NCBI GenBank assembly: GCA_021732785.1
Contig: JAKFUG010000032.1
Coordinates: 1-64,000 of the forward strand
Direction: 5' to 3'
DNA: 64,000 nucleotides
DNA from: Planctomycetaceae bacterium
GTDB taxonomy: Bacteria; Planctomycetota; Planctomycetia; Planctomycetales; Planctomycetaceae
Below the pieces are notes generated by a model. It had not been told where the DNA came from and ran no database searches. It saw nothing but the letters and a program-made list of their open reading frames with translations. The position numbers were made by a program, and so were the translations under genes. Every line of letters begins with the position of its first letter. Within the stretch, counting starts at the first letter, position 1. Below are positions 1 through 64,000 of the stretch, in pieces.

Positions 1-105
1 GAACTTGCGTTCCGGCCGTCGTGAGTTTCAGCTGATTTGATGCGGTGTTACAGAGATTGAATCAATCGATGTTGGCCCGCGTTCACCTCAGAGGAGAAAC
101 GTCGG

Positions 106-465
106 TTAGTAACGGCGTCCGCCGCCACCGCCGCCGCCGCCGTATCCACCGCCACCGCCGCCACCACCGTAGCCGCCGCCGCCGGAGCGACCGCCGCCAC
201 CACCACCGCCACGGTCTTCTTTGGGACGCGCTTCGTTCACGGTCAAGGCGCGGCCTTCCACTTCCTTACCGTTCAGAGCGTTGATCGCGGTCTGGGCTTC
301 CTGCGGGCTGCCCATTTCCACGAACCCGAAACCCTTGGAGCGGCCGGTGTCCCGGTCCATCACCACTTGGGCCGAGCGCACTTCGCCGTGAGCCCCGAAG
401 AGCTCCTCCAGCTTGCTGCTCGTAATCCCGTACGACAAATTCCCCACGTACAACTTCGTAGCCAT
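106..465 (-). CDS. Glycine-rich RRM RNA-binding protein
   Basis: This 119-residue protein is a single RNA recognition motif followed by a glycine-rich tail, the layout of the small cold- or stress-responsive RNA-binding proteins of cyanobacteria and planctomycetes. The RNP2 motif LYVGNL is at residues 5-10 and RNP1 (KGFGFVEM) at about 44-51. From about residue 85 the tail is nearly all glycine with scattered Arg and Tyr, encoded by GC-rich trinucleotide repeats. It probably binds single-stranded RNA in the cytoplasm and may act as an RNA chaperone; the target is unknown. It is monocistronic, with about 340 bases separating it from the ABC transporter genes downstream of position 800. The family assignment is secure; the role is inferred. 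Confidence 0.93.
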   Translation of the reverse strand: MATKLYVGNLSYGITSSKLEELFGAHGEVRSAQVVMDRDTGRSKGFGFVEMGSPQEAQTAINALNGKEVEGRALTVNEARPKEDRGGGGGGGRSGGGGYGGGGGGGGYGGGGGGGGRRY

Positions 466-807
466 TCAGACTGCCTTCAATCGTCGGGTCGCCCGACTAA
501 CCGTACCACTGCCGATGCCGTCACATGACCGACACCGGACGACCAGCAAACCTTTCAGACCGATTCCTCAGACAGATCCGTCAACTCAAAAGGGAATTGA
601 GAGAAGGGGCGTTGAAGTGCGGGAACTGAACCATTTTCGGTCGACTGCTCGCGACACGCTAACAGATTATCCGCGCCGCGAATAGCCGAACTCATCGAAA
701 ATTTCTCATGAATCTGAGAATTGTTCAGCACATGAACAAGCCCGAAGCGCAAGCGCCTGGTTCTTCGATATAAATGCACCCGGCGCTCGCGCTTCGGGCT
801 CGTCATT
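466..807. other. Intergenic region with a hairpin repeat
   Basis: No convincing gene lies between the RRM gene and the ABC permease. The stretch contains the 5' leader of the RRM gene and, near 739-800, an imperfect inverted repeat described separately. Short open frames here overlap on both strands and lack recognisable protein features. Confidence 0.6.
739..800. repeat. Inverted repeat / hairpin downstream of ABC permease
   Basis: The 19-base arms 739-757 and 782-800 pair with one mismatch around a 24-base AT-rich loop. The hairpin lies just after the stop of the minus-strand ABC permease (808), so it could end transcription. Its core AAGCGCAAGCG recurs in the hairpin at 55736-55801, which suggests a dispersed repeat. 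Confidence 0.7.
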
Positions 808-2148
808 TCACGAATTCTGCAGCGCATCCGCAACATCGGTGCGGTAAGCCAGCAGTCCCGGCAGGAAGCCGGCCAGCGTTGCAAGGACCAATAGTCCGGG
901 CAACAGCGCGGCTTCCATCGGCTCAAAGCTCCAAGGATTCATGATGATTCCGGACCGCATTTCGACCAGCGGGGCGGTGAGAAACACCAGTCCGTGACCG
1001 AGCAGCAAACCGATCACCCCGCCGCCGCCGCAGAGCAGAATCGATTCGGCGAGCACGATGGAAAAGACGGTTTGCCGTCGCGCTCCGAGCGCCCGCAGAA
1101 TCCCGATCTCGCGCTTCCGGGCACTCATCGAGTTGTAGATGCTCACAAAGATGCCGATGCCGGACACGAGCACGATCAAGCTGGTCAGAAAGATCAGCAT
1201 GATGCGCACGCCGCCGAGAACGTCGACCATCAACTGCTGCATCGGGAAGATGGGGTTGATGGCCATTGCCGGGCGGAAACTCTTTTTCCATTCACCGGCA
1301 AACAGAATCGCGGCGCTCGGTGATTTCATCAGCAACAGAATCGAGGTCACGTCCTTCTGCAATTCCGGCACTTCCTCAATGAATCCGGGTGCGTGTTTGT
1401 GGCCCTCATGGCTGTATTTTTTCTTGAGCCGGGCGACTTCGGCGTCCAATTCTGCTTTACCGAGCGGCGGCTCACCGAAGAAGTCGCGTTCCCGGCGGAT
1501 CGCTTCATCGAACGGTTTGTCGTGCCCCTGGATTTGGTAGAACCCGTCGAGATGCACGAAGACCGATTTATCATTCGGGGTCCCTGTCGGTGCCAGCACG
1601 CCGACGACCGTGAACAGTTCGTTATGAACATGGCCCTCATTGCCGCCGTGAACGAGCCGGAACGTCGACCCGATCTTCCACCCATTCACTTTCGCCACCC
1701 GCGAACCAATGAGGGCGTCAAAGGGCTTTTGCAGCGATTTTCCCTCAACCATGAACTGTCGATTCGGAGCGTAGTCAATCACGAAATACTGCGGAATCGT
1801 GCCGACGATGGGGAAGCCCCCCTGCTCCGTGGTGTCGCCGATGGCAATCGGTATCGCGGTTTCAACACGCGGATCTTTTTGAATTTCTTTATAGAACCGA
1901 TAAGGCAAATTCTCGATCGGCGGATTGACGTGGTAGACCGTGCTCAACACGAGCTGCAGCGGACTTCCCTTCGGTCCCATGATCAGGTCATACCCGATGG
2001 ACCGCTGGCTGAACGTGCTGTCGAGGACCGAGAAGATCACCAGCACGGTGACCATCAGCATCACCCCGAGGGCGACGCTGAGACTGGTGAGGGCCGACGA
2101 CAGCGACCGTTGCTTCACACTTTTCCACGCGATGCTGGCGAGATTCAT
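808..2148 (-). CDS. ABC transporter permease, MacB/FtsX type
   Basis: This 446-residue protein has one transmembrane segment near residues 20-42, a long extracytoplasmic domain (about 45-320), then three closely spaced transmembrane segments in the last 125 residues. This is the MacB_PCD plus FtsX arrangement of type VII ABC exporters such as MacB and LolCE. The segment before the last helices contains ARKREIGILRALGA, the coupling motif of this family. Its ATG overlaps the stop of the upstream ATPase gene (ATGA), so the two genes are translationally coupled and form one transporter. The substrate cannot be read from sequence; lipoprotein release, peptide export or mechanotransmission are all known in the family. 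A His-rich stretch in the extracytoplasmic domain (near YSHEGHKH) could bind metal, but that is only a guess. Confidence 0.9.
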   Translation of the reverse strand: MNLASIAWKSVKQRSLSSALTSLSVALGVMLMVTVLVIFSVLDSTFSQRSIGYDLIMGPKGSPLQLVLSTVYHVNPPIENLPYRFYKEIQKDPRVETAIPIAIGDTTEQGGFPIVGTIPQYFVIDYAPNRQFMVEGKSLQKPFDALIGSRVAKVNGWKIGSTFRLVHGGNEGHVHNELFTVVGVLAPTGTPNDKSVFVHLDGFYQIQGHDKPFDEAIRRERDFFGEPPLGKAELDAEVARLKKKYSHEGHKHAPGFIEEVPELQKDVTSILLLMKSPSAAILFAGEWKKSFRPAMAINPIFPMQQLMVDVLGGVRIMLIFLTSLIVLVSGIGIFVSIYNSMSARKREIGILRALGARRQTVFSIVLAESILLCGGGGVIGLLLGHGLVFLTAPLVEMRSGIIMNPWSFEPMEAALLPGLLVLATLAGFLPGLLAYRTDVADALQNS

Positions 2149-2840
2149 GCCGAGGCTCCTGCAGCCAGCGGGGCAACCCCGGGGCGATTGAATTCCGCCA
2201 ACTTTTCGACACGTTCGAACTGTTTCGCCACTTCCGGAGCATGGGTGACGAGCAGCAACGCCACCTTTTCCTCACGGCACGATTCGCGCAAGAGATCGAG
2301 CACGATTTGCTGATTCGCCGCGTCAACGTTCGCCGTTGGTTCATCGGCGAGTAACAAGACTGGTGTATTGGCGAGCGCCCGCGCGACAGCCACACGCTGT
2401 TGTTCGCCGACCGACATGTGTCCGGGGCGATGATTCATGCGGTGTGACAAGCCGACCCGTTTGAGCAACTGGATCGCTTTGGCCCGGTTCGCCCCCTTGC
2501 CGGAGAACGTCATTCCGAGCAGCACGTTTTCCAGTGCGGTGAACGCCGGGAGCAGGTGAAACGTCTGAAAAACATAACCGATGCGGTCGGCTCGAAAGCG
2601 ATCGCGGGCCGCTTCCGGAAGCTTGCAAACATCAATGCCGCCGATCAACACGCGACCGCTGTCCACGGCGGTAATGCCCGCGATCACGTTCAGCAACGTC
2701 GTTTTGCCGCCGCCGCTGGAGCCCAGCAGCACCACCTGTTCGCCGGCGTCCATGCGGAAGCTGGCGATGTTCAAAATGGGAATCGTCCGGCCGCCCGGTT
2801 CGCGGTAACTCTTGCGGACATCCTGCAATACCAGCGACAT
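2145..2840 (-). CDS. ABC transporter ATP-binding protein, LolD/MacB type
   Basis: This is the nucleotide-binding partner of the following permease. From the chosen ATG at 2840 the protein is 231 residues and opens with MSLVLQDVRKSY, as in LolD-like ATPases. The Walker A motif GSSGGGKTT is at residues 40-48, the signature appears as SVGEQQR rather than LSGGQ, Walker B ends in LLADEPTANVD and the switch histidine lies in LLVTHAPE. The open frame continues upstream to 2936, but that part is encoded by the palindromic repeat at 2869-2943 and adds an implausible N-terminus, so the internal ATG is preferred. The ATGA overlap with the permease supports one operon. The transport substrate is unknown. 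Confidence 0.9.
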   Translation of the reverse strand: MSLVLQDVRKSYREPGGRTIPILNIASFRMDAGEQVVLLGSSGGGKTTLLNVIAGITAVDSGRVLIGGIDVCKLPEAARDRFRADRIGYVFQTFHLLPAFTALENVLLGMTFSGKGANRAKAIQLLKRVGLSHRMNHRPGHMSVGEQQRVAVARALANTPVLLLADEPTANVDAANQQIVLDLLRESCREEKVALLLVTHAPEVAKQFERVEKLAEFNRPGVAPLAAGASA

Positions 2841-2868
2841 AGGCGGTCCGATGGGGGAAGTCAATCTT

Positions 2869-2943
2869 GTAGGGTTTGCCGAGTCTTCGAGGCGAACCGT
2901 ATTCAACCGGCGTGGTTCGCCTCGAAGACTCGGCAAACCCTAC
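2869..2943. repeat. Perfect 30-bp inverted repeat with 15-bp loop
   Basis: The arms 2869-2898 and 2914-2943 are exact reverse complements around a 15-base loop. The element lies just upstream of the ABC ATPase start and could fold into a very stable hairpin in DNA or RNA. The perfect match suggests a recent, mobile or conserved palindromic repeat and not an ordinary terminator. Confidence 0.9.
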
Positions 2944-2944
2944 C

Positions 2945-3115
2945 CATGTTCGCATCTTGGCGAATGTGGCGGCGGACGACAAGGCGATTCGCGAGCTGCA
3001 CGAAATCTACGTGCATTGCCAGCCGGGCGTTGGAACGAATTTGCGGTGGACCATCGCCCCGAAACGGTCACAAAAACGCAGAGTGGACGCTGCAACACCG
3101 CCGTCGATACGATGA
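2945..3115 (+). pseudogene. Possible gene remnant between inverted repeat and usp gene
   Basis: After the 30-bp inverted repeat, one plus-strand frame stays open to a TGA ending at 3115 and reads like real protein (for example VRILANVAADDKAIRELHEI), with third-position GC near 80 percent as in neighbouring genes. The only in-frame start I see (2876) lies inside the palindrome. It may be the 3' end of a gene truncated when the repeat arrived, or a chance frame. I do not recognise the family. Confidence 0.25.
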
Positions 3116-3175
3116 CAGCATCGAGCGGCGCGCGTTCGATGGCCCCGAGACTTTCTGGCGCAGCGAGATATTTTC

Positions 3176-4129
3176 ATGCACGGCTTACAAAGCATTCTGG
3201 TCGGTTTGAACCTGCATCACGGCGACCGGATTGCCTCGGTCGAACTGGGGCCGGATGCCCAGGCCGCATTAACACAGGCGGAAGAACTGGTCCGCACGAC
3301 CGGCGCGAAGATCACATTATGTGCGGTGTTGGAAATTTCGGAGCAAGCGTTCCACATCCTCGAAGTCGACCGGGCTCATGCCGTTCGGACGGTGGAAGAT
3401 GTGGCGAAAAAAGCCCTGGAAGACATCGCCATCAAACTTCGTACTTCGGGCTCAGAAGTGGCGACGGTGGTCCGTTTTGGTGAACCGTGGGAAGAGTTGA
3501 GCCGCGAAGCCGCCGCCGGCAAGCATGATCTCGTGCTGGTCGGGACCCACGTCCGCAGCGCGATGGCCCGGATGCTCTTCGGCAGCACGTCCCGGAAGTT
3601 GATGCGGACCTGCCCGGTCCCCGTGTGGGTCGCAAAGCCGGGTGAAATTCGCGAAGTCCGCGAGATCGCCGTCGCGACCGATTTCAGCGATGCCGCCTTT
3701 GCTGCCGTGCAAGCCGCGGTCGGTGTTGCGCAGGCCTTGCAAGCCAAACTGTTTGTCGTGCATGCCTTGGAATTCCCGTTCGAGTCGTACATGCGCACGG
3801 CCGGCGTGAATGACGGCGCGATGCAGAAAGCGCGCGAGCAACTCCACGCGGAAGCCCGCCACAGTCTGGAATCGCAATTGATGCAGACCGACGCCCGGTC
3901 GCTGCCGTACGGCTTCAAAATGGAAGTCGTCGAAGGGAACCCCGACACCGTTGTGCCCGAATTCGTGGTGAAAAATGAAGTGGACCTGCTGGTAATCGGC
4001 ACGGTCGGCCGCTCCGGAATGGCGGGCGTGCTTCTCGGAAACACCGCCGAACGGATGCTGTCGCACCTGCATTCTTCACTGCTGGCAATCAAGCCGCCGG
4101 GATTTGTCAGCCCGGTCAAACCGGCGTGA
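3176..4129 (+). CDS. Tandem universal stress protein (two UspA domains)
   Basis: This 317-residue cytoplasmic protein has two UspA folds in tandem. The first (about 1-150) ends with the nucleotide-binding loop GTHVRSAMARMLFGSTSRKL; the second (about 160-310) starts at IAVATDFSDAA and carries GTVGRSGMAGVLLGNTAERM. Both match the G-2x-G-9x-G(S/N) loop of ATP-binding Usp proteins. Tandem Usp proteins act in stress survival and adenylate sensing; a specific role is not visible. The stop is 22 bases before the proposed GTG of the cysteine desulfurase gene, so the two may be co-transcribed. Confidence 0.93.
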   Translation: MHGLQSILVGLNLHHGDRIASVELGPDAQAALTQAEELVRTTGAKITLCAVLEISEQAFHILEVDRAHAVRTVEDVAKKALEDIAIKLRTSGSEVATVVRFGEPWEELSREAAAGKHDLVLVGTHVRSAMARMLFGSTSRKLMRTCPVPVWVAKPGEIREVREIAVATDFSDAAFAAVQAAVGVAQALQAKLFVVHALEFPFESYMRTAGVNDGAMQKAREQLHAEARHSLESQLMQTDARSLPYGFKMEVVEGNPDTVVPEFVVKNEVDLLVIGTVGRSGMAGVLLGNTAERMLSHLHSSLLAIKPPGFVSPVKPA

Positions 4130-4151
4130 CGCATTCGTACGGACGGCGACC

Positions 4152-5294
4152 GTGATTTATCTCGACCATCACGCGACGACGCCGGTGGACCCGGAAGTTC
4201 TGGCAGCGATGACCCCGTGGTGGTCCGACCGCATCGGCAATGCGTCGAACAGTCACCATGCCGCCGGTCGCGCAGCCCGCGCGGCGGTGGAACGTGCCAG
4301 GGAACAAGTCGCGGCAATCGTGCATGCCGAACCACGCGAAGTCGTCTTTACCAGCGGGGCGACCGAAGCCAATAACTGGGTGTTGCGCGGATTGTTTCAG
4401 GGCGAATTGCTCGTCTCTGCGGTGGAGCACAAATCGATTCTGGAACCCGCCGACCGGTTACGTCGCCGTGGCGTGCGGGTCACCAGAATTCCGGTCGATG
4501 ACGTCGGCTGCATCACGGCTGAAGCGGTCGCCGCTGTCATTACGCCGGACAGTCGACTGGTCTCCGTCATGGCGGCCAATAATGAGGTGGGCACAGTCAA
4601 TCCGATGGAAGAGATCGCCGCGGTCTGTCGCGACCGCAACGTGTGGTTGCATTGCGATGCGGCGCAAGCCATCGGCAAGCTGCCCGGTCGCACCTGGCCC
4701 GCCGATCTGGTGAGTCTGACGGCACACAAACTGTACGGACCACCGGGAATTGGGGCGCTGGTCATCCGCCGGGGACGCGGTCCCGTGCCACTGCAACCGC
4801 TGCTGCTCGGTGGATCGCAGGAAAACCGGCGTCGCGCCGGCACACTCCCGACGCCATTGATTGTCGGATTCGGAACCGCGTGTGAAATTGCAGCACGCCG
4901 CCAAATGGAAGACGCCGTACGAATCTGCGATTTGCGTTCGCGACTCTGGTCGCAGTTCCAGGTGGAACTCCGCGACGTCAGCTTGCAAGGCTGTCCGCAG
5001 GATCGGCTTCCCGGCAATTTGCATGTGGCGTTTGCGGGAATCGATGCCGAAGCGCTCCTGGCGAAGATTGGCGACCGTATTGCGGCGAGTGCCGGGGCAG
5101 CGTGCAGCGTGGACGATCACGCCCCGAGCCATGTTTTGCAGGCGATGAACGTTCCCGCAGACCGAGCGCGTGGTTCCGTGCGCTTCGGTCTGGGGAGGTT
5201 CAATACGATCGAGGAAATCGATCAGGCAGCGATGATTGTCATCCAATCGGTTCAGGAACTGCGCTCGCTTGCCGCTTTGCAGAATTCCAAGTGA
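4152..5294 (+). CDS. Cysteine desulfurase, NifS/IscS family
   Basis: This PLP-dependent enzyme removes sulfur from cysteine to supply Fe-S cluster assembly or tRNA thiolation. The GTG at 4152 gives a 380-residue protein starting MIYLDHHATTPVDPEVL, the usual family N-terminus; an in-frame ATG at 4104 would overlap the usp gene and add 16 unconserved residues. The PLP lysine is in LTAHKLYGPPGIGAL, the H/D pocket in HCDAAQAIGK, and the persulfide cysteine in SAGAACSVDDH. The catalytic loop is of the short class II type. No iscU, iscR or tRNA-modification gene is adjacent, so housekeeping versus specialised use cannot be decided. Confidence 0.94.
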   Translation: MIYLDHHATTPVDPEVLAAMTPWWSDRIGNASNSHHAAGRAARAAVERAREQVAAIVHAEPREVVFTSGATEANNWVLRGLFQGELLVSAVEHKSILEPADRLRRRGVRVTRIPVDDVGCITAEAVAAVITPDSRLVSVMAANNEVGTVNPMEEIAAVCRDRNVWLHCDAAQAIGKLPGRTWPADLVSLTAHKLYGPPGIGALVIRRGRGPVPLQPLLLGGSQENRRRAGTLPTPLIVGFGTACEIAARRQMEDAVRICDLRSRLWSQFQVELRDVSLQGCPQDRLPGNLHVAFAGIDAEALLAKIGDRIAASAGAACSVDDHAPSHVLQAMNVPADRARGSVRFGLGRFNTIEEIDQAAMIVIQSVQELRSLAALQNSK

Positions 5295-5327
5295 ACCGAC
5301 TTACCCATCGGAATCACGCGGTGAAGA

Positions 5328-6146
5328 TCAAAGCGAATTTCGCGTGAACCGGTCGGGCGAGCGGATGAACTGCTGCTGACGATCGCGGTTGGTGAAGAAC
5401 CACAACCGCCCTTTCCAGCGAACACCCACGCGCGGGTCACCCGGCTCGGCGGTGACGGGGCAAACCCCGTTGGCCATCGGCCAGTACCGCTCGGAGTTTT
5501 CCAAAAAGCGTTGTTTGTGAGCCGCCGTCTGGAAGCTCAACGTCTGCCCGCGGTATTCGAGACGGAACTCGTCCAGACCCCGACGCAGTTTGTTGTCGTC
5601 CAGCAGGCTGACCAGACAGAAGCCGCCGAACGCCACCGGGCTCGAATTCTGCGGGAACAACGCCGACACCGGGGCGAACGGATCGCGCTCGGCGGGCGGC
5701 TGGGTCATGCCGCTGAGATGTTCCAACTCGACGGAAAACTCGTTGGCGTGCTGGAAACCGGTCCACGTTTTGCGACGATTGCCCGCGGCATCAAAAAAGA
5801 TCGTGGTGGGATACGCGGTGATTCCCAGCGACGACACCACCGACGGGTATTGGTCGGCGTCGACCGCGACGGCGACGATTTTCGATTCCACCAGATGTTT
5901 GATCCGTTCGTCGGTGAACGTCAGTTGACGCATCTGTCGGCACGGGCCGCACCACGTCGCGGTGATGGCGACCAGCAGCGGTCGCTGTTTTTCCTTGGCC
6001 AGTTCCTGGGCGGCATGAAAATCCGCCAGCCAGTTTGTGGGGGGCTCCTCGGCCAATCCCCGTTGAGGCAGCACCATGACTGCCACGACCATCGAGCATC
6101 CCGTCACGACGCAGCGCGCCGTCCGGGACAACAATCCATTCGACAT
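5328..6146 (-). CDS. Secreted thioredoxin-fold protein with YHS-like C-terminal region
   Basis: The ATG at 6146, preceded by GGAGG at good spacing, gives a 272-residue protein with a signal peptide (about residues 1-31, ending near GLAEEPP). The thioredoxin fold follows, with active site WCGPC at 65-69 in a DsbD-gamma/thioredoxin_7 context. The C-terminal 100 residues contain segments resembling YHS domains (LEYRGQTLSFQTAAHKQRFLE and VRWKGRLWFFTNRDRQQQF), which in other proteins are linked to metal handling. It probably works in the periplasm on protein thiols. It is transcribed convergently with the cysteine desulfurase gene, 33 bases away. The open frame extends to 6281, but that extension lacks a ribosome-binding site and would bury the signal peptide. 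Confidence 0.85.
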   Translation of the reverse strand: MSNGLLSRTARCVVTGCSMVVAVMVLPQRGLAEEPPTNWLADFHAAQELAKEKQRPLLVAITATWCGPCRQMRQLTFTDERIKHLVESKIVAVAVDADQYPSVVSSLGITAYPTTIFFDAAGNRRKTWTGFQHANEFSVELEHLSGMTQPPAERDPFAPVSALFPQNSSPVAFGGFCLVSLLDDNKLRRGLDEFRLEYRGQTLSFQTAAHKQRFLENSERYWPMANGVCPVTAEPGDPRVGVRWKGRLWFFTNRDRQQQFIRSPDRFTRNSL

Positions 6147-6494
6147 CGGAACCCTCCGTAGCAGATGAGATTCACAGCAGGGGGTCGTGAATTGGGCCCA
6201 CCCGCCTCTGTGAACCTGGCAAACCTTCCCCGACTTTTCCGTGCGGGTCGACTTTGCCACTTCGTCCAAAACCGCGACCACCGTACCGAGGGCGTCCCAC
6301 GATTTCCACCTGAAATGAGGATGAGCCTTGGTTTAGGATGGCTGGGTGACTTGCGGAATTGAAGATGGGTTGATCCGGATGTTTGGGGTGTGGCTGGGCG
6401 GCGATCAGCCTGCTTCAAAATCATCCACGCTTTCGACGCCGCTCGCTTGAAGTGGTCGCGGACAATCCTCACGTGATCCGTTATCTTGCCGGGC
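6147..6494. other. Divergent intergenic region, no gene seen
   Basis: This space separates the minus-strand thioredoxin gene from plus-strand hrpB and should hold both promoters. No RNA gene, strong palindrome or believable small gene was seen. Confidence 0.5.
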
Positions 6495-9014
6495 ATGCCG
6501 ATACCGCTGCCCATCGACGAGCTTCTTCCCTCCTTGACGGAATGTCTGCGGTCGTCCCCCACGCTGATCGTGCAGGCACCGCCGGGGGCGGGAAAAACGA
6601 CGCGGATCCCCCCTGCCCTGCTCGATCGCAGTCTGGTCGGCGGCGGACAAATTCTCGTTTTGCAACCACGCCGTGTCGCCGCGCGGACGACTGCACGGCG
6701 GATGGCTGAGGAACGCGGGACGCCGCTCGGGGCGGAAATCGGCTATCAGATTCGCTTCGAACGCCGGGTGTCGGCCCAAACGCGCATTGTGGTGATGACC
6801 GAAGGCGTCCTCTTAAGACGTCTGCTGGACGATCCGTTTCTGGAAAACGTCGACGCCGTGATTCTGGACGAATTCCACGAACGGCATCTCGACAGCGATC
6901 TCGCCTTGGCAATGGTCCGCCGCGTGCAGCAGACCGTGCGGCCGGATTTGAAGCTGATCGCGATGTCCGCCACCCTGCAGACGGAGACGCTGCAAGCTTA
7001 CCTCGGCGGCTGTCCGATCCTGACGGGAAATGTGCGGCCGTTCCCCGTCGAAGTGGAATATCTCCCGGCGAGTGATGACCGCCCCTTGGCCGAGCAGGCG
7101 GCGTCCGGCGTGCAGCGGGTGTTGTCACGAACGGCGGGGGATGTGCTGGTTTTCGTGCCGGGCTATGGCGAAATCCAGCGGACGATGGCGTTGCTGCAAG
7201 CCGATGCGTCGCTGGCCGATTCCGTAATCCTGCCGCTGTATGGGGAACTTGCCGCCGACCAGCAGGATCTCGTGTTTGCCCCGGCAGCCGGGCGGAAAAT
7301 CATCGTTGCCACGAATGTCGCGGAAACCTCGATCACGATTCCCGGCATCACCGCCGTCGTCGACACTGGCTGGGCCCGGACGATGCAATTTGACGCGGCT
7401 CACGGTTTGAATCGACTGGAACTGCGACCGATTTCGCGGGCCTCCGCCGAGCAACGAGCCGGTCGCGCGGGCCGGACGGGGCCGGGCCGATGTCTGCGGT
7501 TGTGGACCGAAGCGTCGCACCGGGCGCGACCGGTCGCCGATGTTCCCGAGATTCACCGTACGGATTTATCCGGCGCGGTGCTGTCGCTGCACGTCTGGGG
7601 GGAACGTGATCTCGATCTGTTTCCGTGGTTTGACCGACCTTCCGCCGGCTCGCTGAGCCATGCAGACTTCTTATTAAGGGCGCTGGATGCGCTGGATGAC
7701 GATGGTGTAACCAAGCTCGGTCGGGAGATGTCACGCTGGCCGACCGCGCCGCGGCTGGCGCGGTTGATTCTCGCTGCCAAAGAGTTCGGTTGTCTGACCG
7801 CGGGTTGTCTGGCGGCGGCGCTGTTGGCCGAGCGCGATCCATTCGCCACCGGTCGGCGAACCACCGCACGGCATGTTTCGGCCTCCGATCTTGCCGATCG
7901 CGTTTCCGCGCTGCTGGAATTCCAGCGAACCGGTCGGCTCGAAACCGACATGGGAACGCTGCATCGCGGCGGTGCCCAAACGGTCCTGCAAGCTGCCGAA
8001 CAATTCGAAAGGATCGCGGGACCTCCGAATCATCAGAAGCAACACGCGGAATCGGACGCCCTCGGCCGCGCGGTGTTGGCCGCGTTTCCCGATCGGCTCG
8101 CCCGGCGGCGGGAGCCGCGCAGTCGCCGCGGCGTGATGGTCGGGAATCGCGGTGTCCGCCTGGCCGATTCGTCCGCGGTGATGGAGAGCGAATTGTTTGT
8201 CTGCCTCGACGTCGATTCCTCCGGCGACGAAGCCCTCGTTCGCAGTGCGTCGGCTGTCGATCCTGCCTGGTTAACCGGACGGCACAAATCGACACAAATC
8301 GACTTGGAATTTGACGCGGTCGCCGAACGCATTCAAGCCCGCCATCGCACTCTGTGGTTTGATCTCGTTTTGCAAGAACATCCGGCGGCACTGGACCGCG
8401 ATGCGGATGTCGCCGAAGCGCTCGCCGCGGCAGCGGTCACCCATTGGCCGCGCGTCTTCCCGCCGGAGGATGCGACCGTGCCACAATTGATTGCGCGCGT
8501 GCAATGTCTGCGCGAATGGTTGCCCGAAGCGGGATTTCCCGCATGGACCGACACAGAACTGCATGCGCTGCTGCCGCAATTGGCGGCGGGTTGTCGCTCG
8601 TTCCGCGAACTCCGCGCGGCTCCGTGGGCGATGTTTCTGCGGCAATCGCTCACTGCCGCACAACAATCGTTGCTGGATCGTGAAGCGCCCGAACGGCTCA
8701 CCGTGCCGAGCGGTAGTCGCATTGTGTTGGATTACGCGCCGGGTCGGGCACCGATTCTCGCGGTCCGCATTCAGGAAGTTTTCGGTTGGAAAGCGACGCC
8801 GCGGATTGCGGGCGGGCGTGTGCCTGTGTTGTTGCACCTGCTCGCACCGAATCATCGTCCGCAGCAGATCACCGACGATCTCGCCTCCTTCTGGACGACG
8901 GCGTACCAACAGGTTCGCGGCGAACTCCGCCGCCGTTATCCCAAACATGCCTGGCCGGAAGATCCCTGGACCGCACCGGCGCAGAGCAAACCGCGGCGCA
9001 AGTCTTCCAGTTGA
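6495..9014 (+). CDS. hrpB: ATP-dependent RNA helicase HrpB
   Basis: This 839-residue DEAH-box helicase matches HrpB in length and domain order. Walker A (APPGAGKTT) is at about 28-36, the DEAH box appears as DEFHERHLDSDLAL (variant DEFH, normal for HrpB), then MSATLQ, and motif VI as EQRAGRAGRTGPG. The helicase-associated and HrpB-specific C-terminal domains fill the last 400 residues, ending in a basic tail. The ATG at 6495 is preferred over an in-frame TTG nine bases upstream. The biological role of HrpB is poorly defined; an RNA or ribonucleoprotein substrate is presumed. The gene stands alone. Confidence 0.93.
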   Translation: MPIPLPIDELLPSLTECLRSSPTLIVQAPPGAGKTTRIPPALLDRSLVGGGQILVLQPRRVAARTTARRMAEERGTPLGAEIGYQIRFERRVSAQTRIVVMTEGVLLRRLLDDPFLENVDAVILDEFHERHLDSDLALAMVRRVQQTVRPDLKLIAMSATLQTETLQAYLGGCPILTGNVRPFPVEVEYLPASDDRPLAEQAASGVQRVLSRTAGDVLVFVPGYGEIQRTMALLQADASLADSVILPLYGELAADQQDLVFAPAAGRKIIVATNVAETSITIPGITAVVDTGWARTMQFDAAHGLNRLELRPISRASAEQRAGRAGRTGPGRCLRLWTEASHRARPVADVPEIHRTDLSGAVLSLHVWGERDLDLFPWFDRPSAGSLSHADFLLRALDALDDDGVTKLGREMSRWPTAPRLARLILAAKEFGCLTAGCLAAALLAERDPFATGRRTTARHVSASDLADRVSALLEFQRTGRLETDMGTLHRGGAQTVLQAAEQFERIAGPPNHQKQHAESDALGRAVLAAFPDRLARRREPRSRRGVMVGNRGVRLADSSAVMESELFVCLDVDSSGDEALVRSASAVDPAWLTGRHKSTQIDLEFDAVAERIQARHRTLWFDLVLQEHPAALDRDADVAEALAAAAVTHWPRVFPPEDATVPQLIARVQCLREWLPEAGFPAWTDTELHALLPQLAAGCRSFRELRAAPWAMFLRQSLTAAQQSLLDREAPERLTVPSGSRIVLDYAPGRAPILAVRIQEVFGWKATPRIAGGRVPVLLHLLAPNHRPQQITDDLASFWTTAYQQVRGELRRRYPKHAWPEDPWTAPAQSKPRRKSSS

Positions 9015-9209
9015 ACATCACATTTCGCGTGTTTTCCTGACAGAACCGTCACGTTCGACGATTCGTGGGTTTCGCTTCAGGTCAACGTATTTTGGGATCG
9101 TCGTCCCCTCGCAGAATCGGATACGATCACAGCGCGACACTGGATTGATCTCGTCGCGACGTTAGCGCTTGTTCTGTTTGCCCGTCTGTGTTTGCAGGAA
9201 TAAACGCCG

Positions 9210-10436
9210 ATGAACCGTTTCCTGTTCGCGATGCTTTTGAGTGTCACCGCCGTCGTCAGTGCCGCCGAGGAACCGACCGCGTCGTTCCTCAGCTATACCG
9301 GGAACGATCTTTTCCCCAGCTACATCATTTCCACGGCTTCGGTCGACTGGAACGGTGATGAGCAGTTGGCCGAAGACAAGAAGACCGAAGATGATCCGGA
9401 ATTGGAAGAGGGGGAAACGCCTCTTTTCGGCGATGAAAACGGGAACGTGGGCGTCGAACTCGAAGGGGTTGAAAGCGGCGACAAAGTCACCGTCGAGATG
9501 TTCGGCGACAGTTTTCTGAAACCATCGAAGTGGAAAGGGGAAATCGACGACGATTACGACAGCGTCATCATTTATCCCAAAGCCCAATGGGACTACGACG
9601 CGCTGCGACAAATCACGCAGCAGAAACCGGCGAACCTGACTATCAAAGTGACGGTTAACGGGAAACGATTGCCCGAGATCCAGGAGACCGTGCTCCTGCG
9701 TTCCATCAACGAATGTCCGTTTTATGTGGTCACGGGAGAAGGCGACGAAGACCTCGAAGACATCTCCGTGACGTTTGCGGCTTATGTCAACGAGAATCAT
9801 CCGTGGATTGATGGCCTGCTCAAGGAAGCCCTCGATGCTGCCAAGGAAAACGACCTGATTGACAGCTTTACGGGCTATCAGTCGGGCGACCGCGACGTGG
9901 TAATCTCGCAGGTGTTCGCGATCTGGAACGCCTTACAACGCCGCGGGATCAAGTACAGCGATGTTTCCACCGCACCGCCGAGCAAGCTGGTTTACAGTCA
10001 AACGGTTCGCTTTGTGGACGACACGGTGACGTCCGCGCAGGCCAACTGTGTGGATGGCTCCGTGTTGATGGCGAGCATTCTGCGACGGATCGGGCTCGAT
10101 GCGTATCTGGTGATGGTGCCGGGGCATTGTTTTCTGGCCTTCTCCGACGGCAACAAAGAGAATCCGACGCTATTCGGGCTCGAAACGACGATGCTCGGCA
10201 ACAACAATCTGCAGCCGGTGAAGTTCTTGCCGAAGCTGCCGGCACAGGTGAAGAAGAAAGAGTTCGCGGCGTCGCTAAAAACATTCAGCGCGGCGTTGTC
10301 CACGGGCGATGAACGGATCAAGGAACACAAGGACGCATTCGAATCCGAAGACGATCCCGATATCCAGTTGATTTCGATTTCGGCGGCACGGAAACTCGGT
10401 GTCATGCCGCTGGGAGCCGAGCGACCGAAGAAATAA
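9210..10436 (+). CDS. Secreted transglutaminase-like cysteine protein
   Basis: This 408-residue protein begins with a signal peptide cut near VVSAAEEP (about residue 19) and has a good ribosome-binding site (GCAGGA). The middle is an acidic beta-rich region (60-200). Residues 210-320 resemble a transglutaminase-like/papain fold: NCVDGSVLMASILRRIGLDA holds the probable nucleophilic Cys and MVPGHCFLAFSD the probable His; an acidic partner is not obvious. Such proteins may process cell-wall or surface proteins, but many in planctomycetes are uncharacterised. It lies between hrpB and the convergent purQ gene, with only 25 bases to the purQ stop. Confidence 0.7.
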   Translation: MNRFLFAMLLSVTAVVSAAEEPTASFLSYTGNDLFPSYIISTASVDWNGDEQLAEDKKTEDDPELEEGETPLFGDENGNVGVELEGVESGDKVTVEMFGDSFLKPSKWKGEIDDDYDSVIIYPKAQWDYDALRQITQQKPANLTIKVTVNGKRLPEIQETVLLRSINECPFYVVTGEGDEDLEDISVTFAAYVNENHPWIDGLLKEALDAAKENDLIDSFTGYQSGDRDVVISQVFAIWNALQRRGIKYSDVSTAPPSKLVYSQTVRFVDDTVTSAQANCVDGSVLMASILRRIGLDAYLVMVPGHCFLAFSDGNKENPTLFGLETTMLGNNNLQPVKFLPKLPAQVKKKEFAASLKTFSAALSTGDERIKEHKDAFESEDDPDIQLISISAARKLGVMPLGAERPKK

Positions 10437-10461
10437 CGCCGCCGTTCCGCAGCGGTAATCG

Positions 10462-11265
10462 TTATTGAAAATAGCGCACGGCATTCTGGAAGATGCGGAG
10501 ACCGTCGCCGAATTCGCTCGCCGGGCGGCGGGTCCATTGCGGGTGTTGGGTGCCGAACAGGAAGCGTTCCGGGTGCGGCATCAGCCCGAGCATCCGCCCG
10601 GTGGGATCGCCCAGGCCTGCGAGATCGGCGATCGAACCATTGGGGTTTGCGGCCCATGCGGGACTGCGGCCGTTTTCGGACACCGCCCACGGAATGTATC
10701 GCAACGCTGATTGCCCGCGCTCTTCCCAGCGCGTGACCACGTCCGGGCTGCGGGCCACCAATCGGCCTTCGGCATGCGCAATCGGCAGATCGATCTCATC
10801 CAGGCCGCGCAGAAACACATTTGTCGAACTGCCGACTTTCAATCGCACCCATCGCGCGGTGTACCGGCCGTTTTCGTTCCAGGTGAGCGTCGCCGACGGT
10901 TTATCGCGATGGACGGCGGACCAGCCTTCTGCTCCGTCGGGCAGCACACCGGCTTTCACGAGCACCTGAAACCCGTTGCAGATGCCGAGCACCAGTTTGT
11001 CGGCACTGAGAAACTTCGCCACCACATCGGCGAGATGCGCCCGCAATTGGCTCGCGAACACCACACCGCTGCCGAGGTCGTCGCCGTAGCTGAACCCGCC
11101 GGGGACGCAGAGAATCTGGTAGTTTTCGAGTTGCTGCGGTTGTTCGAGCAATCGGAAGAGGTGCATCGATTCGGCTTGCCCGCCGCTGAGGTTGAAGGCG
11201 TGCGCCGTTTCCGGATCGCAGTTCGTCCCGGGGGCACGCAACACACAAACACGCGGGGCAGGCAT
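10462..11265 (-). CDS. purQ: Phosphoribosylformylglycinamidine synthase, glutamine amidotransferase subunit PurQ
   Basis: PurQ supplies ammonia from glutamine to PurL in step four of purine synthesis. The 267-residue protein starts MPAPRVCVLRAPGTNCD; residues GFSYGDDLGSG form the oxyanion region, the nucleophile is in LGICNGFQVL, and the His-Glu pair is in MPHPERF. These are the class I amidotransferase triad. An upstream GTG (11280) would add five residues. No other purine gene is nearby, so the partner PurL is encoded elsewhere. The C-terminal region is longer than in B. subtilis PurQ, as in the larger PurQ form of many Gram-negative-type phyla. Confidence 0.92.
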   Translation of the reverse strand: MPAPRVCVLRAPGTNCDPETAHAFNLSGGQAESMHLFRLLEQPQQLENYQILCVPGGFSYGDDLGSGVVFASQLRAHLADVVAKFLSADKLVLGICNGFQVLVKAGVLPDGAEGWSAVHRDKPSATLTWNENGRYTARWVRLKVGSSTNVFLRGLDEIDLPIAHAEGRLVARSPDVVTRWEERGQSALRYIPWAVSENGRSPAWAANPNGSIADLAGLGDPTGRMLGLMPHPERFLFGTQHPQWTRRPASEFGDGLRIFQNAVRYFQ

Positions 11266-11445
11266 CGTCAATTCCGTCACAGAGTCTCAATTACGCCACG
11301 GCAGCGTGAGAGCCATGATATCATTTGTGAGGCGGTTCCCCAAGAATGCGAGACGTGGACAACATCTGCGGAATCCGATTGATCGCTCCGGCGGTGCTCG
11401 ATACCGTGAAGGCGGTTATTCGTCTTTGTTGAGAATGGTCTGTCT

Positions 11446-12108
11446 GTGTCCACGGTCACCCTGCCGATCGAACGCGATGCCGATTCCGCGCCGGGGGGAA
11501 TCGAAGTCCACGTCACGTTTGAAACGACGCTGGGGTTGCTGGCCGCATTTTTCATCGGGTTCTTCGCCCCGGTCGCGAGTGGCATTTTCATTATCGTCGG
11601 TTTGGCGAAGCATCGACCGATGATGGTGATGGTGGCGCTCATGGCCACGCTGATCTCGGGACGCGCCGCGATCATGGTCGCGCGGATGGCGGCGCAGGCG
11701 TCAATGGGCTGGCTGGGCGGGCCGCCTCCGACCACTCCCCCGACCGATGGCTCGTCCAGTACACCGTTGCCGTTCGCGTTAGCGATGGCGGCACTGCTTC
11801 CCCACTATTCGTGGTTCTACCGGCCGATTCTTTCCGCGTGGTGGTTGGCGCACTTTTGCGGAGCCGCGGCGTTCGGTCACACGGTGGCGATGAATCTGAT
11901 TCAACGACTCGATGCGACGACGGCCGTGCTGGCCTTGCCGCTGGCCGTGGTGGTGCATTTCGCGTTTCTGTTTGCGTCGAACCTGTACCTCGTGCTTGCT
12001 TCGCGGGCCATCTTGCGGTCGCCCCGGTTCTGTGTGCGGGTGTGGAAGTACCGGTTCGTGATTGACTTCATCATTGCGACGGCGCTGGTGCTGGCGAGTC
12101 GGCGATGA
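11446..12108 (+). CDS. Small polytopic membrane protein of unknown function
   Basis: This 220-residue protein starts at GTG 11446. Hydrophobic segments near residues 28-50, 58-75, 105-120, 128-148, 155-180 and 200-217 predict five or six membrane helices, with a short proline/threonine linker (PPPTTPPTDGSSS) around 92-105. No family signature was recognised. It is divergent from purQ and convergent with the coiled-coil gene at 12150. Codon use resembles neighbouring genes, which supports a real gene. Confidence 0.75.
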   Translation: MSTVTLPIERDADSAPGGIEVHVTFETTLGLLAAFFIGFFAPVASGIFIIVGLAKHRPMMVMVALMATLISGRAAIMVARMAAQASMGWLGGPPPTTPPTDGSSSTPLPFALAMAALLPHYSWFYRPILSAWWLAHFCGAAAFGHTVAMNLIQRLDATTAVLALPLAVVVHFAFLFASNLYLVLASRAILRSPRFCVRVWKYRFVIDFIIATALVLASRR

Positions 12109-12149
12109 GAGGAGACCCGGCCATCGGAATCACGGGGCTTCCCGGGTTG

Positions 12150-12995
12150 TCATTTCTTTTTCTTGCTGCGGTTGTCGTCGCGCGCGTCTTGAAGCTTCTT
12201 TTGTTGCAACTGCTGCGTGGCCTGAGCGAGTTTCCCTCGCAAAGATGCGAACTCGCGGGATTTTTTAGCCACGGATTGTTCCGCTTTGTCTTCGGCCGTT
12301 TTGGAATCCTCGAACGCTTTGCGCGCGGCTTTCAGATCGGCGTCACGTTCGACCGCCTTTTCGAACTTGTCGTTCGCCGCTTCGAACTGCTTTTCAGCCA
12401 GATCGATTTTCGTCTGCAACGCCGTTAGCCCGGCATCACGGCGAAAGGCTGTCTGTTCTAATTCGCGCACTTTGGCCGTCGCGGCGAGATGATCTTTGGC
12501 GAGTTGTTTGCGGTCGATATCGGCATCAGTGTCGACGGGCTTCAATGCGGCCTTGGCTTGGGTGAGTGCGGACTGTGCTGCCCGATAATCGGCCTGCGAT
12601 TCCAGCGATTTTCGCACCGGCGCGGCCTTTTCGTCGAACTCCGTTTGCAACGTCTTCCGCGTCCGGCGGGCGGCGGTCAGCCCCGTCAGGTCGGCATGTT
12701 CCCCTTCGAGTCGGTCCAGCGTTTTCTGCACCGCCGCCACGGCTTTCTGACGATTTTGCACCGCCTGTCGCACGGCCTGTTGCGATTCCCGCAGATCGGC
12801 TTCGGCGGTCTTCAGCTCCTTTTGCACATCGTTCAGATGCTCCTGCGCATCGCGAACGGCTTCGTTCTCACGTTGTTCGTCGCGCTTCTGCGCGGAAGTC
12901 GCTTTGTTGCCGCTTTTCTGAGCCGCTTCGATCGGCAAGCCGAGAGACGCGCCGCACAGACCCAGGGCGATGCCGACGCGCGCTGTGTGTCCCAT
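12150..12995 (-). CDS. Secreted coiled-coil protein
   Basis: The ATG at 12995 has GGAGAA upstream and gives 281 residues. A signal peptide (GIALGLCGASLGLPIEAAQ) is followed by almost continuous heptad-like sequence rich in Ala, Glu, Lys, Gln and Arg from about 45 to 265, ending in a very basic tail (DDNRSKKKK). This predicts a long alpha-helical coiled coil in the periplasm or cell envelope, possibly structural. No enzymatic domain is visible. It follows the DUF1080 lipoprotein gene at a short distance on the same strand, so the two are probably co-transcribed. Confidence 0.8.
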   Translation of the reverse strand: MGHTARVGIALGLCGASLGLPIEAAQKSGNKATSAQKRDEQRENEAVRDAQEHLNDVQKELKTAEADLRESQQAVRQAVQNRQKAVAAVQKTLDRLEGEHADLTGLTAARRTRKTLQTEFDEKAAPVRKSLESQADYRAAQSALTQAKAALKPVDTDADIDRKQLAKDHLAATAKVRELEQTAFRRDAGLTALQTKIDLAEKQFEAANDKFEKAVERDADLKAARKAFEDSKTAEDKAEQSVAKKSREFASLRGKLAQATQQLQQKKLQDARDDNRSKKKK

Positions 12996-13018
12996 GGGGC
13001 TTCTCCAATAACCACCGA

Positions 13019-13729
13019 TCACGGATCGACGCGCAGACGCATCCGTCGCACTTCAAACGGAAAGTCTTCCGCCTGAATCCCGATTGCGCCGGAACTGAGG
13101 AAGTCGGGAGCACTCTTGGACAGCGGCTGATCATTCAGCGACACGCGGAGTTCGCCGTCTTTGCTGACGATCTCCAGTCGATTCCATTGACCGACCGGTT
13201 TACGGGCCGATTCGCGCACTTCGGGATGATCTTCGACCGTCGGGGCATTCGCGCCGCCGTTTTCTTTGATGGTCCCCATCTGCACGTGTTTGCCCTGCAC
13301 TTCCAGACTCACCGGCCAGATTTTGGGCTCGCCGGTGATGTAGACCATGAAGCCGGTGTTCCCTTTGAACTTGGCGTCGTCTTTCAACGATTCCGGCCGC
13401 GGAAAGCGGTATTCCAGTCGCCACGTGAAGTTCTGGAAGGAATCGCGCGAGAAAAGATATCCGCGCGGCTTCCCGCTGCACGCCATGCCCTCGGGGATCT
13501 CGGTCCAAGTTCCCTCTTCCGCGCCGAAGTCGTCAAAGTCAGCGCGGGCGAGCCATCGGAAACCGTCTTCGAGTGTGAACGGTGTGTCGGGTTCGACAAC
13601 GGTTTCGTGAGCGGGAATAGGCGCCGTCGGCGCTGTTGCCGCAGGTGTCGGCGGGGTGATCGGAGCGGGCGTTGTCGCCGCATTGCAACCGACCAGCAAC
13701 ATCATCACGCTGCAAAACCATCGCCGCAT
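13019..13729 (-). CDS. DUF1080 (3-keto-disaccharide hydrolase-like) lipoprotein
   Basis: Starting at ATG 13729 the protein is 236 residues, with a lipoprotein signal whose lipobox is LLVGC (Cys about residue 15) and a Pro/Thr/Ala linker. The rest is the concanavalin-like DUF1080 fold found in large numbers in planctomycetes: GFRWLARADFDDFGAEEGTW at the start, NFTWRLEYRFP in the middle, and NRLEIVSKDGELRVSLNDQPL with GAIGIQAEDFPFEVRRMRL at the end. Members bind or hydrolyse sugars; the specific substrate here is unknown. An upstream in-frame start at 13774 would put extra charged residues before the signal and is not favoured. Confidence 0.88.
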   Translation of the reverse strand: MRRWFCSVMMLLVGCNAATTPAPITPPTPAATAPTAPIPAHETVVEPDTPFTLEDGFRWLARADFDDFGAEEGTWTEIPEGMACSGKPRGYLFSRDSFQNFTWRLEYRFPRPESLKDDAKFKGNTGFMVYITGEPKIWPVSLEVQGKHVQMGTIKENGGANAPTVEDHPEVRESARKPVGQWNRLEIVSKDGELRVSLNDQPLSKSAPDFLSSGAIGIQAEDFPFEVRRMRLRVDP

Positions 13730-13870
13730 GTTCGCGCTCCGCTCCACCGCCGCTGTCCATTCCGATGCCGTCACTGTAGCGCGCGAACATCATCCCTGCA
13801 ATCACGACACATGGTAGGACAATCCATTAACCTACGTCCCTTAGCCCTTGGCCCTCAACCCTTAGCCTCC

Positions 13871-15274
13871 TCACGATCGCAGCGCGATCGCCTGGAGCGT
13901 GCTCAACAAGTTGTCGGAGCCAAGCTGGAAGATTTGCAGCGCTTGCACTGCGGATTGCTGCTGCAACTTCCGGGCGGTGAGCCGGGCCGATTCCTCGGCG
14001 ATGTTGACGTCCATCAGATCCGAATGCGCGGCGGAGACTTTCTCTGCCTGCTTGTCGAGCAGATTGGCGGCGGAGTCGAGCGTGTATTTGCTGAAGCTGC
14101 CGATGCGCACCTGGGCGGAGCGGGCTTCGCTCAAAGCCTGATCAATCACTTGAATCGCGGTGACCGGATCGCCGGTGTCGATGGCGTTCGCTTGGCCGCT
14201 GCGAAGTGAAGAAACCTTTCCCGCCGTTCCCCCGAGGGACGCCGTGGTGAAGTTCGCCAAGCCGATGCGGGCGGTGTCGTACACATTCGGCGAGACCTGG
14301 AACTCCAGTCCGTTGCCGCTGACCGTAAAGGCGGTCAACGCGCCGGAAGCCGCGGCGGCGACATCGAATTGCAGCGAGACTTGCCCCGTTGCCACGCTGA
14401 AGGCCGTTCCATTAGCCGTGACGCTGCGACCATTCACTGTGGCGACGGCATCGCGACCGGTCCCCGTTCCCGTTGTGGTGAATGATCCCGTTATCGGTGT
14501 GATGGTAATTTTCGCGGCGGAACCGTAATCGACCGTGGAGAAATCGACTTCGTTGGCATCGATCCGGGTCGCTTTGACACCCGTGAGATACGAGACGCCA
14601 TTGAACGCGTCGGTGATTTCCTGAGTGGTGGCCCCCGAGGCCAGTTCCAGCGTCGCGGTTCCGCTGGCACCCGTGACTTCCAGCGTGGTCGCCCCGCCGA
14701 GTGCTCCGCCGGTGTAGGCTTTGGTCCCTTTTAATGCCGTCGTGGTGACGTTGACGTTGACCGTCACATCGCTGGTTGATTGCTTGCTGATGACATCCAC
14801 ATCGAGGAACTGCGCCGTGTTCACGCTGGAAGTGCGGAAACCGGAAGTGCCGTCGAGTAACCGTTTCCCGTCGAACTCCGTTTGCGCTGCGCGATCGATG
14901 CCGCTGAGCAAATCATCGAGCTCGCTCTGCTTGGAGAGCTTGTCCGAAGCCGACAGGGTTCCGCCAGCGACGGCGAGGGCCAACGTCCGCGCGGCCGTCA
15001 GTTTGTCGACAATATCCGCCGCCGCGGTATCCGCTGTGTTGATGAGCGATTTGGCCCGCACCACATTCGAAGAAACGGTGGCAATCGAACCGAGTTCGGT
15101 TTCCAGCCGGGATGCGAACGCCAGTCCCGACGGATCGTCCGACGACTGATTGATCTTCTTTAATGTCGAGAGCCGCAGCGTGGAGTCATCGACGCCGCGC
15201 GTGGCGGCGGACAGCCCATGCAGGAGCTGCAGCGATACCGAACTCAAGTTGTTGAGCGCGCCGATCCGCGACAT
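13871..15274 (-). CDS. Flagellin
   Basis: This 467-residue protein has the conserved flagellin ends. Residues 1-140 form the D0/D1 N-terminal helices, with the landmark INQSSDDPSGLAFASRLETEL where most flagellins have IN-AADDAAGLAI. Residues about 385-467 form the C-terminal helices, ending LGSDNLLSTLQAIALRS. Between them lies a beta-rich Gly/Thr/Ala segment with a flagellin hook IN-like repeat (TLEVTGASGTATLELASGA). It is secreted through the flagellar type III apparatus and polymerises into the filament. No other flagellar gene is in the window, so this is an isolated filament gene. The start ATG has a G-rich ribosome-binding site. Confidence 0.93.
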   Translation of the reverse strand: MSRIGALNNLSSVSLQLLHGLSAATRGVDDSTLRLSTLKKINQSSDDPSGLAFASRLETELGSIATVSSNVVRAKSLINTADTAAADIVDKLTAARTLALAVAGGTLSASDKLSKQSELDDLLSGIDRAAQTEFDGKRLLDGTSGFRTSSVNTAQFLDVDVISKQSTSDVTVNVNVTTTALKGTKAYTGGALGGATTLEVTGASGTATLELASGATTQEITDAFNGVSYLTGVKATRIDANEVDFSTVDYGSAAKITITPITGSFTTTGTGTGRDAVATVNGRSVTANGTAFSVATGQVSLQFDVAAAASGALTAFTVSGNGLEFQVSPNVYDTARIGLANFTTASLGGTAGKVSSLRSGQANAIDTGDPVTAIQVIDQALSEARSAQVRIGSFSKYTLDSAANLLDKQAEKVSAAHSDLMDVNIAEESARLTARKLQQQSAVQALQIFQLGSDNLLSTLQAIALRS

Positions 15275-15626
15275 GACGGTTCCCCCCCGGGACAGTCCGT
15301 CACCACGATTGCCATTGCTCCGGCGTCACACCCCCTGTGACACCGCCGCAATCCGCGATCCCCCGTGGTCACGAACCACGCAAACCTAGCTTGCGAAATC
15401 GCCACGTCAAAAAGAGAGTCGGAAAAATCGCCACATCGCGGCAAACTCCGCAAAGCTGCTACGCGCCGGAGATCAGAATGTTGGTCGAAAGACGTCGGGG
15501 CGGGGGCCCCGACCTAAGATTTCCGAATGATGTTCCCATCCCTAGGTCGGGGCCCCTGCCCCGACTCTTCAAGTTGAGCCCTGATGAACGCTTGACAGTT
15601 CACACAGAACGCTCGACGATTTCGCC
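15275..15626. other. Divergent intergenic region upstream of flagellin
   Basis: The region holds the flagellin leader and the palindromic repeat at 15494-15565. I looked for a sigma-28 or sigma-54 promoter upstream of flagellin and found no convincing match. No gene was seen. Confidence 0.5.
15494..15565. repeat. Palindromic repeat family, copy 1 (GTCGGGGC type)
   Basis: Arms of about 24 bases (15494-15518 and 15542-15565) form an inverted repeat with two mismatches around a spacer of about 23 bases. The arms match those at 46655-46731, 50269-50345 and 63367-63438. Each arm also contains its own small GGGGCCCC palindrome, so several hairpins are possible. Confidence 0.9.
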
Positions 15627-15926
15627 ATGATTTATCTCAACCTGTGGATCACCGTCACCTTGTTAGAAGACGTGCCCGTTGTCGCGGCGCATCTCGCGCG
15701 GTGCATCACGCTTTCGCGACAGGAAGTCGGCTGCGTGAAATACGAGGTGTATCATTCTCGGCGTGATCGGCAGCAGTTCCTGATCATCGAGCATTGGACG
15801 AGTCAGGAAGACTGGGACCGGCATCGCACCGGCCGGGCGTTTCTGGAAATCTATCAGCCCGAGATCATGCCCCGGGTCACGCGCACGCCGCATGTGTGCG
15901 ATCAACTCGCACCCTTGCCGGTGTGA
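15627..15926 (+). CDS. Antibiotic biosynthesis monooxygenase-like (YgiN-type) protein
   Basis: This 99-residue protein fits the ABM dimeric alpha+beta barrel family in length and pattern: LNLWITVTLLEDVPVVAAHL as first strand and helix, GCVKYEVYHSRRDRQQFLIIEHW as central strands, and WDRHRTGRAFLEIYQPEI as the last helix. Relatives include quinol monooxygenase YgiN and heme-degrading enzymes, but many have no known substrate. It is monocistronic and ends at hairpins shared with the convergent hsp20 gene. Confidence 0.85.
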   Translation: MIYLNLWITVTLLEDVPVVAAHLARCITLSRQEVGCVKYEVYHSRRDRQQFLIIEHWTSQEDWDRHRTGRAFLEIYQPEIMPRVTRTPHVCDQLAPLPV

Positions 15927-15948
15927 TTCGACCACTGCGCACAACGCC

Positions 15949-15976
15949 GCCCGGTGATCGGGGGGCATCACCGGGC
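15949..15976. terminator. Hairpin between convergent genes
   Basis: Arms 15949-15958 and 15967-15976 pair perfectly around an 8-base loop. A second palindrome (16005-16018) follows. They sit between two convergent genes and are likely bidirectional terminators, although no U-tract is visible. Confidence 0.5.
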
Positions 15977-16032
15977 GGAAGGCGCAGCAGGATGACCGTT
16001 CCCCGGGATCGCGATCCCCGGCACTCCCGGTC

Positions 16033-16407
16033 TTATCCCGCCAGCACAGTCACTTTTTGCGGAAGCGGTTGCTGCGTCTTCGGCAGACGCACACGCAAGA
16101 CGCCGTCTTTCACGTGGGCTTCAATCCGTGAGCGGTCGATTTCCGGTGCGAGCTGGAACGTCCGTTCGTAGTCGCCATCGCGGTGATCGGCATAGAGCAC
16201 ACGGGATTCCGCGCTAGGTGCGGGAGCCGTGACACGGGCTCGCACGATCAGCGTGTCTTTTTCAACGACAACATCCGTCGAGTTCTGGTCTGCACCGGGG
16301 ATTTCCGCGATCAATTCGAGGCCGTCGACGGATTCCAGAATCTTCACACTCGGCTTGTAAACCAAGCGGCACGCATTGCTGGAAGGTTGGCACACGGTCT
16401 GAAACAT
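16033..16407 (-). CDS. Hsp20/alpha-crystallin small heat shock protein
   Basis: This 124-residue chaperone keeps unfolding proteins soluble without ATP. The alpha-crystallin domain covers about residues 20-120: VKILESVDGLELIAEIPGAD, the central strands around VVVEKDTLIVRARV, and the diagnostic IEAHVKDGVLRVRLPK near the end. The N-terminal arm is short (about 18 residues) and the C-terminal extension minimal, so this is a compact member. GGAG lies 8 bases upstream of the ATG. No CIRCE operator was seen in the leader. Confidence 0.93.
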   Translation of the reverse strand: MFQTVCQPSSNACRLVYKPSVKILESVDGLELIAEIPGADQNSTDVVVEKDTLIVRARVTAPAPSAESRVLYADHRDGDYERTFQLAPEIDRSRIEAHVKDGVLRVRLPKTQQPLPQKVTVLAG

Positions 16408-16766
16408 CTTCGAGACTCCTTGAGTGAGGGTGAAAGGGCTGTGCCGGGCTCAAAAGCGAACTGCATGCCAATTGATTTTTCTCGATCTCGGCCTAGCAAT
16501 GTGTGTGATGTAAAGTGAATTCCAGAAATTAGATGTGTTGATTAATCGCGATTGGATTGAACTTGGTGTCAATTTGGCGAAATTTGTTTTGCTGCCAAAA
16601 TGGCTTGTTTCTGTCTTTTGTGGAAAATGGTTATGCCAGCGTTTTTGCCAAAACGGCAGTGCTGGCGCGGAAAGTTGGGAAGGCTTCGCGACGAGCAAGA
16701 CGGTTTCTGAAGACACGGCTTGGGTTAGTCCGATGGTATCGAGGCGTGCGAAGTCAGATTTGTTAG
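16408..16766. other. AT-rich divergent intergenic region
   Basis: This region is clearly richer in A and T than its surroundings, especially 16450-16660. It should contain the hsp20 promoter and the promoter of the plus-strand membrane protein gene. No RNA gene was recognised; open frames here have poor codon use. Confidence 0.5.
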
Positions 16767-18326
16767 GTGAGGGATGGATCTCTTTCCCTAACTCGCACTG
16801 CGGCAGTAAGTTTGCTCCTGTCCACGGACGGCACATCGGTGTCACTGACCGGATCGCGTTCCCCCGATGATCGGAGACGTCGACGCTTGGCGGGAGCCGG
16901 CGATGCGGCGGAGATCGGCGATTTGGATGCCGGTGGCGTGGGCCTGCTTCGCGAACGACTCGGCGACGTGCCCGCCGCTTCGCCCTGGTTGCCCCGGCAG
17001 CTTTGGAAGCGGAACACACTGGCCGGTCTGTTCTGGGTGTTCGTGGCCGGAGTAACGTTTGCGCTCTTGCGACCGTTGCCGCCGCATCCGCAGATTGCCC
17101 CGGCGGTGGAGCATCTCACGCAGGGTTCGCGGCCGATTCTGAGCATCTACACGGATATCATCCTGTGGACGCTTGCGGGTCAATTCGCGGCGATCATCGG
17201 CTGGTACCGTTCGCATAGTCAGCTCGATTTTCAGGGCCGCTATCGCGTTTGGGCCTGGGCGGCAGTGGTGTTGACGGCGTGGGGTTTCTTTGCCGGAACG
17301 AGCTTGCACACCGCCGTCGCAGCGGTGGCCGGACCGCAGTTGCGCTGGCCGATCTGGCGGGCGGAAACAGTCGTCTGGCTGGTGCCCGCCGTTCTGGCCG
17401 GGCTCTCCGTCTGGTGGCTGGCCGATCGGGACATGCAACGGAACCGCCTGAGTGTCTGGCTGGTGCGCGCGTCGGTGTTCGTCCTGTTCGCGGCGGGCGT
17501 GGGTGAACTCTGTGCCCGCGATTTGTCCACCGCCAGTTGGTTTCCCGCGGCGATGACAGCCATCCATCTGACGGGAACCGGGTTGCTCGTAACCGGGTTG
17601 TGGTTGCAGGCGTGGTTTGTCGCCTACGTGTCTGCCGATCCCCCGGAGACACGGGAACCGATCAACTGGCGCGGGCATGCCGGTACGATGCTGGGCTGGT
17701 TGAGTCTGTTCAGCGTGCTCGGTCGCTTGTGGCCGTTCCGTCGCCGCGAAGCTGCGGATGCCGTGAAACCGAAGCGCCGCACGACGAAGAAGAAAGAGGA
17801 TGAAGACGAGGACGAAGACGACTCGGCCCCCAAACGGCGTCGCAAGACCGCCGCAAAAACCAAGCGCGTGACGAAACCCCGCACCCGTGTGAAACCGGAA
17901 GCCGAAGAGGAAACGGACGACGGCGGATACGAAGACGAGGCCGCGGCCGATGATGCCTGGGAAGAAGTCGACGATTCGGCTGCCGAGTCTGACGACGAGT
18001 GGACCGAGGAGTACGAGGAAGAAGAGCCGCCGCCTCCCCCCGCACGGACACCGGCCCGCTCGGCTCCCGCAGTGACGGCGTCGTATAACACCCCCGCCGT
18101 GTCGAAATCCGTGACGCCTCCCTCGGCCTCAAAAAGCGTGACGCCGCCCCGGTCGCAGCCGGTTCAGCAAAACAGCGACGATGACGACGACAGCGACGAT
18201 GACGACGCCCAATACCGTGTGGACGGCGGCGAAGGCGGGTCCGACATGTTCAAAGGGCTCAGCAAGCGGCAACGCCGCGATCTGCGCAAGCAGATGAAGG
18301 ACAAAGAACGACAGCAGCGCGGCTAA
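16767..18326 (+). CDS. Membrane protein with long charged cytoplasmic tail
   Basis: A GTG at 16767 opens a 519-residue frame; the first 75 residues are weakly conserved in character and the true start may be downstream. Hydrophobic segments near 85-103, 132-150, 164-182, 198-217, 231-248, 262-285 and 304-320 predict about seven helices. From about residue 330 the protein is low complexity: alternating Lys/Arg and Asp/Glu clusters, a Pro-rich patch and Ser/Thr/Pro repeats (KSVTPP twice), ending FKGLSKRQRRDLRKQMKD. The tail should be cytoplasmic and disordered. I recognise no family. It precedes the MarR gene in the same direction with a small gap. Confidence 0.75.
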   Translation: MRDGSLSLTRTAAVSLLLSTDGTSVSLTGSRSPDDRRRRRLAGAGDAAEIGDLDAGGVGLLRERLGDVPAASPWLPRQLWKRNTLAGLFWVFVAGVTFALLRPLPPHPQIAPAVEHLTQGSRPILSIYTDIILWTLAGQFAAIIGWYRSHSQLDFQGRYRVWAWAAVVLTAWGFFAGTSLHTAVAAVAGPQLRWPIWRAETVVWLVPAVLAGLSVWWLADRDMQRNRLSVWLVRASVFVLFAAGVGELCARDLSTASWFPAAMTAIHLTGTGLLVTGLWLQAWFVAYVSADPPETREPINWRGHAGTMLGWLSLFSVLGRLWPFRRREAADAVKPKRRTTKKKEDEDEDEDDSAPKRRRKTAAKTKRVTKPRTRVKPEAEEETDDGGYEDEAAADDAWEEVDDSAAESDDEWTEEYEEEEPPPPPARTPARSAPAVTASYNTPAVSKSVTPPSASKSVTPPRSQPVQQNSDDDDDSDDDDAQYRVDGGEGGSDMFKGLSKRQRRDLRKQMKDKERQQRG

Positions 18327-18394
18327 GTGAATCGAGACGACGCCCTTGGCGGTATGTCTTGACGGTGAATTCCGCGGGGGATACGGTCGGGGCT

Positions 18395-18895
18395 ATGAGC
18401 CCATTACTTCCCCCTCATCATCGTCGATATGACACTCCCGAGCAGGAAGCGTATCTCAACCTCTGGCGGACGTACGACCGTCTGAAATCCCTGGAGGAAG
18501 AGCTCTTCAACGGGTACGAGCTCTCGGCCCAGCAGTACAACGCGCTGCGGCTCTTGCGCGCGGCGGAACCCGATGGACTTACGGTGCAAGGCATCGGCGG
18601 CAAGCTGATTTCGCGGGCTCCGGACATGACGCGGATGCTCGACCGGTTGGAGCAACGCGGGTGGATTGTCCGCACGCGCCGGGCCGATAATCGTCGCGTG
18701 GTCGATGTCCACATCACCGCGACCGGGGTGCAACTGCTCGATGATTTAGCGGATCCGATTTGCAACGTTCATCGACGGCAACTGGGCCATCTTTCCGCAG
18801 CGAAACTGAAATTGCTCGTGGCTCTGCTGGCCGAAGCCCGGCAACCGCTGGAAGACCCCGAGAGCACCTGGGCCGTTGCGGAAGTCCCGGCCTGA
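18395..18895 (+). CDS. MarR-family transcriptional regulator
   Basis: From the ATG at 18395 this is a 166-residue winged helix-turn-helix regulator. Typical MarR features are the dimer helix (YLNLWRTYDRLKSLEEELF), the recognition region LTVQGIGGKLISRAPDMTRMLDRLEQRGWIVR, and the wing RRADNRRVVDVHITATGVQLL with the conserved D-x-R. It probably binds a palindrome and responds to a small molecule or redox signal; no target is evident, though the upstream membrane protein gene is a candidate. GTG and TTG starts up to 36 bases upstream are possible. Confidence 0.9.
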   Translation: MSPLLPPHHRRYDTPEQEAYLNLWRTYDRLKSLEEELFNGYELSAQQYNALRLLRAAEPDGLTVQGIGGKLISRAPDMTRMLDRLEQRGWIVRTRRADNRRVVDVHITATGVQLLDDLADPICNVHRRQLGHLSAAKLKLLVALLAEARQPLEDPESTWAVAEVPA

Positions 18896-18910
18896 CTCGC
18901 CGCGACGGAA

Positions 18911-21052
18911 CTACTTCTGTGGCGGTTTGGTGACGGTGATCGTTACCGGACGGCTCGTCATCGGCACGAGAGTATTGGGGCGATTCTTTTCATCGGGATT
19001 CTTGTGGAACGGCACCTGCGCTTGTCCCAGGATGGAGACGGTGTAGTCCCCCGCATTGGTGTTCGGCTGCACCTGAATCGACACCGGCACTTCCGTCTGA
19101 TCCGCGGCAATGGTGCCGTTGCCGAGTTGCAAGACCCCCGGCCAGTTCAGCGTCTGATAGTTCACGGCCTCTTTGAAGTCCGGCCAGTAGCGCGTGACGA
19201 TCAGTTTCCCTTCCGCCTTCTGCCCGGCTTCCACGGTGATACGCTCCGGTTCGATCCGCAAACTGTAAGGAGCCCGTTCCCGGACGGCGACAAACTGCTC
19301 GCGCACGACCCGGCTGCCTGACTGGCCATACGACCGGGTGTGGGGGCGGACCTCGTGCCGCAGTTCGCGGTTCTCGTGCTTTGAAGTGGCGATCAGTTTC
19401 AGCGAACCGGTCCACGGCGCGGCGTTGTCATCGGCCCAGAAGGCGACCGAACCGCGGGTATCATTCGTAATGACTGTCGGCGTCACATGCAGTCCCGGCG
19501 GCAACCCTTCCGCAGTGATGGTTGTGGGGAATTGATTCCCCCCGTCGATGTGGTGCAGAACGACATCGACGTGAGCCGCCGCTCCTTGCCAGATCGTCGT
19601 TCCGGCAGTGTTGTTGCTGCTATGGATGGACGCCGCGTAGAAATCGGTGCGGGCTTTTCGCACGCTGAGGACATACTGATACCGCGGCCCGCCGCGCTGG
19701 TAACGGTCCTGAACCAGGATGCGGATCTTCTTGTTGGGTTGCAGATTTGTCATGCCCGATGGATCACGCAGGTGCCCGTCAAAGGCGTTGATTCGATGGC
19801 CGAAGTCGTCGAGATCGAAGAAGCGATTGCTTTGATCGTCGTACAGCGCCAAGTACGGATCACACCGCCCGGCGATGCGCTCCGCGTAAACATCGAAGCC
19901 GTAGTTTCCGCCCATCGCATCGGTTTCAAAGGTGTACCAGTCGGCGTCCCGCGGTTGATCGAACCGTGCCGACAAAACTGCGGGCAACGTTAATGCCTGG
20001 GGTTGTTCCTTGTTGTCGTTCGGTTCCTGTTCGAGGCTCGTGGGGCCATCGGTGATCAGGATCACAGCCGGGTCGGTTTCAAACGGCAGGAACTGTTCGC
20101 CGATGAGGGTGCAAGTCGCCGCGGTCGGCAGAACGGAGTGTTGCATGGGATGAATGCGGAAGCGGAAATCGCCGCGAGTGGTAATTTCACTTCCCGCCGT
20201 GAAGGTGAGCGGTTTCTGCTGCAGCGGCAGATTGCCGATGCGAATGGCGGTGTCTTGCGAGCCGGCTCCCAGGTTGCTGCCGAGTGCCAGCAAAGCCGCG
20301 CTCTGCCCTGCCGTAACGGCCTGTGGAAAAACGTTTTCGACGCGCGGCTGATCGTGAATGTAGAGGCGATAGGGATGGCCGCCGCGATAAATGAGGTCCC
20401 GCACTTCGACGAAGTACGTCCCGTCGGCGGGGGCGAGAAAATCGATCATCGGATCGCGGCCGTAGTAATCGGAGTTCGACGCGAGTTGCTGCCCCGTCGC
20501 CGAGTACACCGCGAGCGTGGGGTCCATCTCGGTTTCGAGCCGCGCGGACCAGCAGTCGATCGTGATCCGCTGCCCCTGCTTGAGCGGCAGTTGGAAAAAG
20601 TCCTGATTGTTGCCGTCCCCCTGCCCGCTGATGGCGACGTTGAGCGACACCGTTTGCGCCATCGCCGCGGCGTTGTTCGGCTCGACTTCGAGCACGTCCG
20701 TCAGCCCACGGACGACATGCAGCAATCGCGGATTCGTAATGCCAAATCGGCCGGAGGCGTACACGTCATACGTCCCCGTCGGGACATCACCGCTCGCCGT
20801 CAGCTTGAAGTGCAGACGATTCGGGTTCTCGGCCTTCAAAAACTCGGCTCGCAATCCAGGATGTCCGAGGACGAGCGTCTCGCAACCATCGAGATCGTTG
20901 CCCTGCACGATGATGTCCACCGTGTTCCCCGCGACCATTCCCACGGGTTGCAGCACATCCAAGCGCGGCGTGGGGAGGTCGGCAAAAACGATCGATGCGC
21001 AGGCGGCACACACGATAAGAACGCAACAAGGGATCGGCGTCCGGCTGTTCAT
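18911..21052 (-). CDS. Secreted protein with two pre-peptidase (PPC) domains
   Basis: The ATG at 21052 overlaps the stop of the upstream toxin gene (ATGA) and gives a 713-residue protein with a signal peptide (CCVLIVCAACASIVFA). An Ig-like region (about 25-110) precedes two PPC domains. The first begins EVEPNNAAAMAQ and contains DFFQLPLKQGQRITIDCW; the second begins EQEPNDNKEQPQ and contains DADWYTFETDAMGG. The remaining 250 residues are beta-rich. Proteins of this kind are commonly encoded beside DUF1549/DUF1553 and DUF1501 genes in planctomycetes and are thought to work together at the cell surface. A longer frame to 21196 runs through the toxin gene and is rejected. Confidence 0.88.
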   Translation of the reverse strand: MNSRTPIPCCVLIVCAACASIVFADLPTPRLDVLQPVGMVAGNTVDIIVQGNDLDGCETLVLGHPGLRAEFLKAENPNRLHFKLTASGDVPTGTYDVYASGRFGITNPRLLHVVRGLTDVLEVEPNNAAAMAQTVSLNVAISGQGDGNNQDFFQLPLKQGQRITIDCWSARLETEMDPTLAVYSATGQQLASNSDYYGRDPMIDFLAPADGTYFVEVRDLIYRGGHPYRLYIHDQPRVENVFPQAVTAGQSAALLALGSNLGAGSQDTAIRIGNLPLQQKPLTFTAGSEITTRGDFRFRIHPMQHSVLPTAATCTLIGEQFLPFETDPAVILITDGPTSLEQEPNDNKEQPQALTLPAVLSARFDQPRDADWYTFETDAMGGNYGFDVYAERIAGRCDPYLALYDDQSNRFFDLDDFGHRINAFDGHLRDPSGMTNLQPNKKIRILVQDRYQRGGPRYQYVLSVRKARTDFYAASIHSSNNTAGTTIWQGAAAHVDVVLHHIDGGNQFPTTITAEGLPPGLHVTPTVITNDTRGSVAFWADDNAAPWTGSLKLIATSKHENRELRHEVRPHTRSYGQSGSRVVREQFVAVRERAPYSLRIEPERITVEAGQKAEGKLIVTRYWPDFKEAVNYQTLNWPGVLQLGNGTIAADQTEVPVSIQVQPNTNAGDYTVSILGQAQVPFHKNPDEKNRPNTLVPMTSRPVTITVTKPPQK

Positions 21053-21372
21053 TCTGCTTCCTTCTCCATTTCGCGCAAGAGTCTGGGCCAATCTCTTGCG
21101 CCGTGAACGACAGCCAGAATCACGAGTTGTTGTTGGTCGACATAAAAGGCAATGACGTATTTGTGTGCAGGCTTCTTGCCAGGGAAGATCCTGCATGAAC
21201 CTGACTTCGTTGCCGCTTCGTGGCCGGCATTGGGATGTTGAGAGAGAAATATAAACGTGGCAACGAGGGCGTCGATGACAGGCTTAACCGACGCTGGTCG
21301 GTCAGCGGCGATGTGTGTCGCGATTTGTCGCAGGGCGACTTTAGCAACGCGCGACAGTCGGTAAAATGTCAT
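21049..21372 (-). CDS. RelE/ParE-type toxin (TA module 3)
   Basis: This 107-residue basic protein has the RelE/ParE fold pattern: helix-rich N-terminus (SRVAKVALRQIATHIAADRP), FLSQHPNAGHEA, then a strand block YVIAFYVDQQQLVILAVVHGARDW. Homologues cleave mRNA on the ribosome or poison gyrase; which applies here is not known. Its start overlaps the antitoxin stop and its own stop overlaps the PPC gene start, so it is wedged tightly into the operon and translationally coupled on both sides. Confidence 0.85.
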   Translation of the reverse strand: MTFYRLSRVAKVALRQIATHIAADRPASVKPVIDALVATFIFLSQHPNAGHEAATKSGSCRIFPGKKPAHKYVIAFYVDQQQLVILAVVHGARDWPRLLREMEKEAE

Positions 21373-21641
21373 GCGGGATCGTTATTATCGCAGGCGGCTT
21401 GTCGCGTATCCCGAACGAGATCATCAAAGAATGCCCGAAGCCCGGCTTCGTCGTAATCTGTGTAATTCCCTGCTGCAATGTCAGCGAATCCTTCCTCGAT
21501 TTGTTCGCGGAGCTCGTCGTAACGCACGCGAAACTGGCTGACCAGTTCGTTAATCGCGTCGTTGGCGGAATTAAACCGGCCCGCATCGATCTGACTGCAG
21601 AGAAAGCGTTCGTTGTCGGGAGAGAGAACGATTGGCATCAT
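21369..21641 (-). CDS. ParD/CopG-like antitoxin (TA module 3)
   Basis: This 90-residue acidic protein has a short N-terminal ribbon-helix-helix-like segment (MPIVLSPDNERFLCSQIDAGRFNSANDAINELV, here described over residues 2-35) followed by an acidic helical tail, as in ParD antitoxins. It should bind and neutralise the toxin encoded downstream (4-base overlap) and repress the operon through a nearby palindrome; an inverted repeat lies at 21663-21710 just upstream. The ATG is doubled (ATGATG), leaving a one-residue uncertainty. Confidence 0.83.
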   Translation of the reverse strand: MMPIVLSPDNERFLCSQIDAGRFNSANDAINELVSQFRVRYDELREQIEEGFADIAAGNYTDYDEAGLRAFFDDLVRDTRQAACDNNDPA

Positions 21642-21662
21642 GGATTCAATTCCTCGTTTTAC

Positions 21663-21710
21663 GGAGCCATGATCGTTGACGAGTCAGAATTCTCAACGAT
21701 CATGGACTCC
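21663..21710. promoter_or_regulatory. Inverted repeat upstream of TA module 3
   Basis: Arms 21667-21679 and 21693-21705 are perfect 13-base inverted repeats around a 13-base loop, and pairing can extend outward with a small bulge. It sits between the DUF1501 stop and the antitoxin start, so it could be the antitoxin operator or a transcription attenuator after DUF1501. Confidence 0.5.
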
Positions 21711-21732
21711 TTGCCACATCGAATTTCGATGA

Positions 21733-23058
21733 CTACCCCACCAACTCCGCAATGGGGTTGCCTTCACTCAGCACCGGCAGCGGGCGTTTGGCCTGGTCGT
21801 GGAAGACGTGGTGGTGGTCGATACCGAGACTGTGGTACATCGTCGAGAGGATGCAGCCGGGGGTGTACGGTTTGCTGGTGGGATATTCGGCTTTCGAATC
21901 GGTCGTGCCGATGGCTTGACCCATTTTGAGGCCGCCGCCTGCGAAGAGGACCGACATCGCGCCAGGCCAATGGTCGCGGCCCGAGCCGCCGTTGATGCGC
22001 GGGGTGCGGCCGAACTCGCCCATCGCCATCACGAGGACGTCGTTCTGCAACCCGCGGTCGTAGAGATCGCTGACGAGACCGTACACCGCGCGGTCGAACT
22101 TCGGCAACAGGTTGTTCTTGAGCTGCGCGAAATTATCACCGTGCGTGTCCCATCCGCCGCCGGCCTGGACGGTGATGTAGGACACGCCCGATTCCACCAA
22201 CCGCCGCGCGAGCAGACACGATTGGCCGAGATCGTTGCGGCCGTACTTTTCGCGCAGCCGCGGGTCTTCCTTGTGGATATCGAAGGCCCGCAGCGCCTTC
22301 TCGTTGGTGACCATTTCAAAGGCATCGCGATAGAACTGGTCGAGACCGCCGATGTCCCCCTTGGCGTCAACTTCACGCTTCAGGCTGTCGACTTGTCCCA
22401 ACAATTGCTGCCGGCGTTCAAGACGATTGACATCCACCCGACCCGGCAAACGCAGATTCCGAACCTGGAAGCCTTGATCGTCCGGGTTGCTGTCCGGGGC
22501 GAACGGGTTGTACGCGGCACCCAAGTAGGCGGCTTTCCCCAGACCGATCCGGCTGGGCAGATTGACGTAGGCGGGGAGCCCCGGTTCGTTCGGTCCCTTC
22601 AGCTTCGCGACGACGGACCCGCACGCCGGGTAGATGTTATCGCTGACTTCGATGGTGGGCTGATAGCCGGTCAGCATCCACTGCGAACCCATGCCGTGTC
22701 CGGCATTCGTATGGAACGCGGAACGCACGACGGCGAGTTTGTCCCAGATCTTTGCCTGCAACGAGCAATGCTCGCCGATTTCGACGCCGGGGACGTTGGT
22801 CGGAATCGGCTTGAATTCGCCGCGATATTCCGCCGGTGCGGTCGGTTTCAAATCGTACATATCGAGATGGCTCGGCCCGCCCGCCTGCCAGATGAGGATG
22901 ACGGATTTCCGCGACGTGGTCGCCCCGGCGAGCGCCTGTCGTTCGAGCATTCCCGCCAGCGACACGCCGCCGATCGCGAGCGACCCCGCGCGCAAAAAAC
23001 TCCGCCGCGAAACGCCATCGCACGGCGTGGTGGTGGAACCGAGAGTGAAGTCGAGCAT
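21733..23058 (-). CDS. DUF1501 protein with Tat signal
   Basis: This 441-residue protein belongs to DUF1501, a sulfatase/alkaline-phosphatase-like family abundant in planctomycetes. The N-terminus has a twin-arginine signal (SRRSFLRAGSLAIGG), so it is exported folded. Conserved blocks include VILIWQAGGPSHLDMYDLKP, the FHTNAGHG region, GGGWDTHGDNF and VMAMGEFGRTPRINGGSGRDHWPGAMSVL, which carry the His/Asp residues expected to bind metal. The exact reaction is unknown. In most planctomycetes this gene directly follows a DUF1549/DUF1553 gene; here two TA modules lie between them. Confidence 0.93.
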   Translation of the reverse strand: MLDFTLGSTTTPCDGVSRRSFLRAGSLAIGGVSLAGMLERQALAGATTSRKSVILIWQAGGPSHLDMYDLKPTAPAEYRGEFKPIPTNVPGVEIGEHCSLQAKIWDKLAVVRSAFHTNAGHGMGSQWMLTGYQPTIEVSDNIYPACGSVVAKLKGPNEPGLPAYVNLPSRIGLGKAAYLGAAYNPFAPDSNPDDQGFQVRNLRLPGRVDVNRLERRQQLLGQVDSLKREVDAKGDIGGLDQFYRDAFEMVTNEKALRAFDIHKEDPRLREKYGRNDLGQSCLLARRLVESGVSYITVQAGGGWDTHGDNFAQLKNNLLPKFDRAVYGLVSDLYDRGLQNDVLVMAMGEFGRTPRINGGSGRDHWPGAMSVLFAGGGLKMGQAIGTTDSKAEYPTSKPYTPGCILSTMYHSLGIDHHHVFHDQAKRPLPVLSEGNPIAELVG

Positions 23059-23118
23059 TGAGGGCCTCGATGAACTGAAGGAAGTTTAATTTCAACGGTG
23101 ACGCACGATGTCTGCAAT

Positions 23119-23412
23119 TCAAGTTCGTGATTTCCAGGCGGAATCATCTCGATGCAAGTGGATCACACTCGTGATGACGACCTCATTCCTGCTCACTCGA
23201 AAATAAATCCCATAAGGAAATCTCCGCAGCCGGCACACGCGAACAATTTCATCCATCAACGGGAACGATTCAGGATTCTCAATGAGACGGCGGACCGACG
23301 ACTCCAGTTCTTCGCTAAATTCATTTCCCAAACCAAGACGTTCGCCGTCGTACCGGTCCGAAGCCGCCCGATAGTCATGTTCGAAACCGGGGCGAAAAGT
23401 GATCTTTCTCAT
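23119..23412 (-). CDS. RelE/ParE-type toxin (TA module 1)
   Basis: The ATG at 23412 overlaps the antitoxin stop (ATGA) and gives 97 residues. The sequence has the ParE/RelE pattern: MRKITFRPGFEHDYRAASD, the helix LGNEFSEELESSVRRLIENPESFP, then VCRLRRFPYGIYFRVSRNEVVITSVIHLHRD with the conserved RRFPYGIYF strand. Homologues of this sub-group pair with TIGR02574-type antitoxins. A longer frame up to 23460 lies within the antitoxin gene and is rejected. Confidence 0.88.
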   Translation of the reverse strand: MRKITFRPGFEHDYRAASDRYDGERLGLGNEFSEELESSVRRLIENPESFPLMDEIVRVCRLRRFPYGIYFRVSRNEVVITSVIHLHRDDSAWKSRT

Positions 23413-23648
23413 TGCGGTTGCAACCGATGTTGCTGCAATCGCAATTGCATCTCTTCCCAAGAAATTCCTGAACTGGGATCGCGATCATGCTCCTCCAATC
23501 GGCGATACACCTCTGCCAGCACGGCTGCAGATGGCCGCCAACCGTCTTCAATCGAGATCGAATCCCAGATCGCATCCACGAGCGTACGCCGATCGGCCAC
23601 GCTGAGTGCTTTGCTCGCTTCCAGCAATTCTGCCACGGCATTCGTCAT
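23409..23648 (-). CDS. TIGR02574-type antitoxin (TA module 1)
   Basis: This 79-residue protein matches the putative addiction module component family: the N-terminal block MTNAVAELLEASKALSVADR followed by LVDAIWDSIS, then a Pro/Trp-containing linker and an acidic toxin-binding helix (EVYRRLEEHDRDPSSG). GGAGGATCG lies upstream of the ATG. Its first 30 residues closely resemble the antitoxin of module 2, whereas the remainder differs. Confidence 0.87.
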   Translation of the reverse strand: MTNAVAELLEASKALSVADRRTLVDAIWDSISIEDGWRPSAAVLAEVYRRLEEHDRDPSSGISWEEMQLRLQQHRLQPQ

Positions 23649-23662
23649 GTGCGATCCTCCTG

Positions 23663-23769
23663 CCTAATGATTAAACCCAAACTCGCGCGAGTTCACCAAG
23701 CTCCATAATACATCTTCCACGCCTTTGCGGATGTCCGGGTCTTTCGCAATGTGGGCCTCCGCGTGGATG
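23663..23769 (-). repeat. 107-bp direct repeat, copy A: duplicated 3' end of DUF1549/1553 gene
   Basis: This stretch matches 24342-24448 at 104 of 107 bases. Copy B is the real 3' end of the DUF1549/DUF1553 gene including its stop. Copy A encodes the same last 35 or so codons but has no gene attached. The two copies bracket TA module 2 exactly: the toxin stop is five bases from copy A and the antitoxin start 16 bases from copy B. Confidence 0.93.
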
Positions 23770-23774
23770 GCGAT

Positions 23775-24083
23775 TTACCGTTCGGTTTTTCGTCGACGCT
23801 TCCAGAGTCTCGGATGACGGCTGAGATGGAGCACTGCCAAAGCGATGATTTCCGCATCTGTTGCTAAGAAATAAACCCCATAAGGAAATCCACTCAGAAT
23901 ACAAACACGAACATCGTTAGCGACGAACGCAAATGATTCGGGAGCAGTTTGAATACGGCTAAAAGCTTGGACGACATCCTGCAAAAAACGGCGATCTAAC
24001 CCGACACCTTGTGCTGCATACCATTTCGATGCTGTCAATGCGTCTCGAGTCGCGGCGCGTCGAACCGAGAGATGCCGAATCAT
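23775..24083 (-). CDS. RelE/ParE-type toxin (TA module 2)
   Basis: Starting at the ATG (24083) that overlaps the antitoxin stop, this toxin is 102 residues: MIRHLSVRRAATRDALTASKWY... with helix FLQDVVQAFSRIQTAPESFAF and the strand block VCILSGFPYGVYFLATDAEIIALAVLHLSRHPRLW. The basic C-terminus (KRRRKTER) is typical. It shares the overall layout with the module 1 toxin but is clearly diverged. It lies inside the 107-bp direct repeat pair. Confidence 0.88.
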   Translation of the reverse strand: MIRHLSVRRAATRDALTASKWYAAQGVGLDRRFLQDVVQAFSRIQTAPESFAFVANDVRVCILSGFPYGVYFLATDAEIIALAVLHLSRHPRLWKRRRKTER

Positions 24084-24325
24084 GGAGGCAACTCGCCGGT
24101 GGCAAAGGCGGCGAGAGTTTGTTCTAACGTGAGACTCGTTTCCGGATGTTCTCGCCAATCGTTCCTGCGCTCCTGCAACTCCTGCTGATCCGCGACTGAC
24201 AATTCAAACTCTTCGGCACCATCGAGTGGGCCAAGATTCTGCCAGAGGCCATCGACCAATTCCAATCGCTCCTCCAGCGACAGTGCTTTGCTGGCTTCGA
24301 GTAATTGCTGGACAGCCTGTGTCAT
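24080..24325 (-). CDS. TIGR02574-type antitoxin (TA module 2)
   Basis: This 81-residue acidic antitoxin begins MTQAVQQLLEASKALSLEER then LVDGLWQNLG, the conserved N-terminal block of the addiction module component family. The C-terminal half (QELQERRNDWREHPETSLTLEQ) should wrap around the toxin. AGGAGC lies upstream of the ATG, which is 17 bases after the DUF1549/1553 stop, so the module should be read with that operon. Confidence 0.87.
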   Translation of the reverse strand: MTQAVQQLLEASKALSLEERLELVDGLWQNLGPLDGAEEFELSVADQQELQERRNDWREHPETSLTLEQTLAAFATGELPP

Positions 24326-24341
24326 AATGTGCTCCTGGATC

Positions 24342-24448
24342 CCTAATGATTAAACCCAAACTCGCGCGAGTTCACCAAGCTCCATAATACATCTTCCACG
24401 CCTTTGCGGACGTCCGGGTCTTTCGCGATGTGGGCCTCCGCGTTGATG
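24342..24448 (-). repeat. 107-bp direct repeat, copy B (native gene end)
   Basis: This is the original 3' end of the DUF1549/DUF1553 gene. It is 97 percent identical to copy A at 23663-23769. The three differences are single-base substitutions. See copy A for the arrangement. Confidence 0.93.
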
Positions 24449-26763
24449 ACTTCCGGGGCGGTGGGGAAGCGGCTGAATGTGGCGAGGTAGAGTTCTTCGA
24501 TCATCGCCGGGGTCGAGAGTTTTTCTTTGAACATGCGGTCGATGCGGCTGTTGCCCTGGCTGATCTTGTTCTCGATTTCATCCGAATTCGCCAGCAGCAA
24601 CACTTGCGAGAGCGTCGCGCCGGTGCTGCGTTCGCATTCGCAACTGGTCACCCGGCGGGGGCGGTCGAACGCATCCAGAAAATAGCTGCCGAAGTTTTCG
24701 TGCGGCAGATCGACCGCGCGGGCATCGCTGCTCATGTTGCCGAAATTCGATTTTACGCCACACGCGCTGTCGACGGCATCGAGCATCACCTCGGCCGAGA
24801 ATCGCCGGGCATAGTAGCGGGCGAAGTTCTGGTAGTCGTCGCGATTCGCCACCGTCGGTTGGGCGGAAAGTTGGTACGTCCGGCTGGTGACCATCAGGCG
24901 AATCATGTGCTTCATATCGAAGTGGTGATCGAGAAACTCTTTCGCCAAGGCGGCCATCAATTCGGGATTCGACGGCGGATTCGTTTCGCGCAGGTCATCG
25001 ATTTCATGTACCAACCCGCGGCCATAGAAGTGACCCCACAGACGGTTGACCAGTGCCTTTGCGAAGAACGGATTTTCGGGCTTGGCCATCCAGTCGACGA
25101 GCGCGTGCCGAGGGTCTTCTTCCGGACCGAATTTGGCGATCGGGCCGTCGATGAATTTCGGTTCGAGCCGTTGTTGCGTGACGGGATGGACTTCGCCATT
25201 CGTGACCGTGGGCGACGAGAAATACGGTGGTGGTTCGCCGAAACTCTTGCGACCCAGCCGCGTGTAGAACCCCGCGAGACCGTAGTAATCGTCCTGGCTG
25301 AACCGCTCGTACGGATGATGGTGACACTTCGCACATTGCAACCGCAAACCGAGAAAGACTTGCGCGGTATCGGCAGTCACCTGGTGCAATTGATCGTCGC
25401 GCGATTGCCAGAACCAGTTGATCGCCGGGGCATCGGCGGCTTCCCCCGAGGCGGCGACAATCCCACGAACGAACTCGTCGTACGGACGGTTCTGCGCGAG
25501 CATATCCTTGATCCAGTTGTGGAACGCATAGGACACATTCGTCGATCCGGCGAGATTCGAGTTTCGCAGGATCGAGCCCCACTTCATCGCGAAGTAAGCC
25601 GGATAGTCGGACGAATTGAGTAACTGATCGACGAGCTTGTCTCGGCGGTCGGACTCCGTCTTCGCCAGGAACACGCGCGTCTCTTCGACGGTCGGCAAAC
25701 GGCCGCAGAGATCGAGGGTCAACCGCCGCAAATACGTGGCGTCGTCGCATTCCGCGGAGGGTTGGAGACCGAGCTTTTTCCATTTCTCAACGGAGAGTTG
25801 ATCGACGAAATTCCTGGGGATAAAACCGGCGATTTCGGCCAGCGGTGCCCCTTGCGGACGCAGCACCCGGCAGACGGCGACTTGTCCCTCATACCGGGCC
25901 ATGATCGCCGCTTCACCGGTCGGTTTGTTCGCGGTGACGAGACCGTCTTCGGCGACCACGGCGACCACATCGAGATTGCTCGAATACTGGGCGTCACGAG
26001 TCACATCGCGACGGGTGCCGTTGCTGTATTCCGCTTCGACGACGAGTTGCTGGTGTTGCTCGGGCTGGAGAATCTGTTCCGCGGGCGTCAGATGCAATTT
26101 CACGACGTGCGGGACATCCGGGGCCGACGCCGGTGCGCCCGCTTTCACCCACGAGAGTAGCAGCCGGTACGGTTCGCTGCCGGGGTCAATTCGTTTGCCG
26201 CCGCCGTGCGGGACCTGGCCGGTGGCTTTGGTTATGAGCAAACTACTTTCGGGAGCGGTCGCGAACACGCGGCGGCCACGGGCTTCTTTCACCAGGGCGT
26301 TGTAATCGAAATCCGCATCGAAACCGAACAACGACAGCTTGAACCCGTTCTGCCCGCTCGCCTTGCCGTGACAGCCGCCGGAGTTGCAACCGAAACGGCT
26401 GAGCAACGGTTCGATTTCCGTGGTGAAGTCGACGGCCCGGAGTTGATCCAGTCCGGTCACCGTCACAGGAATTTTGACCACTTGATTGGCCAAACTCACG
26501 ACGATCTCAGCCCGGCCGTTCGCGACCGGGACAACATACCCCCGGGCATCCACGGTCGCGATATGCGGTTGATTGCTGACGTACTGCGACTGGCGAGTGG
26601 CATCGTGCCCGTCCGCATTGACCAGCAATTGCCGACGAGCGAATGCGTCGGTGAAATCCACCGACGTCGGTGTGACGCGGACTTCCGCCGCCGCGGCCGC
26701 GACGTGGGCCATCAACACCGCACAGAAACTGATTCCGAGGCGAAGTTTCATGAACACGGCCAT
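24343..26763 (-). CDS. DUF1549/DUF1553 planctomycete cytochrome-type protein with Ig-like domain
   Basis: This 806-residue secreted protein has a signal peptide (about 1-26), an Ig-like region (about 27-105), and a cytochrome-like segment with GCNSGGCHGKASGQNGFKLSL (CX4CH, spacing wider than the usual CX2CH). A second Ig-like segment (about 215-295) precedes DUF1549 (from FIPRNFVDQLSVEKWKKLG), which holds a canonical CAKCH motif, then DUF1553 (from LVDWMAKPENPFFAKALVNRLWGHF) to the C-terminus. The family is nearly restricted to planctomycetes and relatives, and its biochemical role is unproven; heme binding and envelope location are inferred. It heads the operon with DUF1501 and PPC genes. 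An ATG four codons downstream (26751) is an equally good start. Confidence 0.92.
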   Translation of the reverse strand: MAVFMKLRLGISFCAVLMAHVAAAAAEVRVTPTSVDFTDAFARRQLLVNADGHDATRQSQYVSNQPHIATVDARGYVVPVANGRAEIVVSLANQVVKIPVTVTGLDQLRAVDFTTEIEPLLSRFGCNSGGCHGKASGQNGFKLSLFGFDADFDYNALVKEARGRRVFATAPESSLLITKATGQVPHGGGKRIDPGSEPYRLLLSWVKAGAPASAPDVPHVVKLHLTPAEQILQPEQHQQLVVEAEYSNGTRRDVTRDAQYSSNLDVVAVVAEDGLVTANKPTGEAAIMARYEGQVAVCRVLRPQGAPLAEIAGFIPRNFVDQLSVEKWKKLGLQPSAECDDATYLRRLTLDLCGRLPTVEETRVFLAKTESDRRDKLVDQLLNSSDYPAYFAMKWGSILRNSNLAGSTNVSYAFHNWIKDMLAQNRPYDEFVRGIVAASGEAADAPAINWFWQSRDDQLHQVTADTAQVFLGLRLQCAKCHHHPYERFSQDDYYGLAGFYTRLGRKSFGEPPPYFSSPTVTNGEVHPVTQQRLEPKFIDGPIAKFGPEEDPRHALVDWMAKPENPFFAKALVNRLWGHFYGRGLVHEIDDLRETNPPSNPELMAALAKEFLDHHFDMKHMIRLMVTSRTYQLSAQPTVANRDDYQNFARYYARRFSAEVMLDAVDSACGVKSNFGNMSSDARAVDLPHENFGSYFLDAFDRPRRVTSCECERSTGATLSQVLLLANSDEIENKISQGNSRIDRMFKEKLSTPAMIEELYLATFSRFPTAPEVINAEAHIAKDPDVRKGVEDVLWSLVNSREFGFNH

Positions 26764-27110
26764 TTCGCTGTCAGAACTGGTGGAATCACATCTCGTTCGT
26801 CGTCGGCGAGAATTTCCAGAACACGCCTTTGTATTGACGGCAAAAGCGCCGGCGTTACTTCAACTTTCGTTTATGGAATTCTAGCTCACGCCGGAACAGG
26901 ACGCAACATCCAATACAATCGGTGGTTACGTCTTTCGTATGAACTTCTTGCCGGATGCAAATGAGGCTGCGGTAGAAGCATCGCTTTCTCCGAGGCGAAA
27001 CCCTCGATTACGGCAACAGCCCCCTCGCCGACGCTCAAAAGGGGAGTACAATCTCGACACACGGGCTTAATGCAGCCTCATGAGTCTCAATTTTGAAGGC
27101 GAATCGTCCC
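26764..27110. other. Divergent intergenic region, no gene seen
   Basis: This space separates the minus-strand DUF1549 operon from the plus-strand sugar dehydrogenase gene and should contain both promoters. No RNA gene or clear repeat was seen; small frames here are not convincing. Confidence 0.5.
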
Positions 27111-28400
27111 ATGAGCCCCCTCTTCTTGCGACTGACTTCTCTCACGGCGCTCGCCGTGGCCGTGCCGGTGACGCTCCCCAGTTGTGTGACCACGACGCGC
27201 GTGGCAAGCGGGCTGAATATCCCCGTCCATGCGACCGCTCCGGCGGGGGACGCAAACCGGCTGTTCATCGTCGAGAAAGACGGCCTGCTCAAAACGCTCG
27301 ACCTGAATACGAGCCAGATCGCCACCTTCCTCGATATTCGCAACCGCGTCTTTTCGAATGGTGAAGAAGGCCTGCTGGGGCTCGCGTTTCATCCGCAGTT
27401 CGCCACGAATCGGCGGTTCTATGTCTACCACACGGTGAAGTACATCCAGGCCGTTGATCGGGCGTTGATCCTCGAAGAATACACGGCCAATGCCCAACTG
27501 ACATCAGCCGACCCGGCCACCGCGCGGACGGTACTCCGCATCTCCGATCCGCAGGACAATCACAATGGCGGTTGGATCACTTTTGGGCCGGATGGATTCC
27601 TGTACGTCTCGATTGGCGACGGCGGCAACGGCAACGATGACGGCCCTGGTCACTCCGAGGGGACCGGAAACGCTCAGGACATCACCGACAACCTCCTCGG
27701 CAAAATGCTCCGGATCAATCCCGATCCAGCGATCGACGATTTTCCCGCCGATCCGAACAAAAACTACGGCATTCCGGCGGGGAATCCGTTTATCGGAGTC
27801 ATCGGCGACGACGAAATCTGGTCCTACGGACTCCGCAATCCCTGGCGCTGCAGTTTCGATCGGCAGACCGGCGACATGTGGATCGGCGATGTGGGACAGA
27901 ATCAACGCGAAGAAATCGACTTCCTGCCGGCAGGAAACCCCGGTGGTCAGAACTTCGGTTGGCGACTGCGCGAAGGCACGATCCAGACGCCCACCGTTGG
28001 CGGCCCGCCCCCCGCGGGAAATGTGGAACCGGTCTACGATTACGGACACGGCGCGGGAGCGTTCCAGGGGAATTCCGTCACGGGCGGTTACGTTTACCGC
28101 GGGCCGATTGTCTCCCTGCGTGGCACGTATTTCTTTGCCGATTACGTATCCCGGAAAATCTGGTCATTCAAACGTTCCGGCACGACGATTACCGATCTCA
28201 CCGATTGGACGACCAAGCTGCAACCTTCGGTCGGCTCGATTGGCGGCCTTTCCTCATTCGGGGAAGACGCCAACGGGAATCTCTACCTCGTGGACTACGA
28301 CGGCGAGATTTATCAAGTGGTGGAAAAGTCGCTGTTTTCCGGGATGGCCAGCAATGTTGCCGCGACCATCACGCAATGGTGGCGTGCAATCGCGGGCTGA
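27111..28400 (+). CDS. PQQ-type glucose/sorbosone dehydrogenase-like secreted protein
   Basis: From ATG 27111 the protein is 429 residues with a signal peptide (about 1-25). The rest is the six-bladed propeller of the GSDH/soluble aldose sugar dehydrogenase family: NRLFIVEKDGLLKTLDL, EEGLLGLAFHPQFATNRRFYVYH, the calcium/PQQ-site region DNHNGGWITFGPDGFLYVSIGDGG, and SYGLRNPWRCSFDRQTGDMWIGDVGQ. It probably oxidises sugars or aldehydes in the periplasm, or is a related non-enzymatic propeller. A TTG six codons upstream is in frame but less likely. The last 25 residues (after EIYQVVEK) are a non-propeller tail. Confidence 0.92.
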   Translation: MSPLFLRLTSLTALAVAVPVTLPSCVTTTRVASGLNIPVHATAPAGDANRLFIVEKDGLLKTLDLNTSQIATFLDIRNRVFSNGEEGLLGLAFHPQFATNRRFYVYHTVKYIQAVDRALILEEYTANAQLTSADPATARTVLRISDPQDNHNGGWITFGPDGFLYVSIGDGGNGNDDGPGHSEGTGNAQDITDNLLGKMLRINPDPAIDDFPADPNKNYGIPAGNPFIGVIGDDEIWSYGLRNPWRCSFDRQTGDMWIGDVGQNQREEIDFLPAGNPGGQNFGWRLREGTIQTPTVGGPPPAGNVEPVYDYGHGAGAFQGNSVTGGYVYRGPIVSLRGTYFFADYVSRKIWSFKRSGTTITDLTDWTTKLQPSVGSIGGLSSFGEDANGNLYLVDYDGEIYQVVEKSLFSGMASNVAATITQWWRAIAG

Positions 28401-28470
28401 AGTCGGCACAATTCCCAACGTGTGCTCTGGATTTGTGTGTGTGCCACTGGCTCTGACAGTGTCTTTTCTT

Positions 28471-28597
28471 CTCGTTCCCACGTTCCACGTGGGAACGGAC
28501 GGCGGTGACGCTCTGCGTCGCGTTTGAAGCGATCTTGTGCGATCATGCGACGCGGAGCATCGCGACCGTGCGTTCCCACGCGGAGCGTGGGAACGAG
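28471..28597. repeat. 127-bp imperfect inverted repeat (GTTCCCACG type)
   Basis: The outer arms are CTCGTTCCCACG-like (28471-28497) and its inverse (28571-28597); inner arms around 28500-28522 and 28547-28570 also pair. The whole can fold as a long hairpin with a 20-odd base loop. It lies between the sugar dehydrogenase gene and xseA. Similar GTTCCCACGC elements are frequent in planctomycete and other genomes. Confidence 0.75.
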
Positions 28598-28648
28598 TTG
28601 TGGCGGACGCAGCTCGGAAAAACATCATCGCAAGGAAGTGAGCCGTCC

Positions 28649-29869
28649 ATGCCGAGTCCGCAGGAAGCGCCGGAAGTGCTCACCGTGGGGCAACTCACGG
28701 CGGTGCTGCGGGGTGTCGTCGAACAGTGTTTCCCCGATGTGTGGGTCGCGGGGGAAGTCTCGAACTGCCAGAAGGCCGGTTCGGGACACATCTACTTCAC
28801 ACTGAAAGATGAAGAAGCGCAGCTCAAAGCGATTCTCTGGAAATCCGCAGCCTCCAAGTTGAAATTCGACCTCCGCGATGGCATGGAAGTCATCGCCAAC
28901 GGGCCGCTGGAAGTCTACCCGGCGCGCGGGCAGTACCAGATCATCTGTCAGCGCGTGCAACCGCAAGGGATCGGCAGCCTCGAACTCGCGCTGCGTCAGT
29001 TGCAGGAAAAACTCTCTGCGGAAGGGTTGTTCGATCCGGCGCGAAAACGGCCGCTGCCGGAGTTCCCGCGGACGATCGCGCTCGTCACCAGTCCCACCGG
29101 AGCGGCGGTGCGGGACATGCTGCAAATTCTGTCGCGGCGATGGCCACTGGCGCGAGTGTTATTGTTGCCGGTCCTCGTGCAGGGTGACGGCGCGAAAGAA
29201 CAAATCGCCACGGCGCTGGGTTCCATCGCCCATTTGCCGGACGTCGATGTCGTCATCTGTGGACGGGGCGGCGGCAGTCTCGAAGATTTGTGGGCGTTCA
29301 ATGAGGAAATCGTGGCTCGGGCGATTGCCGCCTGCCCGGTCCCGGTGGTCAGTGCCGTCGGTCATGAAATCGATGTGACGATTGCCGACCTCGTTGCCGA
29401 TCGTCGAGCGCTCACTCCAAGTGAAGCTGCAGAATTGGTCGTCCCGTCGGTGGATGAGGTTCGCATTCTGCTGGCTCGTCAGCGGGAACGGCTCACCGCG
29501 GCGTTGCGAAATCGAGCGCGGCAATCCCGGTTAGCACTCGATGGGTTGGCACAACGCCGTTGCTTCGCGCGGCCGATCGATGGGGTTCACGAACGGGCGA
29601 CACGATTGGACGATCTCGAAGCCCGCATCGTCCGGGCAGCCCGCGGGCTGGTGGCCCGCAGTCGCGCCGAGGTGAACGCGTTCGCCGGTCAGCTCGATGC
29701 CCTCAGTCCGCTCGGCGTGCTGAGCCGCGGTTATTCGTTGACCAAGCGATTGTCGGACGGTTTGGTTTTGACCAGCAGCGATGACATTCAGCCGGGGGAT
29801 CGCATCTCCACGCTGCTGGGATCCGGTGCGATTGTGAGCACCGTGGACTCGGTCATGGTCGATGAATAA
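28649..29869 (+). CDS. xseA: Exodeoxyribonuclease VII large subunit
   Basis: The ATG at 28649, with AGGAAG upstream, gives 406 residues, the size of XseA. An OB-fold domain (VLTVGQLTAVLRGVVEQCFPDVWVAGEVSN, residues about 10-40, to about 110) precedes the catalytic domain with ALVTSPTGAAVRDMLQIL, VVICGRGGGSLEDLWAFNEE and PVVSAVGHEIDVTIADLVADRRALTPSEAAEL, all diagnostic. The coiled C-terminal region ends near SPLGVLSRGYSLTK. The enzyme degrades single-stranded DNA in both directions together with XseB. xseB, often adjacent, is not found here. A longer frame to 28505 is encoded by the palindromic repeat and is rejected. Confidence 0.95.
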   Translation: MPSPQEAPEVLTVGQLTAVLRGVVEQCFPDVWVAGEVSNCQKAGSGHIYFTLKDEEAQLKAILWKSAASKLKFDLRDGMEVIANGPLEVYPARGQYQIICQRVQPQGIGSLELALRQLQEKLSAEGLFDPARKRPLPEFPRTIALVTSPTGAAVRDMLQILSRRWPLARVLLLPVLVQGDGAKEQIATALGSIAHLPDVDVVICGRGGGSLEDLWAFNEEIVARAIAACPVPVVSAVGHEIDVTIADLVADRRALTPSEAAELVVPSVDEVRILLARQRERLTAALRNRARQSRLALDGLAQRRCFARPIDGVHERATRLDDLEARIVRAARGLVARSRAEVNAFAGQLDALSPLGVLSRGYSLTKRLSDGLVLTSSDDIQPGDRISTLLGSGAIVSTVDSVMVDE

Positions 29870-29896
29870 ACGCTGCTTCCTCCGCAAACCCGAAAA

Positions 29897-31633
29897 TCAG
29901 AATCCCGCACCGGCGGCGGGCTTTTTCGTTGTGCCGCCGGAACTCGGACTGGAGGCCTTCTCTTTGGCTCCGTCAGTTCGGGTCTCTCCGGTCGACGCGA
30001 TCCGGTGCGCGGCTTCCAGGCGATTGAAAAGCTTGAGAAGTTTGTCTTCAAACTGGAATGTTTTCGAGATCTGACCGCGCATCAGCAGGGGGATTGAGAT
30101 CGTTCCGAGCTTTTCTTCGCCTTTCCAGACGACGCAGAATTTCCCGGTTCGTCCGGTGGCGTCCGGATCGCGGCACAACATGATCGAACGGGCCACGAGC
30201 ACCTGTGCCCCCGTTCTGCCCTTCGCCTCGCCTTCGAAATCGAGAAACGCCAGCAGCAGACCGAACGCCTGGCCGGGTTTTGTTCCCGGCGCGGTAATGC
30301 GGATGTTGCGGTGTTCCAAGGCTCCGCGGGCGCGGAGTTGAATGCGCGGCACAATCCGCTGCTGTGGGTCGATCACCGACGAGAAGACGGCTAACGGGTC
30401 GACGACGGTGACTTCCTGCATTCCCGCCAGCAACTGGTTGCCGCGGATCGTGCCGATTTCCTCGCGCAGGTCTTTCTTGGCGATGGAACGCTCGTATTCT
30501 TTGAGGTCCTTCGGCACGAACGGTTTGAAGTCGGACGGGGCGTCGGTCACTGCGGCCGCGATATCGACGCCGGAAATGGCGAAGTTGAGATTCTGCCCGA
30601 CGGTGTGGCCCATCGAGTTCATCGCCACCACCCGACCTTGCCGATCGGTCAAGGGGCCGCCGCTGCTCCCGGCGGAAATGGGGCAGGTCGTTTGCAACCA
30701 GGTCCCATCGAGGTCCTGTCCGGTTTCATCGGCCATCACATCGGAGCTGCGAATCCCGCTGATAATCCCGGTGGAGGTGGTGAACGACAATCCTTCCGGA
30801 GCGCCGAACCCAACGACATCGATCCCTTTCAAAGGGATGGCGGTCGCGATCGCGATCGGGTCGATTTTCTTGTCGCCCAGATCGAGCTTGATCACCGCGA
30901 TGTCCGCACGCGGCTTCACCAGTTTGTAACCCAGAACTTTGACCTTGCTGCCGTCGGCAAAGATGGCCACCGCGGCCTTGGCACCGGTCACCACGTGATA
31001 GTTCGTTACGGCGGTTCCATCTTCATGCACAATGTAACCGCTGCCAAAGGAATCGCCGTCTTCCCCTTCGACTTCGAGGCGAATTACGGCGGGTTCCACG
31101 CGGGCAATCAATTCCGGCAAGGGGATAACGACAAGCGGTTCATCCTTGGGTTTCGCTTTGGGTTTCGGTGTCGCTTCCGCCGCGCTCAGTGTTTCATTCA
31201 TCGCGACGGGCTGCGGCGACGGTTGCGCGATCACGGGTTCTGCTGGTGCTACTGCCACGGGTTGCACGGGTGTCGCAACGGCCGCAGGAGTGGCCGCCAT
31301 CGGGGCGGGTGGCGGCACCGTGACTTGGGGCGTGCCGCTGGAATTCGCGACTACGGCGATGATCAGAGCGATCACCGCGACGGCTCCCCCGCCCACACCC
31401 AATCCCACCGCCATGCCGGAATTGCCACCGCTGGACTTGGATTTTCGCGGGGCCTTCCGCCGACGGCTTGTGGCAATGCTTTCGCTGCTGACGCTGGTCC
31501 GTTTCAGTGGTTCCGAACGGCCGGGAACTTCGACGGGCTTGCCGCACTTCTTGCACAGCACCATCTTGCCGGCGAATTGTTCGCGCACATCAAAATCGGT
31601 AAAACAATCCGGGCAGGAAACATCAATGCGCAT
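29897..31633 (-). CDS. Membrane-anchored trypsin-like serine protease with zinc ribbon
   Basis: This 578-residue protein starts with a MJ0042-type zinc ribbon (CPDC...CKKC, residues 8-33), a basic Ser/Lys linker, one membrane helix (about 74-98), a Pro/Ala-rich spacer, then a HtrA-like chymotrypsin fold. The triad is visible as His in TNYHVV, Asp in ADIAVIKLD and Ser in ISAGSSGGPL. There is no PDZ domain; instead about 200 residues of unknown C-terminal sequence follow. The protease domain should face outside the cytoplasmic membrane, with the zinc ribbon inside. This architecture is recurrent in planctomycetes; the substrate is unknown. It converges with xseA. Confidence 0.9.
   Translation of the reverse strand: MRIDVSCPDCFTDFDVREQFAGKMVLCKKCGKPVEVPGRSEPLKRTSVSSESIATSRRRKAPRKSKSSGGNSGMAVGLGVGGGAVAVIALIIAVVANSSGTPQVTVPPPAPMAATPAAVATPVQPVAVAPAEPVIAQPSPQPVAMNETLSAAEATPKPKAKPKDEPLVVIPLPELIARVEPAVIRLEVEGEDGDSFGSGYIVHEDGTAVTNYHVVTGAKAAVAIFADGSKVKVLGYKLVKPRADIAVIKLDLGDKKIDPIAIATAIPLKGIDVVGFGAPEGLSFTTSTGIISGIRSSDVMADETGQDLDGTWLQTTCPISAGSSGGPLTDRQGRVVAMNSMGHTVGQNLNFAISGVDIAAAVTDAPSDFKPFVPKDLKEYERSIAKKDLREEIGTIRGNQLLAGMQEVTVVDPLAVFSSVIDPQQRIVPRIQLRARGALEHRNIRITAPGTKPGQAFGLLLAFLDFEGEAKGRTGAQVLVARSIMLCRDPDATGRTGKFCVVWKGEEKLGTISIPLLMRGQISKTFQFEDKLLKLFNRLEAAHRIASTGETRTDGAKEKASSPSSGGTTKKPAAGAGF
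29904..29926 (+). terminator. Likely intrinsic terminator of xseA
   Basis: A GC-rich stem (CCCGC at 29904-29908 with GCGGG at 29916-29920) is followed by a T-tract (CTTTTT), 35 bases after the xseA stop. It overlaps the final codons of the convergent protease gene. Confidence 0.5.
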
Positions 31634-32195
31634 CGCGAGGGCCCCTGGAATGCTGGCATCGGTGTCGACAGGAAGTTAATTCGGAATCTTCGCGGAAATG
31701 GCAGTGGTGAACAGGTGCTAGCAGTCTAACCCAACTGTGATCTCGACGCCAGCAGGCTTTTGGGACCTTGGTAGTGAGTCCAGAGACTGGTGATCGCGGA
31801 AAGGTTGACCTTTAGCCCCGAAGGGGGCGCGATTCGACAGCCCAGCGGCGAAGCGTCTTCGCGCAGCCCTGGGCCAATGAATCGAAGAACCTTGCCAAGC
31901 CCCAACGGGGCGCGACGGTGTTGTCCGGAAAGAGTCACGCCCCGGTGGGGCTGCGTGTGCCTGTCGATCACGAACCCAGCCCTTCGGAGGACCTTCGGGC
32001 TGGGCGATCGAATGTCACCCCGTGGGGGCTCCGGAGTCTGGAATTGTTCACGGATGTTTCCCACCAAACACCGGATCCACCCGGCGATGAGTCCGCTCGA
32101 ATTCAAAATGTCGGGCCCCTGCTCCGACTCTTGAAACGGACTCACGACCTTGGGTGGCCTTGTCACACAAGAGGTGTCATCCGGGCCATCGTTGT
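31634..32195. other. Repeat-rich intergenic spacer
   Basis: This 560-base space holds no gene I accept. Between about 31808 and 32020 it contains a run of GC-rich mini-palindromes (AGCCCCGAAGGGGGCG, AAGCCCCAACGGGGCGCG, CGCCCCGGTGGGGCT, CAGCCCTTCGG...CCTTCGGGCTG). A 157-residue minus-strand frame (31726-32199) spans it but is built from these repeats. Confidence 0.6.
31808..32020. repeat. Cluster of short GC-rich palindromes (REP-like)
   Basis: At least four hairpin-forming units with GCCCC...GGGGC cores follow one another at intervals of 30-80 bases. They resemble the bacterial interspersed REP-like arrays and lie in the gap between the divergently placed ends of the protease and NtrC genes. 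Confidence 0.6.
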
Positions 32196-33584
32196 TCAAC
32201 CCGGTGCATTTTCTCCGGGTCGCAGGCCAAGTTGATCGAGCTTCTGCTGCAGACTTTGGCGGTGCATTCCCAATTGGCGGGCGGCTTCACTGATGTTGCC
32301 GTTGGCACGTTGCAGTGCGGCCGAGAGCATGGCCCGCTCGAAGGCGTCGATGAGTTCTGCTTTCGCGTCGGCGAACGGTTTGTCGAGGTATGCCGCGAAC
32401 GGATCGGTGTCCGTTGTCGAGCGCACGACGAGTCCGAGGTCCGCGGCATGCAACACGGGCTGATCGCATATGGCGACGGCAGCGACGATCGCCTGTTCCA
32501 GTTCGCGGACGTTGCCGGGCCAATCGTGGGAAAGCATCGCGGCCACGGCATCACGGGCCAGTTCCGGAATCGGACGCGATTGCCGTGCGGCTTCGCGCTC
32601 AAGGAACGCATGGGCCAGCATCAGCACGTCATCCTTGCGTGTGCGAAGCGGGGGGAGGACGATCTCGAATCCCCGTAGCCGATAATAAAGATCGCGACGA
32701 AACCGCCCTTCGGTGATTCGCTCTTCCAGGGGTTGATGCGTGGCGGAGATCACGCGGACGTCCACATCAATCGGTTGCTCTGTGCCAACGGGAATAACCT
32801 GCCGCTCTTGCAACGTGCGCAGCAGCTTGGCCTGCGCGGTCAGGGGAAGGTCGCCGATTTCATCGAGAAACAATATGCCATGATGAGCGCGACGGAAGAC
32901 CCCTTCACGATCACGATCGGCACCGGTAAACGCCCCTTTGATGTGGCCAAATAGCTCACTTTCCAGCAGTGATTCCGGCAGCGCGGCCGTGTTCACGGCG
33001 ACGAAGGGCCCGTTTGCACGGCTGCTCAACCGGTGCAGTTCCCGCGCGACGAGTTCCTTGCCGGTCCCGGTTTCACCCCGAACGAGCAGATCGACCGGCG
33101 CGTTGGCCGCCCGGACGAGCAGGCTGCGGACATCGCGCATCGCTCGACTGATGCCGAGCAGCCCGCCGGTTGCCGTGGGAGATTGGGCTTCCAGATCGGC
33201 CACGCGCCGTTCGAGTTGCACGCGGCGTTCCACGCGCGTCGCCGCGGCGCGAAGTTGTTCAATCTCAAACGGCTTGGTGAGAAAATCGGCGGCTCCCATC
33301 CGCATGCAATCGACGGCGAGGCTGATGCGATCGTTCGCGGTGACGATCACAATCTCCGTCGTCCGTGCCTGCGTCCCCAATTCCTGCAACACCCCCAGGC
33401 CGTCTAACCCCGGCAGGTTGATGTCGAGAAACACGAGATCGGGACGGTGGGCGCGAATCCACTCCACCGCCGCGCGACCATCCGCACATTCCGACACCGA
33501 CCAGCCGTCACGCTTCAACGCTCGTCGCATGCCGGTTCGCGCGGCGGTTTCGTCGTCAACGAGGAGAATCTGCAGATCGCTCAC
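32196..33584 (-). CDS. Sigma-54-dependent response regulator, NtrC family
   Basis: A GTG at 33584 overlaps the kinase stop (GTGA) and has AGGAGAA upstream, giving 462 residues. The receiver domain (1-120) has the acidic pocket at D10-D11 and phospho-acceptor D54 in FLDINLPG. The AAA+ domain (about 140-370) has Walker A GETGTGKE, the sigma-54 contact loop GAFTGAD and GILFLDEIGDLPL. A Fis-type helix-turn-helix (NISEAARQLGMHRQSLQQKLDQL) ends the protein. Phosphorylation by the upstream kinase should switch on sigma-54 promoters elsewhere; no -24/-12 site was identified in this window. Confidence 0.93.
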   Translation of the reverse strand: MSDLQILLVDDETAARTGMRRALKRDGWSVSECADGRAAVEWIRAHRPDLVFLDINLPGLDGLGVLQELGTQARTTEIVIVTANDRISLAVDCMRMGAADFLTKPFEIEQLRAAATRVERRVQLERRVADLEAQSPTATGGLLGISRAMRDVRSLLVRAANAPVDLLVRGETGTGKELVARELHRLSSRANGPFVAVNTAALPESLLESELFGHIKGAFTGADRDREGVFRRAHHGILFLDEIGDLPLTAQAKLLRTLQERQVIPVGTEQPIDVDVRVISATHQPLEERITEGRFRRDLYYRLRGFEIVLPPLRTRKDDVLMLAHAFLEREAARQSRPIPELARDAVAAMLSHDWPGNVRELEQAIVAAVAICDQPVLHAADLGLVVRSTTDTDPFAAYLDKPFADAKAELIDAFERAMLSAALQRANGNISEAARQLGMHRQSLQQKLDQLGLRPGENAPG

Positions 33585-35671
33585 GGTGGGAAGTTCTCCT
33601 CGCAGCCCGGCAACGTGATGCGAAACACTGTTCCGCAATCCGGGCGGCTTTCGACGGCGATTTCACCGCGCAATTCGCGGATCGTTTGTGCCGCGGAGTA
33701 TAACCCCAACCCGGTCCCATCGGCTTTGCTGGTCGCGAATGGCTGAAATAATTGGTCTTGAATTTCCGCCGGAATGCCCGGCCCGGTGTCCCGGACTTCG
33801 ATGATCACGTTGGACGTTTCCCGGCGGACACTCACGGTGACCGTTCCCTCCGCGTGGCAGGCTTCCACGGCATTGAGGATCAAGTTCAACAGCACCGACT
33901 GCAGCGCCTCGCGCGAAGCCGCCACAACGATGGTCGCGGGCGGCGCATCGAAGTGAATCTGCACTTGTTGCTGATGGGCCCGATGTTGAATGATGTGGAC
34001 GGTCGCGGTCACAATGGGGCGAACATCTGTCGCAGCGCCGCCGTGTGAGGGACCATCCGTGCGGACAAAGCCGAGCAATTGCTGCGTGGTTCGGGAGAGA
34101 CGATCAATTTCCTGCAGCACGAGCCGTAAGGATTCCGCTTGTTCGGATTGCGGCGGGCTTTCTTCGAGGGCCACCGCCGCCAGCGTTTTGATTGATGAAA
34201 GAGGGTTCTTGATTTCATGGGCGAGTGAGCCCGCCAGCAACCCCAGGGCGGACAGCTTTTCCGCTTGCCACACGCGCCGCTCGGCCGTGGCGCGGGCGGC
34301 TTGCACGATGGTGTGCCGAACGGCTGCGACCCATTGCTCGCTGAGCAGGACGAGCGTGTTGAGTTCTTCCTCGTCCCAGCCTTCCCCACCGGGTATGGCG
34401 CGCAGACACCACAAGTTCTGCAAACCTTCGTACTCGGTGCGAATCAACAGCGTGATCCGCAGCCGCAACAGCCGTTCGGCGAGTCGACGGGTGGGGGCCT
34501 GATCCGCGAACAAAACCAACTGCTCCGCGGGCCATTCGGCGGCGATATGATCGAGCAATTCCTGTGGACACAAGGGTTGTGAACTGGCTTCCAGGCGGAA
34601 CGGGCTCGCTGCGTCCGTGACGAGAATCTGCACCGCGTCGACACCGGATAGTTGCTGCAACGCACGGACAAACCACGCCGCCAGTTCATCGGGCGTGTTG
34701 CCGCCGTGGGCCGCGAGATCGACGGCGAGCTTTCGGACTTCCCTGCGAAATTGCCGGACGGACGTACTCGTGAGATAACGGATCGCTTCACGGACCCGCC
34801 GACGAACGGGCTGGTAACCGGCGATCAATGCGACCCCGAGTCCGATTTCAAACCAGACGAATTCGATGCCCACGCGATCGTGCCATGCCGATTCCAACGG
34901 AGTGACGAGGCTGCGATGGATCAGCGCCAGGATGACGAGAATCCCGCTGTACACAACCGTGCGTTCCAACACCAGCGGCAGGAATCCATACCGCAACACA
35001 AAATAAGCGAACAGCACGGCCGGTGGCGAAGGCAACAAAACGAGCACGGAGTAACAGGCCACATACGAGTTCGGCCAGGCGGGAAGGGCCACTTGCAGAA
35101 TGCAGTCGAGCACGATCGTCATGGCGATCAGTGTTGCCGACAGGCAGCGCAGAAACGGACGACCAGCCGGTAAATCGGAACCGCGGGAAGCGCGCCATAA
35201 CACCACGGCCGCGAGGAATGAAATGACCGTGGTGGTGACAAGATATGGCAGCACCAGCGGCGCGATCTGCTGGAGGAATGGCACGGCCGGATCGGGATGA
35301 AGGGACATCGCAATCGGCACCGCGAGCAAGACCGGTGCATACAGAAATGGTTCGTAACCCCGTCGCTGCGGTGCCCCGAACCAGCCGGTGGTTGCCAGCC
35401 GGACGACGGAGTGCATCAGGCTGCAGGGCATGCCGAGGAGCCCGCAGACCATGCAAACCATCGCGAACCAGCGGAGAAACGTGGCCGTGGGAACGGGTTC
35501 GCTTTCGAGCAGAAAATAGACACTGGCCCCCGCATGCCAGCACCACGCCGCGGTCGCCAAGGCCACCATCCAGCCTTGGCGAACCCGGCGGTTTCGTTGC
35601 TCGGAGAGGGCCACGAGCAGGACGGTGTCAATCGTCAGTCCCAAAGCAGCAGCGAGAGCAACGGCCTGCAA
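33581..35671 (-). CDS. Membrane sensor histidine kinase
   Basis: This 696-residue kinase begins at TTG 35671. The first 300 residues contain about eight hydrophobic segments, probably a 7TM-type membrane sensor. A GAF-like region (about 310-450) follows, then the HisKA segment with phospho-His in SLAHEIKNPLSSIKT, and the ATPase domain with N box LILNAVEAC, G1 DTGPGIP and G2 GTGLGLYSA. It is the partner of the NtrC-type regulator, with a GTGA overlap. The membrane sensor suggests an envelope or small-molecule signal, not identified. Confidence 0.9.
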   Translation of the reverse strand: MQAVALAAALGLTIDTVLLVALSEQRNRRVRQGWMVALATAAWCWHAGASVYFLLESEPVPTATFLRWFAMVCMVCGLLGMPCSLMHSVVRLATTGWFGAPQRRGYEPFLYAPVLLAVPIAMSLHPDPAVPFLQQIAPLVLPYLVTTTVISFLAAVVLWRASRGSDLPAGRPFLRCLSATLIAMTIVLDCILQVALPAWPNSYVACYSVLVLLPSPPAVLFAYFVLRYGFLPLVLERTVVYSGILVILALIHRSLVTPLESAWHDRVGIEFVWFEIGLGVALIAGYQPVRRRVREAIRYLTSTSVRQFRREVRKLAVDLAAHGGNTPDELAAWFVRALQQLSGVDAVQILVTDAASPFRLEASSQPLCPQELLDHIAAEWPAEQLVLFADQAPTRRLAERLLRLRITLLIRTEYEGLQNLWCLRAIPGGEGWDEEELNTLVLLSEQWVAAVRHTIVQAARATAERRVWQAEKLSALGLLAGSLAHEIKNPLSSIKTLAAVALEESPPQSEQAESLRLVLQEIDRLSRTTQQLLGFVRTDGPSHGGAATDVRPIVTATVHIIQHRAHQQQVQIHFDAPPATIVVAASREALQSVLLNLILNAVEACHAEGTVTVSVRRETSNVIIEVRDTGPGIPAEIQDQLFQPFATSKADGTGLGLYSAAQTIRELRGEIAVESRPDCGTVFRITLPGCEENFPP

Positions 35672-35732
35672 CGCGTTGGTCCTGTGGATGAAGTTGTGAA
35701 AAGTGATCTTTCGTGGTGTTCAGCCTACGCGA

Positions 35733-36107
35733 TCATCGGTTGATTTCGTAGACCTCGATCTCGGACGGATGCAACTCCCGGGAAACTTTGCCGGTTGTCC
35801 AACGGATCCGTCCCGATCCGGCGGGGGGTGGCGGCTGGACGTCTAGTGTCGCGATTTTATCGTCCGTTCCACATTGGTAACGCACCGACGAACCGTGAGC
35901 ACTGTCGCAAACCCAGCGCGTTTGTACGGTCCACCAGGTTCCCTCAAGTTGTAACAGCGTATTAATGGGCAATCGCAGCAATTCGCCTTCCGTGGGTGAA
36001 ACACGGATGCGATCCACCGCCCACCATGTCCACAACAATCGGCCGAACTCACGGACCACATCTCGTACCGACCGACAGGAATTGCGCACGCCAAATTGTG
36101 AAGGCAT
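35733..36107 (-). CDS. Hypothetical protein
   Basis: From ATG 36107 (GGAGA upstream) this is a 124-residue protein with no signal peptide or membrane segment. It contains a Trp-rich stretch (LLWTWWAVDRIRVSP, GTWWTVQTRWVC) and a Pro run (QPPPPAGSGRIRW). I do not recognise the family. It is on the same strand as pspA, downstream of it after the hairpin at 36138-36173. Codon use is consistent with a real gene. Confidence 0.6.
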   Translation of the reverse strand: MPSQFGVRNSCRSVRDVVREFGRLLWTWWAVDRIRVSPTEGELLRLPINTLLQLEGTWWTVQTRWVCDSAHGSSVRYQCGTDDKIATLDVQPPPPAGSGRIRWTTGKVSRELHPSEIEVYEINR

Positions 36108-36137
36108 AACGTGGTCTCCGCGAGGAACGCACCGTGG

Positions 36138-36173
36138 CATCACCGGTGAGGACGGTGTTCCTCACCGGTGATG
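36138..36173. terminator. Strong hairpin downstream of pspA
   Basis: Arms 36138-36151 and 36160-36173 are perfect 14-base inverted repeats around an 8-base loop, directly after the pspA stop. It is probably a terminator or RNA-stabilising hairpin, although no U-tract follows. Confidence 0.6.
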
Positions 36174-36181
36174 GAACCCGG

Positions 36182-36862
36182 TTAGTGTGCTGTGCCGGCC
36201 TGGGCCTGCAACGCGGCCAGTTCCGCCTGGACTTTCTCCCGCCGCGCTTGCTCCCCGAACTGGCGTTCGAGTTCGGCGGCGTTCGGGTCTTTGCCGTCGA
36301 GGCGATCGTAGGCTTCGCTCATCGCTTCCGCCCGGTCGACCCGTTGTTCCATCCGTTCAAATTGAGCGAATGCCGACGAGCTGTCGACGTCACTCAATGC
36401 CTGGGCAATCTTCGTGCTCGATTCCGCCCGGACCAGCCGGGCCGACAGCAGCGTTCGCTTCTGTTTCGCCTGGCGAATCTTGTCTTCGAGATCGCGAACC
36501 GCCTGCTGCAGGCGATTCGTTTCCGACAATTGCTTGGCGTGTTCGTTCTTCAAGCCTTGAGCGCGTTCGTCGGCCAGATGTTTCTGATGCAGTGCCGCTT
36601 CCGCGGACGACGCATCGCCACGCTGCACGGCCTGCGTGGCTCGGGCGTGCCATTGATCGACTTCCGTCCGGGCTTGCTCGGCTCGTTTGCGAAGCTGGAT
36701 TTCATCGGCGATGGCTTCCGCCACCTTGCGACGGATCGACCGCAGTTCTTCGTCCATGTCGATGATCACCTGGTGCAGCATCCGCTCGGGGTCTTCCACC
36801 TGATCCCGCAAGGACGTGATGCTGGACCGCATGATCAACGTGAAGTTTTCAAGCCATTTCAT
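36182..36862 (-). CDS. PspA/IM30 family protein
   Basis: This 226-residue protein is a PspA/Vipp1 relative: MKWLENFTLIMRSSITSLRDQVEDPERML is the usual amphipathic start, and the remainder is long alpha-helical coiled coil through about residue 190. These proteins coat the inner membrane under stress as ESCRT-III-like rods. The C-terminal Vipp1 tail is absent. It lies downstream of an 1181-residue membrane protein gene's end on the same strand order, but the two are separated by 100 bases and probably independent. No PspF-like activator is adjacent, although an NtrC-type gene is 3 kb away. Confidence 0.92.
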   Translation of the reverse strand: MKWLENFTLIMRSSITSLRDQVEDPERMLHQVIIDMDEELRSIRRKVAEAIADEIQLRKRAEQARTEVDQWHARATQAVQRGDASSAEAALHQKHLADERAQGLKNEHAKQLSETNRLQQAVRDLEDKIRQAKQKRTLLSARLVRAESSTKIAQALSDVDSSSAFAQFERMEQRVDRAEAMSEAYDRLDGKDPNAAELERQFGEQARREKVQAELAALQAQAGTAH

Positions 36863-36962
36863 GATTTTGCCTTTCGTTGAGAATCGAACAGTTCATCGAG
36901 ACAGGAATTTCGCGATCGGCCGGAACGCGATTGCGCCCAGCGGGTCATTGGAGAAGACTTTG

Positions 36963-39900
36963 CTACGCCCACGTTTGCAGCGTGGCGGACAACATGCGCA
37001 TCCGTTGCAGCACGAGTTCGCGATGGTTCTCGCAGTACGCTGCGAGGGCGATCACTGAGGAACCGAGAGCGATGCCCACAATCCAGAGCACATCGGTTCG
37101 TTCGAGGCTGCCGCGGACCACGAGGGCCATCAGATCGGCGACGAGAAACGCTGTGCCGGAATACAGCAATGGCCGGGACCGCAAGCCGAGCGACAACACA
37201 CTGACGCCCAGGGACGCTGCCATCAACGTCAGGAGCGGTAACCAGCCGCCGTCCAGAATGTGGAACAACGGCGAGACCAGGATCACGAGCGCTGCGGTGT
37301 AACGCACCATCGTCTTGATGTCGGTATGCAACTTGCGTGGTAACCCTTCGGCAAGCGCGATCAGCGACAATCCCAATGGCATCAAATACAACTGCGGATC
37401 GGTCCACGACAATTCGTGCCACAGCAGCATCTGCGAGGCATTAAAGATCACCGTCGCAATCAACAGGCTGGTGCGGTCGCGGGCTTCCAGCCAGCGGATG
37501 AAGTAAAACATCGCGGCGGCAAGAATCAGCAGACTGTGCAATCCCACGGCCATCGGCGCGAGATGGAACCATGATCCCACGACGCAGACCGCGGCCACCA
37601 CTGCGGGCAGAGAGAAGCCCACGCGATCGAACGGCCGGGCGAAGACCCCATATTTCGATGACGGCGGGCAATAGCGGGCCAACGCGGAGAACAGAAATCC
37701 CGCCGCAAGAGCGGTGCCGAGCGTGGTGATGTGATCGAGCGGCAGGATGTGAAAGCCGATCAGATAACCGAAGCCGATCGCACCGATCCCCAATCCCCAC
37801 CAGACGTCTCCTTCGTGGCGAGAACGCATCGCCGTTCGGAAGCGGTCGCCGACGAGGACGCCGAAGAGCCCGATCAGTGCGAGCAACTCGATTGCCGTCA
37901 GCGGTGCGGCTTGCGTGAACAGCAAACTCAGAGTGCTCAACGCCGTGGCCAATTCCCAGAGGTTTTCTTCCAGCGCGAGCAATTCTTCATCCGGCAGGAA
38001 GCGACGGAATTGCGGCGTGCGGAGCACCGTCAGCCATGCGGCGGCGAGGAACGTCCCGACAATCTGCACGTCGAGCCATGTGTGCGCTGTCACCAAACCG
38101 AGAGACGGACTCGCGGTGACACACGACAATAAGCCCATGAGAAACTGCAGAAAACTTAACTCCATCACGGTGTGCTTCAACCCCGTGCGACCGGCGTAAC
38201 GCGAACGTGTGGCCAGATGGACAATCACCATGCCAGCCGCCAAACGGGCTTGCCAGTTCAGCAGCCCGAGCGTGCCGCAGGCCAGCAGCACTTCGGTGAC
38301 CAAGGCAAACAGGTCGATATGCCGGGCAACGCGAAGGGTCGATTCGTCGCCGTGTCGGGCGGTCATTCTGCGTGCCGCGCCGCTGCCGAGCACGGCTGTC
38401 ATGGCCCACGCGATTGGAAGCCACAGGGTCGCGGTCAAACCATCACCAATGTGGAACAATCCGCGGGCGACAACGATCAGCACGCTGACGCATCCCGCAT
38501 GGACCCACACGGCGGGCAACGAACGCCCGGCGGCGAAGAAACTCCAGGCGGTCACCAGCAATGCGGCAATCCACGCGATGACAGTGAGTTGGTGATCGTG
38601 GGCCACGATCAGCCCACTGATGACGATTCCCTGCGCGAGGGCCAGGCAGCCCGTGGTGACGCGGAGCATGGGGAGTCGAAAAGCATCAACCATGAGCGAT
38701 GACGTCTGGCCTGCCAGCGCGTGGGCCATCGCCCAACCTGTGACCAGCCCGATGGCGGACATCAAAGCCAGCGTGGCCGCATTGATCTCCACCGCGATTC
38801 CATAACGCAATGCGGTCCAGCCGGCGAGCAACAGCAACAACTCGCTGAGCAACGGATAAACCCGGCGGCGTTGATGCACGGCAAGCAGCGCCAGAGTCGG
38901 GATGATCGTGGTTGTTCCCGCCGTGGAAATCAGCGTGCCGAATTGCCCGATCCATCCCGCGATGAGCAGGCACAATGTTGCGGTGCCGAGAAACTCGAAG
39001 ACGCCGGGTGTGTCTTCATCGCGGCCATAAACCGGCACCACGTAATGCAGCAGGCTCAACATCCCCGCCGCTACGGTCATGGCGGTGCAGGAAAAATCCG
39101 CGGGTAATGCCCACTGGCAGATATCACGCAGAAAGACTTCCAGCCCCCAGGCGGCACTCAGCCACGACACGCCCATGCCCCATCGGCAACGTTCGTTCTG
39201 AAAACCGAACCGCAACACGGTCCACAACACGGTCAACACGCTCCCCGCGATGAAGACGGCCTTGGGATCGGTCCATGAGGCCACGAGCATGACCGTGGTC
39301 AGAGCGATCGCCAGTTGTAGGCAGGGCGCGGCGAACAATTCCGATCTCAACCGCCGACCGGCGAATGCCAATCCGAGAATGAACGGGGCATACGTGATCG
39401 CATAGAAGGCGTATGGCAACCGACGTTCACCGACCATTTCGGCCGAGGTCTGCACGACCTGTTTTGCCACCGTTTGAAAATAGACCGGAGTGAATTGATA
39501 CGCGGTTAACAGGCAGAGCAACATCGCCCAGGCAAACACGCGCTGACCGGTCCGCCGCGCGACAGCACCGAAGCATAACGCACAGAGGGCTGCCGTCGGG
39601 ACGAGAGCCACCGGACGTGGTAAATCGGTCATCGCGAGGGCCAGAGCTGCGAGGCACGTCATCAATCCCATCACCAGCGGGACGATGATCTGTGTCGGCC
39701 ACGGAAAGACAATGGCCCCGGTTCGTTGCTGGAAAACGTGTGCGGCCGCATCCGCGGTCAGCAAGACGGGCATCGCCACCAAGGCCAGACCGAAACCCCA
39801 CCACGGCATGGCCATCGTGGTGCCGAAATTCAATATGAACACCGTCAGAAACTGGGCGGCCAGCAAGACCGTGGGAAAGAACGAAAAGATCCGTGGCCAG

Positions 39901-40508
39901 CGTTCTTCTTCGGCCAGCCAAAAGACATGCCGATTGACTTTCACCACCCCGGCGGTGAACACCACCCACAACACCGCTGCGGCGACGGGACCGATTGCGA
40001 CGGGGATCGCCGGTGCCACGGCTCCACTGATGCACAGAATGAGATACGCCCACCAGTAGGTGATCGGAACTTGTCGCAACAGCGTTTGCAGAATGCGTCG
40101 ACTGGCCAGCGCCGTGAAAGCCAGATTGACGATTAACAGCGTTCCGAGGCCGACGTCATGAATCACGCCGGTGAAGCCCTGGGCTTGATCCGGGGCGACC
40201 CATCGCAATGCAAGGAACGTCAACGGGAGCAAACACAAAGTCAGGGCCAGCAACCCCGTGCCCGTCCGCTTGAGCATCAGACGATGCAAACCGACTTCCG
40301 CCAGCCCATACATCACCGCGGTGTAGGCGATGAGCACGAGATACTTCCAGAACGGCGAGTACGTGTCCCAGTGTGCGGTCACGAATTTCAGCGAACTGCC
40401 GAGCAGGACCAGCATGCCCAACCCGAGCATCCATTTGATGCTGCGTTCTTCCAGAAAGCGTTCCAGGAACGACGGCGACGGCGTCGTTGAATCGGGTGCC
40501 GAGGACAT
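36963..40508 (-). CDS. Very large polytopic membrane protein of unknown function
   Basis: This 1181-residue protein is hydrophobic almost throughout, with roughly 30 predicted membrane helices and only short loops. It starts with a Ser/Pro/Thr-rich cytoplasmic segment (about 1-20), then FLEERSIKWMLGLGMLVLLGSSLKFVTAHW. Its character resembles DUF2157/DUF2339-type predicted membrane proteins, but I cannot assign it. No charged cluster suggesting a transporter site or glycosyltransferase loop stands out. GGGAG lies upstream of the ATG. It is next to pspA, which might reflect membrane homeostasis, but this is speculation. Confidence 0.85.
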   Translation of the reverse strand: MSSAPDSTTPSPSFLERFLEERSIKWMLGLGMLVLLGSSLKFVTAHWDTYSPFWKYLVLIAYTAVMYGLAEVGLHRLMLKRTGTGLLALTLCLLPLTFLALRWVAPDQAQGFTGVIHDVGLGTLLIVNLAFTALASRRILQTLLRQVPITYWWAYLILCISGAVAPAIPVAIGPVAAAVLWVVFTAGVVKVNRHVFWLAEEERWPRIFSFFPTVLLAAQFLTVFILNFGTTMAMPWWGFGLALVAMPVLLTADAAAHVFQQRTGAIVFPWPTQIIVPLVMGLMTCLAALALAMTDLPRPVALVPTAALCALCFGAVARRTGQRVFAWAMLLCLLTAYQFTPVYFQTVAKQVVQTSAEMVGERRLPYAFYAITYAPFILGLAFAGRRLRSELFAAPCLQLAIALTTVMLVASWTDPKAVFIAGSVLTVLWTVLRFGFQNERCRWGMGVSWLSAAWGLEVFLRDICQWALPADFSCTAMTVAAGMLSLLHYVVPVYGRDEDTPGVFEFLGTATLCLLIAGWIGQFGTLISTAGTTTIIPTLALLAVHQRRRVYPLLSELLLLLAGWTALRYGIAVEINAATLALMSAIGLVTGWAMAHALAGQTSSLMVDAFRLPMLRVTTGCLALAQGIVISGLIVAHDHQLTVIAWIAALLVTAWSFFAAGRSLPAVWVHAGCVSVLIVVARGLFHIGDGLTATLWLPIAWAMTAVLGSGAARRMTARHGDESTLRVARHIDLFALVTEVLLACGTLGLLNWQARLAAGMVIVHLATRSRYAGRTGLKHTVMELSFLQFLMGLLSCVTASPSLGLVTAHTWLDVQIVGTFLAAAWLTVLRTPQFRRFLPDEELLALEENLWELATALSTLSLLFTQAAPLTAIELLALIGLFGVLVGDRFRTAMRSRHEGDVWWGLGIGAIGFGYLIGFHILPLDHITTLGTALAAGFLFSALARYCPPSSKYGVFARPFDRVGFSLPAVVAAVCVVGSWFHLAPMAVGLHSLLILAAAMFYFIRWLEARDRTSLLIATVIFNASQMLLWHELSWTDPQLYLMPLGLSLIALAEGLPRKLHTDIKTMVRYTAALVILVSPLFHILDGGWLPLLTLMAASLGVSVLSLGLRSRPLLYSGTAFLVADLMALVVRGSLERTDVLWIVGIALGSSVIALAAYCENHRELVLQRMRMLSATLQTWA

Positions 40509-40767
40509 AAGAAACTCCCTGCGCGGTGTGGATGACCATTCGCTGGAAGGAGCCGCATAACAAACGCTGTGCCGAGACTTCGGGCGATGTGCAAATGAGG
40601 GCGGAACCTCTTTAATTGCCGATGCTTATGTCAATCGCCTGCGGCCATTGAAAGCCCGCGCTGCAGTTCGTTCGCTGCACGTCTTCCGCAGGAAAAAAGC
40701 TGCTGGGCGTGGGGCATGCCGGATATTTATGAGGCGGGCTCTGCCGACGTACCGGCCGCTTCAATGA

Positions 40768-41058
40768 TCATTCCCGGTTCACACCGAACTGCAAATCGCG
40801 GCTACGATGTCGTAACACGATGATTCGAATGCTTTCGTCTTCAAGCCGGAATAGGATCCAATACGGAAACCGATGAAGTGGTACGCCACGGATGCCAGGC
40901 AGGATCTCCGCCGGTCGATGCGGAGCCGCACGGATTCGTTCGATCGCTTGAAGATATTTGTCGCGAAACGCAATCCCTCAGCCGGCCTGACGGACTTCGT
41001 AATACTCGGCTGCGGCGATCAATTCGTCGGCGACGGCAGGGGGGTAACTGATGCGCAT
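40768..41058 (-). pseudogene. RelE/ParE-type toxin broken by an in-frame stop (TA module 4)
   Basis: Reading from ATG 41058 gives MRISYPPAVADELIAAAEYYEVRQAG, then TGA (40978-40980), and without a frame change GIAFRDKYLQAIERIRAAPHRP..., ending REpeat-free at a TGA at 40768. The family has Leu (QAGLG) at the stop position, so one base change (for example TTA to TGA) explains it. The full length would be 96 residues, normal for these toxins, with IRGVPLHRFPYWILFRLEDESIRIIVLRHRSRD intact. It overlaps the antitoxin gene by 40 bases. A sequencing error would be the main alternative. Confidence 0.85.
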
Positions 41059-41291
41059 CGTGCCAGCGCCTCATCCAATCGAGCGATCACTTCTTCGTGT
41101 GAAAGCGGAACCACTTGTCCCGAATCCAGCTCCTGGCATCGCTGCTGAACGAGTTCGGCCAACTCAGTGTCGACCACAGGATTCAACTCCGGGCCGTCAA
41201 CGCTCAACCACAACGCATCCGCCAATTCAAGACGCGCCTGCGGCGGCAATCGCATCACAACATTCAAGAGTTCTGCCGTTGAATCGACCAT
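41019..41291 (-). CDS. TIGR02574-like antitoxin (TA module 4)
   Basis: This 90-residue protein begins MVDSTAELLNVVMRLPPQARLELADALWLSVDG, the N-terminal block of addiction module antitoxins, followed by an acidic helix and a region typical of the family (VVPLSHEEVIARLDEAL). It may still repress its promoter or neutralise other toxins. Its toxin partner downstream carries a nonsense codon. Confidence 0.83.
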   Translation of the reverse strand: MVDSTAELLNVVMRLPPQARLELADALWLSVDGPELNPVVDTELAELVQQRCQELDSGQVVPLSHEEVIARLDEALARCASVTPLPSPTN

Positions 41292-41369
41292 CGGTTGGTT
41301 CTCCTCGTTCAGTCTATTCTCCCAAGAGACATTGCAATAGCGTTTCTCTGTGATTGTTGGTCATTCTTC

Positions 41370-43118
41370 CTACTCCGGCACTTTGGCGGCTTCGGCCGCT
41401 TTTTGGGCCGCGAGGAGTTCCAGAATCGCCGACAGTGCGGTCGCGACGGGCAACTTCTTCGCATCCGCATCCCAACGCCATTTGGCTTCGATCACGCCGT
41501 CTTTCAGGCCTTTGCCGCCGATGACGATGCGGAGCGGGATGCCGATGAGATCGGCGTCCTTGAACTTCACGCCGGGACGCTGATCGCGGTCGTCGAGCAG
41601 CACATCGACTCCTGCGGCTTGCAGTTGGTTGTAGAGCATCTCCGTCAGTTTGGTTACCTCTTCCTCGGCGACACCGAGAGGGCAAATAATGACGGAATAC
41701 GGGGCGATGCTCAGCGGCCAGATGAGACCGTTGGCGTCGTTCTTCGTTTCCGTGAGACCGGCGATGATGCGGTTTACGCCGATGCCGTAGCAACCCATGA
41801 TGATCGGTTGTCGCACGGCATTTTCATCGTCGAAGGTGGCATCGAGGGCCACCGAATACTTCGTTCCCAGCTTGAAGACGTGGCCGACTTCGATGCCGTG
41901 GACGAGTTCCAGCGTCCCCTCACCACGCGGTGACGGATCCCCCGCGGCGGCGTTACGGAGATCGTACGTCGTCCGTAATTGATAATCGCGGCTGACGTTC
42001 ACGCCGGTGAGGTGCATATCCGCTTCGTTCGCGCCGGTAATGGCGTTCGCAATCGCGGGGACATCATGATCGGCGATGATCGGACAGTGGATGCCGACCG
42101 GGCCCGCGAATCCCACGGGGGCTCCAGTCACTTTGAAAATCGTGCCGGTGTCAGCGAGTTCCAGCGTCTTCGCATTGAGCGCGCGGCGGACTTTATTCTC
42201 GTTGGCTTCGTGATCGCCACGGATCAAGACCGCCATCGGCTTGTCGTCCGCCATATAGATCAGCGTCTTGATCATCTGCTGGGGCGTGCATTTCAGCATC
42301 TTGCAGACGGCTTCGATGCTGCCGACGTTCGGCGTGCTCACCTTCGCCAACGGGGCGGCGTTGGCGGGGATATTCAAGGGCGGCGTCTTGCGGCCGGTTT
42401 CGGCGCGTTCGAGATTCGCGGCGTAACCGGTCGTCCGGCAATGTACGATCTGGTCTTCCCCATTGTTGGCGGGAATCATGAACTCGTGCGACGCATCGCC
42501 GCCGATCGGACCGCTTTCGGCTTCGACGGGGAGGTAATCCAGACCGCAACGCGCGAAGATGCGGCAGTACGCTTTGTAGATCTTCTGATAGGTGTCGTTC
42601 AGCGATTCCACATTCGCATGGAAGCTGTACGCATCTTTCATCAGGAATTCGCTGGTCCGCAGCACGCCGAACCGCGGGCGTTCTTCGTTCCGGAACTTGA
42701 TCTGGATTTGGTACAGCGTCAGCGGCAACTGTCGGTAACTACTGATGTGCTTCGACATGAGATCGGTCACGACTTCCTCATGGGTCGGGCCGAGCGCCAG
42801 ATGGACGGTGCGGTCGCCCCGCTTCACATCGAACTTGATGAGGACGTTGCCGAACGCTTCTTTGCGGCCGGTCCGTTCAAAGAGGTCGATCGGTTGGAGC
42901 GCCGGCATGAAGATTTCAACACCACCGGCGGCATCCATTTCCTGACGGACGATGGCCTCGGCCTTTTTGAGCGCCCGCAGTCCCAACGGAAGATACGTGT
43001 AGGCCCCCGCCATGAGTTGCCGGATCAACCCGGCCCGCAGCATCCATTGATGGCTGGGGACTTCGGCATCCGAGGGGACTTCCTTCATCGTGGGAATAAA
43101 CGTCTGCGACCAACGCAC
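41370..43118 (-). CDS. proS: Prolyl-tRNA synthetase
   Basis: This 582-residue class II synthetase charges tRNA-Pro. The GTG start (43118) has GGAG upstream. The bacterial-type layout is clear: motif 1 region [16 protein letters not shown], motif 2 [26 protein letters not shown], an inserted YbaK-like editing domain (about 230-400), motif 3 [13 protein letters not shown] and the anticodon-binding domain (about 480-570). It ends in an Ala/Lys-rich tail. It is monocistronic, downstream of GC-rich repeats, and essential. Confidence 0.96.
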
Positions 43119-43252
43119 GATTTTCGACTCCGTTCGAGGATTTCTTGTCAGGGCGGGATTCTAGCGGACGGGGTGGCAATGTGAGAAGCCCGGCGTTTTC
43201 GTCAACGCGGAGCTACTGGCTTTCGTAGCCGTTCCGCCACGATCAGCGTGGA

Positions 43253-43381
43253 TGCGGTCCCTTCTCCCCCGTCCGCGGGGGAGAAGGTGGCCGATAGGCC
43301 GGATGAGGGGGCCGAGCGTTTCAATACGCCCCCTCACCCTAACCCTCTCCCCCGCAGACGGGGGACCGGAGACCGGAGTGT
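43253..43381. repeat. GC-rich inverted repeat (CCCTCACCCTAACCCTCTCCC type)
   Basis: The left part (TCTCCCCCGTCCGCGGGGGAGA plus GGCCGGATGAGGGGG) and right part (CCCCCTCACCCTAACCC plus CTCCCCCGCAGACGGGGGA) are imperfect inverse copies with internal hairpins. This type of interspersed palindrome is known in many GC-rich genomes. It lies between proS and the LysR-like gene. Confidence 0.7.
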
Positions 43382-43407
43382 CCGGGCTTACGTTTCGGAC
43401 TCGAGGT

Positions 43408-44382
43408 TTACTTGTTGCTCTCCATCGCGGTCACGACCTTGATGAAGGCCGTCGCAATCGCGGTCGGTGTCTCGCCCCGGCGCGTCCAGATGGCGAGTTC
43501 GCGGTCATCCGGGCGTTCGGCGGCATCCAGTTCGAACTTCAGGACGTCATCGGGCAACCCCATATCGAGCACCAGGCCGACGGCCGCCCCGCTCTTCACC
43601 ACCGACACCACCGAAGCGTAGTTTTCCACCACGATTCGCGAATACCCGGCCACGGGCGTCGGCAAATGACCGAGCACGCCGCGCAGATCGGACCGGATCA
43701 CGCAGATGTCGGCATGCGCGAGTTCGTTCCATTTCACCGGGCGGCCCTCCTGGAGGCGATTGGGGCCGAAGTCGCCGCAGCCATTTCGCCCGGCGATCAG
43801 GACCGTGGCGAGGCGACCATCGATGGAGATCTGGTTCAAATGCGGGGGCGCTCCTTCCGTCGAGACGCCGCCGATGGCGATGTCGATTTCTTCACGGCGC
43901 AGTTCGCTCAGAATTTCATCCAGCGACGATTCCCGCAGTTCGAGATCGACATCGATCGCTTTTTCTTTCTGCTTCGCGGCGTTCTCCTGTTGCAACCGGT
44001 GTTGCCACAAAAACTCGCGCACTTTCGGTCCGAGAAACGCGGTCATCACTCGGTTAGTGGTCCCCACACGCAGGATTTCCCGTCGCGCGGCAAACGGACC
44101 GGCCGTGTGTTCGTCGAGAATGCGGCAGGCATACTCGTAAGCGCGGCGGCCATCGTCGGTCAGCTTCAACGGCTTGCCGCTCATCAGCGTCCGATTCCAA
44201 CGGTCCGCGCCGCGCAGCCGTTCCATGATGGTCTTGCAGTACGAAGGGACGTAGCGTGTCTTCGTCCAAACCTGATGAGCGGTATCGCAGTTGCCTTCTT
44301 CGATAATCGCGGCCACATCTCGAAAGCACTGTAATTCCGCGAGTGTGGCCGATTGATGCTTCGCTTGACTCACATCCGACAC
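43408..44382 (-). CDS. LysR-like transcriptional regulator (divergent)
   Basis: The GTG at 44382 has GGAGGT seven bases upstream and gives 324 residues. Residues about 12-85 resemble the LysR winged helix (LQCFRDVAAIIEEGN ... MSGKPLKLTDDGRRAYEYA), but the recognition helix is atypical (VWTKTRYVPSYCKTIMERL). Residues about 95-320 match the periplasmic-binding-like effector domain: LRVGTTNRVMTAFLGP, LRREEIDIAIGGVS and VKSGAAVGLVLDMGL. It is divergent from the VirD4-like gene with 608 bases between them and may control it. The DNA-binding call is less certain than the effector fold. Confidence 0.72.
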   Translation of the reverse strand: MSDVSQAKHQSATLAELQCFRDVAAIIEEGNCDTAHQVWTKTRYVPSYCKTIMERLRGADRWNRTLMSGKPLKLTDDGRRAYEYACRILDEHTAGPFAARREILRVGTTNRVMTAFLGPKVREFLWQHRLQQENAAKQKEKAIDVDLELRESSLDEILSELRREEIDIAIGGVSTEGAPPHLNQISIDGRLATVLIAGRNGCGDFGPNRLQEGRPVKWNELAHADICVIRSDLRGVLGHLPTPVAGYSRIVVENYASVVSVVKSGAAVGLVLDMGLPDDVLKFELDAAERPDDRELAIWTRRGETPTAIATAFIKVVTAMESNK

Positions 44383-44712
44383 GCACAGGACCTCCGTAAG
44401 ATGTCACTCTTTGCGACAACATTGTCGCATGTCGAACAGCAAATAACAAAACGCAGAATTCTTTTCTTCGACTTGGCTTCACACGAGGTTCATAGACGAT
44501 ATCGTAGTGTGAGATTCCATCGACGGCCACAGGAAGTCTTGCTGTCGATCCCCAGTTCGTGAGCGGAAACCACCGCAGCCCTGACGGGCCTGCGGTGCGC
44601 ACCGGAGACGGGTGGGGCGATGAATCGCAGGGACAATCGGGCCAGATTCCTCTGCGAGATGCGACACGATGTCGCAAGCGTGTCGTCATAATCCGGCGGC
44701 CCTTCGGGACGG
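44383..44712. other. Divergent intergenic region between regulator and VirD4-like gene
   Basis: The region from the regulator start onward contains AT-rich sequence near 44400-44530 likely to hold promoters, and a GCAGCCCTGACGGGCCTGC palindrome near 44575-44595. No gene was accepted before 44713. Confidence 0.4.
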
Positions 44713-44946
44713 ATGCTGACGAGTCGATTCACGAGTCGCTGCGCTGTGGGGCTAAGTGGCCGCAATCTCTGCGATGCCCTGCAGCACGATGTCCGTGTGT
44801 GTGTTCTTCGTCCGTGCGAGTTGCCTGTCGACAACCGACTGGTTTCGGTTGTCACGCTGACTGAACCGTTTCTGCCCGATGGCCGCGATCCCTCGGCTAC
44901 AGCTCGAGCCGAAGGTCCGCGCCCTGCTGCCGGTCCCCCCGCGTAA
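44713..44946 (+). CDS. Possible small protein upstream of VirD4-like gene
   Basis: This 77-residue frame (MLTSRFTSRCAVGLSGRNL... ending in Pro/Ala-rich sequence) stops 44 bases before the VirD4-like start. The middle (HDVRVCVLRPCELPVDNRLVSVVTLTEPF) looks plausibly folded and codon use resembles coding DNA, but there is no clear ribosome-binding site or known family. A chance frame is quite possible. Confidence 0.3.
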   Translation: MLTSRFTSRCAVGLSGRNLCDALQHDVRVCVLRPCELPVDNRLVSVVTLTEPFLPDGRDPSATARAEGPRPAAGPPA

Positions 44947-44990
44947 CCGGCACAGTTCCCGACGACGCGCTTCCAAGGACTCCGTTTCCC

Positions 44991-46463
44991 ATGATCCGCA
45001 AATCTCCGCATTCTGGTGGTGCTGATTCGAACTCCCTCAACGTTCTCGAACTCGGCTGGTGGCAATCCAGCCAGACACCGTTCGGCTTCGCGGCCCCCTC
45101 CGCCTTGACGGAACCGCCTCAGGAATTGCTGACCTACGAAGGGGACGGCCATCTGTTGACCGTCGCTCCCACCGGCTGCGGGAAAGGTCGCGACGTCATC
45201 GCCCCCACGCTGCTCACCAGCCGCCGGTCGATGATCGTGCTCGATGTCAAAGGGGAACTCTACTCGGTGACGGCCCGGCGGCGACGGGAGATGGGGCATC
45301 ACGTGATCGGGATCGACCCGTTCAACATCGTGCTCGAGCAGAGCGACGGACTCAATCCGTTCGATTTGCTGAAACTTCCCGGTGCCGACGTCGAATCCGA
45401 TGCCTGCATGCTCGCCTCGATGCTCGCCACCGGAAACACGTCGTCGCGCGATCGCTTCTGGGATTTGCACGGGACCGGCTTCTTAAGCGGTTTGATCGCG
45501 CACTTCGGCGGTTATGCCAAGGAAGCCGAGCGCAATCTGTTGTCGATTCGCGATATTCTGTTGTCCGATGACCCGATGTACGCCGTCGCCGAACTCGCCG
45601 ACAGGATGAAAGCGATGAAGGAAAAATCGCACATGGCCTACCGGGAAGTCTGTGGGTTTCTCAATCAGGCCGAGCGAGATACGCGACCAAGCGTGCTGGC
45701 AACGACCACGTCGTATCTCAAACCCTTCGGCAGCGACCAGATTGCCGACGCGATCACCACGTCGTCGTTCGATCTGCAGGACGTGATCGACGGCAAACCG
45801 CTGACGATTTATCTGATTTTCCCGGTGGAAAAGCTGGTTTCGCATGCCGGGTTGCTGCGGATTCTGTTGGGAACGATGTTGACGACGCTGATGCGCCGCC
45901 GCTTCAAACCGGAGACGCGGACGCTGTTCGTGATGGATGAGTGCGCCCAGTTGGGGCACTTCGATCTGCTGAAACCGGCGGTCACATTGCTGCGCGGGTA
46001 CGGCATTCAGTGCTGGCTGTTCTTCCAGTCGCTGTTTCAATTGAAGAGCGAGTATCCCAACGACTGGCGGACGCTGCTCGACAACATGTCGGCGGTGCAG
46101 ACCTTCGGTTTCAACAACCGGTTGATGGCCGACGACTGGGGCAACTTCTTCGGCGAAGACCCGGAAACGCTGATGGACATCGAGCAGGACGAACAATGGG
46201 TCCATCTCCCCGGCAGCAAGGTGGTCCGCAGCAAGCGGTTCAACTACCTGCGGGACAAACGCTTCGTCGGGATGTTCGATGCGAACCCGCTGTGTGAACC
46301 TCGGCCGCAAGATTTGTTGGGACTGGGCGGGCGAGCAGAAATCGTCAAGCCCGAGACCAATCATGGCAAACCGGCGAAAGATAAATCGGAGAAAGGGAAG
46401 CCTGATACCGCCAAGGACGAAACTGGAAAGCATGAGGCGAGCGAAGAGCCGCCGAATCTCTGA
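44991..46463 (+). CDS. Orphan VirD4/TraG-type ATPase (type IV coupling protein-like)
   Basis: This 490-residue protein has the RecA-like motor of VirD4/TraG/TraD coupling proteins: Walker A at about 59-67 (APTGCGKGR, with Gly after Lys as usual in this family), MIVLDVKGELYSVTARRRR, IDPF and LNPFD blocks, Walker B LFVMDECAQLGHFD, and the sensor region CWLFFQSLFQLKSEY. There is no N-terminal membrane anchor, and a Lys/Glu/Asp-rich tail of about 45 residues follows. No relaxase, mating-pair or VirB gene is nearby, so a soluble motor with a different role (DNA or protein handling, defence) is possible. Confidence 0.85.
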   Translation: MIRKSPHSGGADSNSLNVLELGWWQSSQTPFGFAAPSALTEPPQELLTYEGDGHLLTVAPTGCGKGRDVIAPTLLTSRRSMIVLDVKGELYSVTARRRREMGHHVIGIDPFNIVLEQSDGLNPFDLLKLPGADVESDACMLASMLATGNTSSRDRFWDLHGTGFLSGLIAHFGGYAKEAERNLLSIRDILLSDDPMYAVAELADRMKAMKEKSHMAYREVCGFLNQAERDTRPSVLATTTSYLKPFGSDQIADAITTSSFDLQDVIDGKPLTIYLIFPVEKLVSHAGLLRILLGTMLTTLMRRRFKPETRTLFVMDECAQLGHFDLLKPAVTLLRGYGIQCWLFFQSLFQLKSEYPNDWRTLLDNMSAVQTFGFNNRLMADDWGNFFGEDPETLMDIEQDEQWVHLPGSKVVRSKRFNYLRDKRFVGMFDANPLCEPRPQDLLGLGGRAEIVKPETNHGKPAKDKSEKGKPDTAKDETGKHEASEEPPNL

Positions 46464-46491
46464 TTGCGGTTGCTGAAACTCGTCACACGAT

Positions 46492-46523
46492 GAAGCCCGG
46501 CGTTCACCCGAACGCCGGGCTTC
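46492..46523 (+). terminator. Hairpin after VirD4-like gene
   Basis: Arms 46492-46504 and 46511-46523 pair perfectly (13 bases) around a 6-base loop. It is 29 bases after the stop codon and is the likely terminator. A second perfect 12-base hairpin follows at 46538-46567. Confidence 0.6.
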
Positions 46524-46654
46524 TGTCATCAATGGTTGCCATGCTTGCCACCTTGGGCAAGCATGGCTTGAATGTTCCGAATCGACAACGCCTCTGTCGC
46601 TTGCGCTCCGGACTGGTCAGGAACTGAGAACCTGTTTTCAAATCGCAAGAACAG

Positions 46655-46731
46655 GAGTCGGGGCAGGGGCCCCGACCTATGAATGATCATTTTGCAGTGG
46701 AAATCATAGGTCGGGGCCCCTGCCCCGACTC
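46655..46731. repeat. Palindromic repeat family, copy 2 (GTCGGGGC type)
   Basis: Arms 46655-46682 and 46704-46731 are exact 28-base inverted repeats around a 21-base spacer. This is the best-preserved of the four copies. It lies between the convergent VirD4-like and hydrolase genes. Confidence 0.93.
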
Positions 46732-46763
46732 TTCATCGTTCCATTGGAAAACAGCTTCTGAGT

Positions 46764-48836
46764 TCACTCGAGTGCTTTCAGCAGCCCGGCGGAGTCGTTC
46801 CACTCCAGCAGCGAGAAACGATGGCTTTCGCCAGTCATGCGTGCTTTTTGCGTCGCGATCGCAAAACTCGCGGTCAGTTCCAGGAAGTCGAGCGCTTGTC
46901 CGGCTCCGTTGACGCCTCCCATGATGACTGTCCGCGGTGCGCGACCGATCGCCGCGAGATGCGCGACATCGCCGACTTCGTGCAGAATGCCGGGAGCAAT
47001 CGTTCCCAACCGTTGCCCCTGATAGGGCACCTCGGTCACATAGCTCGCCAAGGTATTGACGGCCACAACGCCGCTCGTCCGCTCTCCAGCCAGCGCGGAG
47101 ACGGAAAGGGCGACCAGCCCCGCGGGACCGTCGCCGATCACCACCGGCTGCTTGTCGCCGAGGACATCCAGCACGCGCAGCACATCGTATGTCCATTGTC
47201 CGAGCAGCGGACGACCGATCCACATCGCCCATTCCGCGGAGTTGTGGTCCGGCGCGCGACCGATCTTGTCTCCGTTCACGCTGTAAATCCCGGTGGCCCG
47301 CAGGTCGACCGTGACCAGATTCCATCCGGCTTTCCGCAATGATTCTGCGACCGGACTTTTCTGTGCAGCGGCCGCACCGTCGAGGTTCAACAACACCGCG
47401 GTTTTTGCCGAGGCCGGTTCCGCCGGTTGATGATGGATTGTGATATTGATGTTCGATTCGGGCGCGAAGCGAATCGTCCACGGTCCCGGTTGTGCCGCCT
47501 GTTTTGCGGCTTCCGAAACATCGGCTGGGCTGGGGAAACCGCCGAACACTTTCTCGCGGAGATCGTCGGCCAGCAGTTTCGACAGCCCATCCCATCCGGC
47601 ACGATCGTCTGGGGACTTCCATCCGGCGAGGACTTCCCGACTCCGATCCGCGGCGAATTGCGGCAGCGTGACCCAATCGTCCGGACGTGTCTCGCCGGGG
47701 AAACAACGCAGCATCTCCGGCTCTTCGGTTTGAAACGGGATTTCGGCAATCGGCGAGCCGTCCCCTTCCCCTTTGAGTTGCTGCGTCATGAAACCGTACA
47801 TCGCTTCACGGATCGGCTGGTGATAATCGTGATGCCAGCGGAAGGTGGAATGGTAAATCTGATCGGGTTTGCCGAGCACATCGAACACCGCTTGTGCCCC
47901 GACCAGCGACTTCCGGGCTTCGCGAATCGAAAACTGATTACCGTCTTTCGTAACGTTCACCACCATCAACCCGCGCGGCGCGACGAGTCCGAGGATGTCC
48001 CGTTCTTCGGCGAAGCGCATCGCACCGGGGACGACTTCACACATGCAGCACGCCGCGCCGAGGTAGGCCTGATAGTTGCCGACCGAACAGACCGGGACCG
48101 CGGCTCCGAAGCGTTCATCGTAAGCCCCGGCGTACATCGTCTGGTTGCCGCCGCCGCTCGCCCCGGTGACGCCGATCTTTGTGGGATCGACTTCCGGTCG
48201 GGACTGAATGTAATCGACCGCGCGCATGTTTTCGTAGAGTTGCACGCCGGACAGCGTCTTGCCGGAGGGGAACAATGTCGCGCCGGACATCTCGCCATGA
48301 TATTCGCCCAGCGCTTTGCCGGTGGCGCGTTCCCCGGCTCCGAAAGCATCAACCGCGAGGACAAAGAAGCCGTGTTTTGCTGCCCCGATGCACCGCGACT
48401 GCACCACCGGGTCCTGTTTCGCCCCTTTCCAATGTCCGTGGACACACAGGATGGCCGGCCGGGGTCCCGCTTGAGCTGGAACATACGCTAATGCGGTCAT
48501 CCAGATCCCGGGCAGGGTTTGAAAGACGAGCTTTTCCACGCGGTAACCGTCGCGCTGCAGCGTCCCAAGCAAACGGGGTTCGAGCGCACATTTCTCCGTG
48601 GGAAAGCCACCGAACGCGTCCGCGAGTTTCTGACGAATGACGACCTTGCGCTGTTGCCATTCCTCGGCTGTCTTCGGCGGTTGATCGGCCGCCCGCAGCC
48701 GTTCGCCCTCCATGCGGATGAACCGCAGGAATTCATCGGCAGGCGAATCCTGTGCGTGGGAGATTTGTGCCAGCAGCATCGAGAGGCCGACGAATAGAAG
48801 TCCGCGAACGAATTTCAAGGAATTCTCACCGGGCAT
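46764..48836 (-). CDS. Secreted alpha/beta hydrolase (acetyl xylan esterase-like)
   Basis: This 690-residue protein has a signal peptide (MLLAQISHAQ near 19-29) and AAAGGAAAG upstream of the ATG. Residues about 90-370 form an alpha/beta hydrolase of the large DUF/acetyl xylan esterase type: PAILCVHGHWKGA, VLAVDAFGAGERATG, the nucleophile elbow GVTGASGGGNQTMY, and a likely His in HHDYHQPIREA. The last 300 residues are a second, possibly degenerate alpha/beta domain (VLLNLDGAAAA..., PVVIGDGPAGLVAL). It probably de-esterifies polysaccharides outside the cytoplasm. It is monocistronic and divergent from the PHP gene. Confidence 0.87.
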   Translation of the reverse strand: MPGENSLKFVRGLLFVGLSMLLAQISHAQDSPADEFLRFIRMEGERLRAADQPPKTAEEWQQRKVVIRQKLADAFGGFPTEKCALEPRLLGTLQRDGYRVEKLVFQTLPGIWMTALAYVPAQAGPRPAILCVHGHWKGAKQDPVVQSRCIGAAKHGFFVLAVDAFGAGERATGKALGEYHGEMSGATLFPSGKTLSGVQLYENMRAVDYIQSRPEVDPTKIGVTGASGGGNQTMYAGAYDERFGAAVPVCSVGNYQAYLGAACCMCEVVPGAMRFAEERDILGLVAPRGLMVVNVTKDGNQFSIREARKSLVGAQAVFDVLGKPDQIYHSTFRWHHDYHQPIREAMYGFMTQQLKGEGDGSPIAEIPFQTEEPEMLRCFPGETRPDDWVTLPQFAADRSREVLAGWKSPDDRAGWDGLSKLLADDLREKVFGGFPSPADVSEAAKQAAQPGPWTIRFAPESNINITIHHQPAEPASAKTAVLLNLDGAAAAQKSPVAESLRKAGWNLVTVDLRATGIYSVNGDKIGRAPDHNSAEWAMWIGRPLLGQWTYDVLRVLDVLGDKQPVVIGDGPAGLVALSVSALAGERTSGVVAVNTLASYVTEVPYQGQRLGTIAPGILHEVGDVAHLAAIGRAPRTVIMGGVNGAGQALDFLELTASFAIATQKARMTGESHRFSLLEWNDSAGLLKALE

Positions 48837-48944
48837 CCGACTTTCCTTTCGGGCGTGGGCATGGGATTATCTCGGGACCAGTCTACCCGGATCGCGACTC
48901 CGGTCGAAGTCGCTGCGCCGTCCTCGTGCGAAAATGGTTTCCCC

Positions 48945-50267
48945 ATGCGACGCTTGTTACCCCTGCTCGGGACCGGCTTTGTTTTGCTGGGACTCCTCGC
49001 GTTCGTCCCTGCGACCGCTCCACGGACAACATCGGCGGAGACGCTCAAGGCCGAAGGGGCACGGAAATGGTATCGCGGCAACATGCACACGCACTCGCTG
49101 TGGAGTGACGGCGACAATTTCCTGGAAAACATCGCCCTGTGGTATCGCGAACAGAAGTACGATTTTCTCGTCTTCACCGATCACAACACGCTGGCCCGCA
49201 GCGAACGCTGGATTGACATCGACAAGGCCAAATCCGGCCGCAAAGCCTACGCGCAACTGCAAAAGAACTGGCCGGACCGTATCTTCGAACGAGAACGCGA
49301 CGGCAAGACCGAGGTGCGGCTGAAAACCTTTCCGGAAGTGGTTGATCTCGTCGTCATCCCCGAGCAGTTTCTGCTGATTCAAGGGGAAGAGGTGACCGAC
49401 AAATTCGGCAAACATCCCATTCATCTGTGCGCCGCCAACTTGCAGGAAATGATCCCGCCGCTCGGTGGCCAATCGGTGGCGGAAACGATTCAGAACGATG
49501 TGGATGCCCTCATCGCCCAGCGCGAACGGACGCGGCAAGCGATGATCATTCACTTGAACCATCCCAACTTTGGCTGGGGCGTGACCGCGGAAGATCTCGC
49601 TCAAATCCGCGGCGAGAAATTCTTTGAGGTCTACAACGGCCATCCCGGTGTCCACAATTCCGGCGACGAACAGCACGCATCCACCGAGCGAATCTGGGAC
49701 ATCGTCAACACCTTGCGTCTGACCGAATGGCAGTTGCCGCTCATGTTCGGCCTGGCGACCGATGACGGGCATGCGTACCACCACATCCCCAGCCGCGCGA
49801 GCGAACCGGGTCGGGGATGGGTGATGGTTCTGGCCGATCGGCTCACCGAAGACGCACTCATCGCGGGTTTGGAAGCCGGCCGGTTTTATGCTTCATCGGG
49901 AGTGACACTGAGCGAAGTCACTACGGACGCAAAGCAGATTGCGCTGACGATTCAGGGGGAAGCGGGTGTGACATACAAGACCGAGTTCATCGGCACACGC
50001 AAAGATTTTGATCGCACACAAACCCCCGTGACCAGCAAGGATGGGGTCGCACTGAAACGGTACTCCGCCGATGTAGGTGCCGTACTGGCCACCTCCGACA
50101 GCCTCACGCCGAGCTACAAGTTTCAGGGCGACGAACTCTACGTCCGCGCCCGCGTGGTGTCCTCGAAGAAGCATCCGAATCCGTCGGAGATCGACGATCT
50201 CGAATCCGCATGGATTCAACCCGTCCGCGGCCCAGGTGCAGAGTCGTTCGGTCGGGAGTCAAACTGA
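48945..50267 (+). CDS. Secreted PHP-domain phosphoesterase-like protein
   Basis: The ATG at 48945 directly precedes a signal peptide (RRLLPLLGTGFVLLGLLAFV) and gives 440 residues; an upstream start at 48855 would hide the signal. The PHP fold is shown by NMHTHSLWSDGDNF (metal-binding His pair), YDFLVFTDHNTLAR, MIIHLNHPNFGWG and FGLATDDGHAYHH. About 100 residues of beta-rich sequence follow (FYASSGVTLSEV...). Related proteins are predicted metal-dependent phosphoesterases; the substrate is unknown. It is divergent from the hydrolase gene with about 100 bases between starts. Confidence 0.88.
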   Translation: MRRLLPLLGTGFVLLGLLAFVPATAPRTTSAETLKAEGARKWYRGNMHTHSLWSDGDNFLENIALWYREQKYDFLVFTDHNTLARSERWIDIDKAKSGRKAYAQLQKNWPDRIFERERDGKTEVRLKTFPEVVDLVVIPEQFLLIQGEEVTDKFGKHPIHLCAANLQEMIPPLGGQSVAETIQNDVDALIAQRERTRQAMIIHLNHPNFGWGVTAEDLAQIRGEKFFEVYNGHPGVHNSGDEQHASTERIWDIVNTLRLTEWQLPLMFGLATDDGHAYHHIPSRASEPGRGWVMVLADRLTEDALIAGLEAGRFYASSGVTLSEVTTDAKQIALTIQGEAGVTYKTEFIGTRKDFDRTQTPVTSKDGVALKRYSADVGAVLATSDSLTPSYKFQGDELYVRARVVSSKKHPNPSEIDDLESAWIQPVRGPGAESFGRESN

Positions 50268-50268
50268 A

Positions 50269-50345
50269 GAATCGGGGCGGCGGCCCCGGTCTATGGATGT
50301 GAGAATAAACCGAAAATCATAGGTCGGGGCCCCTGCCCCGACTCT
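50269..50345. repeat. Palindromic repeat family, copy 3 (GTCGGGGC type)
   Basis: The right arm (50315-50345) matches copy 2 closely; the left arm (50269-50297) has several substitutions, some of which keep G-U pairing. It begins one base after the PHP gene's stop, between convergent genes, and may act as their shared terminator. Confidence 0.85.
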
Positions 50346-50421
50346 CTTGAATTTCATCTGCTCACGACCATCGAATTCGATCTGGCGTGCGTGGATCGCG
50401 TCGACAGAGCCGCCCGTTGAG

Positions 50422-51405
50422 TTACTTCTTCTGCCAGCGATCCGGCTTTTCAAGAACCGTCGCCGGGCCGTCACCGTCGAGCCATTTCCGCGCGGCGGCG
50501 TCATCGCGCAGGTAGGAATCCCAGAAGGCGGTGCTGAGGGCGAGAATCACTTTGTGATGATTCGGGTTTCGTTTCGATTTCGTGTTCATCAGATCGCGAT
50601 CACTGAAGGCTTCGTGCTCGCCGCCGTCGAGCACCAATTCATACTTGCGCCCGCTTGGCAACGCCGGGTAAACGGACAGCCGCGACTCGACATCGGCGTC
50701 GCCGACGATGGCCGTGTCCTTCGTGCCGGTCATGAGCAGCCACGGAATGGTCACACCACCAAAGAGGATCTTGGGATCGCCGCCGGTGCGCGGACTATTC
50801 GGGCTCATCGCGATGGCGGCTTTGATCCGTTTGTCTGTGAAGGGGGACTCGCCACGCGGCGTGCGCTGGCCGCTGACTCCTTGCGTCGTCACCGCTCCGA
50901 AGGAATGCCCGGACATGCCGAGTTGCTTCAGCTCCAGCCGATCTTTCAACGGAGAATCGTCGGCTTTGTTCCAGCGTTCGAGTTGATCGATCACGACCGG
51001 GACATCTTTGAACCGCAGTAATGTGTTCTGCAGATTTGCGGCTTGTTTGAGCGCCGCCATCCGCTGCACCACCGGTGTGTCTTTCCAGACCCCGGCGTCG
51101 CTGCCGGCATGCTGCAGGAACACGACGACATACCCCCGGGCCGACCAATGCTCGCCGAGGTACGGGTTCCCTTCCCGCGAACCGCCGAGGCCATGACTGA
51201 ACAACACCACCGCGGCCGGTTTCTTCGCCGCCGGCAGATAGACCCGCAGCGGAATTTCCCGATTGCGGGTTTCGTCTTTGACGACGACGTCGACCTTTTC
51301 CGCCTTCGACGAAGGAGCAATCGCCAGCGGATCGTACGGTTTTTCCTCCGCCCAACCCATGCAGGAGATGGCGGTAAATACGCTAGTTAGCAGCAAGCGT
51401 TGCAT
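50422..51405 (-). CDS. Secreted alpha/beta hydrolase (chlorophyllase/PAF-acetylhydrolase-like)
   Basis: From ATG 51405 the protein is 327 residues, with a signal peptide (LLLTSVFTAISCMGWAEE). The fold shows VVLFSHGLGGSREGNPYLGEHW (oxyanion loop), nucleophile GMSGHSFGAVTTQG, an acid near LMTGTKDTAIVGD and His in LDGGEHEAFSDRD. This resembles predicted dienelactone or chlorophyllase-type hydrolases. The substrate is unknown. It is downstream of the DUF1501 gene in the same direction with about 230 bases between, so co-transcription is uncertain. The frame extends to 51528 without a plausible signal. Confidence 0.87.
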   Translation of the reverse strand: MQRLLLTSVFTAISCMGWAEEKPYDPLAIAPSSKAEKVDVVVKDETRNREIPLRVYLPAAKKPAAVVLFSHGLGGSREGNPYLGEHWSARGYVVVFLQHAGSDAGVWKDTPVVQRMAALKQAANLQNTLLRFKDVPVVIDQLERWNKADDSPLKDRLELKQLGMSGHSFGAVTTQGVSGQRTPRGESPFTDKRIKAAIAMSPNSPRTGGDPKILFGGVTIPWLLMTGTKDTAIVGDADVESRLSVYPALPSGRKYELVLDGGEHEAFSDRDLMNTKSKRNPNHHKVILALSTAFWDSYLRDDAAARKWLDGDGPATVLEKPDRWQKK

Positions 51406-51639
51406 TTGTGAACCGTCTTGGTTCGAACCCACATCACGAGCGCCCCGCGCACTCTCCGTACACCGATACCGCGCGATGGCTGCTGAGGTTTCAGAAACAT
51501 GGTGAAACCTTGGGCCGAGCAGTAACAACGTTGAAGCCGACCTTTTTCAGCAACGGTTTTGAGTCCGTGCGAATCAAATGACGATGCTTTTGTTGTTTCG
51601 GGATCTCGCGATCTGACTGGACACTCCAATCGATTGTCA

Positions 51640-53016
51640 TCACACAATTTCGCGAATGACGTCCCCTTCGCTCAGAATCGGGACGGGGCGGCCGGCGTGA
51701 TCCTGGAAGGATTGGTGGTAGTCGATTCCCAGAAGATGATACACGGTCGCGAGCAAGTCGTGCGGTTTGAGCGGGCGATCGACCGGGAATTCGGCTTTGG
51801 AATTGGTCGCACCGACGACAGTGCCGCCGCGGATGCCGCCCCCGGCGAGCATGACCGACATCGCATCGCCCCAGTGGTCGCGGCCGGGAATGGGAATGCC
51901 CGGCTGCCCGGTGTTGATGCGCGGCGTCCGCCCGAATTCGCCCATCACCATAACCAGCGTGTTGTCCAACCGGCCGCGCAGAATCAGGTCGTCGAGCAGC
52001 GCACAGACGGCTCGGTCGACCACTTCGAACTTGCCGCCGTGGCCTTTTTCAATGTTGGAGTGATCGTCCCAGTGGGGCATATCCACGGTGACAAAAGAGA
52101 CCCCCGCTTCGACCAGCCGCCGGGCCATCAAGGTGTAGCGGCCCCAGGGATTGTCGCCGTATTTATCGATGAGGCGCGGGTCTTCCTTTTCGAGATCGAA
52201 CGCTTGCCGCGATTTGCCGCTGAGAATCAGCGACATGGCCGATTGCTGGAATTTGTCGAGGGAAGCCATGTGTCCCGACTGGTCGGCGTTCCGTTCGAGC
52301 GTATCGAGCGCACTCAACAGATCGCGACGATCGTTCGCCCGCAAGCCTTCCGGCGGCGTGAGATTATCGAGGCACTTCGGCTTCCCGACTTTCACCTGAT
52401 ACGTGTAGTGCAGATATTTTGATTCGGTGTCGACATCGAACGGGTTATAGGCGGAACCGAGATACGCCGCGCCTTGATAGCCGGGAAAAAGATACACACT
52501 CTGGGCGGCGGGCAATCCCACATAAGCCGGCACGCCGGGCTGATTCGGTCCCTTCACTCGTGAAATATACGAGCCGACGGACGGAAACATTTGCGGCAGA
52601 TTGACCGACGTACTTCCCGCACGTCCGGTCAACATCCAGTGGGCACCGGCGAAATGGTCACCGGTGCCGTGATGCAGCGAACGGACGAACGCCATTTTGT
52701 CGGCGAACTGCGTATGCCGCGGTAACGTTTCGGAAACGAGCATGCCCGGGACGTTGGTTTGGAGGGCGGTCCACGGTCCGCGATAATCGAGCGGCGCGTC
52801 CGGTTTGGGATCGTAGCTATCGAGCTGGCTGGGGCCGCCATCCAGCCAGATAAGAATCACGGATTTCTCGTTCGACGTCGCGGCTCCGTTGGCACGCAGC
52901 TTGAGCATGTCGCCGATTGTGAGTCCGCTCAGTCCGAGAAAACCCGCCTTGAGCGCCGTCCGCCGCGTAAAGCCCTGACAGTTCCGGGCTCCGCGTCCTG
53001 ACAACCACTGCAACAT
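51640..53016 (-). CDS. DUF1501 protein with Tat-like signal (second copy)
   Basis: This 458-residue protein is a second DUF1501 member. The twin-arginine signal reads FTRRTALKAGFLGLSG. Conserved blocks match the first copy at 21733: SVILIWLDGGPSQLDSYDPKP, VRSLHHGTGDHFAGAHWMLTG, FVTVDMPHWDDHSNI and VMVMGEFGRTPRINTGQPG with RDHWGDAMSVMLAGGG. The two copies are clearly paralogous but diverged. No DUF1549 gene is adjacent here. GGAGAATGG provides a good ribosome-binding site. The reaction is unknown. Confidence 0.93.
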   Translation of the reverse strand: MLQWLSGRGARNCQGFTRRTALKAGFLGLSGLTIGDMLKLRANGAATSNEKSVILIWLDGGPSQLDSYDPKPDAPLDYRGPWTALQTNVPGMLVSETLPRHTQFADKMAFVRSLHHGTGDHFAGAHWMLTGRAGSTSVNLPQMFPSVGSYISRVKGPNQPGVPAYVGLPAAQSVYLFPGYQGAAYLGSAYNPFDVDTESKYLHYTYQVKVGKPKCLDNLTPPEGLRANDRRDLLSALDTLERNADQSGHMASLDKFQQSAMSLILSGKSRQAFDLEKEDPRLIDKYGDNPWGRYTLMARRLVEAGVSFVTVDMPHWDDHSNIEKGHGGKFEVVDRAVCALLDDLILRGRLDNTLVMVMGEFGRTPRINTGQPGIPIPGRDHWGDAMSVMLAGGGIRGGTVVGATNSKAEFPVDRPLKPHDLLATVYHLLGIDYHQSFQDHAGRPVPILSEGDVIREIV

Positions 53017-53236
53017 CGTCCATTCTCCATTGGTTTCGTGTCGACGAGCGCGGCTGCCATCTTACATTTCAGTATCGGCTGATGCGACTGATTCGCCCCA
53101 AAGATTTGGTTTTATAGTGTTCTCGTGTATATATGGACTGGGGTGTTGCGCAAATCGAGTGCTTGCGAAGTGAATTGTGTCGTGTGATATCATTGCGGCA
53201 TTCCCCCGTTGATTCCTCAATCGAAAGTGATGTCTC

Positions 53237-53599
53237 ATGGCCAATCAGGTGGTGTGGTTCGATGTCCCCTGTGTCGATTTGGACCGGGCGATTGCGTTTT
53301 ATTCCGCGGTGTTGGGACAAAAGGTAGAGAAGGAGACTTTCCCGGGGATGTCGCTCGGCGTGTTGCCGCATGAGGGAAACGATGTCGGCGGATGCCTGGT
53401 GGTTTCGCCGGATGTGAAACCGTCGGCTCACGGAGCCCTGCTCTATTTCAACTGTCAGGGTCGTCTCGATGCCGCTGTCGATGCGGTCGGGAAGAATGGC
53501 GGCACCGTGCTGGAGCCGTCGCATCCGATTGGTCCGCATGGCTTCCGCGCGGTGGTGCTCGACAGCGAAGGGAACCGGATCGCCCTGCATTCCCGTTAA
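53237..53599 (+). CDS. VOC-family (glyoxalase/bleomycin resistance-like) protein
   Basis: This 120-residue protein has two beta-alpha-beta-beta-beta modules of the vicinal oxygen chelate fold: VVWFDVPCVDLDRAIAFYSAVLG at the start and GTVLEPSHPIGPHGFRAVVLDSEGNRIALHS at the end. The typical second-half DPxGN motif appears as DSEGN. Members bind a metal and act on small molecules; many are uncharacterised. It precedes the c-di-AMP riboswitch but should end independently, as the riboswitch starts 100 bases later. Confidence 0.9.
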   Translation: MANQVVWFDVPCVDLDRAIAFYSAVLGQKVEKETFPGMSLGVLPHEGNDVGGCLVVSPDVKPSAHGALLYFNCQGRLDAAVDAVGKNGGTVLEPSHPIGPHGFRAVVLDSEGNRIALHSR

Positions 53600-53946
53600 C
53601 ACCCGTGCGCTCGTTTCTGGTCCACCGGCGAGCTTGGTCTGTCGTCCCTGTTCGCGTACAATCTTTCTTCAGGATCGCAGTTGTCATTTGCCGTCATCAA
53701 GACGGTCGCTGAGTCTGCGGGAAGACCGCAGAACGGGGGAACCACGTCAATTTGGGGCGAATCGGAAGTCATTTCGTAGGGGAGCCCACTCGACCCCGAG
53801 CCCGTCAGCTAACCCCGTAAGCGTTCGAGGCGGAGACGATGAACAACCGAGAGAGTTGAAATCATTCGTCCCGATTGTGGCGGTTTCCAGGCGGAGACCC
53901 ACCTCGTCCGGCGCGCAAATGGTGCGGTTCCGAAAGTTTTCTCGTC
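53600..53946 (+). other. Leader region of KimA-like gene
   Basis: This 347-base space contains the promoter region (about 53600-53700), the riboswitch aptamer (53703-53827) and an expression platform of about 120 bases before the chosen start. No gene was seen in it. Confidence 0.7.
53703..53827 (+). promoter_or_regulatory. Cyclic-di-AMP riboswitch (ydaO-yuaA type)
   Basis: The sequence matches the ydaO-class aptamer in order and wording. P1 pairs 53703-53710 with 53820-53827; a perfect 7-base hairpin (53714-53720 with 53726-53732) follows; then the conserved blocks CGGGGGAACCA, TTGGGGCGAATC, and near the end CCGAGCCCGTCAGCTAACC with CCGTAAGCG. It lies upstream of an APC-type transporter, a frequent partner of this riboswitch, which normally turns expression off when cyclic-di-AMP is high. 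The identification rests on recognised motifs; no covariance search was run. Confidence 0.9.
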
Positions 53947-55725
53947 ATGCTTTCCACGGGCCATCGTCCCCGTCAGCTTCACTGGTATCACGCCGGCCCC
54001 ATGCTCTTCGGCGATTGGGGAACCAGCCGACTGTACGTACTCGGCATCTGCTTTTATCACACGCGGCATGCGTCGATCTGGTTCATGCTGGCGATGTCGC
54101 TGCTGCTCCTCGGAGTTGGCTGGGCGTACTCCGTCGTGTGTCGACTCTACCCCGATGGCGGCGGCGTGTACTCGTCGGCAAAACACCGTTCGCAATTGCT
54201 CGCGGTGGTCGGTGCCCTGCTGCTCTGTGCCGACTACGTGGTAACCGCTTCCCTCTCGGCGCTCGATGCCTTTCATTATCTCGATCTCCCACGGCCCGAA
54301 TTATGGGCGGCGGGCAGCATTGCGATGATTGGCATTGTGAATATCTTTGGACCGACGAAGTCGGGATTTCTGGCGATGGTCGCCGCGATCCTGACGATCC
54401 TCTTCAGTGCATTGGTCGGCGCTGCGGCGCTCCCTTCGATGGCACACGCGGAGATTACGGTTCCCACTGGCAATATTGGGAATTGGTGGTCGCAATTTAC
54501 CGCCATCATTCTGGCCATCTCCGGCGTGGAAGCTGTGGCGAATATGACCGGGATCATGGTGGAACCGGTCGAAAAAACGGCCCGCAAATCGATCTGGCCG
54601 GTGTTGATCGAAATCGTCATCCTCAATCTCGTGCTGACCGCCGCCATGTCGGCCGTGCCCCTGGATGTGCTCGGCGATGGCAACCCGGACCATGCCTATT
54701 CTGCGCACCGGGACGACATGCTGCGGCTGCTCGCGGTGCACTACGTGGGACCAACGTTCGGGGCAATCGCCGCCGTCGTCTTCGCCATGCTGCTATTATC
54801 CGCCGTCAACACCGCCGTGACCGATCTGGTAAGCATCCAATACATGATGGCACGCGACCGCGAATTGCCAGCGTTTGTCTCGAAGTTGAACTCGTACGGC
54901 ATGCCGGCCTGGGCGCTCGTGGTCGGGACGGTGGTCCCCCTCATCACCGTTTTGGTCACGCCCGATGTGGGACATCTCGCCGACTTGTATGCCATCGGCG
55001 TCGTGGGAGCCGTCACGGTGAACTTGGGGACGTGCGCGGTCAGCTTCGATTTGCCCATCAAAAAATGGGAACGGTCTATCATGTCCGTTCTTGCCGTGTT
55101 GATGTTGGGGATTTGGATCACAATTGCCTGGGAGAAGCCGCATGCACTCATGTTTGCGGGGACAATCGTGTTGCTGGGGCTGGGCACGAGGTGGGTCACC
55201 CAACAACGCAAGATGGTGGGGAAAGTCTGGAAAGGGGCCGAACAATTCTGGGCCGTGGTCACCGAACCGACAGCCCCGGTCCCGGCGGAAGTGGTGGAAG
55301 GAAGTTATCAGGCGCAATCCCGGTTCCTCACGGCGACCCGCGGGAATCCAAAACTGTTGAAATTCGCTCTGGAAAACGCCAAAGAGCACAAAGCCGAACT
55401 CTTGATTCTCTTCGTGCGGCAAGTGGCCGTCCCGGTGTTGGGGATGGCATCACAGATCGGTTCCGAATCGGATCCGGAAGCTCAAAAAGCGTTCGCCAAC
55501 GTGAAAGAGTTGGCACAGGCCGAAGGGGTGCCGGTCCGGTTGCTCTATACGGTGACGTCCGACATCCCCGATGCGATTCTGGACTTTTCCGCGACGTTCG
55601 GCGTCGAGCGGGTGATCCTCGGGGCGACGCAGCGTGGTTCGCTGTGGCGCACGATGAAAGGGGACATCATTCATGGTGTCGCACAGCACTTGCCGGAACG
55701 AACGACATTGCTCATCTGCGCATGA
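53947..55725 (+). CDS. KimA-like APC-superfamily transporter with C-terminal USP-like domain
   Basis: From ATG 53947 this is a 592-residue protein; an in-frame TTG at 53875 is an alternative. Residues about 15-430 carry some 11-12 membrane helices of the APC superfamily (GPMLFGDWGTSRLYVLG, ISGVEAVANMTGIMVEP, LSAVNTAVTDLVSIQYMMARDRELPAF). Residues about 450-592 form a cytoplasmic UspA-like domain (ELLILFVRQVAVPVLG ... VERVILGATQRGSLWRTMKGD). In B. subtilis, KimA (YdaO) is a potassium importer under the same riboswitch. Potassium uptake is thus the leading hypothesis; amino acid transport is the alternative. Confidence 0.85.
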   Translation: MLSTGHRPRQLHWYHAGPMLFGDWGTSRLYVLGICFYHTRHASIWFMLAMSLLLLGVGWAYSVVCRLYPDGGGVYSSAKHRSQLLAVVGALLLCADYVVTASLSALDAFHYLDLPRPELWAAGSIAMIGIVNIFGPTKSGFLAMVAAILTILFSALVGAAALPSMAHAEITVPTGNIGNWWSQFTAIILAISGVEAVANMTGIMVEPVEKTARKSIWPVLIEIVILNLVLTAAMSAVPLDVLGDGNPDHAYSAHRDDMLRLLAVHYVGPTFGAIAAVVFAMLLLSAVNTAVTDLVSIQYMMARDRELPAFVSKLNSYGMPAWALVVGTVVPLITVLVTPDVGHLADLYAIGVVGAVTVNLGTCAVSFDLPIKKWERSIMSVLAVLMLGIWITIAWEKPHALMFAGTIVLLGLGTRWVTQQRKMVGKVWKGAEQFWAVVTEPTAPVPAEVVEGSYQAQSRFLTATRGNPKLLKFALENAKEHKAELLILFVRQVAVPVLGMASQIGSESDPEAQKAFANVKELAQAEGVPVRLLYTVTSDIPDAILDFSATFGVERVILGATQRGSLWRTMKGDIIHGVAQHLPERTTLLICA

Positions 55726-55735
55726 TCAAGGAGAA

Positions 55736-55801
55736 ATCCTCGCTTGCGCTTTGCCGATCCCACAGTCACCACTGTGAGATCGGCAAAGCGCAAGCGAGGA
55801 T
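55736..55801. repeat. Perfect 24-bp inverted repeat between convergent genes
   Basis: Arms 55736-55759 and 55778-55801 pair exactly, and an inner pair (55761-55766 with 55771-55776) extends the stem. It lies 10 bases after the KimA-like stop and 10 before the TPR gene stop, so it should terminate both transcripts. The motif AAGCGCAAGCG is shared with the element at 739-800. Confidence 0.9.
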
Positions 55802-55811
55802 CTCAGAAATA

Positions 55812-56237
55812 TCAACCTTTTTTCGGCGGGCGTTTCGTGCGCGACGCCGGTTTATCTTCGATCTGGAAGATCGGAATAAACACGACCTGCAGCTTCGTCC
55901 CCGGCGGCAAGTCAGGAGGCGTGGCATTCGCCGCCGCTTGTTCGGCCAGATCGTTCAGGCCCTGTTCGCGATAGCACTGGCTCAGTCCCCACCAGGCCCG
56001 TTGATTGAACGGCTGCGGGAACAGTTCCGCGGCCCGGTTGAGAGCGGGAATCGCTTCTTCAAACCGGTGTTCCGCTTTCATCGCTTCGCCGAAGAGGAGT
56101 TTTGCAATCCCCTCGAACGGCCCGGCGTCATCCACACGAGACAACTCAGTTAACGCGTATTTTGGCAGGCCGAGTTCCAGAAACCCCTCGGCAGCAGCCA
56201 ACCGACGCACAATCCTGGGAGCGTCATTGGGAATCAT
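55812..56237 (-). CDS. Small TPR-repeat protein
   Basis: This 141-residue protein contains about two TPR-like helical hairpins (residues 20-105): KYALTELSRV, LLFGEAMKAEHRFEEAIPALNRAAELFP, and WWGLSQCYREQGLNDLAEQAAA with the canonical W-G-Y-A spacing. The C-terminus is basic and Pro/Lys-rich, after a possible membrane-contacting stretch VVFIPIFQI. TPRs mediate protein binding; the partner is unknown. It is monocistronic. Confidence 0.8.
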   Translation of the reverse strand: MIPNDAPRIVRRLAAAEGFLELGLPKYALTELSRVDDAGPFEGIAKLLFGEAMKAEHRFEEAIPALNRAAELFPQPFNQRAWWGLSQCYREQGLNDLAEQAAANATPPDLPPGTKLQVVFIPIFQIEDKPASRTKRPPKKG

Positions 56238-56725
56238 GGCAGCCTAACCTTCCTCTTGGTGAGCATTCCATAGACGAGGCAACCAACATGGCAGCGGAGT
56301 GTTGAGCAAGTTTTGCGCCAATTTCGTCGTTGTCCCTTCGCGAATATCGCAGTTGCTCACTCCTCCTCGATTTAAGACGCAAAGGGCCGCCAAACGGTTC
56401 ACGGAATTTCGTTGTCAATTTGACATGTCGTGCAATTTCTTGCCGACATGGTCGTCAATCTTACGTCTGTGACCGATCAATTGTTCGTTCTACAAATGAT
56501 CCTTGCGGATTCGTGGGGGTTCACGAGAATGGGTACCGTGCTGTTGTCGGTACCCTGGGAAAATGACTCGATGGGCTGAACGATTCCCGCCGAGTTTTTC
56601 GCGAACCGGGCAACGAACCTGCCGATTCTGTCGTAAAACACTCGGCAGGCTTCCTGGAAACGACTGAATCACCCCTTCCTAATCCCAACGGCCACCGCCA
56701 CTGCTCCCGAGGAATCGATTCCGCA
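56238..56725. other. Divergent intergenic region with two hairpins
   Basis: This 488-base space is moderately AT-rich. It contains two small perfect hairpins, at 56532-56556 (8-base arms) and 56618-56649 (8-base arms). No gene was accepted. Promoters for the TPR and wecA-like genes are expected here. Confidence 0.5.
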
Positions 56726-57823
56726 ATGGGCTTGTTCGTCCTCGGTTGTCTGCTGCCGGCGTTCTGGGTGTCGTTTCTGGCAACGTGGATGGTGCGCGCG
56801 CTCGCACCACGGTGGGGATTGATCGATAAGCCCGCCGCGCGGAAATTCCATGTCACACCGACACCCTTGGGCGGCGGCATTGGCATCTGGTGCGGTGTTG
56901 CCATTCCGTTAGCGGTCGCACAGGTCGCGTATCTGCTGTTCGGGAAGAATCCGCCGTCGTGGCTTCCCGCGGGGGCGACGGAAATTCTCGACGCCGTTGC
57001 TTACCGGGCACCGCAGTTATGGATTGTCGTCGGTTGCGCGACGGTTCTGGCCATCGTCGGATTAATGGACGATTTCCGGCCGCTGGGTTGGAAGCCGCGG
57101 ATGGTGTTGCAGTTTTTAATGGCAATAGCTGTCGTGATTTCAGGCGTTCGGGCGACCGTGTTCGTGCAAAATCCGTGGATCGGCGGCGGATTATCGGTGT
57201 TGTGGTTCGTTGTGCTCGTGAATTCGTTTAACTTCCTGGACAACATGGATGGATTATCGGGCGGGATTGCCTTAATTGTCAGCGGCGTATTCGCAACGAT
57301 GATGCTCACCGGGGGAAGCGAACCGCGGTGGCTGGTTGCGGGGTTCTTCCTCGTGCTGGCGGGATCGTTGCTCGGATTCCTGTGTCACAACTGGTCGCCC
57401 GCGCGGATTTTCATGGGCGATGCCGGTAGCTATTTCATCGGTTTCAGCATCGCGAGCATGACGGTTCTCGGCACGTTTTACACCAAAGAAGCCACCGATC
57501 GGCATGTGATGCTGGCTCCGTTCTGCGTGCTCGCCATTCCGTTGTACGACATCTGTTCGGTGGTGATTCTCCGCCTCCGCGAAGGGCGCAGCCCGTTTCA
57601 GCCGGACAAACGCCATTTTTCTCACCGCCTCGTGGCGATGGGCCTGCGACCCGTGCATGCCGTATTGACCGTTCACCTCGCCACGTTGACGACGTGTCTG
57701 GGGGGCATCGTTTTGTATTCCGTTCCGACGTGGTCGACATCCATCGCACCACTGGCCATGGTCGCGTGTGTATTGCTGATCATCGCTGTTCTCGAATCCG
57801 CCCCGCGGCAACCGAAAGAATGA
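56726..57823 (+). CDS. Undecaprenyl-phosphate N-acetylglucosaminyl-1-phosphate transferase-like (WecA/MraY family)
   Basis: This 365-residue polytopic enzyme transfers a sugar-1-phosphate to undecaprenyl phosphate, starting glycan assembly. Landmarks are KFHVTPTPLGGGIGIW near residue 40, GLMDDFRPLGWKPRM (catalytic DD), NSFNFLDNMDGLSGG, GDAGSYFIGF and the HFSHRLVAMGL motif typical of the WecA/TagO branch rather than MraY. About 10-11 membrane helices are predicted. The next gene encodes an O-antigen-ligase-like protein, suggesting both act in a surface or exopolysaccharide pathway. Confidence 0.92.
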   Translation: MGLFVLGCLLPAFWVSFLATWMVRALAPRWGLIDKPAARKFHVTPTPLGGGIGIWCGVAIPLAVAQVAYLLFGKNPPSWLPAGATEILDAVAYRAPQLWIVVGCATVLAIVGLMDDFRPLGWKPRMVLQFLMAIAVVISGVRATVFVQNPWIGGGLSVLWFVVLVNSFNFLDNMDGLSGGIALIVSGVFATMMLTGGSEPRWLVAGFFLVLAGSLLGFLCHNWSPARIFMGDAGSYFIGFSIASMTVLGTFYTKEATDRHVMLAPFCVLAIPLYDICSVVILRLREGRSPFQPDKRHFSHRLVAMGLRPVHAVLTVHLATLTTCLGGIVLYSVPTWSTSIAPLAMVACVLLIIAVLESAPRQPKE

Positions 57824-57884
57824 ACTCGTCTTTTTCGCATCGAGAAACGCCCCCGGTTGCGGACTATCGAGGGCTCAATGACGC

Positions 57885-60128
57885 ATGAAATCATCACCCA
57901 CATCGCCGATGTCCGCGCCGGTTTTCACGGCGGTCTTGGGGATGGTGTTCGTGCTGGCGTTGAACCTGCGGTGGTTCATCCCCGCGGAAGATTCTGCGGA
58001 TGGAGCGACCGTGTGGTTGGCCGCGTTCTGGTGCCTTGCCGCGGTTGTGTCCCGGTTCTCTCCGTTTGCCGACGATGCGATCGCACGGCGCTGGACGCGA
58101 GCCGATTGCGCGGTGGCGTTGCTCGCCGGCGGGCATCTGCTGAGTGGCGTGCTCGTGCTGATGCTCGGCGGCAATCGCCACAATGCGGCCATTCTGATCG
58201 CCGAATGGTTGGGCATCGCCGCGGTCTGGTCCATCCTGCGCGATCTTGTCCGCGTTCCTGGGGTGCGGGCGGCGATCTGGCAGTCCACGCTGTTGTCCCT
58301 CACCGTCATTGCCGTCGTTGGTTGCTGGCAGCATTGGGTGGAACTCCCGGCGATGGCGCAGCGTCTCGGTCCCAAGTTCGATGCGGTCCGGGCAGGGAAC
58401 GCCGCCGCCCGGCAGGAACTGTCGCGCCAAGGGGTTCCGCTCACCGATCCCGAATTCACACTGTTTGAGAAACGTTTGCGGGATAGTCGGGAACCCTTTG
58501 CGTTCTTCGCACTGGCGAACACGCTCGGAGGCTTTCTCGCCGCAGGACTCATGTTGGTGATCGGCGATCGACTGCTGGGGGTTTCTGCACCACAGACACC
58601 GACAAGGAATCGAACCCTCTGGCCGCGCGTGCTCGCGGGGATCGCACTCGCCATCTGTTTGTTACTCACGAAAAGTCGCACCGCATTGTTAGCGTTTCTG
58701 CTGATCGCGGGCAGTGTGAGCGCGATCCGCATAATCGGCGCGCGAATCGGCTTTTCGATGTCACGGCGAGTTGTGGGGATGGCTGCAGGGGCGCTTGCGG
58801 TTGTCGTAGTGGTCGGCATCGTTCTTTCCCGGTCGGGAAGCTGGGATCGTGAGGTGTTGACCGAAGCGACAAAATCGCTCAGTTACCGGATTCACTACTG
58901 GGAAGGAACCGCGCGGTTGATTGCCGAGCATCCGCTCCTGGGCGGTGGCCTCGGACAGTTCCGGAATGCTTACCTGCGGGTGAAAGCCCCGGAAGCGAGT
59001 GAAGAAATCGCCGATCCGCACAATTTTTTGCTGGATGTCTGGTTTCACGGCGGGCTTCTCGCCGCGGCGGGAGCGCTCTGGCTTGTCGCAACGGTGCTCA
59101 TGACGAGTTGGAAAGCGGTCCGTGTGGAATCCGAACCGTCCAGCACGACGGCGCTGACCGTCGTGTCTGATCCGTGGTTCTTGCTGATGAGCGCTGTTGC
59201 CCCGTTCGGGGCGTTTTTCGTGCAATACGGAGGATCCGGTTATTGGGATGACCGTCTGCTGGTCGTCGGATCAATCATGATCGTGGCTGTCGGATTGATC
59301 ATTTATGGTCGATTGACGTGGTCTGTTCCCTCACGGGCGACAAGTGGGTTCGCGGCACTCGTCCTCTTCACCCATCTCCTGGGAGCGGGGGGCATTGGTT
59401 ACACCACGGTGATGCAGTTTCTGCTGTTGTGCCTGGCAGGGACATTTTCATTGACCGGAGATTCAGAACCCAAGCGTGCTGTGAATGCCGTCGCGGTCTG
59501 GCTTCCGTGCGTTTTTTTTGGGACGGCATTGCTCGCCGTGTTGACCGTTTGGAGATCCGACGCGCGCAGCTTGGTGGAGGCGGCGGATCAACTCGTCCTG
59601 CACGGCGCTCCCGCGGAAAAAATCCGCGCGGCTTACACCCGAGCGATGCAAGCCGATCCGTGGGATCCCCTGCCCTGCTCGCGACTGGCCGAATTCGAGT
59701 TCCAGCAATGGCAACAAGAACTGCCGTCCCGTAACGGTCATGGTTCAGAAATGCCTTCCCGGCTTGAGGCAGCAGTCACCACGTTCGGGGAGGCCCTTCG
59801 TCGTGACCCCACCAACGGACAATGGGCTTTTCGCCGGGGGACGATGTTGCAGGAGGGGGCGGAACGTTCAAAATCGCCACTGGCGGCAGAACTGGCGGTG
59901 GTTTCTCTGGATCGCGCGGTGAACCTCTATCCCACGAACGCCCAGTGGCAAGCGGCGTTATCCGATGCGGCGGCGTTGGCGGGGATGACGTCGTTGGCCG
60001 AAAAAGCGGCCCGAAAGGCCTTGGCACAGGATGATGTGAACCAACGCTTCGGCCACGTGGAGCGTATTCTGGCTGCGGAGGTGCGGGCGCGTCTGGAAGT
60101 TCGCAGCGAACCTGTCGCCCCGAATTGA
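57885..60128 (+). CDS. O-antigen ligase/polymerase-like membrane protein with TPR-like tail
   Basis: This 747-residue protein has about 12 membrane helices across residues 10-520, with the Wzy_C/WaaL signature region between them (LTKSRTALLAFLLIAG, then HPLLGGGLGQFRNAYLRVKAPEA and ADPHNFLLDVWFHGG). Residues about 530-747 are helical and TPR-like (AYTRAMQADPWDPLPCSRLAEFEF, VSLDRAVNLYPTNAQWQAALSDAAAL). It probably ligates or polymerises lipid-linked glycans. It follows the WecA-like gene with 61 bases between, likely one operon. No glycosyltransferases are nearby. Confidence 0.9.
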   Translation: MKSSPTSPMSAPVFTAVLGMVFVLALNLRWFIPAEDSADGATVWLAAFWCLAAVVSRFSPFADDAIARRWTRADCAVALLAGGHLLSGVLVLMLGGNRHNAAILIAEWLGIAAVWSILRDLVRVPGVRAAIWQSTLLSLTVIAVVGCWQHWVELPAMAQRLGPKFDAVRAGNAAARQELSRQGVPLTDPEFTLFEKRLRDSREPFAFFALANTLGGFLAAGLMLVIGDRLLGVSAPQTPTRNRTLWPRVLAGIALAICLLLTKSRTALLAFLLIAGSVSAIRIIGARIGFSMSRRVVGMAAGALAVVVVVGIVLSRSGSWDREVLTEATKSLSYRIHYWEGTARLIAEHPLLGGGLGQFRNAYLRVKAPEASEEIADPHNFLLDVWFHGGLLAAAGALWLVATVLMTSWKAVRVESEPSSTTALTVVSDPWFLLMSAVAPFGAFFVQYGGSGYWDDRLLVVGSIMIVAVGLIIYGRLTWSVPSRATSGFAALVLFTHLLGAGGIGYTTVMQFLLLCLAGTFSLTGDSEPKRAVNAVAVWLPCVFFGTALLAVLTVWRSDARSLVEAADQLVLHGAPAEKIRAAYTRAMQADPWDPLPCSRLAEFEFQQWQQELPSRNGHGSEMPSRLEAAVTTFGEALRRDPTNGQWAFRRGTMLQEGAERSKSPLAAELAVVSLDRAVNLYPTNAQWQAALSDAAALAGMTSLAEKAARKALAQDDVNQRFGHVERILAAEVRARLEVRSEPVAPN

Positions 60129-60242
60129 TGGCCGCCTCCGGTCCTCCAGACTAGGGCGATTGCGGGTGGTTTTGTATCCTGAGCCATCCCGACGAAATTC
60201 GTTCCGGCCGGTGAAGTCGATTTTTTGAGATTGAGTGGACGC

Positions 60243-61397
60243 ATGAAAACCAGTGGCATTGTCGTGACGGTCTTTTTGGGGATCCTCGCCCTCGGGCTGA
60301 CGGTCTGGATCGGAAAGTATCAGGCTAAGTCGGAAGTCCTGATTCCCCAGACGGGCACGAATCTTCCTCCCGATCCCGGCCCGGAGGTCTCCAAAACGGG
60401 CCCGCATCCGAAAGCGGTCACGGAAGGGACGGAGCACAACTTCGGCATCATGGCGCTGGGACAGAAAGGCGAATACCGCTTCACGATCAAGAATGAGGGG
60501 CAGGCCGATTTGAAGATGATGGCCCGCAAGGAAGACGCGACCTGCCAGTGTACGCTTGGCGAACTCGAAGACGGCGACACCATTCCCCCCGGTGAATCGC
60601 GCAACGTGACGTTGAAGTGGGAGATCAAAGTCATGGTGGAGACGTTTCGACATTCCGCTAAAGTCCGGACGAACGATCCCGAAAATCGCTTGATTGATTT
60701 CGTCGTGACCGGCCGTGTTGATCAACGCTTCAGCCTCACTCCCGGAATGATGTGGGAAGTTGGCGACCTTTCGCAGACCGAACCGACAACGGTGAAGGGG
60801 ATGGTCTTTTCCCGGGCGATTGACAAATTCGAGATTTCTTCGGTCAAGACATCCAATCCAAATCTCACCGTGACTTATCTGCCCATGTCGGCCGAGTTGC
60901 TGGCCGAGAAAGGGGCCAAGAGCGGTTACGAGGTCCAGGCGGTCATCGCCGCCGCGCCGCCCATCGGGCCGTATGCGGAGTCGTTCGCGCTGGTCACAGA
61001 CGACGAAATCAGCAAGCAAATCGAAATCCGGCTGCAAGGGCATCATGCCGGCCCCATTGAATTTCTGGGACCGGCGTACCGCAAAGAGTCGAGTCTGGTC
61101 GCATTTGGCGAGTTCAAAGCCAGCGACGGTAAGGAAGTCACGCTCTCCTTATTCGTCCGTAATTTCGATCAGGATCTGGAATTGCTGGCGGTCGAGCCAC
61201 CCTCGGAGCGGGTCAAATTTGAACTGCTCAAAGATTCAAAAGTCATCGGCAAAACACGGCGGTACCAGCTCAAAGTGAAAGTGCTACCCGGCCCGCCAAT
61301 CGACCTGGTCGCGGGGCCTCCGCTGAAATTTGAGCTGAAACTGAATCATCCGGAGGCCGCTTCCGTGGTACTGAGTATTCGGATGCTGGCGATCTAG
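60243..61397 (+). CDS. DUF1573 protein, membrane-anchored
   Basis: From ATG 60243 the protein is 384 residues. A membrane anchor or signal (VVTVFLGILALGLTVWIG) precedes a DUF1573 Ig-like domain (HNFGIMALGQKGEYRFTIKNEGQADLKM, then CQCTLGELEDGDTIPPGESRNVTLKWE). A second, weaker copy follows near LRGHHAG-type sequence at about residue 260-350. The family is common in planctomycetes and Bacteroidetes with no proven function. The stop is 61 bases before the GTG of the cytochrome gene, suggesting an operon. Confidence 0.88.
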   Translation: MKTSGIVVTVFLGILALGLTVWIGKYQAKSEVLIPQTGTNLPPDPGPEVSKTGPHPKAVTEGTEHNFGIMALGQKGEYRFTIKNEGQADLKMMARKEDATCQCTLGELEDGDTIPPGESRNVTLKWEIKVMVETFRHSAKVRTNDPENRLIDFVVTGRVDQRFSLTPGMMWEVGDLSQTEPTTVKGMVFSRAIDKFEISSVKTSNPNLTVTYLPMSAELLAEKGAKSGYEVQAVIAAAPPIGPYAESFALVTDDEISKQIEIRLQGHHAGPIEFLGPAYRKESSLVAFGEFKASDGKEVTLSLFVRNFDQDLELLAVEPPSERVKFELLKDSKVIGKTRRYQLKVKVLPGPPIDLVAGPPLKFELKLNHPEAASVVLSIRMLAI

Positions 61398-61458
61398 AAT
61401 GAACGATCGTCGACGGTCCCGCGGAATGCCATTCGAAAAACATCACCAGGGAGGGGTT

Positions 61459-62994
61459 GTGATTCGCCATCAAGTTCACTGTGCTGCTGTCATTCTGCTG
61501 CTCCTGAGCGGCTGTGGCGGCTGTTCCCGATCGACGACAACGGCACCGGTCGCGCCTGCGGCGACGGTCTCGCCACCGAATCCGTATCTGGAAGGCTGGG
61601 AGAAGCCCGCGGCGGCACTGTTTCTCTCCGGCGAGCAGTTCGGCTATCTCGAACCGTGCGGATGCAGCCTCACACAATCCGGCGGATTGGCCCGTCGCGC
61701 CAGCCTCGAAGCGATGCTGCGCGAAAAAGGTTGGCCGCTCGCCGGGCTCGATCTCGGCGGCACGCTCAAACGCGCGCGCCGTCAGGATCAGGTCAAGTTT
61801 GAGGCCATTCTCAGCGGACTGAAAGAAATCGGTTACCAGGCCGTCGGAGCCGGGACCGCGGAGTTGCATCTGCCGCCCGGTGATTTGCTGCGTCTGTTTA
61901 GTGAGGGCGATGGCATTCCCCTGGGCGGATTGCTCGTGTCGGCGAATGTGACGTTGTTTGACACCCCGGATTTGGGCGTGCCTCAACGGTTCCGCGTGTT
62001 CGAACTCGGCGGTAAAAAAATCGGTGTGACATCGGTCCTTGGCAGGAAAGGGGCGGAAGAAGTCGCTCCGGACGGCGTGCAAACCAACATCAAAGTGACC
62101 GATCCCATCGCCGCGCTGGATGCCGTGCTGCCGACACTCACCGCGGAGAAGCCCGACCTGCTGGTGCTGCTCGCGCATGGTTCCACGGACGAAGCGAAGG
62201 CATGGGCTCAACATTTCCCGCAGTTTCAGGTCGTGCTGACCACCGGCGGTCCGGAAGACCCCAGCGAAAAGCCGACCGTTGTCGGTGAAACGTGGGTCTT
62301 GGAAGCCGGCCACAAAGGGAAACACATCGGCGTGCTGGGATTCTATCCCGATGCGAAACCGCCGTTGAAGTGGGAACTGATTCAGCTCGATAACGTCCGC
62401 TTCCAAAACGACCTGCGGATGGATGTGCTGATGAGCAACTATCAGCAGCAACTCAAGGACCTGGATCTCGCGCGGTCCGATGAAATCCTCGTTCCGCATC
62501 CCAGCGGCGATAAGTTCGCCGGCGCGAAAGTCTGCGGTGAATGTCACACGAAAGCGTATGCCAAGTGGGAAAAGAGCAAGCATGCTCACGCCTTTGAGAC
62601 GCTGGTGAAAGGCCGTAAGGGCCAGGAGGCGACGTGGGTCTCGCGGATTTACGATCCCGATTGCCTGTGTTGCCACGTCACCGGTTGGGACCCGGAGAAC
62701 GTCGTGCGGTTCGAATCGGGGTACCTCGATCAGGCATCGACCGCGCATCTCGCCGGGCAACAATGCGAGAATTGCCACGGCCCCGGTCAGAAGCACACCG
62801 ATCTGGAACGCGCCTTTAAGAAAGATTTGAAATCCGTCGACAGAGACATGCTGAATGCCGCCCGCGCCGCAGCGAAATTGAATTCGGCGACCGTCGAAGC
62901 CAAGGTCTGCAAGAACTGTCACGATTACGAAAACAGCCCGAAGTTCGAGTTCAAAAAGTACTGGGGAGAAATCCACCATCCGTGGAAGGATTGA
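61459..62994 (+). CDS. Tetraheme cytochrome c554-like lipoprotein with degenerate phosphatase-like domain
   Basis: GTG 61459 has GGGAGGGG just upstream, giving 511 residues with a lipoprotein signal (LLLLSGC). Residues about 35-320 resemble the UshA/SoxB metallophosphatase fold (EPCGCSLTQSGGLARRASL, ... VGAGTAELHL, LLVLLAHGSTDEA), but the metal-binding GNHD motif is absent. The C-terminal 160 residues have four CXXCH heme sites (CGECH, CLCCH, CENCH, CKNCH) in a cytochrome c554-type pattern. It should be a surface or periplasmic electron-transfer protein. An ATG at 61399 would also be in frame but lacks a ribosome-binding site. Confidence 0.87.
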   Translation: MIRHQVHCAAVILLLLSGCGGCSRSTTTAPVAPAATVSPPNPYLEGWEKPAAALFLSGEQFGYLEPCGCSLTQSGGLARRASLEAMLREKGWPLAGLDLGGTLKRARRQDQVKFEAILSGLKEIGYQAVGAGTAELHLPPGDLLRLFSEGDGIPLGGLLVSANVTLFDTPDLGVPQRFRVFELGGKKIGVTSVLGRKGAEEVAPDGVQTNIKVTDPIAALDAVLPTLTAEKPDLLVLLAHGSTDEAKAWAQHFPQFQVVLTTGGPEDPSEKPTVVGETWVLEAGHKGKHIGVLGFYPDAKPPLKWELIQLDNVRFQNDLRMDVLMSNYQQQLKDLDLARSDEILVPHPSGDKFAGAKVCGECHTKAYAKWEKSKHAHAFETLVKGRKGQEATWVSRIYDPDCLCCHVTGWDPENVVRFESGYLDQASTAHLAGQQCENCHGPGQKHTDLERAFKKDLKSVDRDMLNAARAAAKLNSATVEAKVCKNCHDYENSPKFEFKKYWGEIHHPWKD

Positions 62995-63006
62995 CGCTCC
63001 CGGAAG

Positions 63007-63028
63007 CCCAGGGATTCTGATCCCTGGG
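63007..63028 (+). terminator. Short hairpin after cytochrome gene
   Basis: Arms 63007-63014 and 63021-63028 (8 bases) pair perfectly around a 6-base loop, 12 bases after the stop codon, followed by TCTCTT. A weak intrinsic terminator or RNA-end hairpin is likely. Confidence 0.45.
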
Positions 63029-63049
63029 TCTCTTCACTGAAAGACCACA

Positions 63050-63364
63050 ATGAGTGCTCCTCCGACCGGTCTCCGTGCGCTGCGCGATCGTGGCGTGCTC
63101 GAAATCACGTGGCCCGAAGGCCCGCCGGTGGCGCTATCGTTTTTCGATGTCCGCTGTGCCTGCCCGTGCGCGGTGTGCATCGACGAAATCACCGGCGCTC
63201 CCCTGCTCCGCCCGGAAACGGTGCCGAAGAATATCGCCCCGATTGAACTCGGCTATTCCGGTCATTATGCCCTGCGGGTGACGTGGAGCGACGGCCACGC
63301 TTCCGGACTTTACACATGGGATCGCCTCCGCGCTCTGTCGGATCGGGCATCGTCGGCAGGCTAA
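63050..63364 (+). CDS. DUF971 domain protein
   Basis: This 104-residue protein is a stand-alone DUF971 (gamma-butyrobetaine hydroxylase-like N-terminal) domain: VLEITWPEGPPVALSFFDVRCACPCAVC near residues 17-43, and LGYSGHYALRVTWSDGHASGLYTWDRLRAL at the end. The Cys-x-Cys-xx-Cys cluster could bind zinc or an Fe-S cluster; related proteins occur near Fe-S assembly genes. It lies downstream of the cytochrome gene. Confidence 0.9.
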   Translation: MSAPPTGLRALRDRGVLEITWPEGPPVALSFFDVRCACPCAVCIDEITGAPLLRPETVPKNIAPIELGYSGHYALRVTWSDGHASGLYTWDRLRALSDRASSAG

Positions 63365-63366
63365 AG

Positions 63367-63438
63367 CGTCGGGGCGGGGGCCCCGACCGATGTTGGTGTA
63401 AAACGACATATTCATAGGTCGGGGCCCCCGCCCCGACG
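63367..63438. repeat. Palindromic repeat family, copy 4 (GTCGGGGC type)
   Basis: Arms 63367-63388 and 63417-63438 are exact 22-base inverted repeats around a 28-base spacer. It starts two bases after the DUF971 stop. The arms match copy 1 most closely. Confidence 0.92.
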
Positions 63439-63479
63439 TTTTGAATTTCTTCATCCTCAGTTTTCGGATCGTTCCGCCG

Positions 63480-64000
63480 GTGTATGAAGTCGAACTGAAA
63501 TTCGCCGTCGCCGATGCGCAGGGACTCTACTCGCAGTTAGAAAAACTCGGTGCGAACTGGAGTCCGCCGGTGTTTCAGTGCGATCAATACTTCGCGCATC
63601 CGTCTCGCGATTTCGCTGCCACTGATGAAGCCTTGCGGCTCCGCTCCGTCGGTGACGAGCACATTCTGACCTACAAAGGTCCGGTGCTCGATCGGCTCAC
63701 GAAGACTCGCCGCGAAATCGAAACCCCGCTGGCAATCGGTTCCGCCGCCGCGGAATCGTGTCAGGAAACATTGGTGCTGCTGGGTTTCCGCCCGGTGCGG
63801 CGCGTCGAAAAACGACGGCGGTCGGCCACGCTGGTTTGGCAACAAACTTCGATCACCTGCGCCTGGGACGAAGTGCCGCCGCTCGGTGTCTATGTGGAAT
63901 TTGAGATCGTCACCGACGACGCCGGTCGCGCGGCTGCCGCGGAGACAATTCTCGCCCTCGCCGCGTCATTGGGGCTGACGCAATCCGAGCATCGATCGTA
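63480..64000 (+). CDS. CYTH-domain protein (class IV adenylate cyclase/thiamine triphosphatase-like), 3' end missing
   Basis: A GTG at 63480 opens a frame that runs to the window end without a stop (173 codons seen). It starts MYEVELKFAV, containing the ExExK motif that marks CYTH enzymes, which act on triphosphates. Further family features are CDQYF, ALRLRSVGDEHILTYKGPV, RREIET, and VEKRRRSATLVW, with CAWDEVPPLGVYVEFEI near the C-terminus. The visible part is nearly the full family length. Function could be CyaB-type adenylate cyclase, triphosphatase or polyphosphatase; sequence alone does not decide. Confidence 0.87.
   Translation, partial: MYEVELKFAVADAQGLYSQLEKLGANWSPPVFQCDQYFAHPSRDFAATDEALRLRSVGDEHILTYKGPVLDRLTKTRREIETPLAIGSAAAESCQETLVLLGFRPVRRVEKRRRSATLVWQQTSITCAWDEVPPLGVYVEFEIVTDDAGRAAAAETILALAASLGLTQSEHRS

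Follow-up and report, generated by a model that had tools for sequence, protein, structure and literature searches.

A ydaO-class riboswitch precedes a probable KimA/KUP-like potassium importer in a planctomycete that lacks the DacZ diadenylate cyclase

The DNA analysed here is a 64-kb stretch of a planctomycete genome, which we call the window, and all positions refer to it unless another locus or contig is named. The locus of interest consists of a structured RNA and, 108 nt past its end on the same strand, the start of a transporter gene, which places the RNA in the 5' leader of this gene. The features are as follows.

53697..53838, + strand: c-di-AMP (ydaO/yuaA, RF00379) riboswitch aptamer, found by cmscan; 142 nt, of which 6 are substituted relative to L004, the closest relative
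53829-53835, + strand: Shine-Dalgarno-like GGCGGAG, read from the sequence, directly 3' of P1
53839-53859, + strand: short upstream ORF (ATG...TGA, MNNRES, 6 codons), read from the sequence, directly 3' of the aptamer
53882..53899, + strand: 7-bp hairpin GGTTTCC-AGGC-GGAGACC without a U tract, from fold and alignment; identical in L004
53947..55725, + strand: KimA/KUP-like transporter with a C-terminal USP domain, 592 aa (P0001), from profile, Foldseek and VIA-align
54010..54039, + strand: TM1 motif LFGDWGTSRLY, residues 20-30, a KUP-type VFGD/IYGD signature; D23 = KimA D36, Y30 = KimA Y43
55351..55695, + strand: universal stress protein (Usp) domain, residues 469-583, Pfam PF00582, E 5.1e-8
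55733..55804, no strand assigned: 34-nt inverted repeat directly past the transporter stop, from a repeat search; built on CCTCGCTTGCGCTT

A cmscan of the window against all Rfam families gave a single match above cut-off, the RF00379 riboswitch at 53697-53838 (+), which scored 85.9 bits (E 1.3e-18; gathering score 38) and covered the full model, positions 1-134. The initial annotation had proposed a c-di-AMP (ydaO) riboswitch from ordered motifs in the leader, and the covariance search bears this out; the hairpin tCTGCGG-gaaga-CCGCAGa and the segments CGGGGGAACCA, GGGGCGAATC, CCCGTCAGCTAACC and CCGTAAGCG all fall at RF00379 model positions. The extent it had given, 53703-55725, agrees with the end of the open reading frame, but its left border lies about 6 nt inside the match.

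We compared the locus with that of its nearest relative, a Planctomycetaceae MAG (L004), whose transporter is 93% identical to the window transporter and also has an RF00379 riboswitch upstream. The aptamers are 95.8% identical, as compared with 69.8% for the 200 nt upstream of the aptamer, 84.3% for the leader 3' of it and 42.7% for four-fold degenerate sites in the transporter codons. As 6 of 142 aptamer positions differ while 57% of the four-fold sites do, the aptamer is under strong constraint. It is an intact, genuine member of RF00379 under purifying selection, and a chance match is ruled out by the E-value, by this selection and by recurrence of the riboswitch. An Arg/Pro-rich open frame of 894 aa (53469-56153, +) overlaps both riboswitch and transporter in a different frame, and is surely a G+C artefact.

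No intrinsic terminator was found in the window leader downstream of the aptamer, and a terminator-type expression platform was thus dropped from consideration. For the same reason, the output is most likely translational control, perhaps exerted via the upstream ORF whose Shine-Dalgarno sequence directly follows P1. In L004, an upstream ORF (MIDQEG) has the same position and length, and in three Omnitrophota loci (L018, L026 and L041) a 23-codon ORF at the equivalent place stops just before the transporter ATG. These longer ORFs (approximately L018:1740-1822, L026:3916-4000 and L041:3916-4000) have their own Shine-Dalgarno in the aptamer 3' tail. Judging by the arrangement of these elements, it is possible that GGCGGAG and the 6-codon ORF (53829-53859) are part of the expression platform, and translational coupling through the ORF would be a reasonable hypothesis. 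A fold that pairs the aptamer 3' strand with the start-codon region can be drawn for the window, but it is not conserved in L004 and we do not claim it. At the other end of the gene, the inverted repeat, which consists of a REP-like palindrome, probably marks where the transcript ends; its 14-mer core has 55 copies in the genome (allowing up to one mismatch) versus 4 for the reversed control.

The start of the transporter is best set at ATG 53947, since homologues begin at the equivalent residue, several of them with a clear Shine-Dalgarno. A single-sequence search of the protein against PDB and NCBIfam gave no match, and a profile was needed to place it: with a profile of 27 homologues, B. 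subtilis KimA was the best PDB match (64 bits, E 1.1e-16). KimA also came first when the AlphaFold2 model (mean pLDDT 78.8) was searched with Foldseek (E 1.7e-16), and was the top match in VIA-align, where 506 residues (model 17-592 to KimA 30-602) aligned with Z 43.7 and with an rmsd of 13.4 that is high since domain orientations differ. According to this alignment of the model, the LeuT-type 12-TM domain and the cytosolic alpha/beta domain are present as in KimA. The KimA-like transporter of the initial annotation is therefore upheld by all three comparisons.

The residues that matter in KimA are largely retained. In the profile alignment, KimA D36, Y43, D117, Y118 and T121 correspond to D23, Y30, D96, Y97 and T100 here, and S125, E233, N237 and Y377 to S104, E195, N199 and Y348, with the Y118/N237 pair thus kept; T230 is replaced by S192. 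In KimA, the K+ ion is coordinated by D36, T121 and Y377, and E233 has been proposed as the proton site (PMC6994465); roles of the site residues are described in PMC6994465 and PMC10284832. The window counterparts of the K+/proton site (D23, Y30, T100, Y348 and E195) are invariant or nearly so in the 27 homologues. Conservation of the KimA K+/H+ site, with T230 as Ser, supports the link to K+ that had been suggested for this gene.

The protein differs from KimA in its LFGD motif, whose D23, G25, T26, S27 and Y30 are invariant in the 27 homologues; the VFGD/IYGD motif of KUP proteins has no counterpart in KimA (PMC6994465). In this respect it is similar to E. coli Kup, which has the VFGD/IYGD-GTS motif in TM1 and whose D23 and E229 correspond to D23 and E195 here. 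However, Pfam K_trans (PF02705), which marks the classical KUP branch by sequence, matched none of the 27 homologues, and the window structure is closer to KimA than to Kup. Because there is no PF02705 match, we name the protein KimA/KUP-like rather than a classical KUP.

One may ask whether the gene carries an amino acid or another solute of the APC superfamily instead of K+, with the riboswitch correctly assigned. The APC superfamily includes many amino-acid carriers, and the K+ substrate of our preferred reading is one that we infer; Pfam AA_permease_2 or AA_permease hits occur among the homologues (the window protein alone matches only Usp, and nothing over its membrane domain), and ApcT and BasC align with Z 36-38 over the membrane domain. 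We nevertheless consider such a substrate quite unlikely, as KimA leads all three comparisons, there is little or no variation in the LFGD motif and the Asp/Tyr/Glu K+/H+ residues, and the regulon of RF00379 in the phylum is K+ transport (see below). On these residues and comparisons, the 592-aa protein is probably a K+ importer of the KimA/KUP-like kind.

The C-terminal region, which had been described as resembling a universal stress protein, is indeed one by sequence: Pfam Usp scores 34 bits (cut-off 24), and all 27 homologues match. In the AlphaFold2 model it has the topology b1-a1-b2-a2-b3-a3-b4-a4-b5 and sits at the place of the cytosolic domain of KimA, a five-stranded parallel alpha/beta fold that binds c-di-AMP (PMC6994465, PMC10284832). 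In contrast to the KimA domain, it is recognisable as Usp by sequence. The further suggestion that this domain binds a nucleotide did not fare so well. The USP ATP motif, defined as G-2x-G-9x-G(S/T) (PMC4686210), is broken and reads G559-AT-Q562-x9-G572-D573. S. aureus KdpD, a c-di-AMP receptor, likewise has a USP domain in a K+-homeostasis protein, but its c-di-AMP motif SXS-X20-FTAXY (PMC4686210) was not seen in the window domain. Finally, Arg337, which contacts c-di-AMP in KimA, is Ala309 here, and Arg is found at this position in 0 of 27 homologues; our judgement of the pocket is confined to this residue, for hhalign of the full protein against KimA aligned the membrane part well and the C-terminal domain poorly. 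As Arg337 raises the affinity of KimA for c-di-AMP and is not essential for inhibition (PMC10284832), binding by the USP tail would still be allowed. The residues thus do not support direct nucleotide control through the USP domain, which may nonetheless gate transport. Dual control would not be new in kind, since RNA-level and protein-level control have already been described for B. subtilis KimA (PMC10284832).

The riboswitch is not confined to this locus. The nearest relatives are genomes of Planctomycetaceae and Schlesneria, consistent with the planctomycete host that had been proposed, and of the 392 Planctomycetota genomes sampled, 46 have RF00379; a DAC domain is present in 43 of these 46. 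The gene downstream was read for 32 riboswitches (29 sampled loci, two of the window's genome and one of its congener, G216). It was a TrkH (16) or an APC/KimA-type gene (11, including that of the window) in 27 of the 32. The other five precede three Band_7/SPFH-like genes (one of which, L073, was assigned by similarity of the N-terminus and without a Pfam match), a gene that looks like a trehalose-phosphate synthase (truncated, and read by eye) and a HAMP/PAS gene. The planctomycete loci thus share with ours the riboswitch class and a downstream K+ transporter gene; they differ in that most transporters are AA_permease_2-type KimA-like or TrkH proteins, the USP-tailed kind being a minority (the window and L074 in the sample). 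RF00379 is therefore a phylum-wide K+ regulon in planctomycetes, beyond one case, and the proposal that c-di-AMP governs ion balance in these bacteria as well appears to be not only upheld but widened.

Among homologues of the window protein, the riboswitch was found upstream in Planctomycetota (L004, L010, L011, L027 and L136) and Omnitrophota (L018, L026, L028 and L041). As a point against our preferred reading, most transporter homologues have no riboswitch upstream, even at a permissive threshold, and no degenerate copy was detected before the riboswitch-free ones at E<=1. In the congener G216, the riboswitch precedes a TrkH-type K+ transporter (G216:C19, L129:1230-2768 (-)), and the KimA/USP gene is absent. 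The second riboswitch of the window's genome (G000:C3, 84686-84858, - strand; 55.7 bits) lies before the gene of a 755-aa SPFH/Band_7 protein (L126:1719-3987 (-)), with a Na+/Ca2+ exchanger gene next on the same strand. SPFH genes also lie behind riboswitches in two other planctomycetes, L046 and probably L073. We found no paper that links SPFH proteins to the RF00379 riboswitch, nor any report of this riboswitch in planctomycetes in the open-access literature searched, and with this scope we do not claim priority.

The unusual part of the finding is the missing DacZ. Presence of a diadenylate cyclase had been named as a check on the riboswitch, and its outcome is divided: one divergent DAC-domain protein is there, but DacZ, the cyclase usual in this bacterial family, is missing. 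A PF02457 search of the genome found one protein, designated DACNG-DACNH-DAC, at 35.7 bits (32-36 bits overall, with a cut-off of 27); its DGA motif is intact and its RHR-type motif reads RYN. It adjoins a TrwC relaxase with helicase domains (L127:3802-5271 (-) and 5750-7960 (-), G000:C1 about 320 kb), and this neighbour suggests that it lies on a mobile element. DacZ (DacZ_P-DAC), carried by the congener and other family members, is the usual cyclase of Planctomycetaceae; a DacZ profile found no match in the window's genome at E<=10, while the congener gives one at 9e-139. In the congener, DacZ stands beside FabZ/HAD (L164, G216:C27) and carries a fused PTS EIIA-2 domain. At the syntenic FabZ-HAD site of the window's genome (L163, G000:C20:1-9500), 67-75% identical and inside contig C20, DacZ is absent. 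An assembly gap is an unlikely cause, given that this neighbourhood is assembled without DacZ; the genome is 99.63% complete. L004 (G399) is also without a DAC found, but is 64% complete and thus says little. A gene for a PgpH-type HD phosphodiesterase is present, and c-di-AMP turnover is thus likely. Still, with DacZ gone and the sole DAC-domain protein divergent, c-di-AMP production is not assured, which weighs against our preferred reading.

This absence gives room to the idea that the aptamer, though of genuine ydaO class, responds to a different adenine nucleotide (e.g. ATP, AMP or a mixed cyclic dinucleotide) or to the product of DACNG-DACNH-DAC, its ligand having changed because the housekeeping cyclase was lost. 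The idea gains from the near-complete genome with its intact syntenic neighbourhood, from the RYN motif of the only DAC protein and from an early report, cited in PMC5575661, that presented ydaO as an ATP sensor (Watson and Fedor 2012). Nevertheless, the entire c-di-AMP consensus is kept in the strongly conserved aptamer, the phosphodiesterase gene is retained, the DGA motif of the DAC domain is intact, and c-di-AMP was later named the primary ydaO ligand (PMC5575661). We thus regard a changed ligand as unlikely. That the riboswitch is a decaying remnant, non-functional after loss of the cyclase, is highly improbable: the missing DacZ and the lower score of the second genome copy are in its favour, but so few changes in the aptamer relative to the four-fold sites are not decay, unless the loss was very recent. 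A more far-reaching scenario may be drawn for a riboswitch under selection in a lineage without its housekeeping cyclase. Should the signal come from the divergent DACNG-DACNH-DAC on a conjugative element (or be another ligand), uptake of K+ by the host would be governed by a nucleotide system that is mobile and may be related to conflict, a scenario we find rather doubtful.

The explanation we prefer, with a probability of roughly 0.8, is that the transporter mRNA would fold, in its 5' leader, into a ydaO-class c-di-AMP aptamer and that high c-di-AMP, and so high cellular K+, would repress production of a KimA/KUP-type K+/H+ symporter. It builds on computed elements (aptamer integrity, purifying selection, a KimA-like gene with K+/H+ residues, and pairing of riboswitch and K+ genes across sampled Planctomycetota), to which it adds a ligand, an OFF direction, a K+ substrate and an output level that we infer. 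The closest known system is B. subtilis kimA (ydaO), where an RF00379 aptamer precedes the gene of a KUP-type K+/H+ symporter whose C-terminus is a cytosolic alpha/beta domain. There, c-di-AMP rises with K+, binds the ydaO RNA and shuts kimA off, and also inhibits KimA (PMC5575661, PMC10284832); by analogy, the direction of control would presumably be OFF here as well. The window locus differs in that no terminator-type platform was found and the host is without a standard cyclase.

In summary, the locus holds a genuine, selected riboswitch of a known class before a probable K+ importer, within a planctomycete K+ regulon. Most of what is known of K+ control by c-di-AMP comes from Firmicutes and Actinobacteria. 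With RF00379 standing before K+ transporter genes throughout the sampled Planctomycetota, and also in Omnitrophota, and with a DAC domain protein in almost all sampled genomes of the former phylum (361 of 392), regulation of ion balance by c-di-AMP appears to reach Planctomycetota. It is directly testable there, and the window's genome, in which the riboswitch is conserved and the standard cyclase gone, offers a clean natural experiment.
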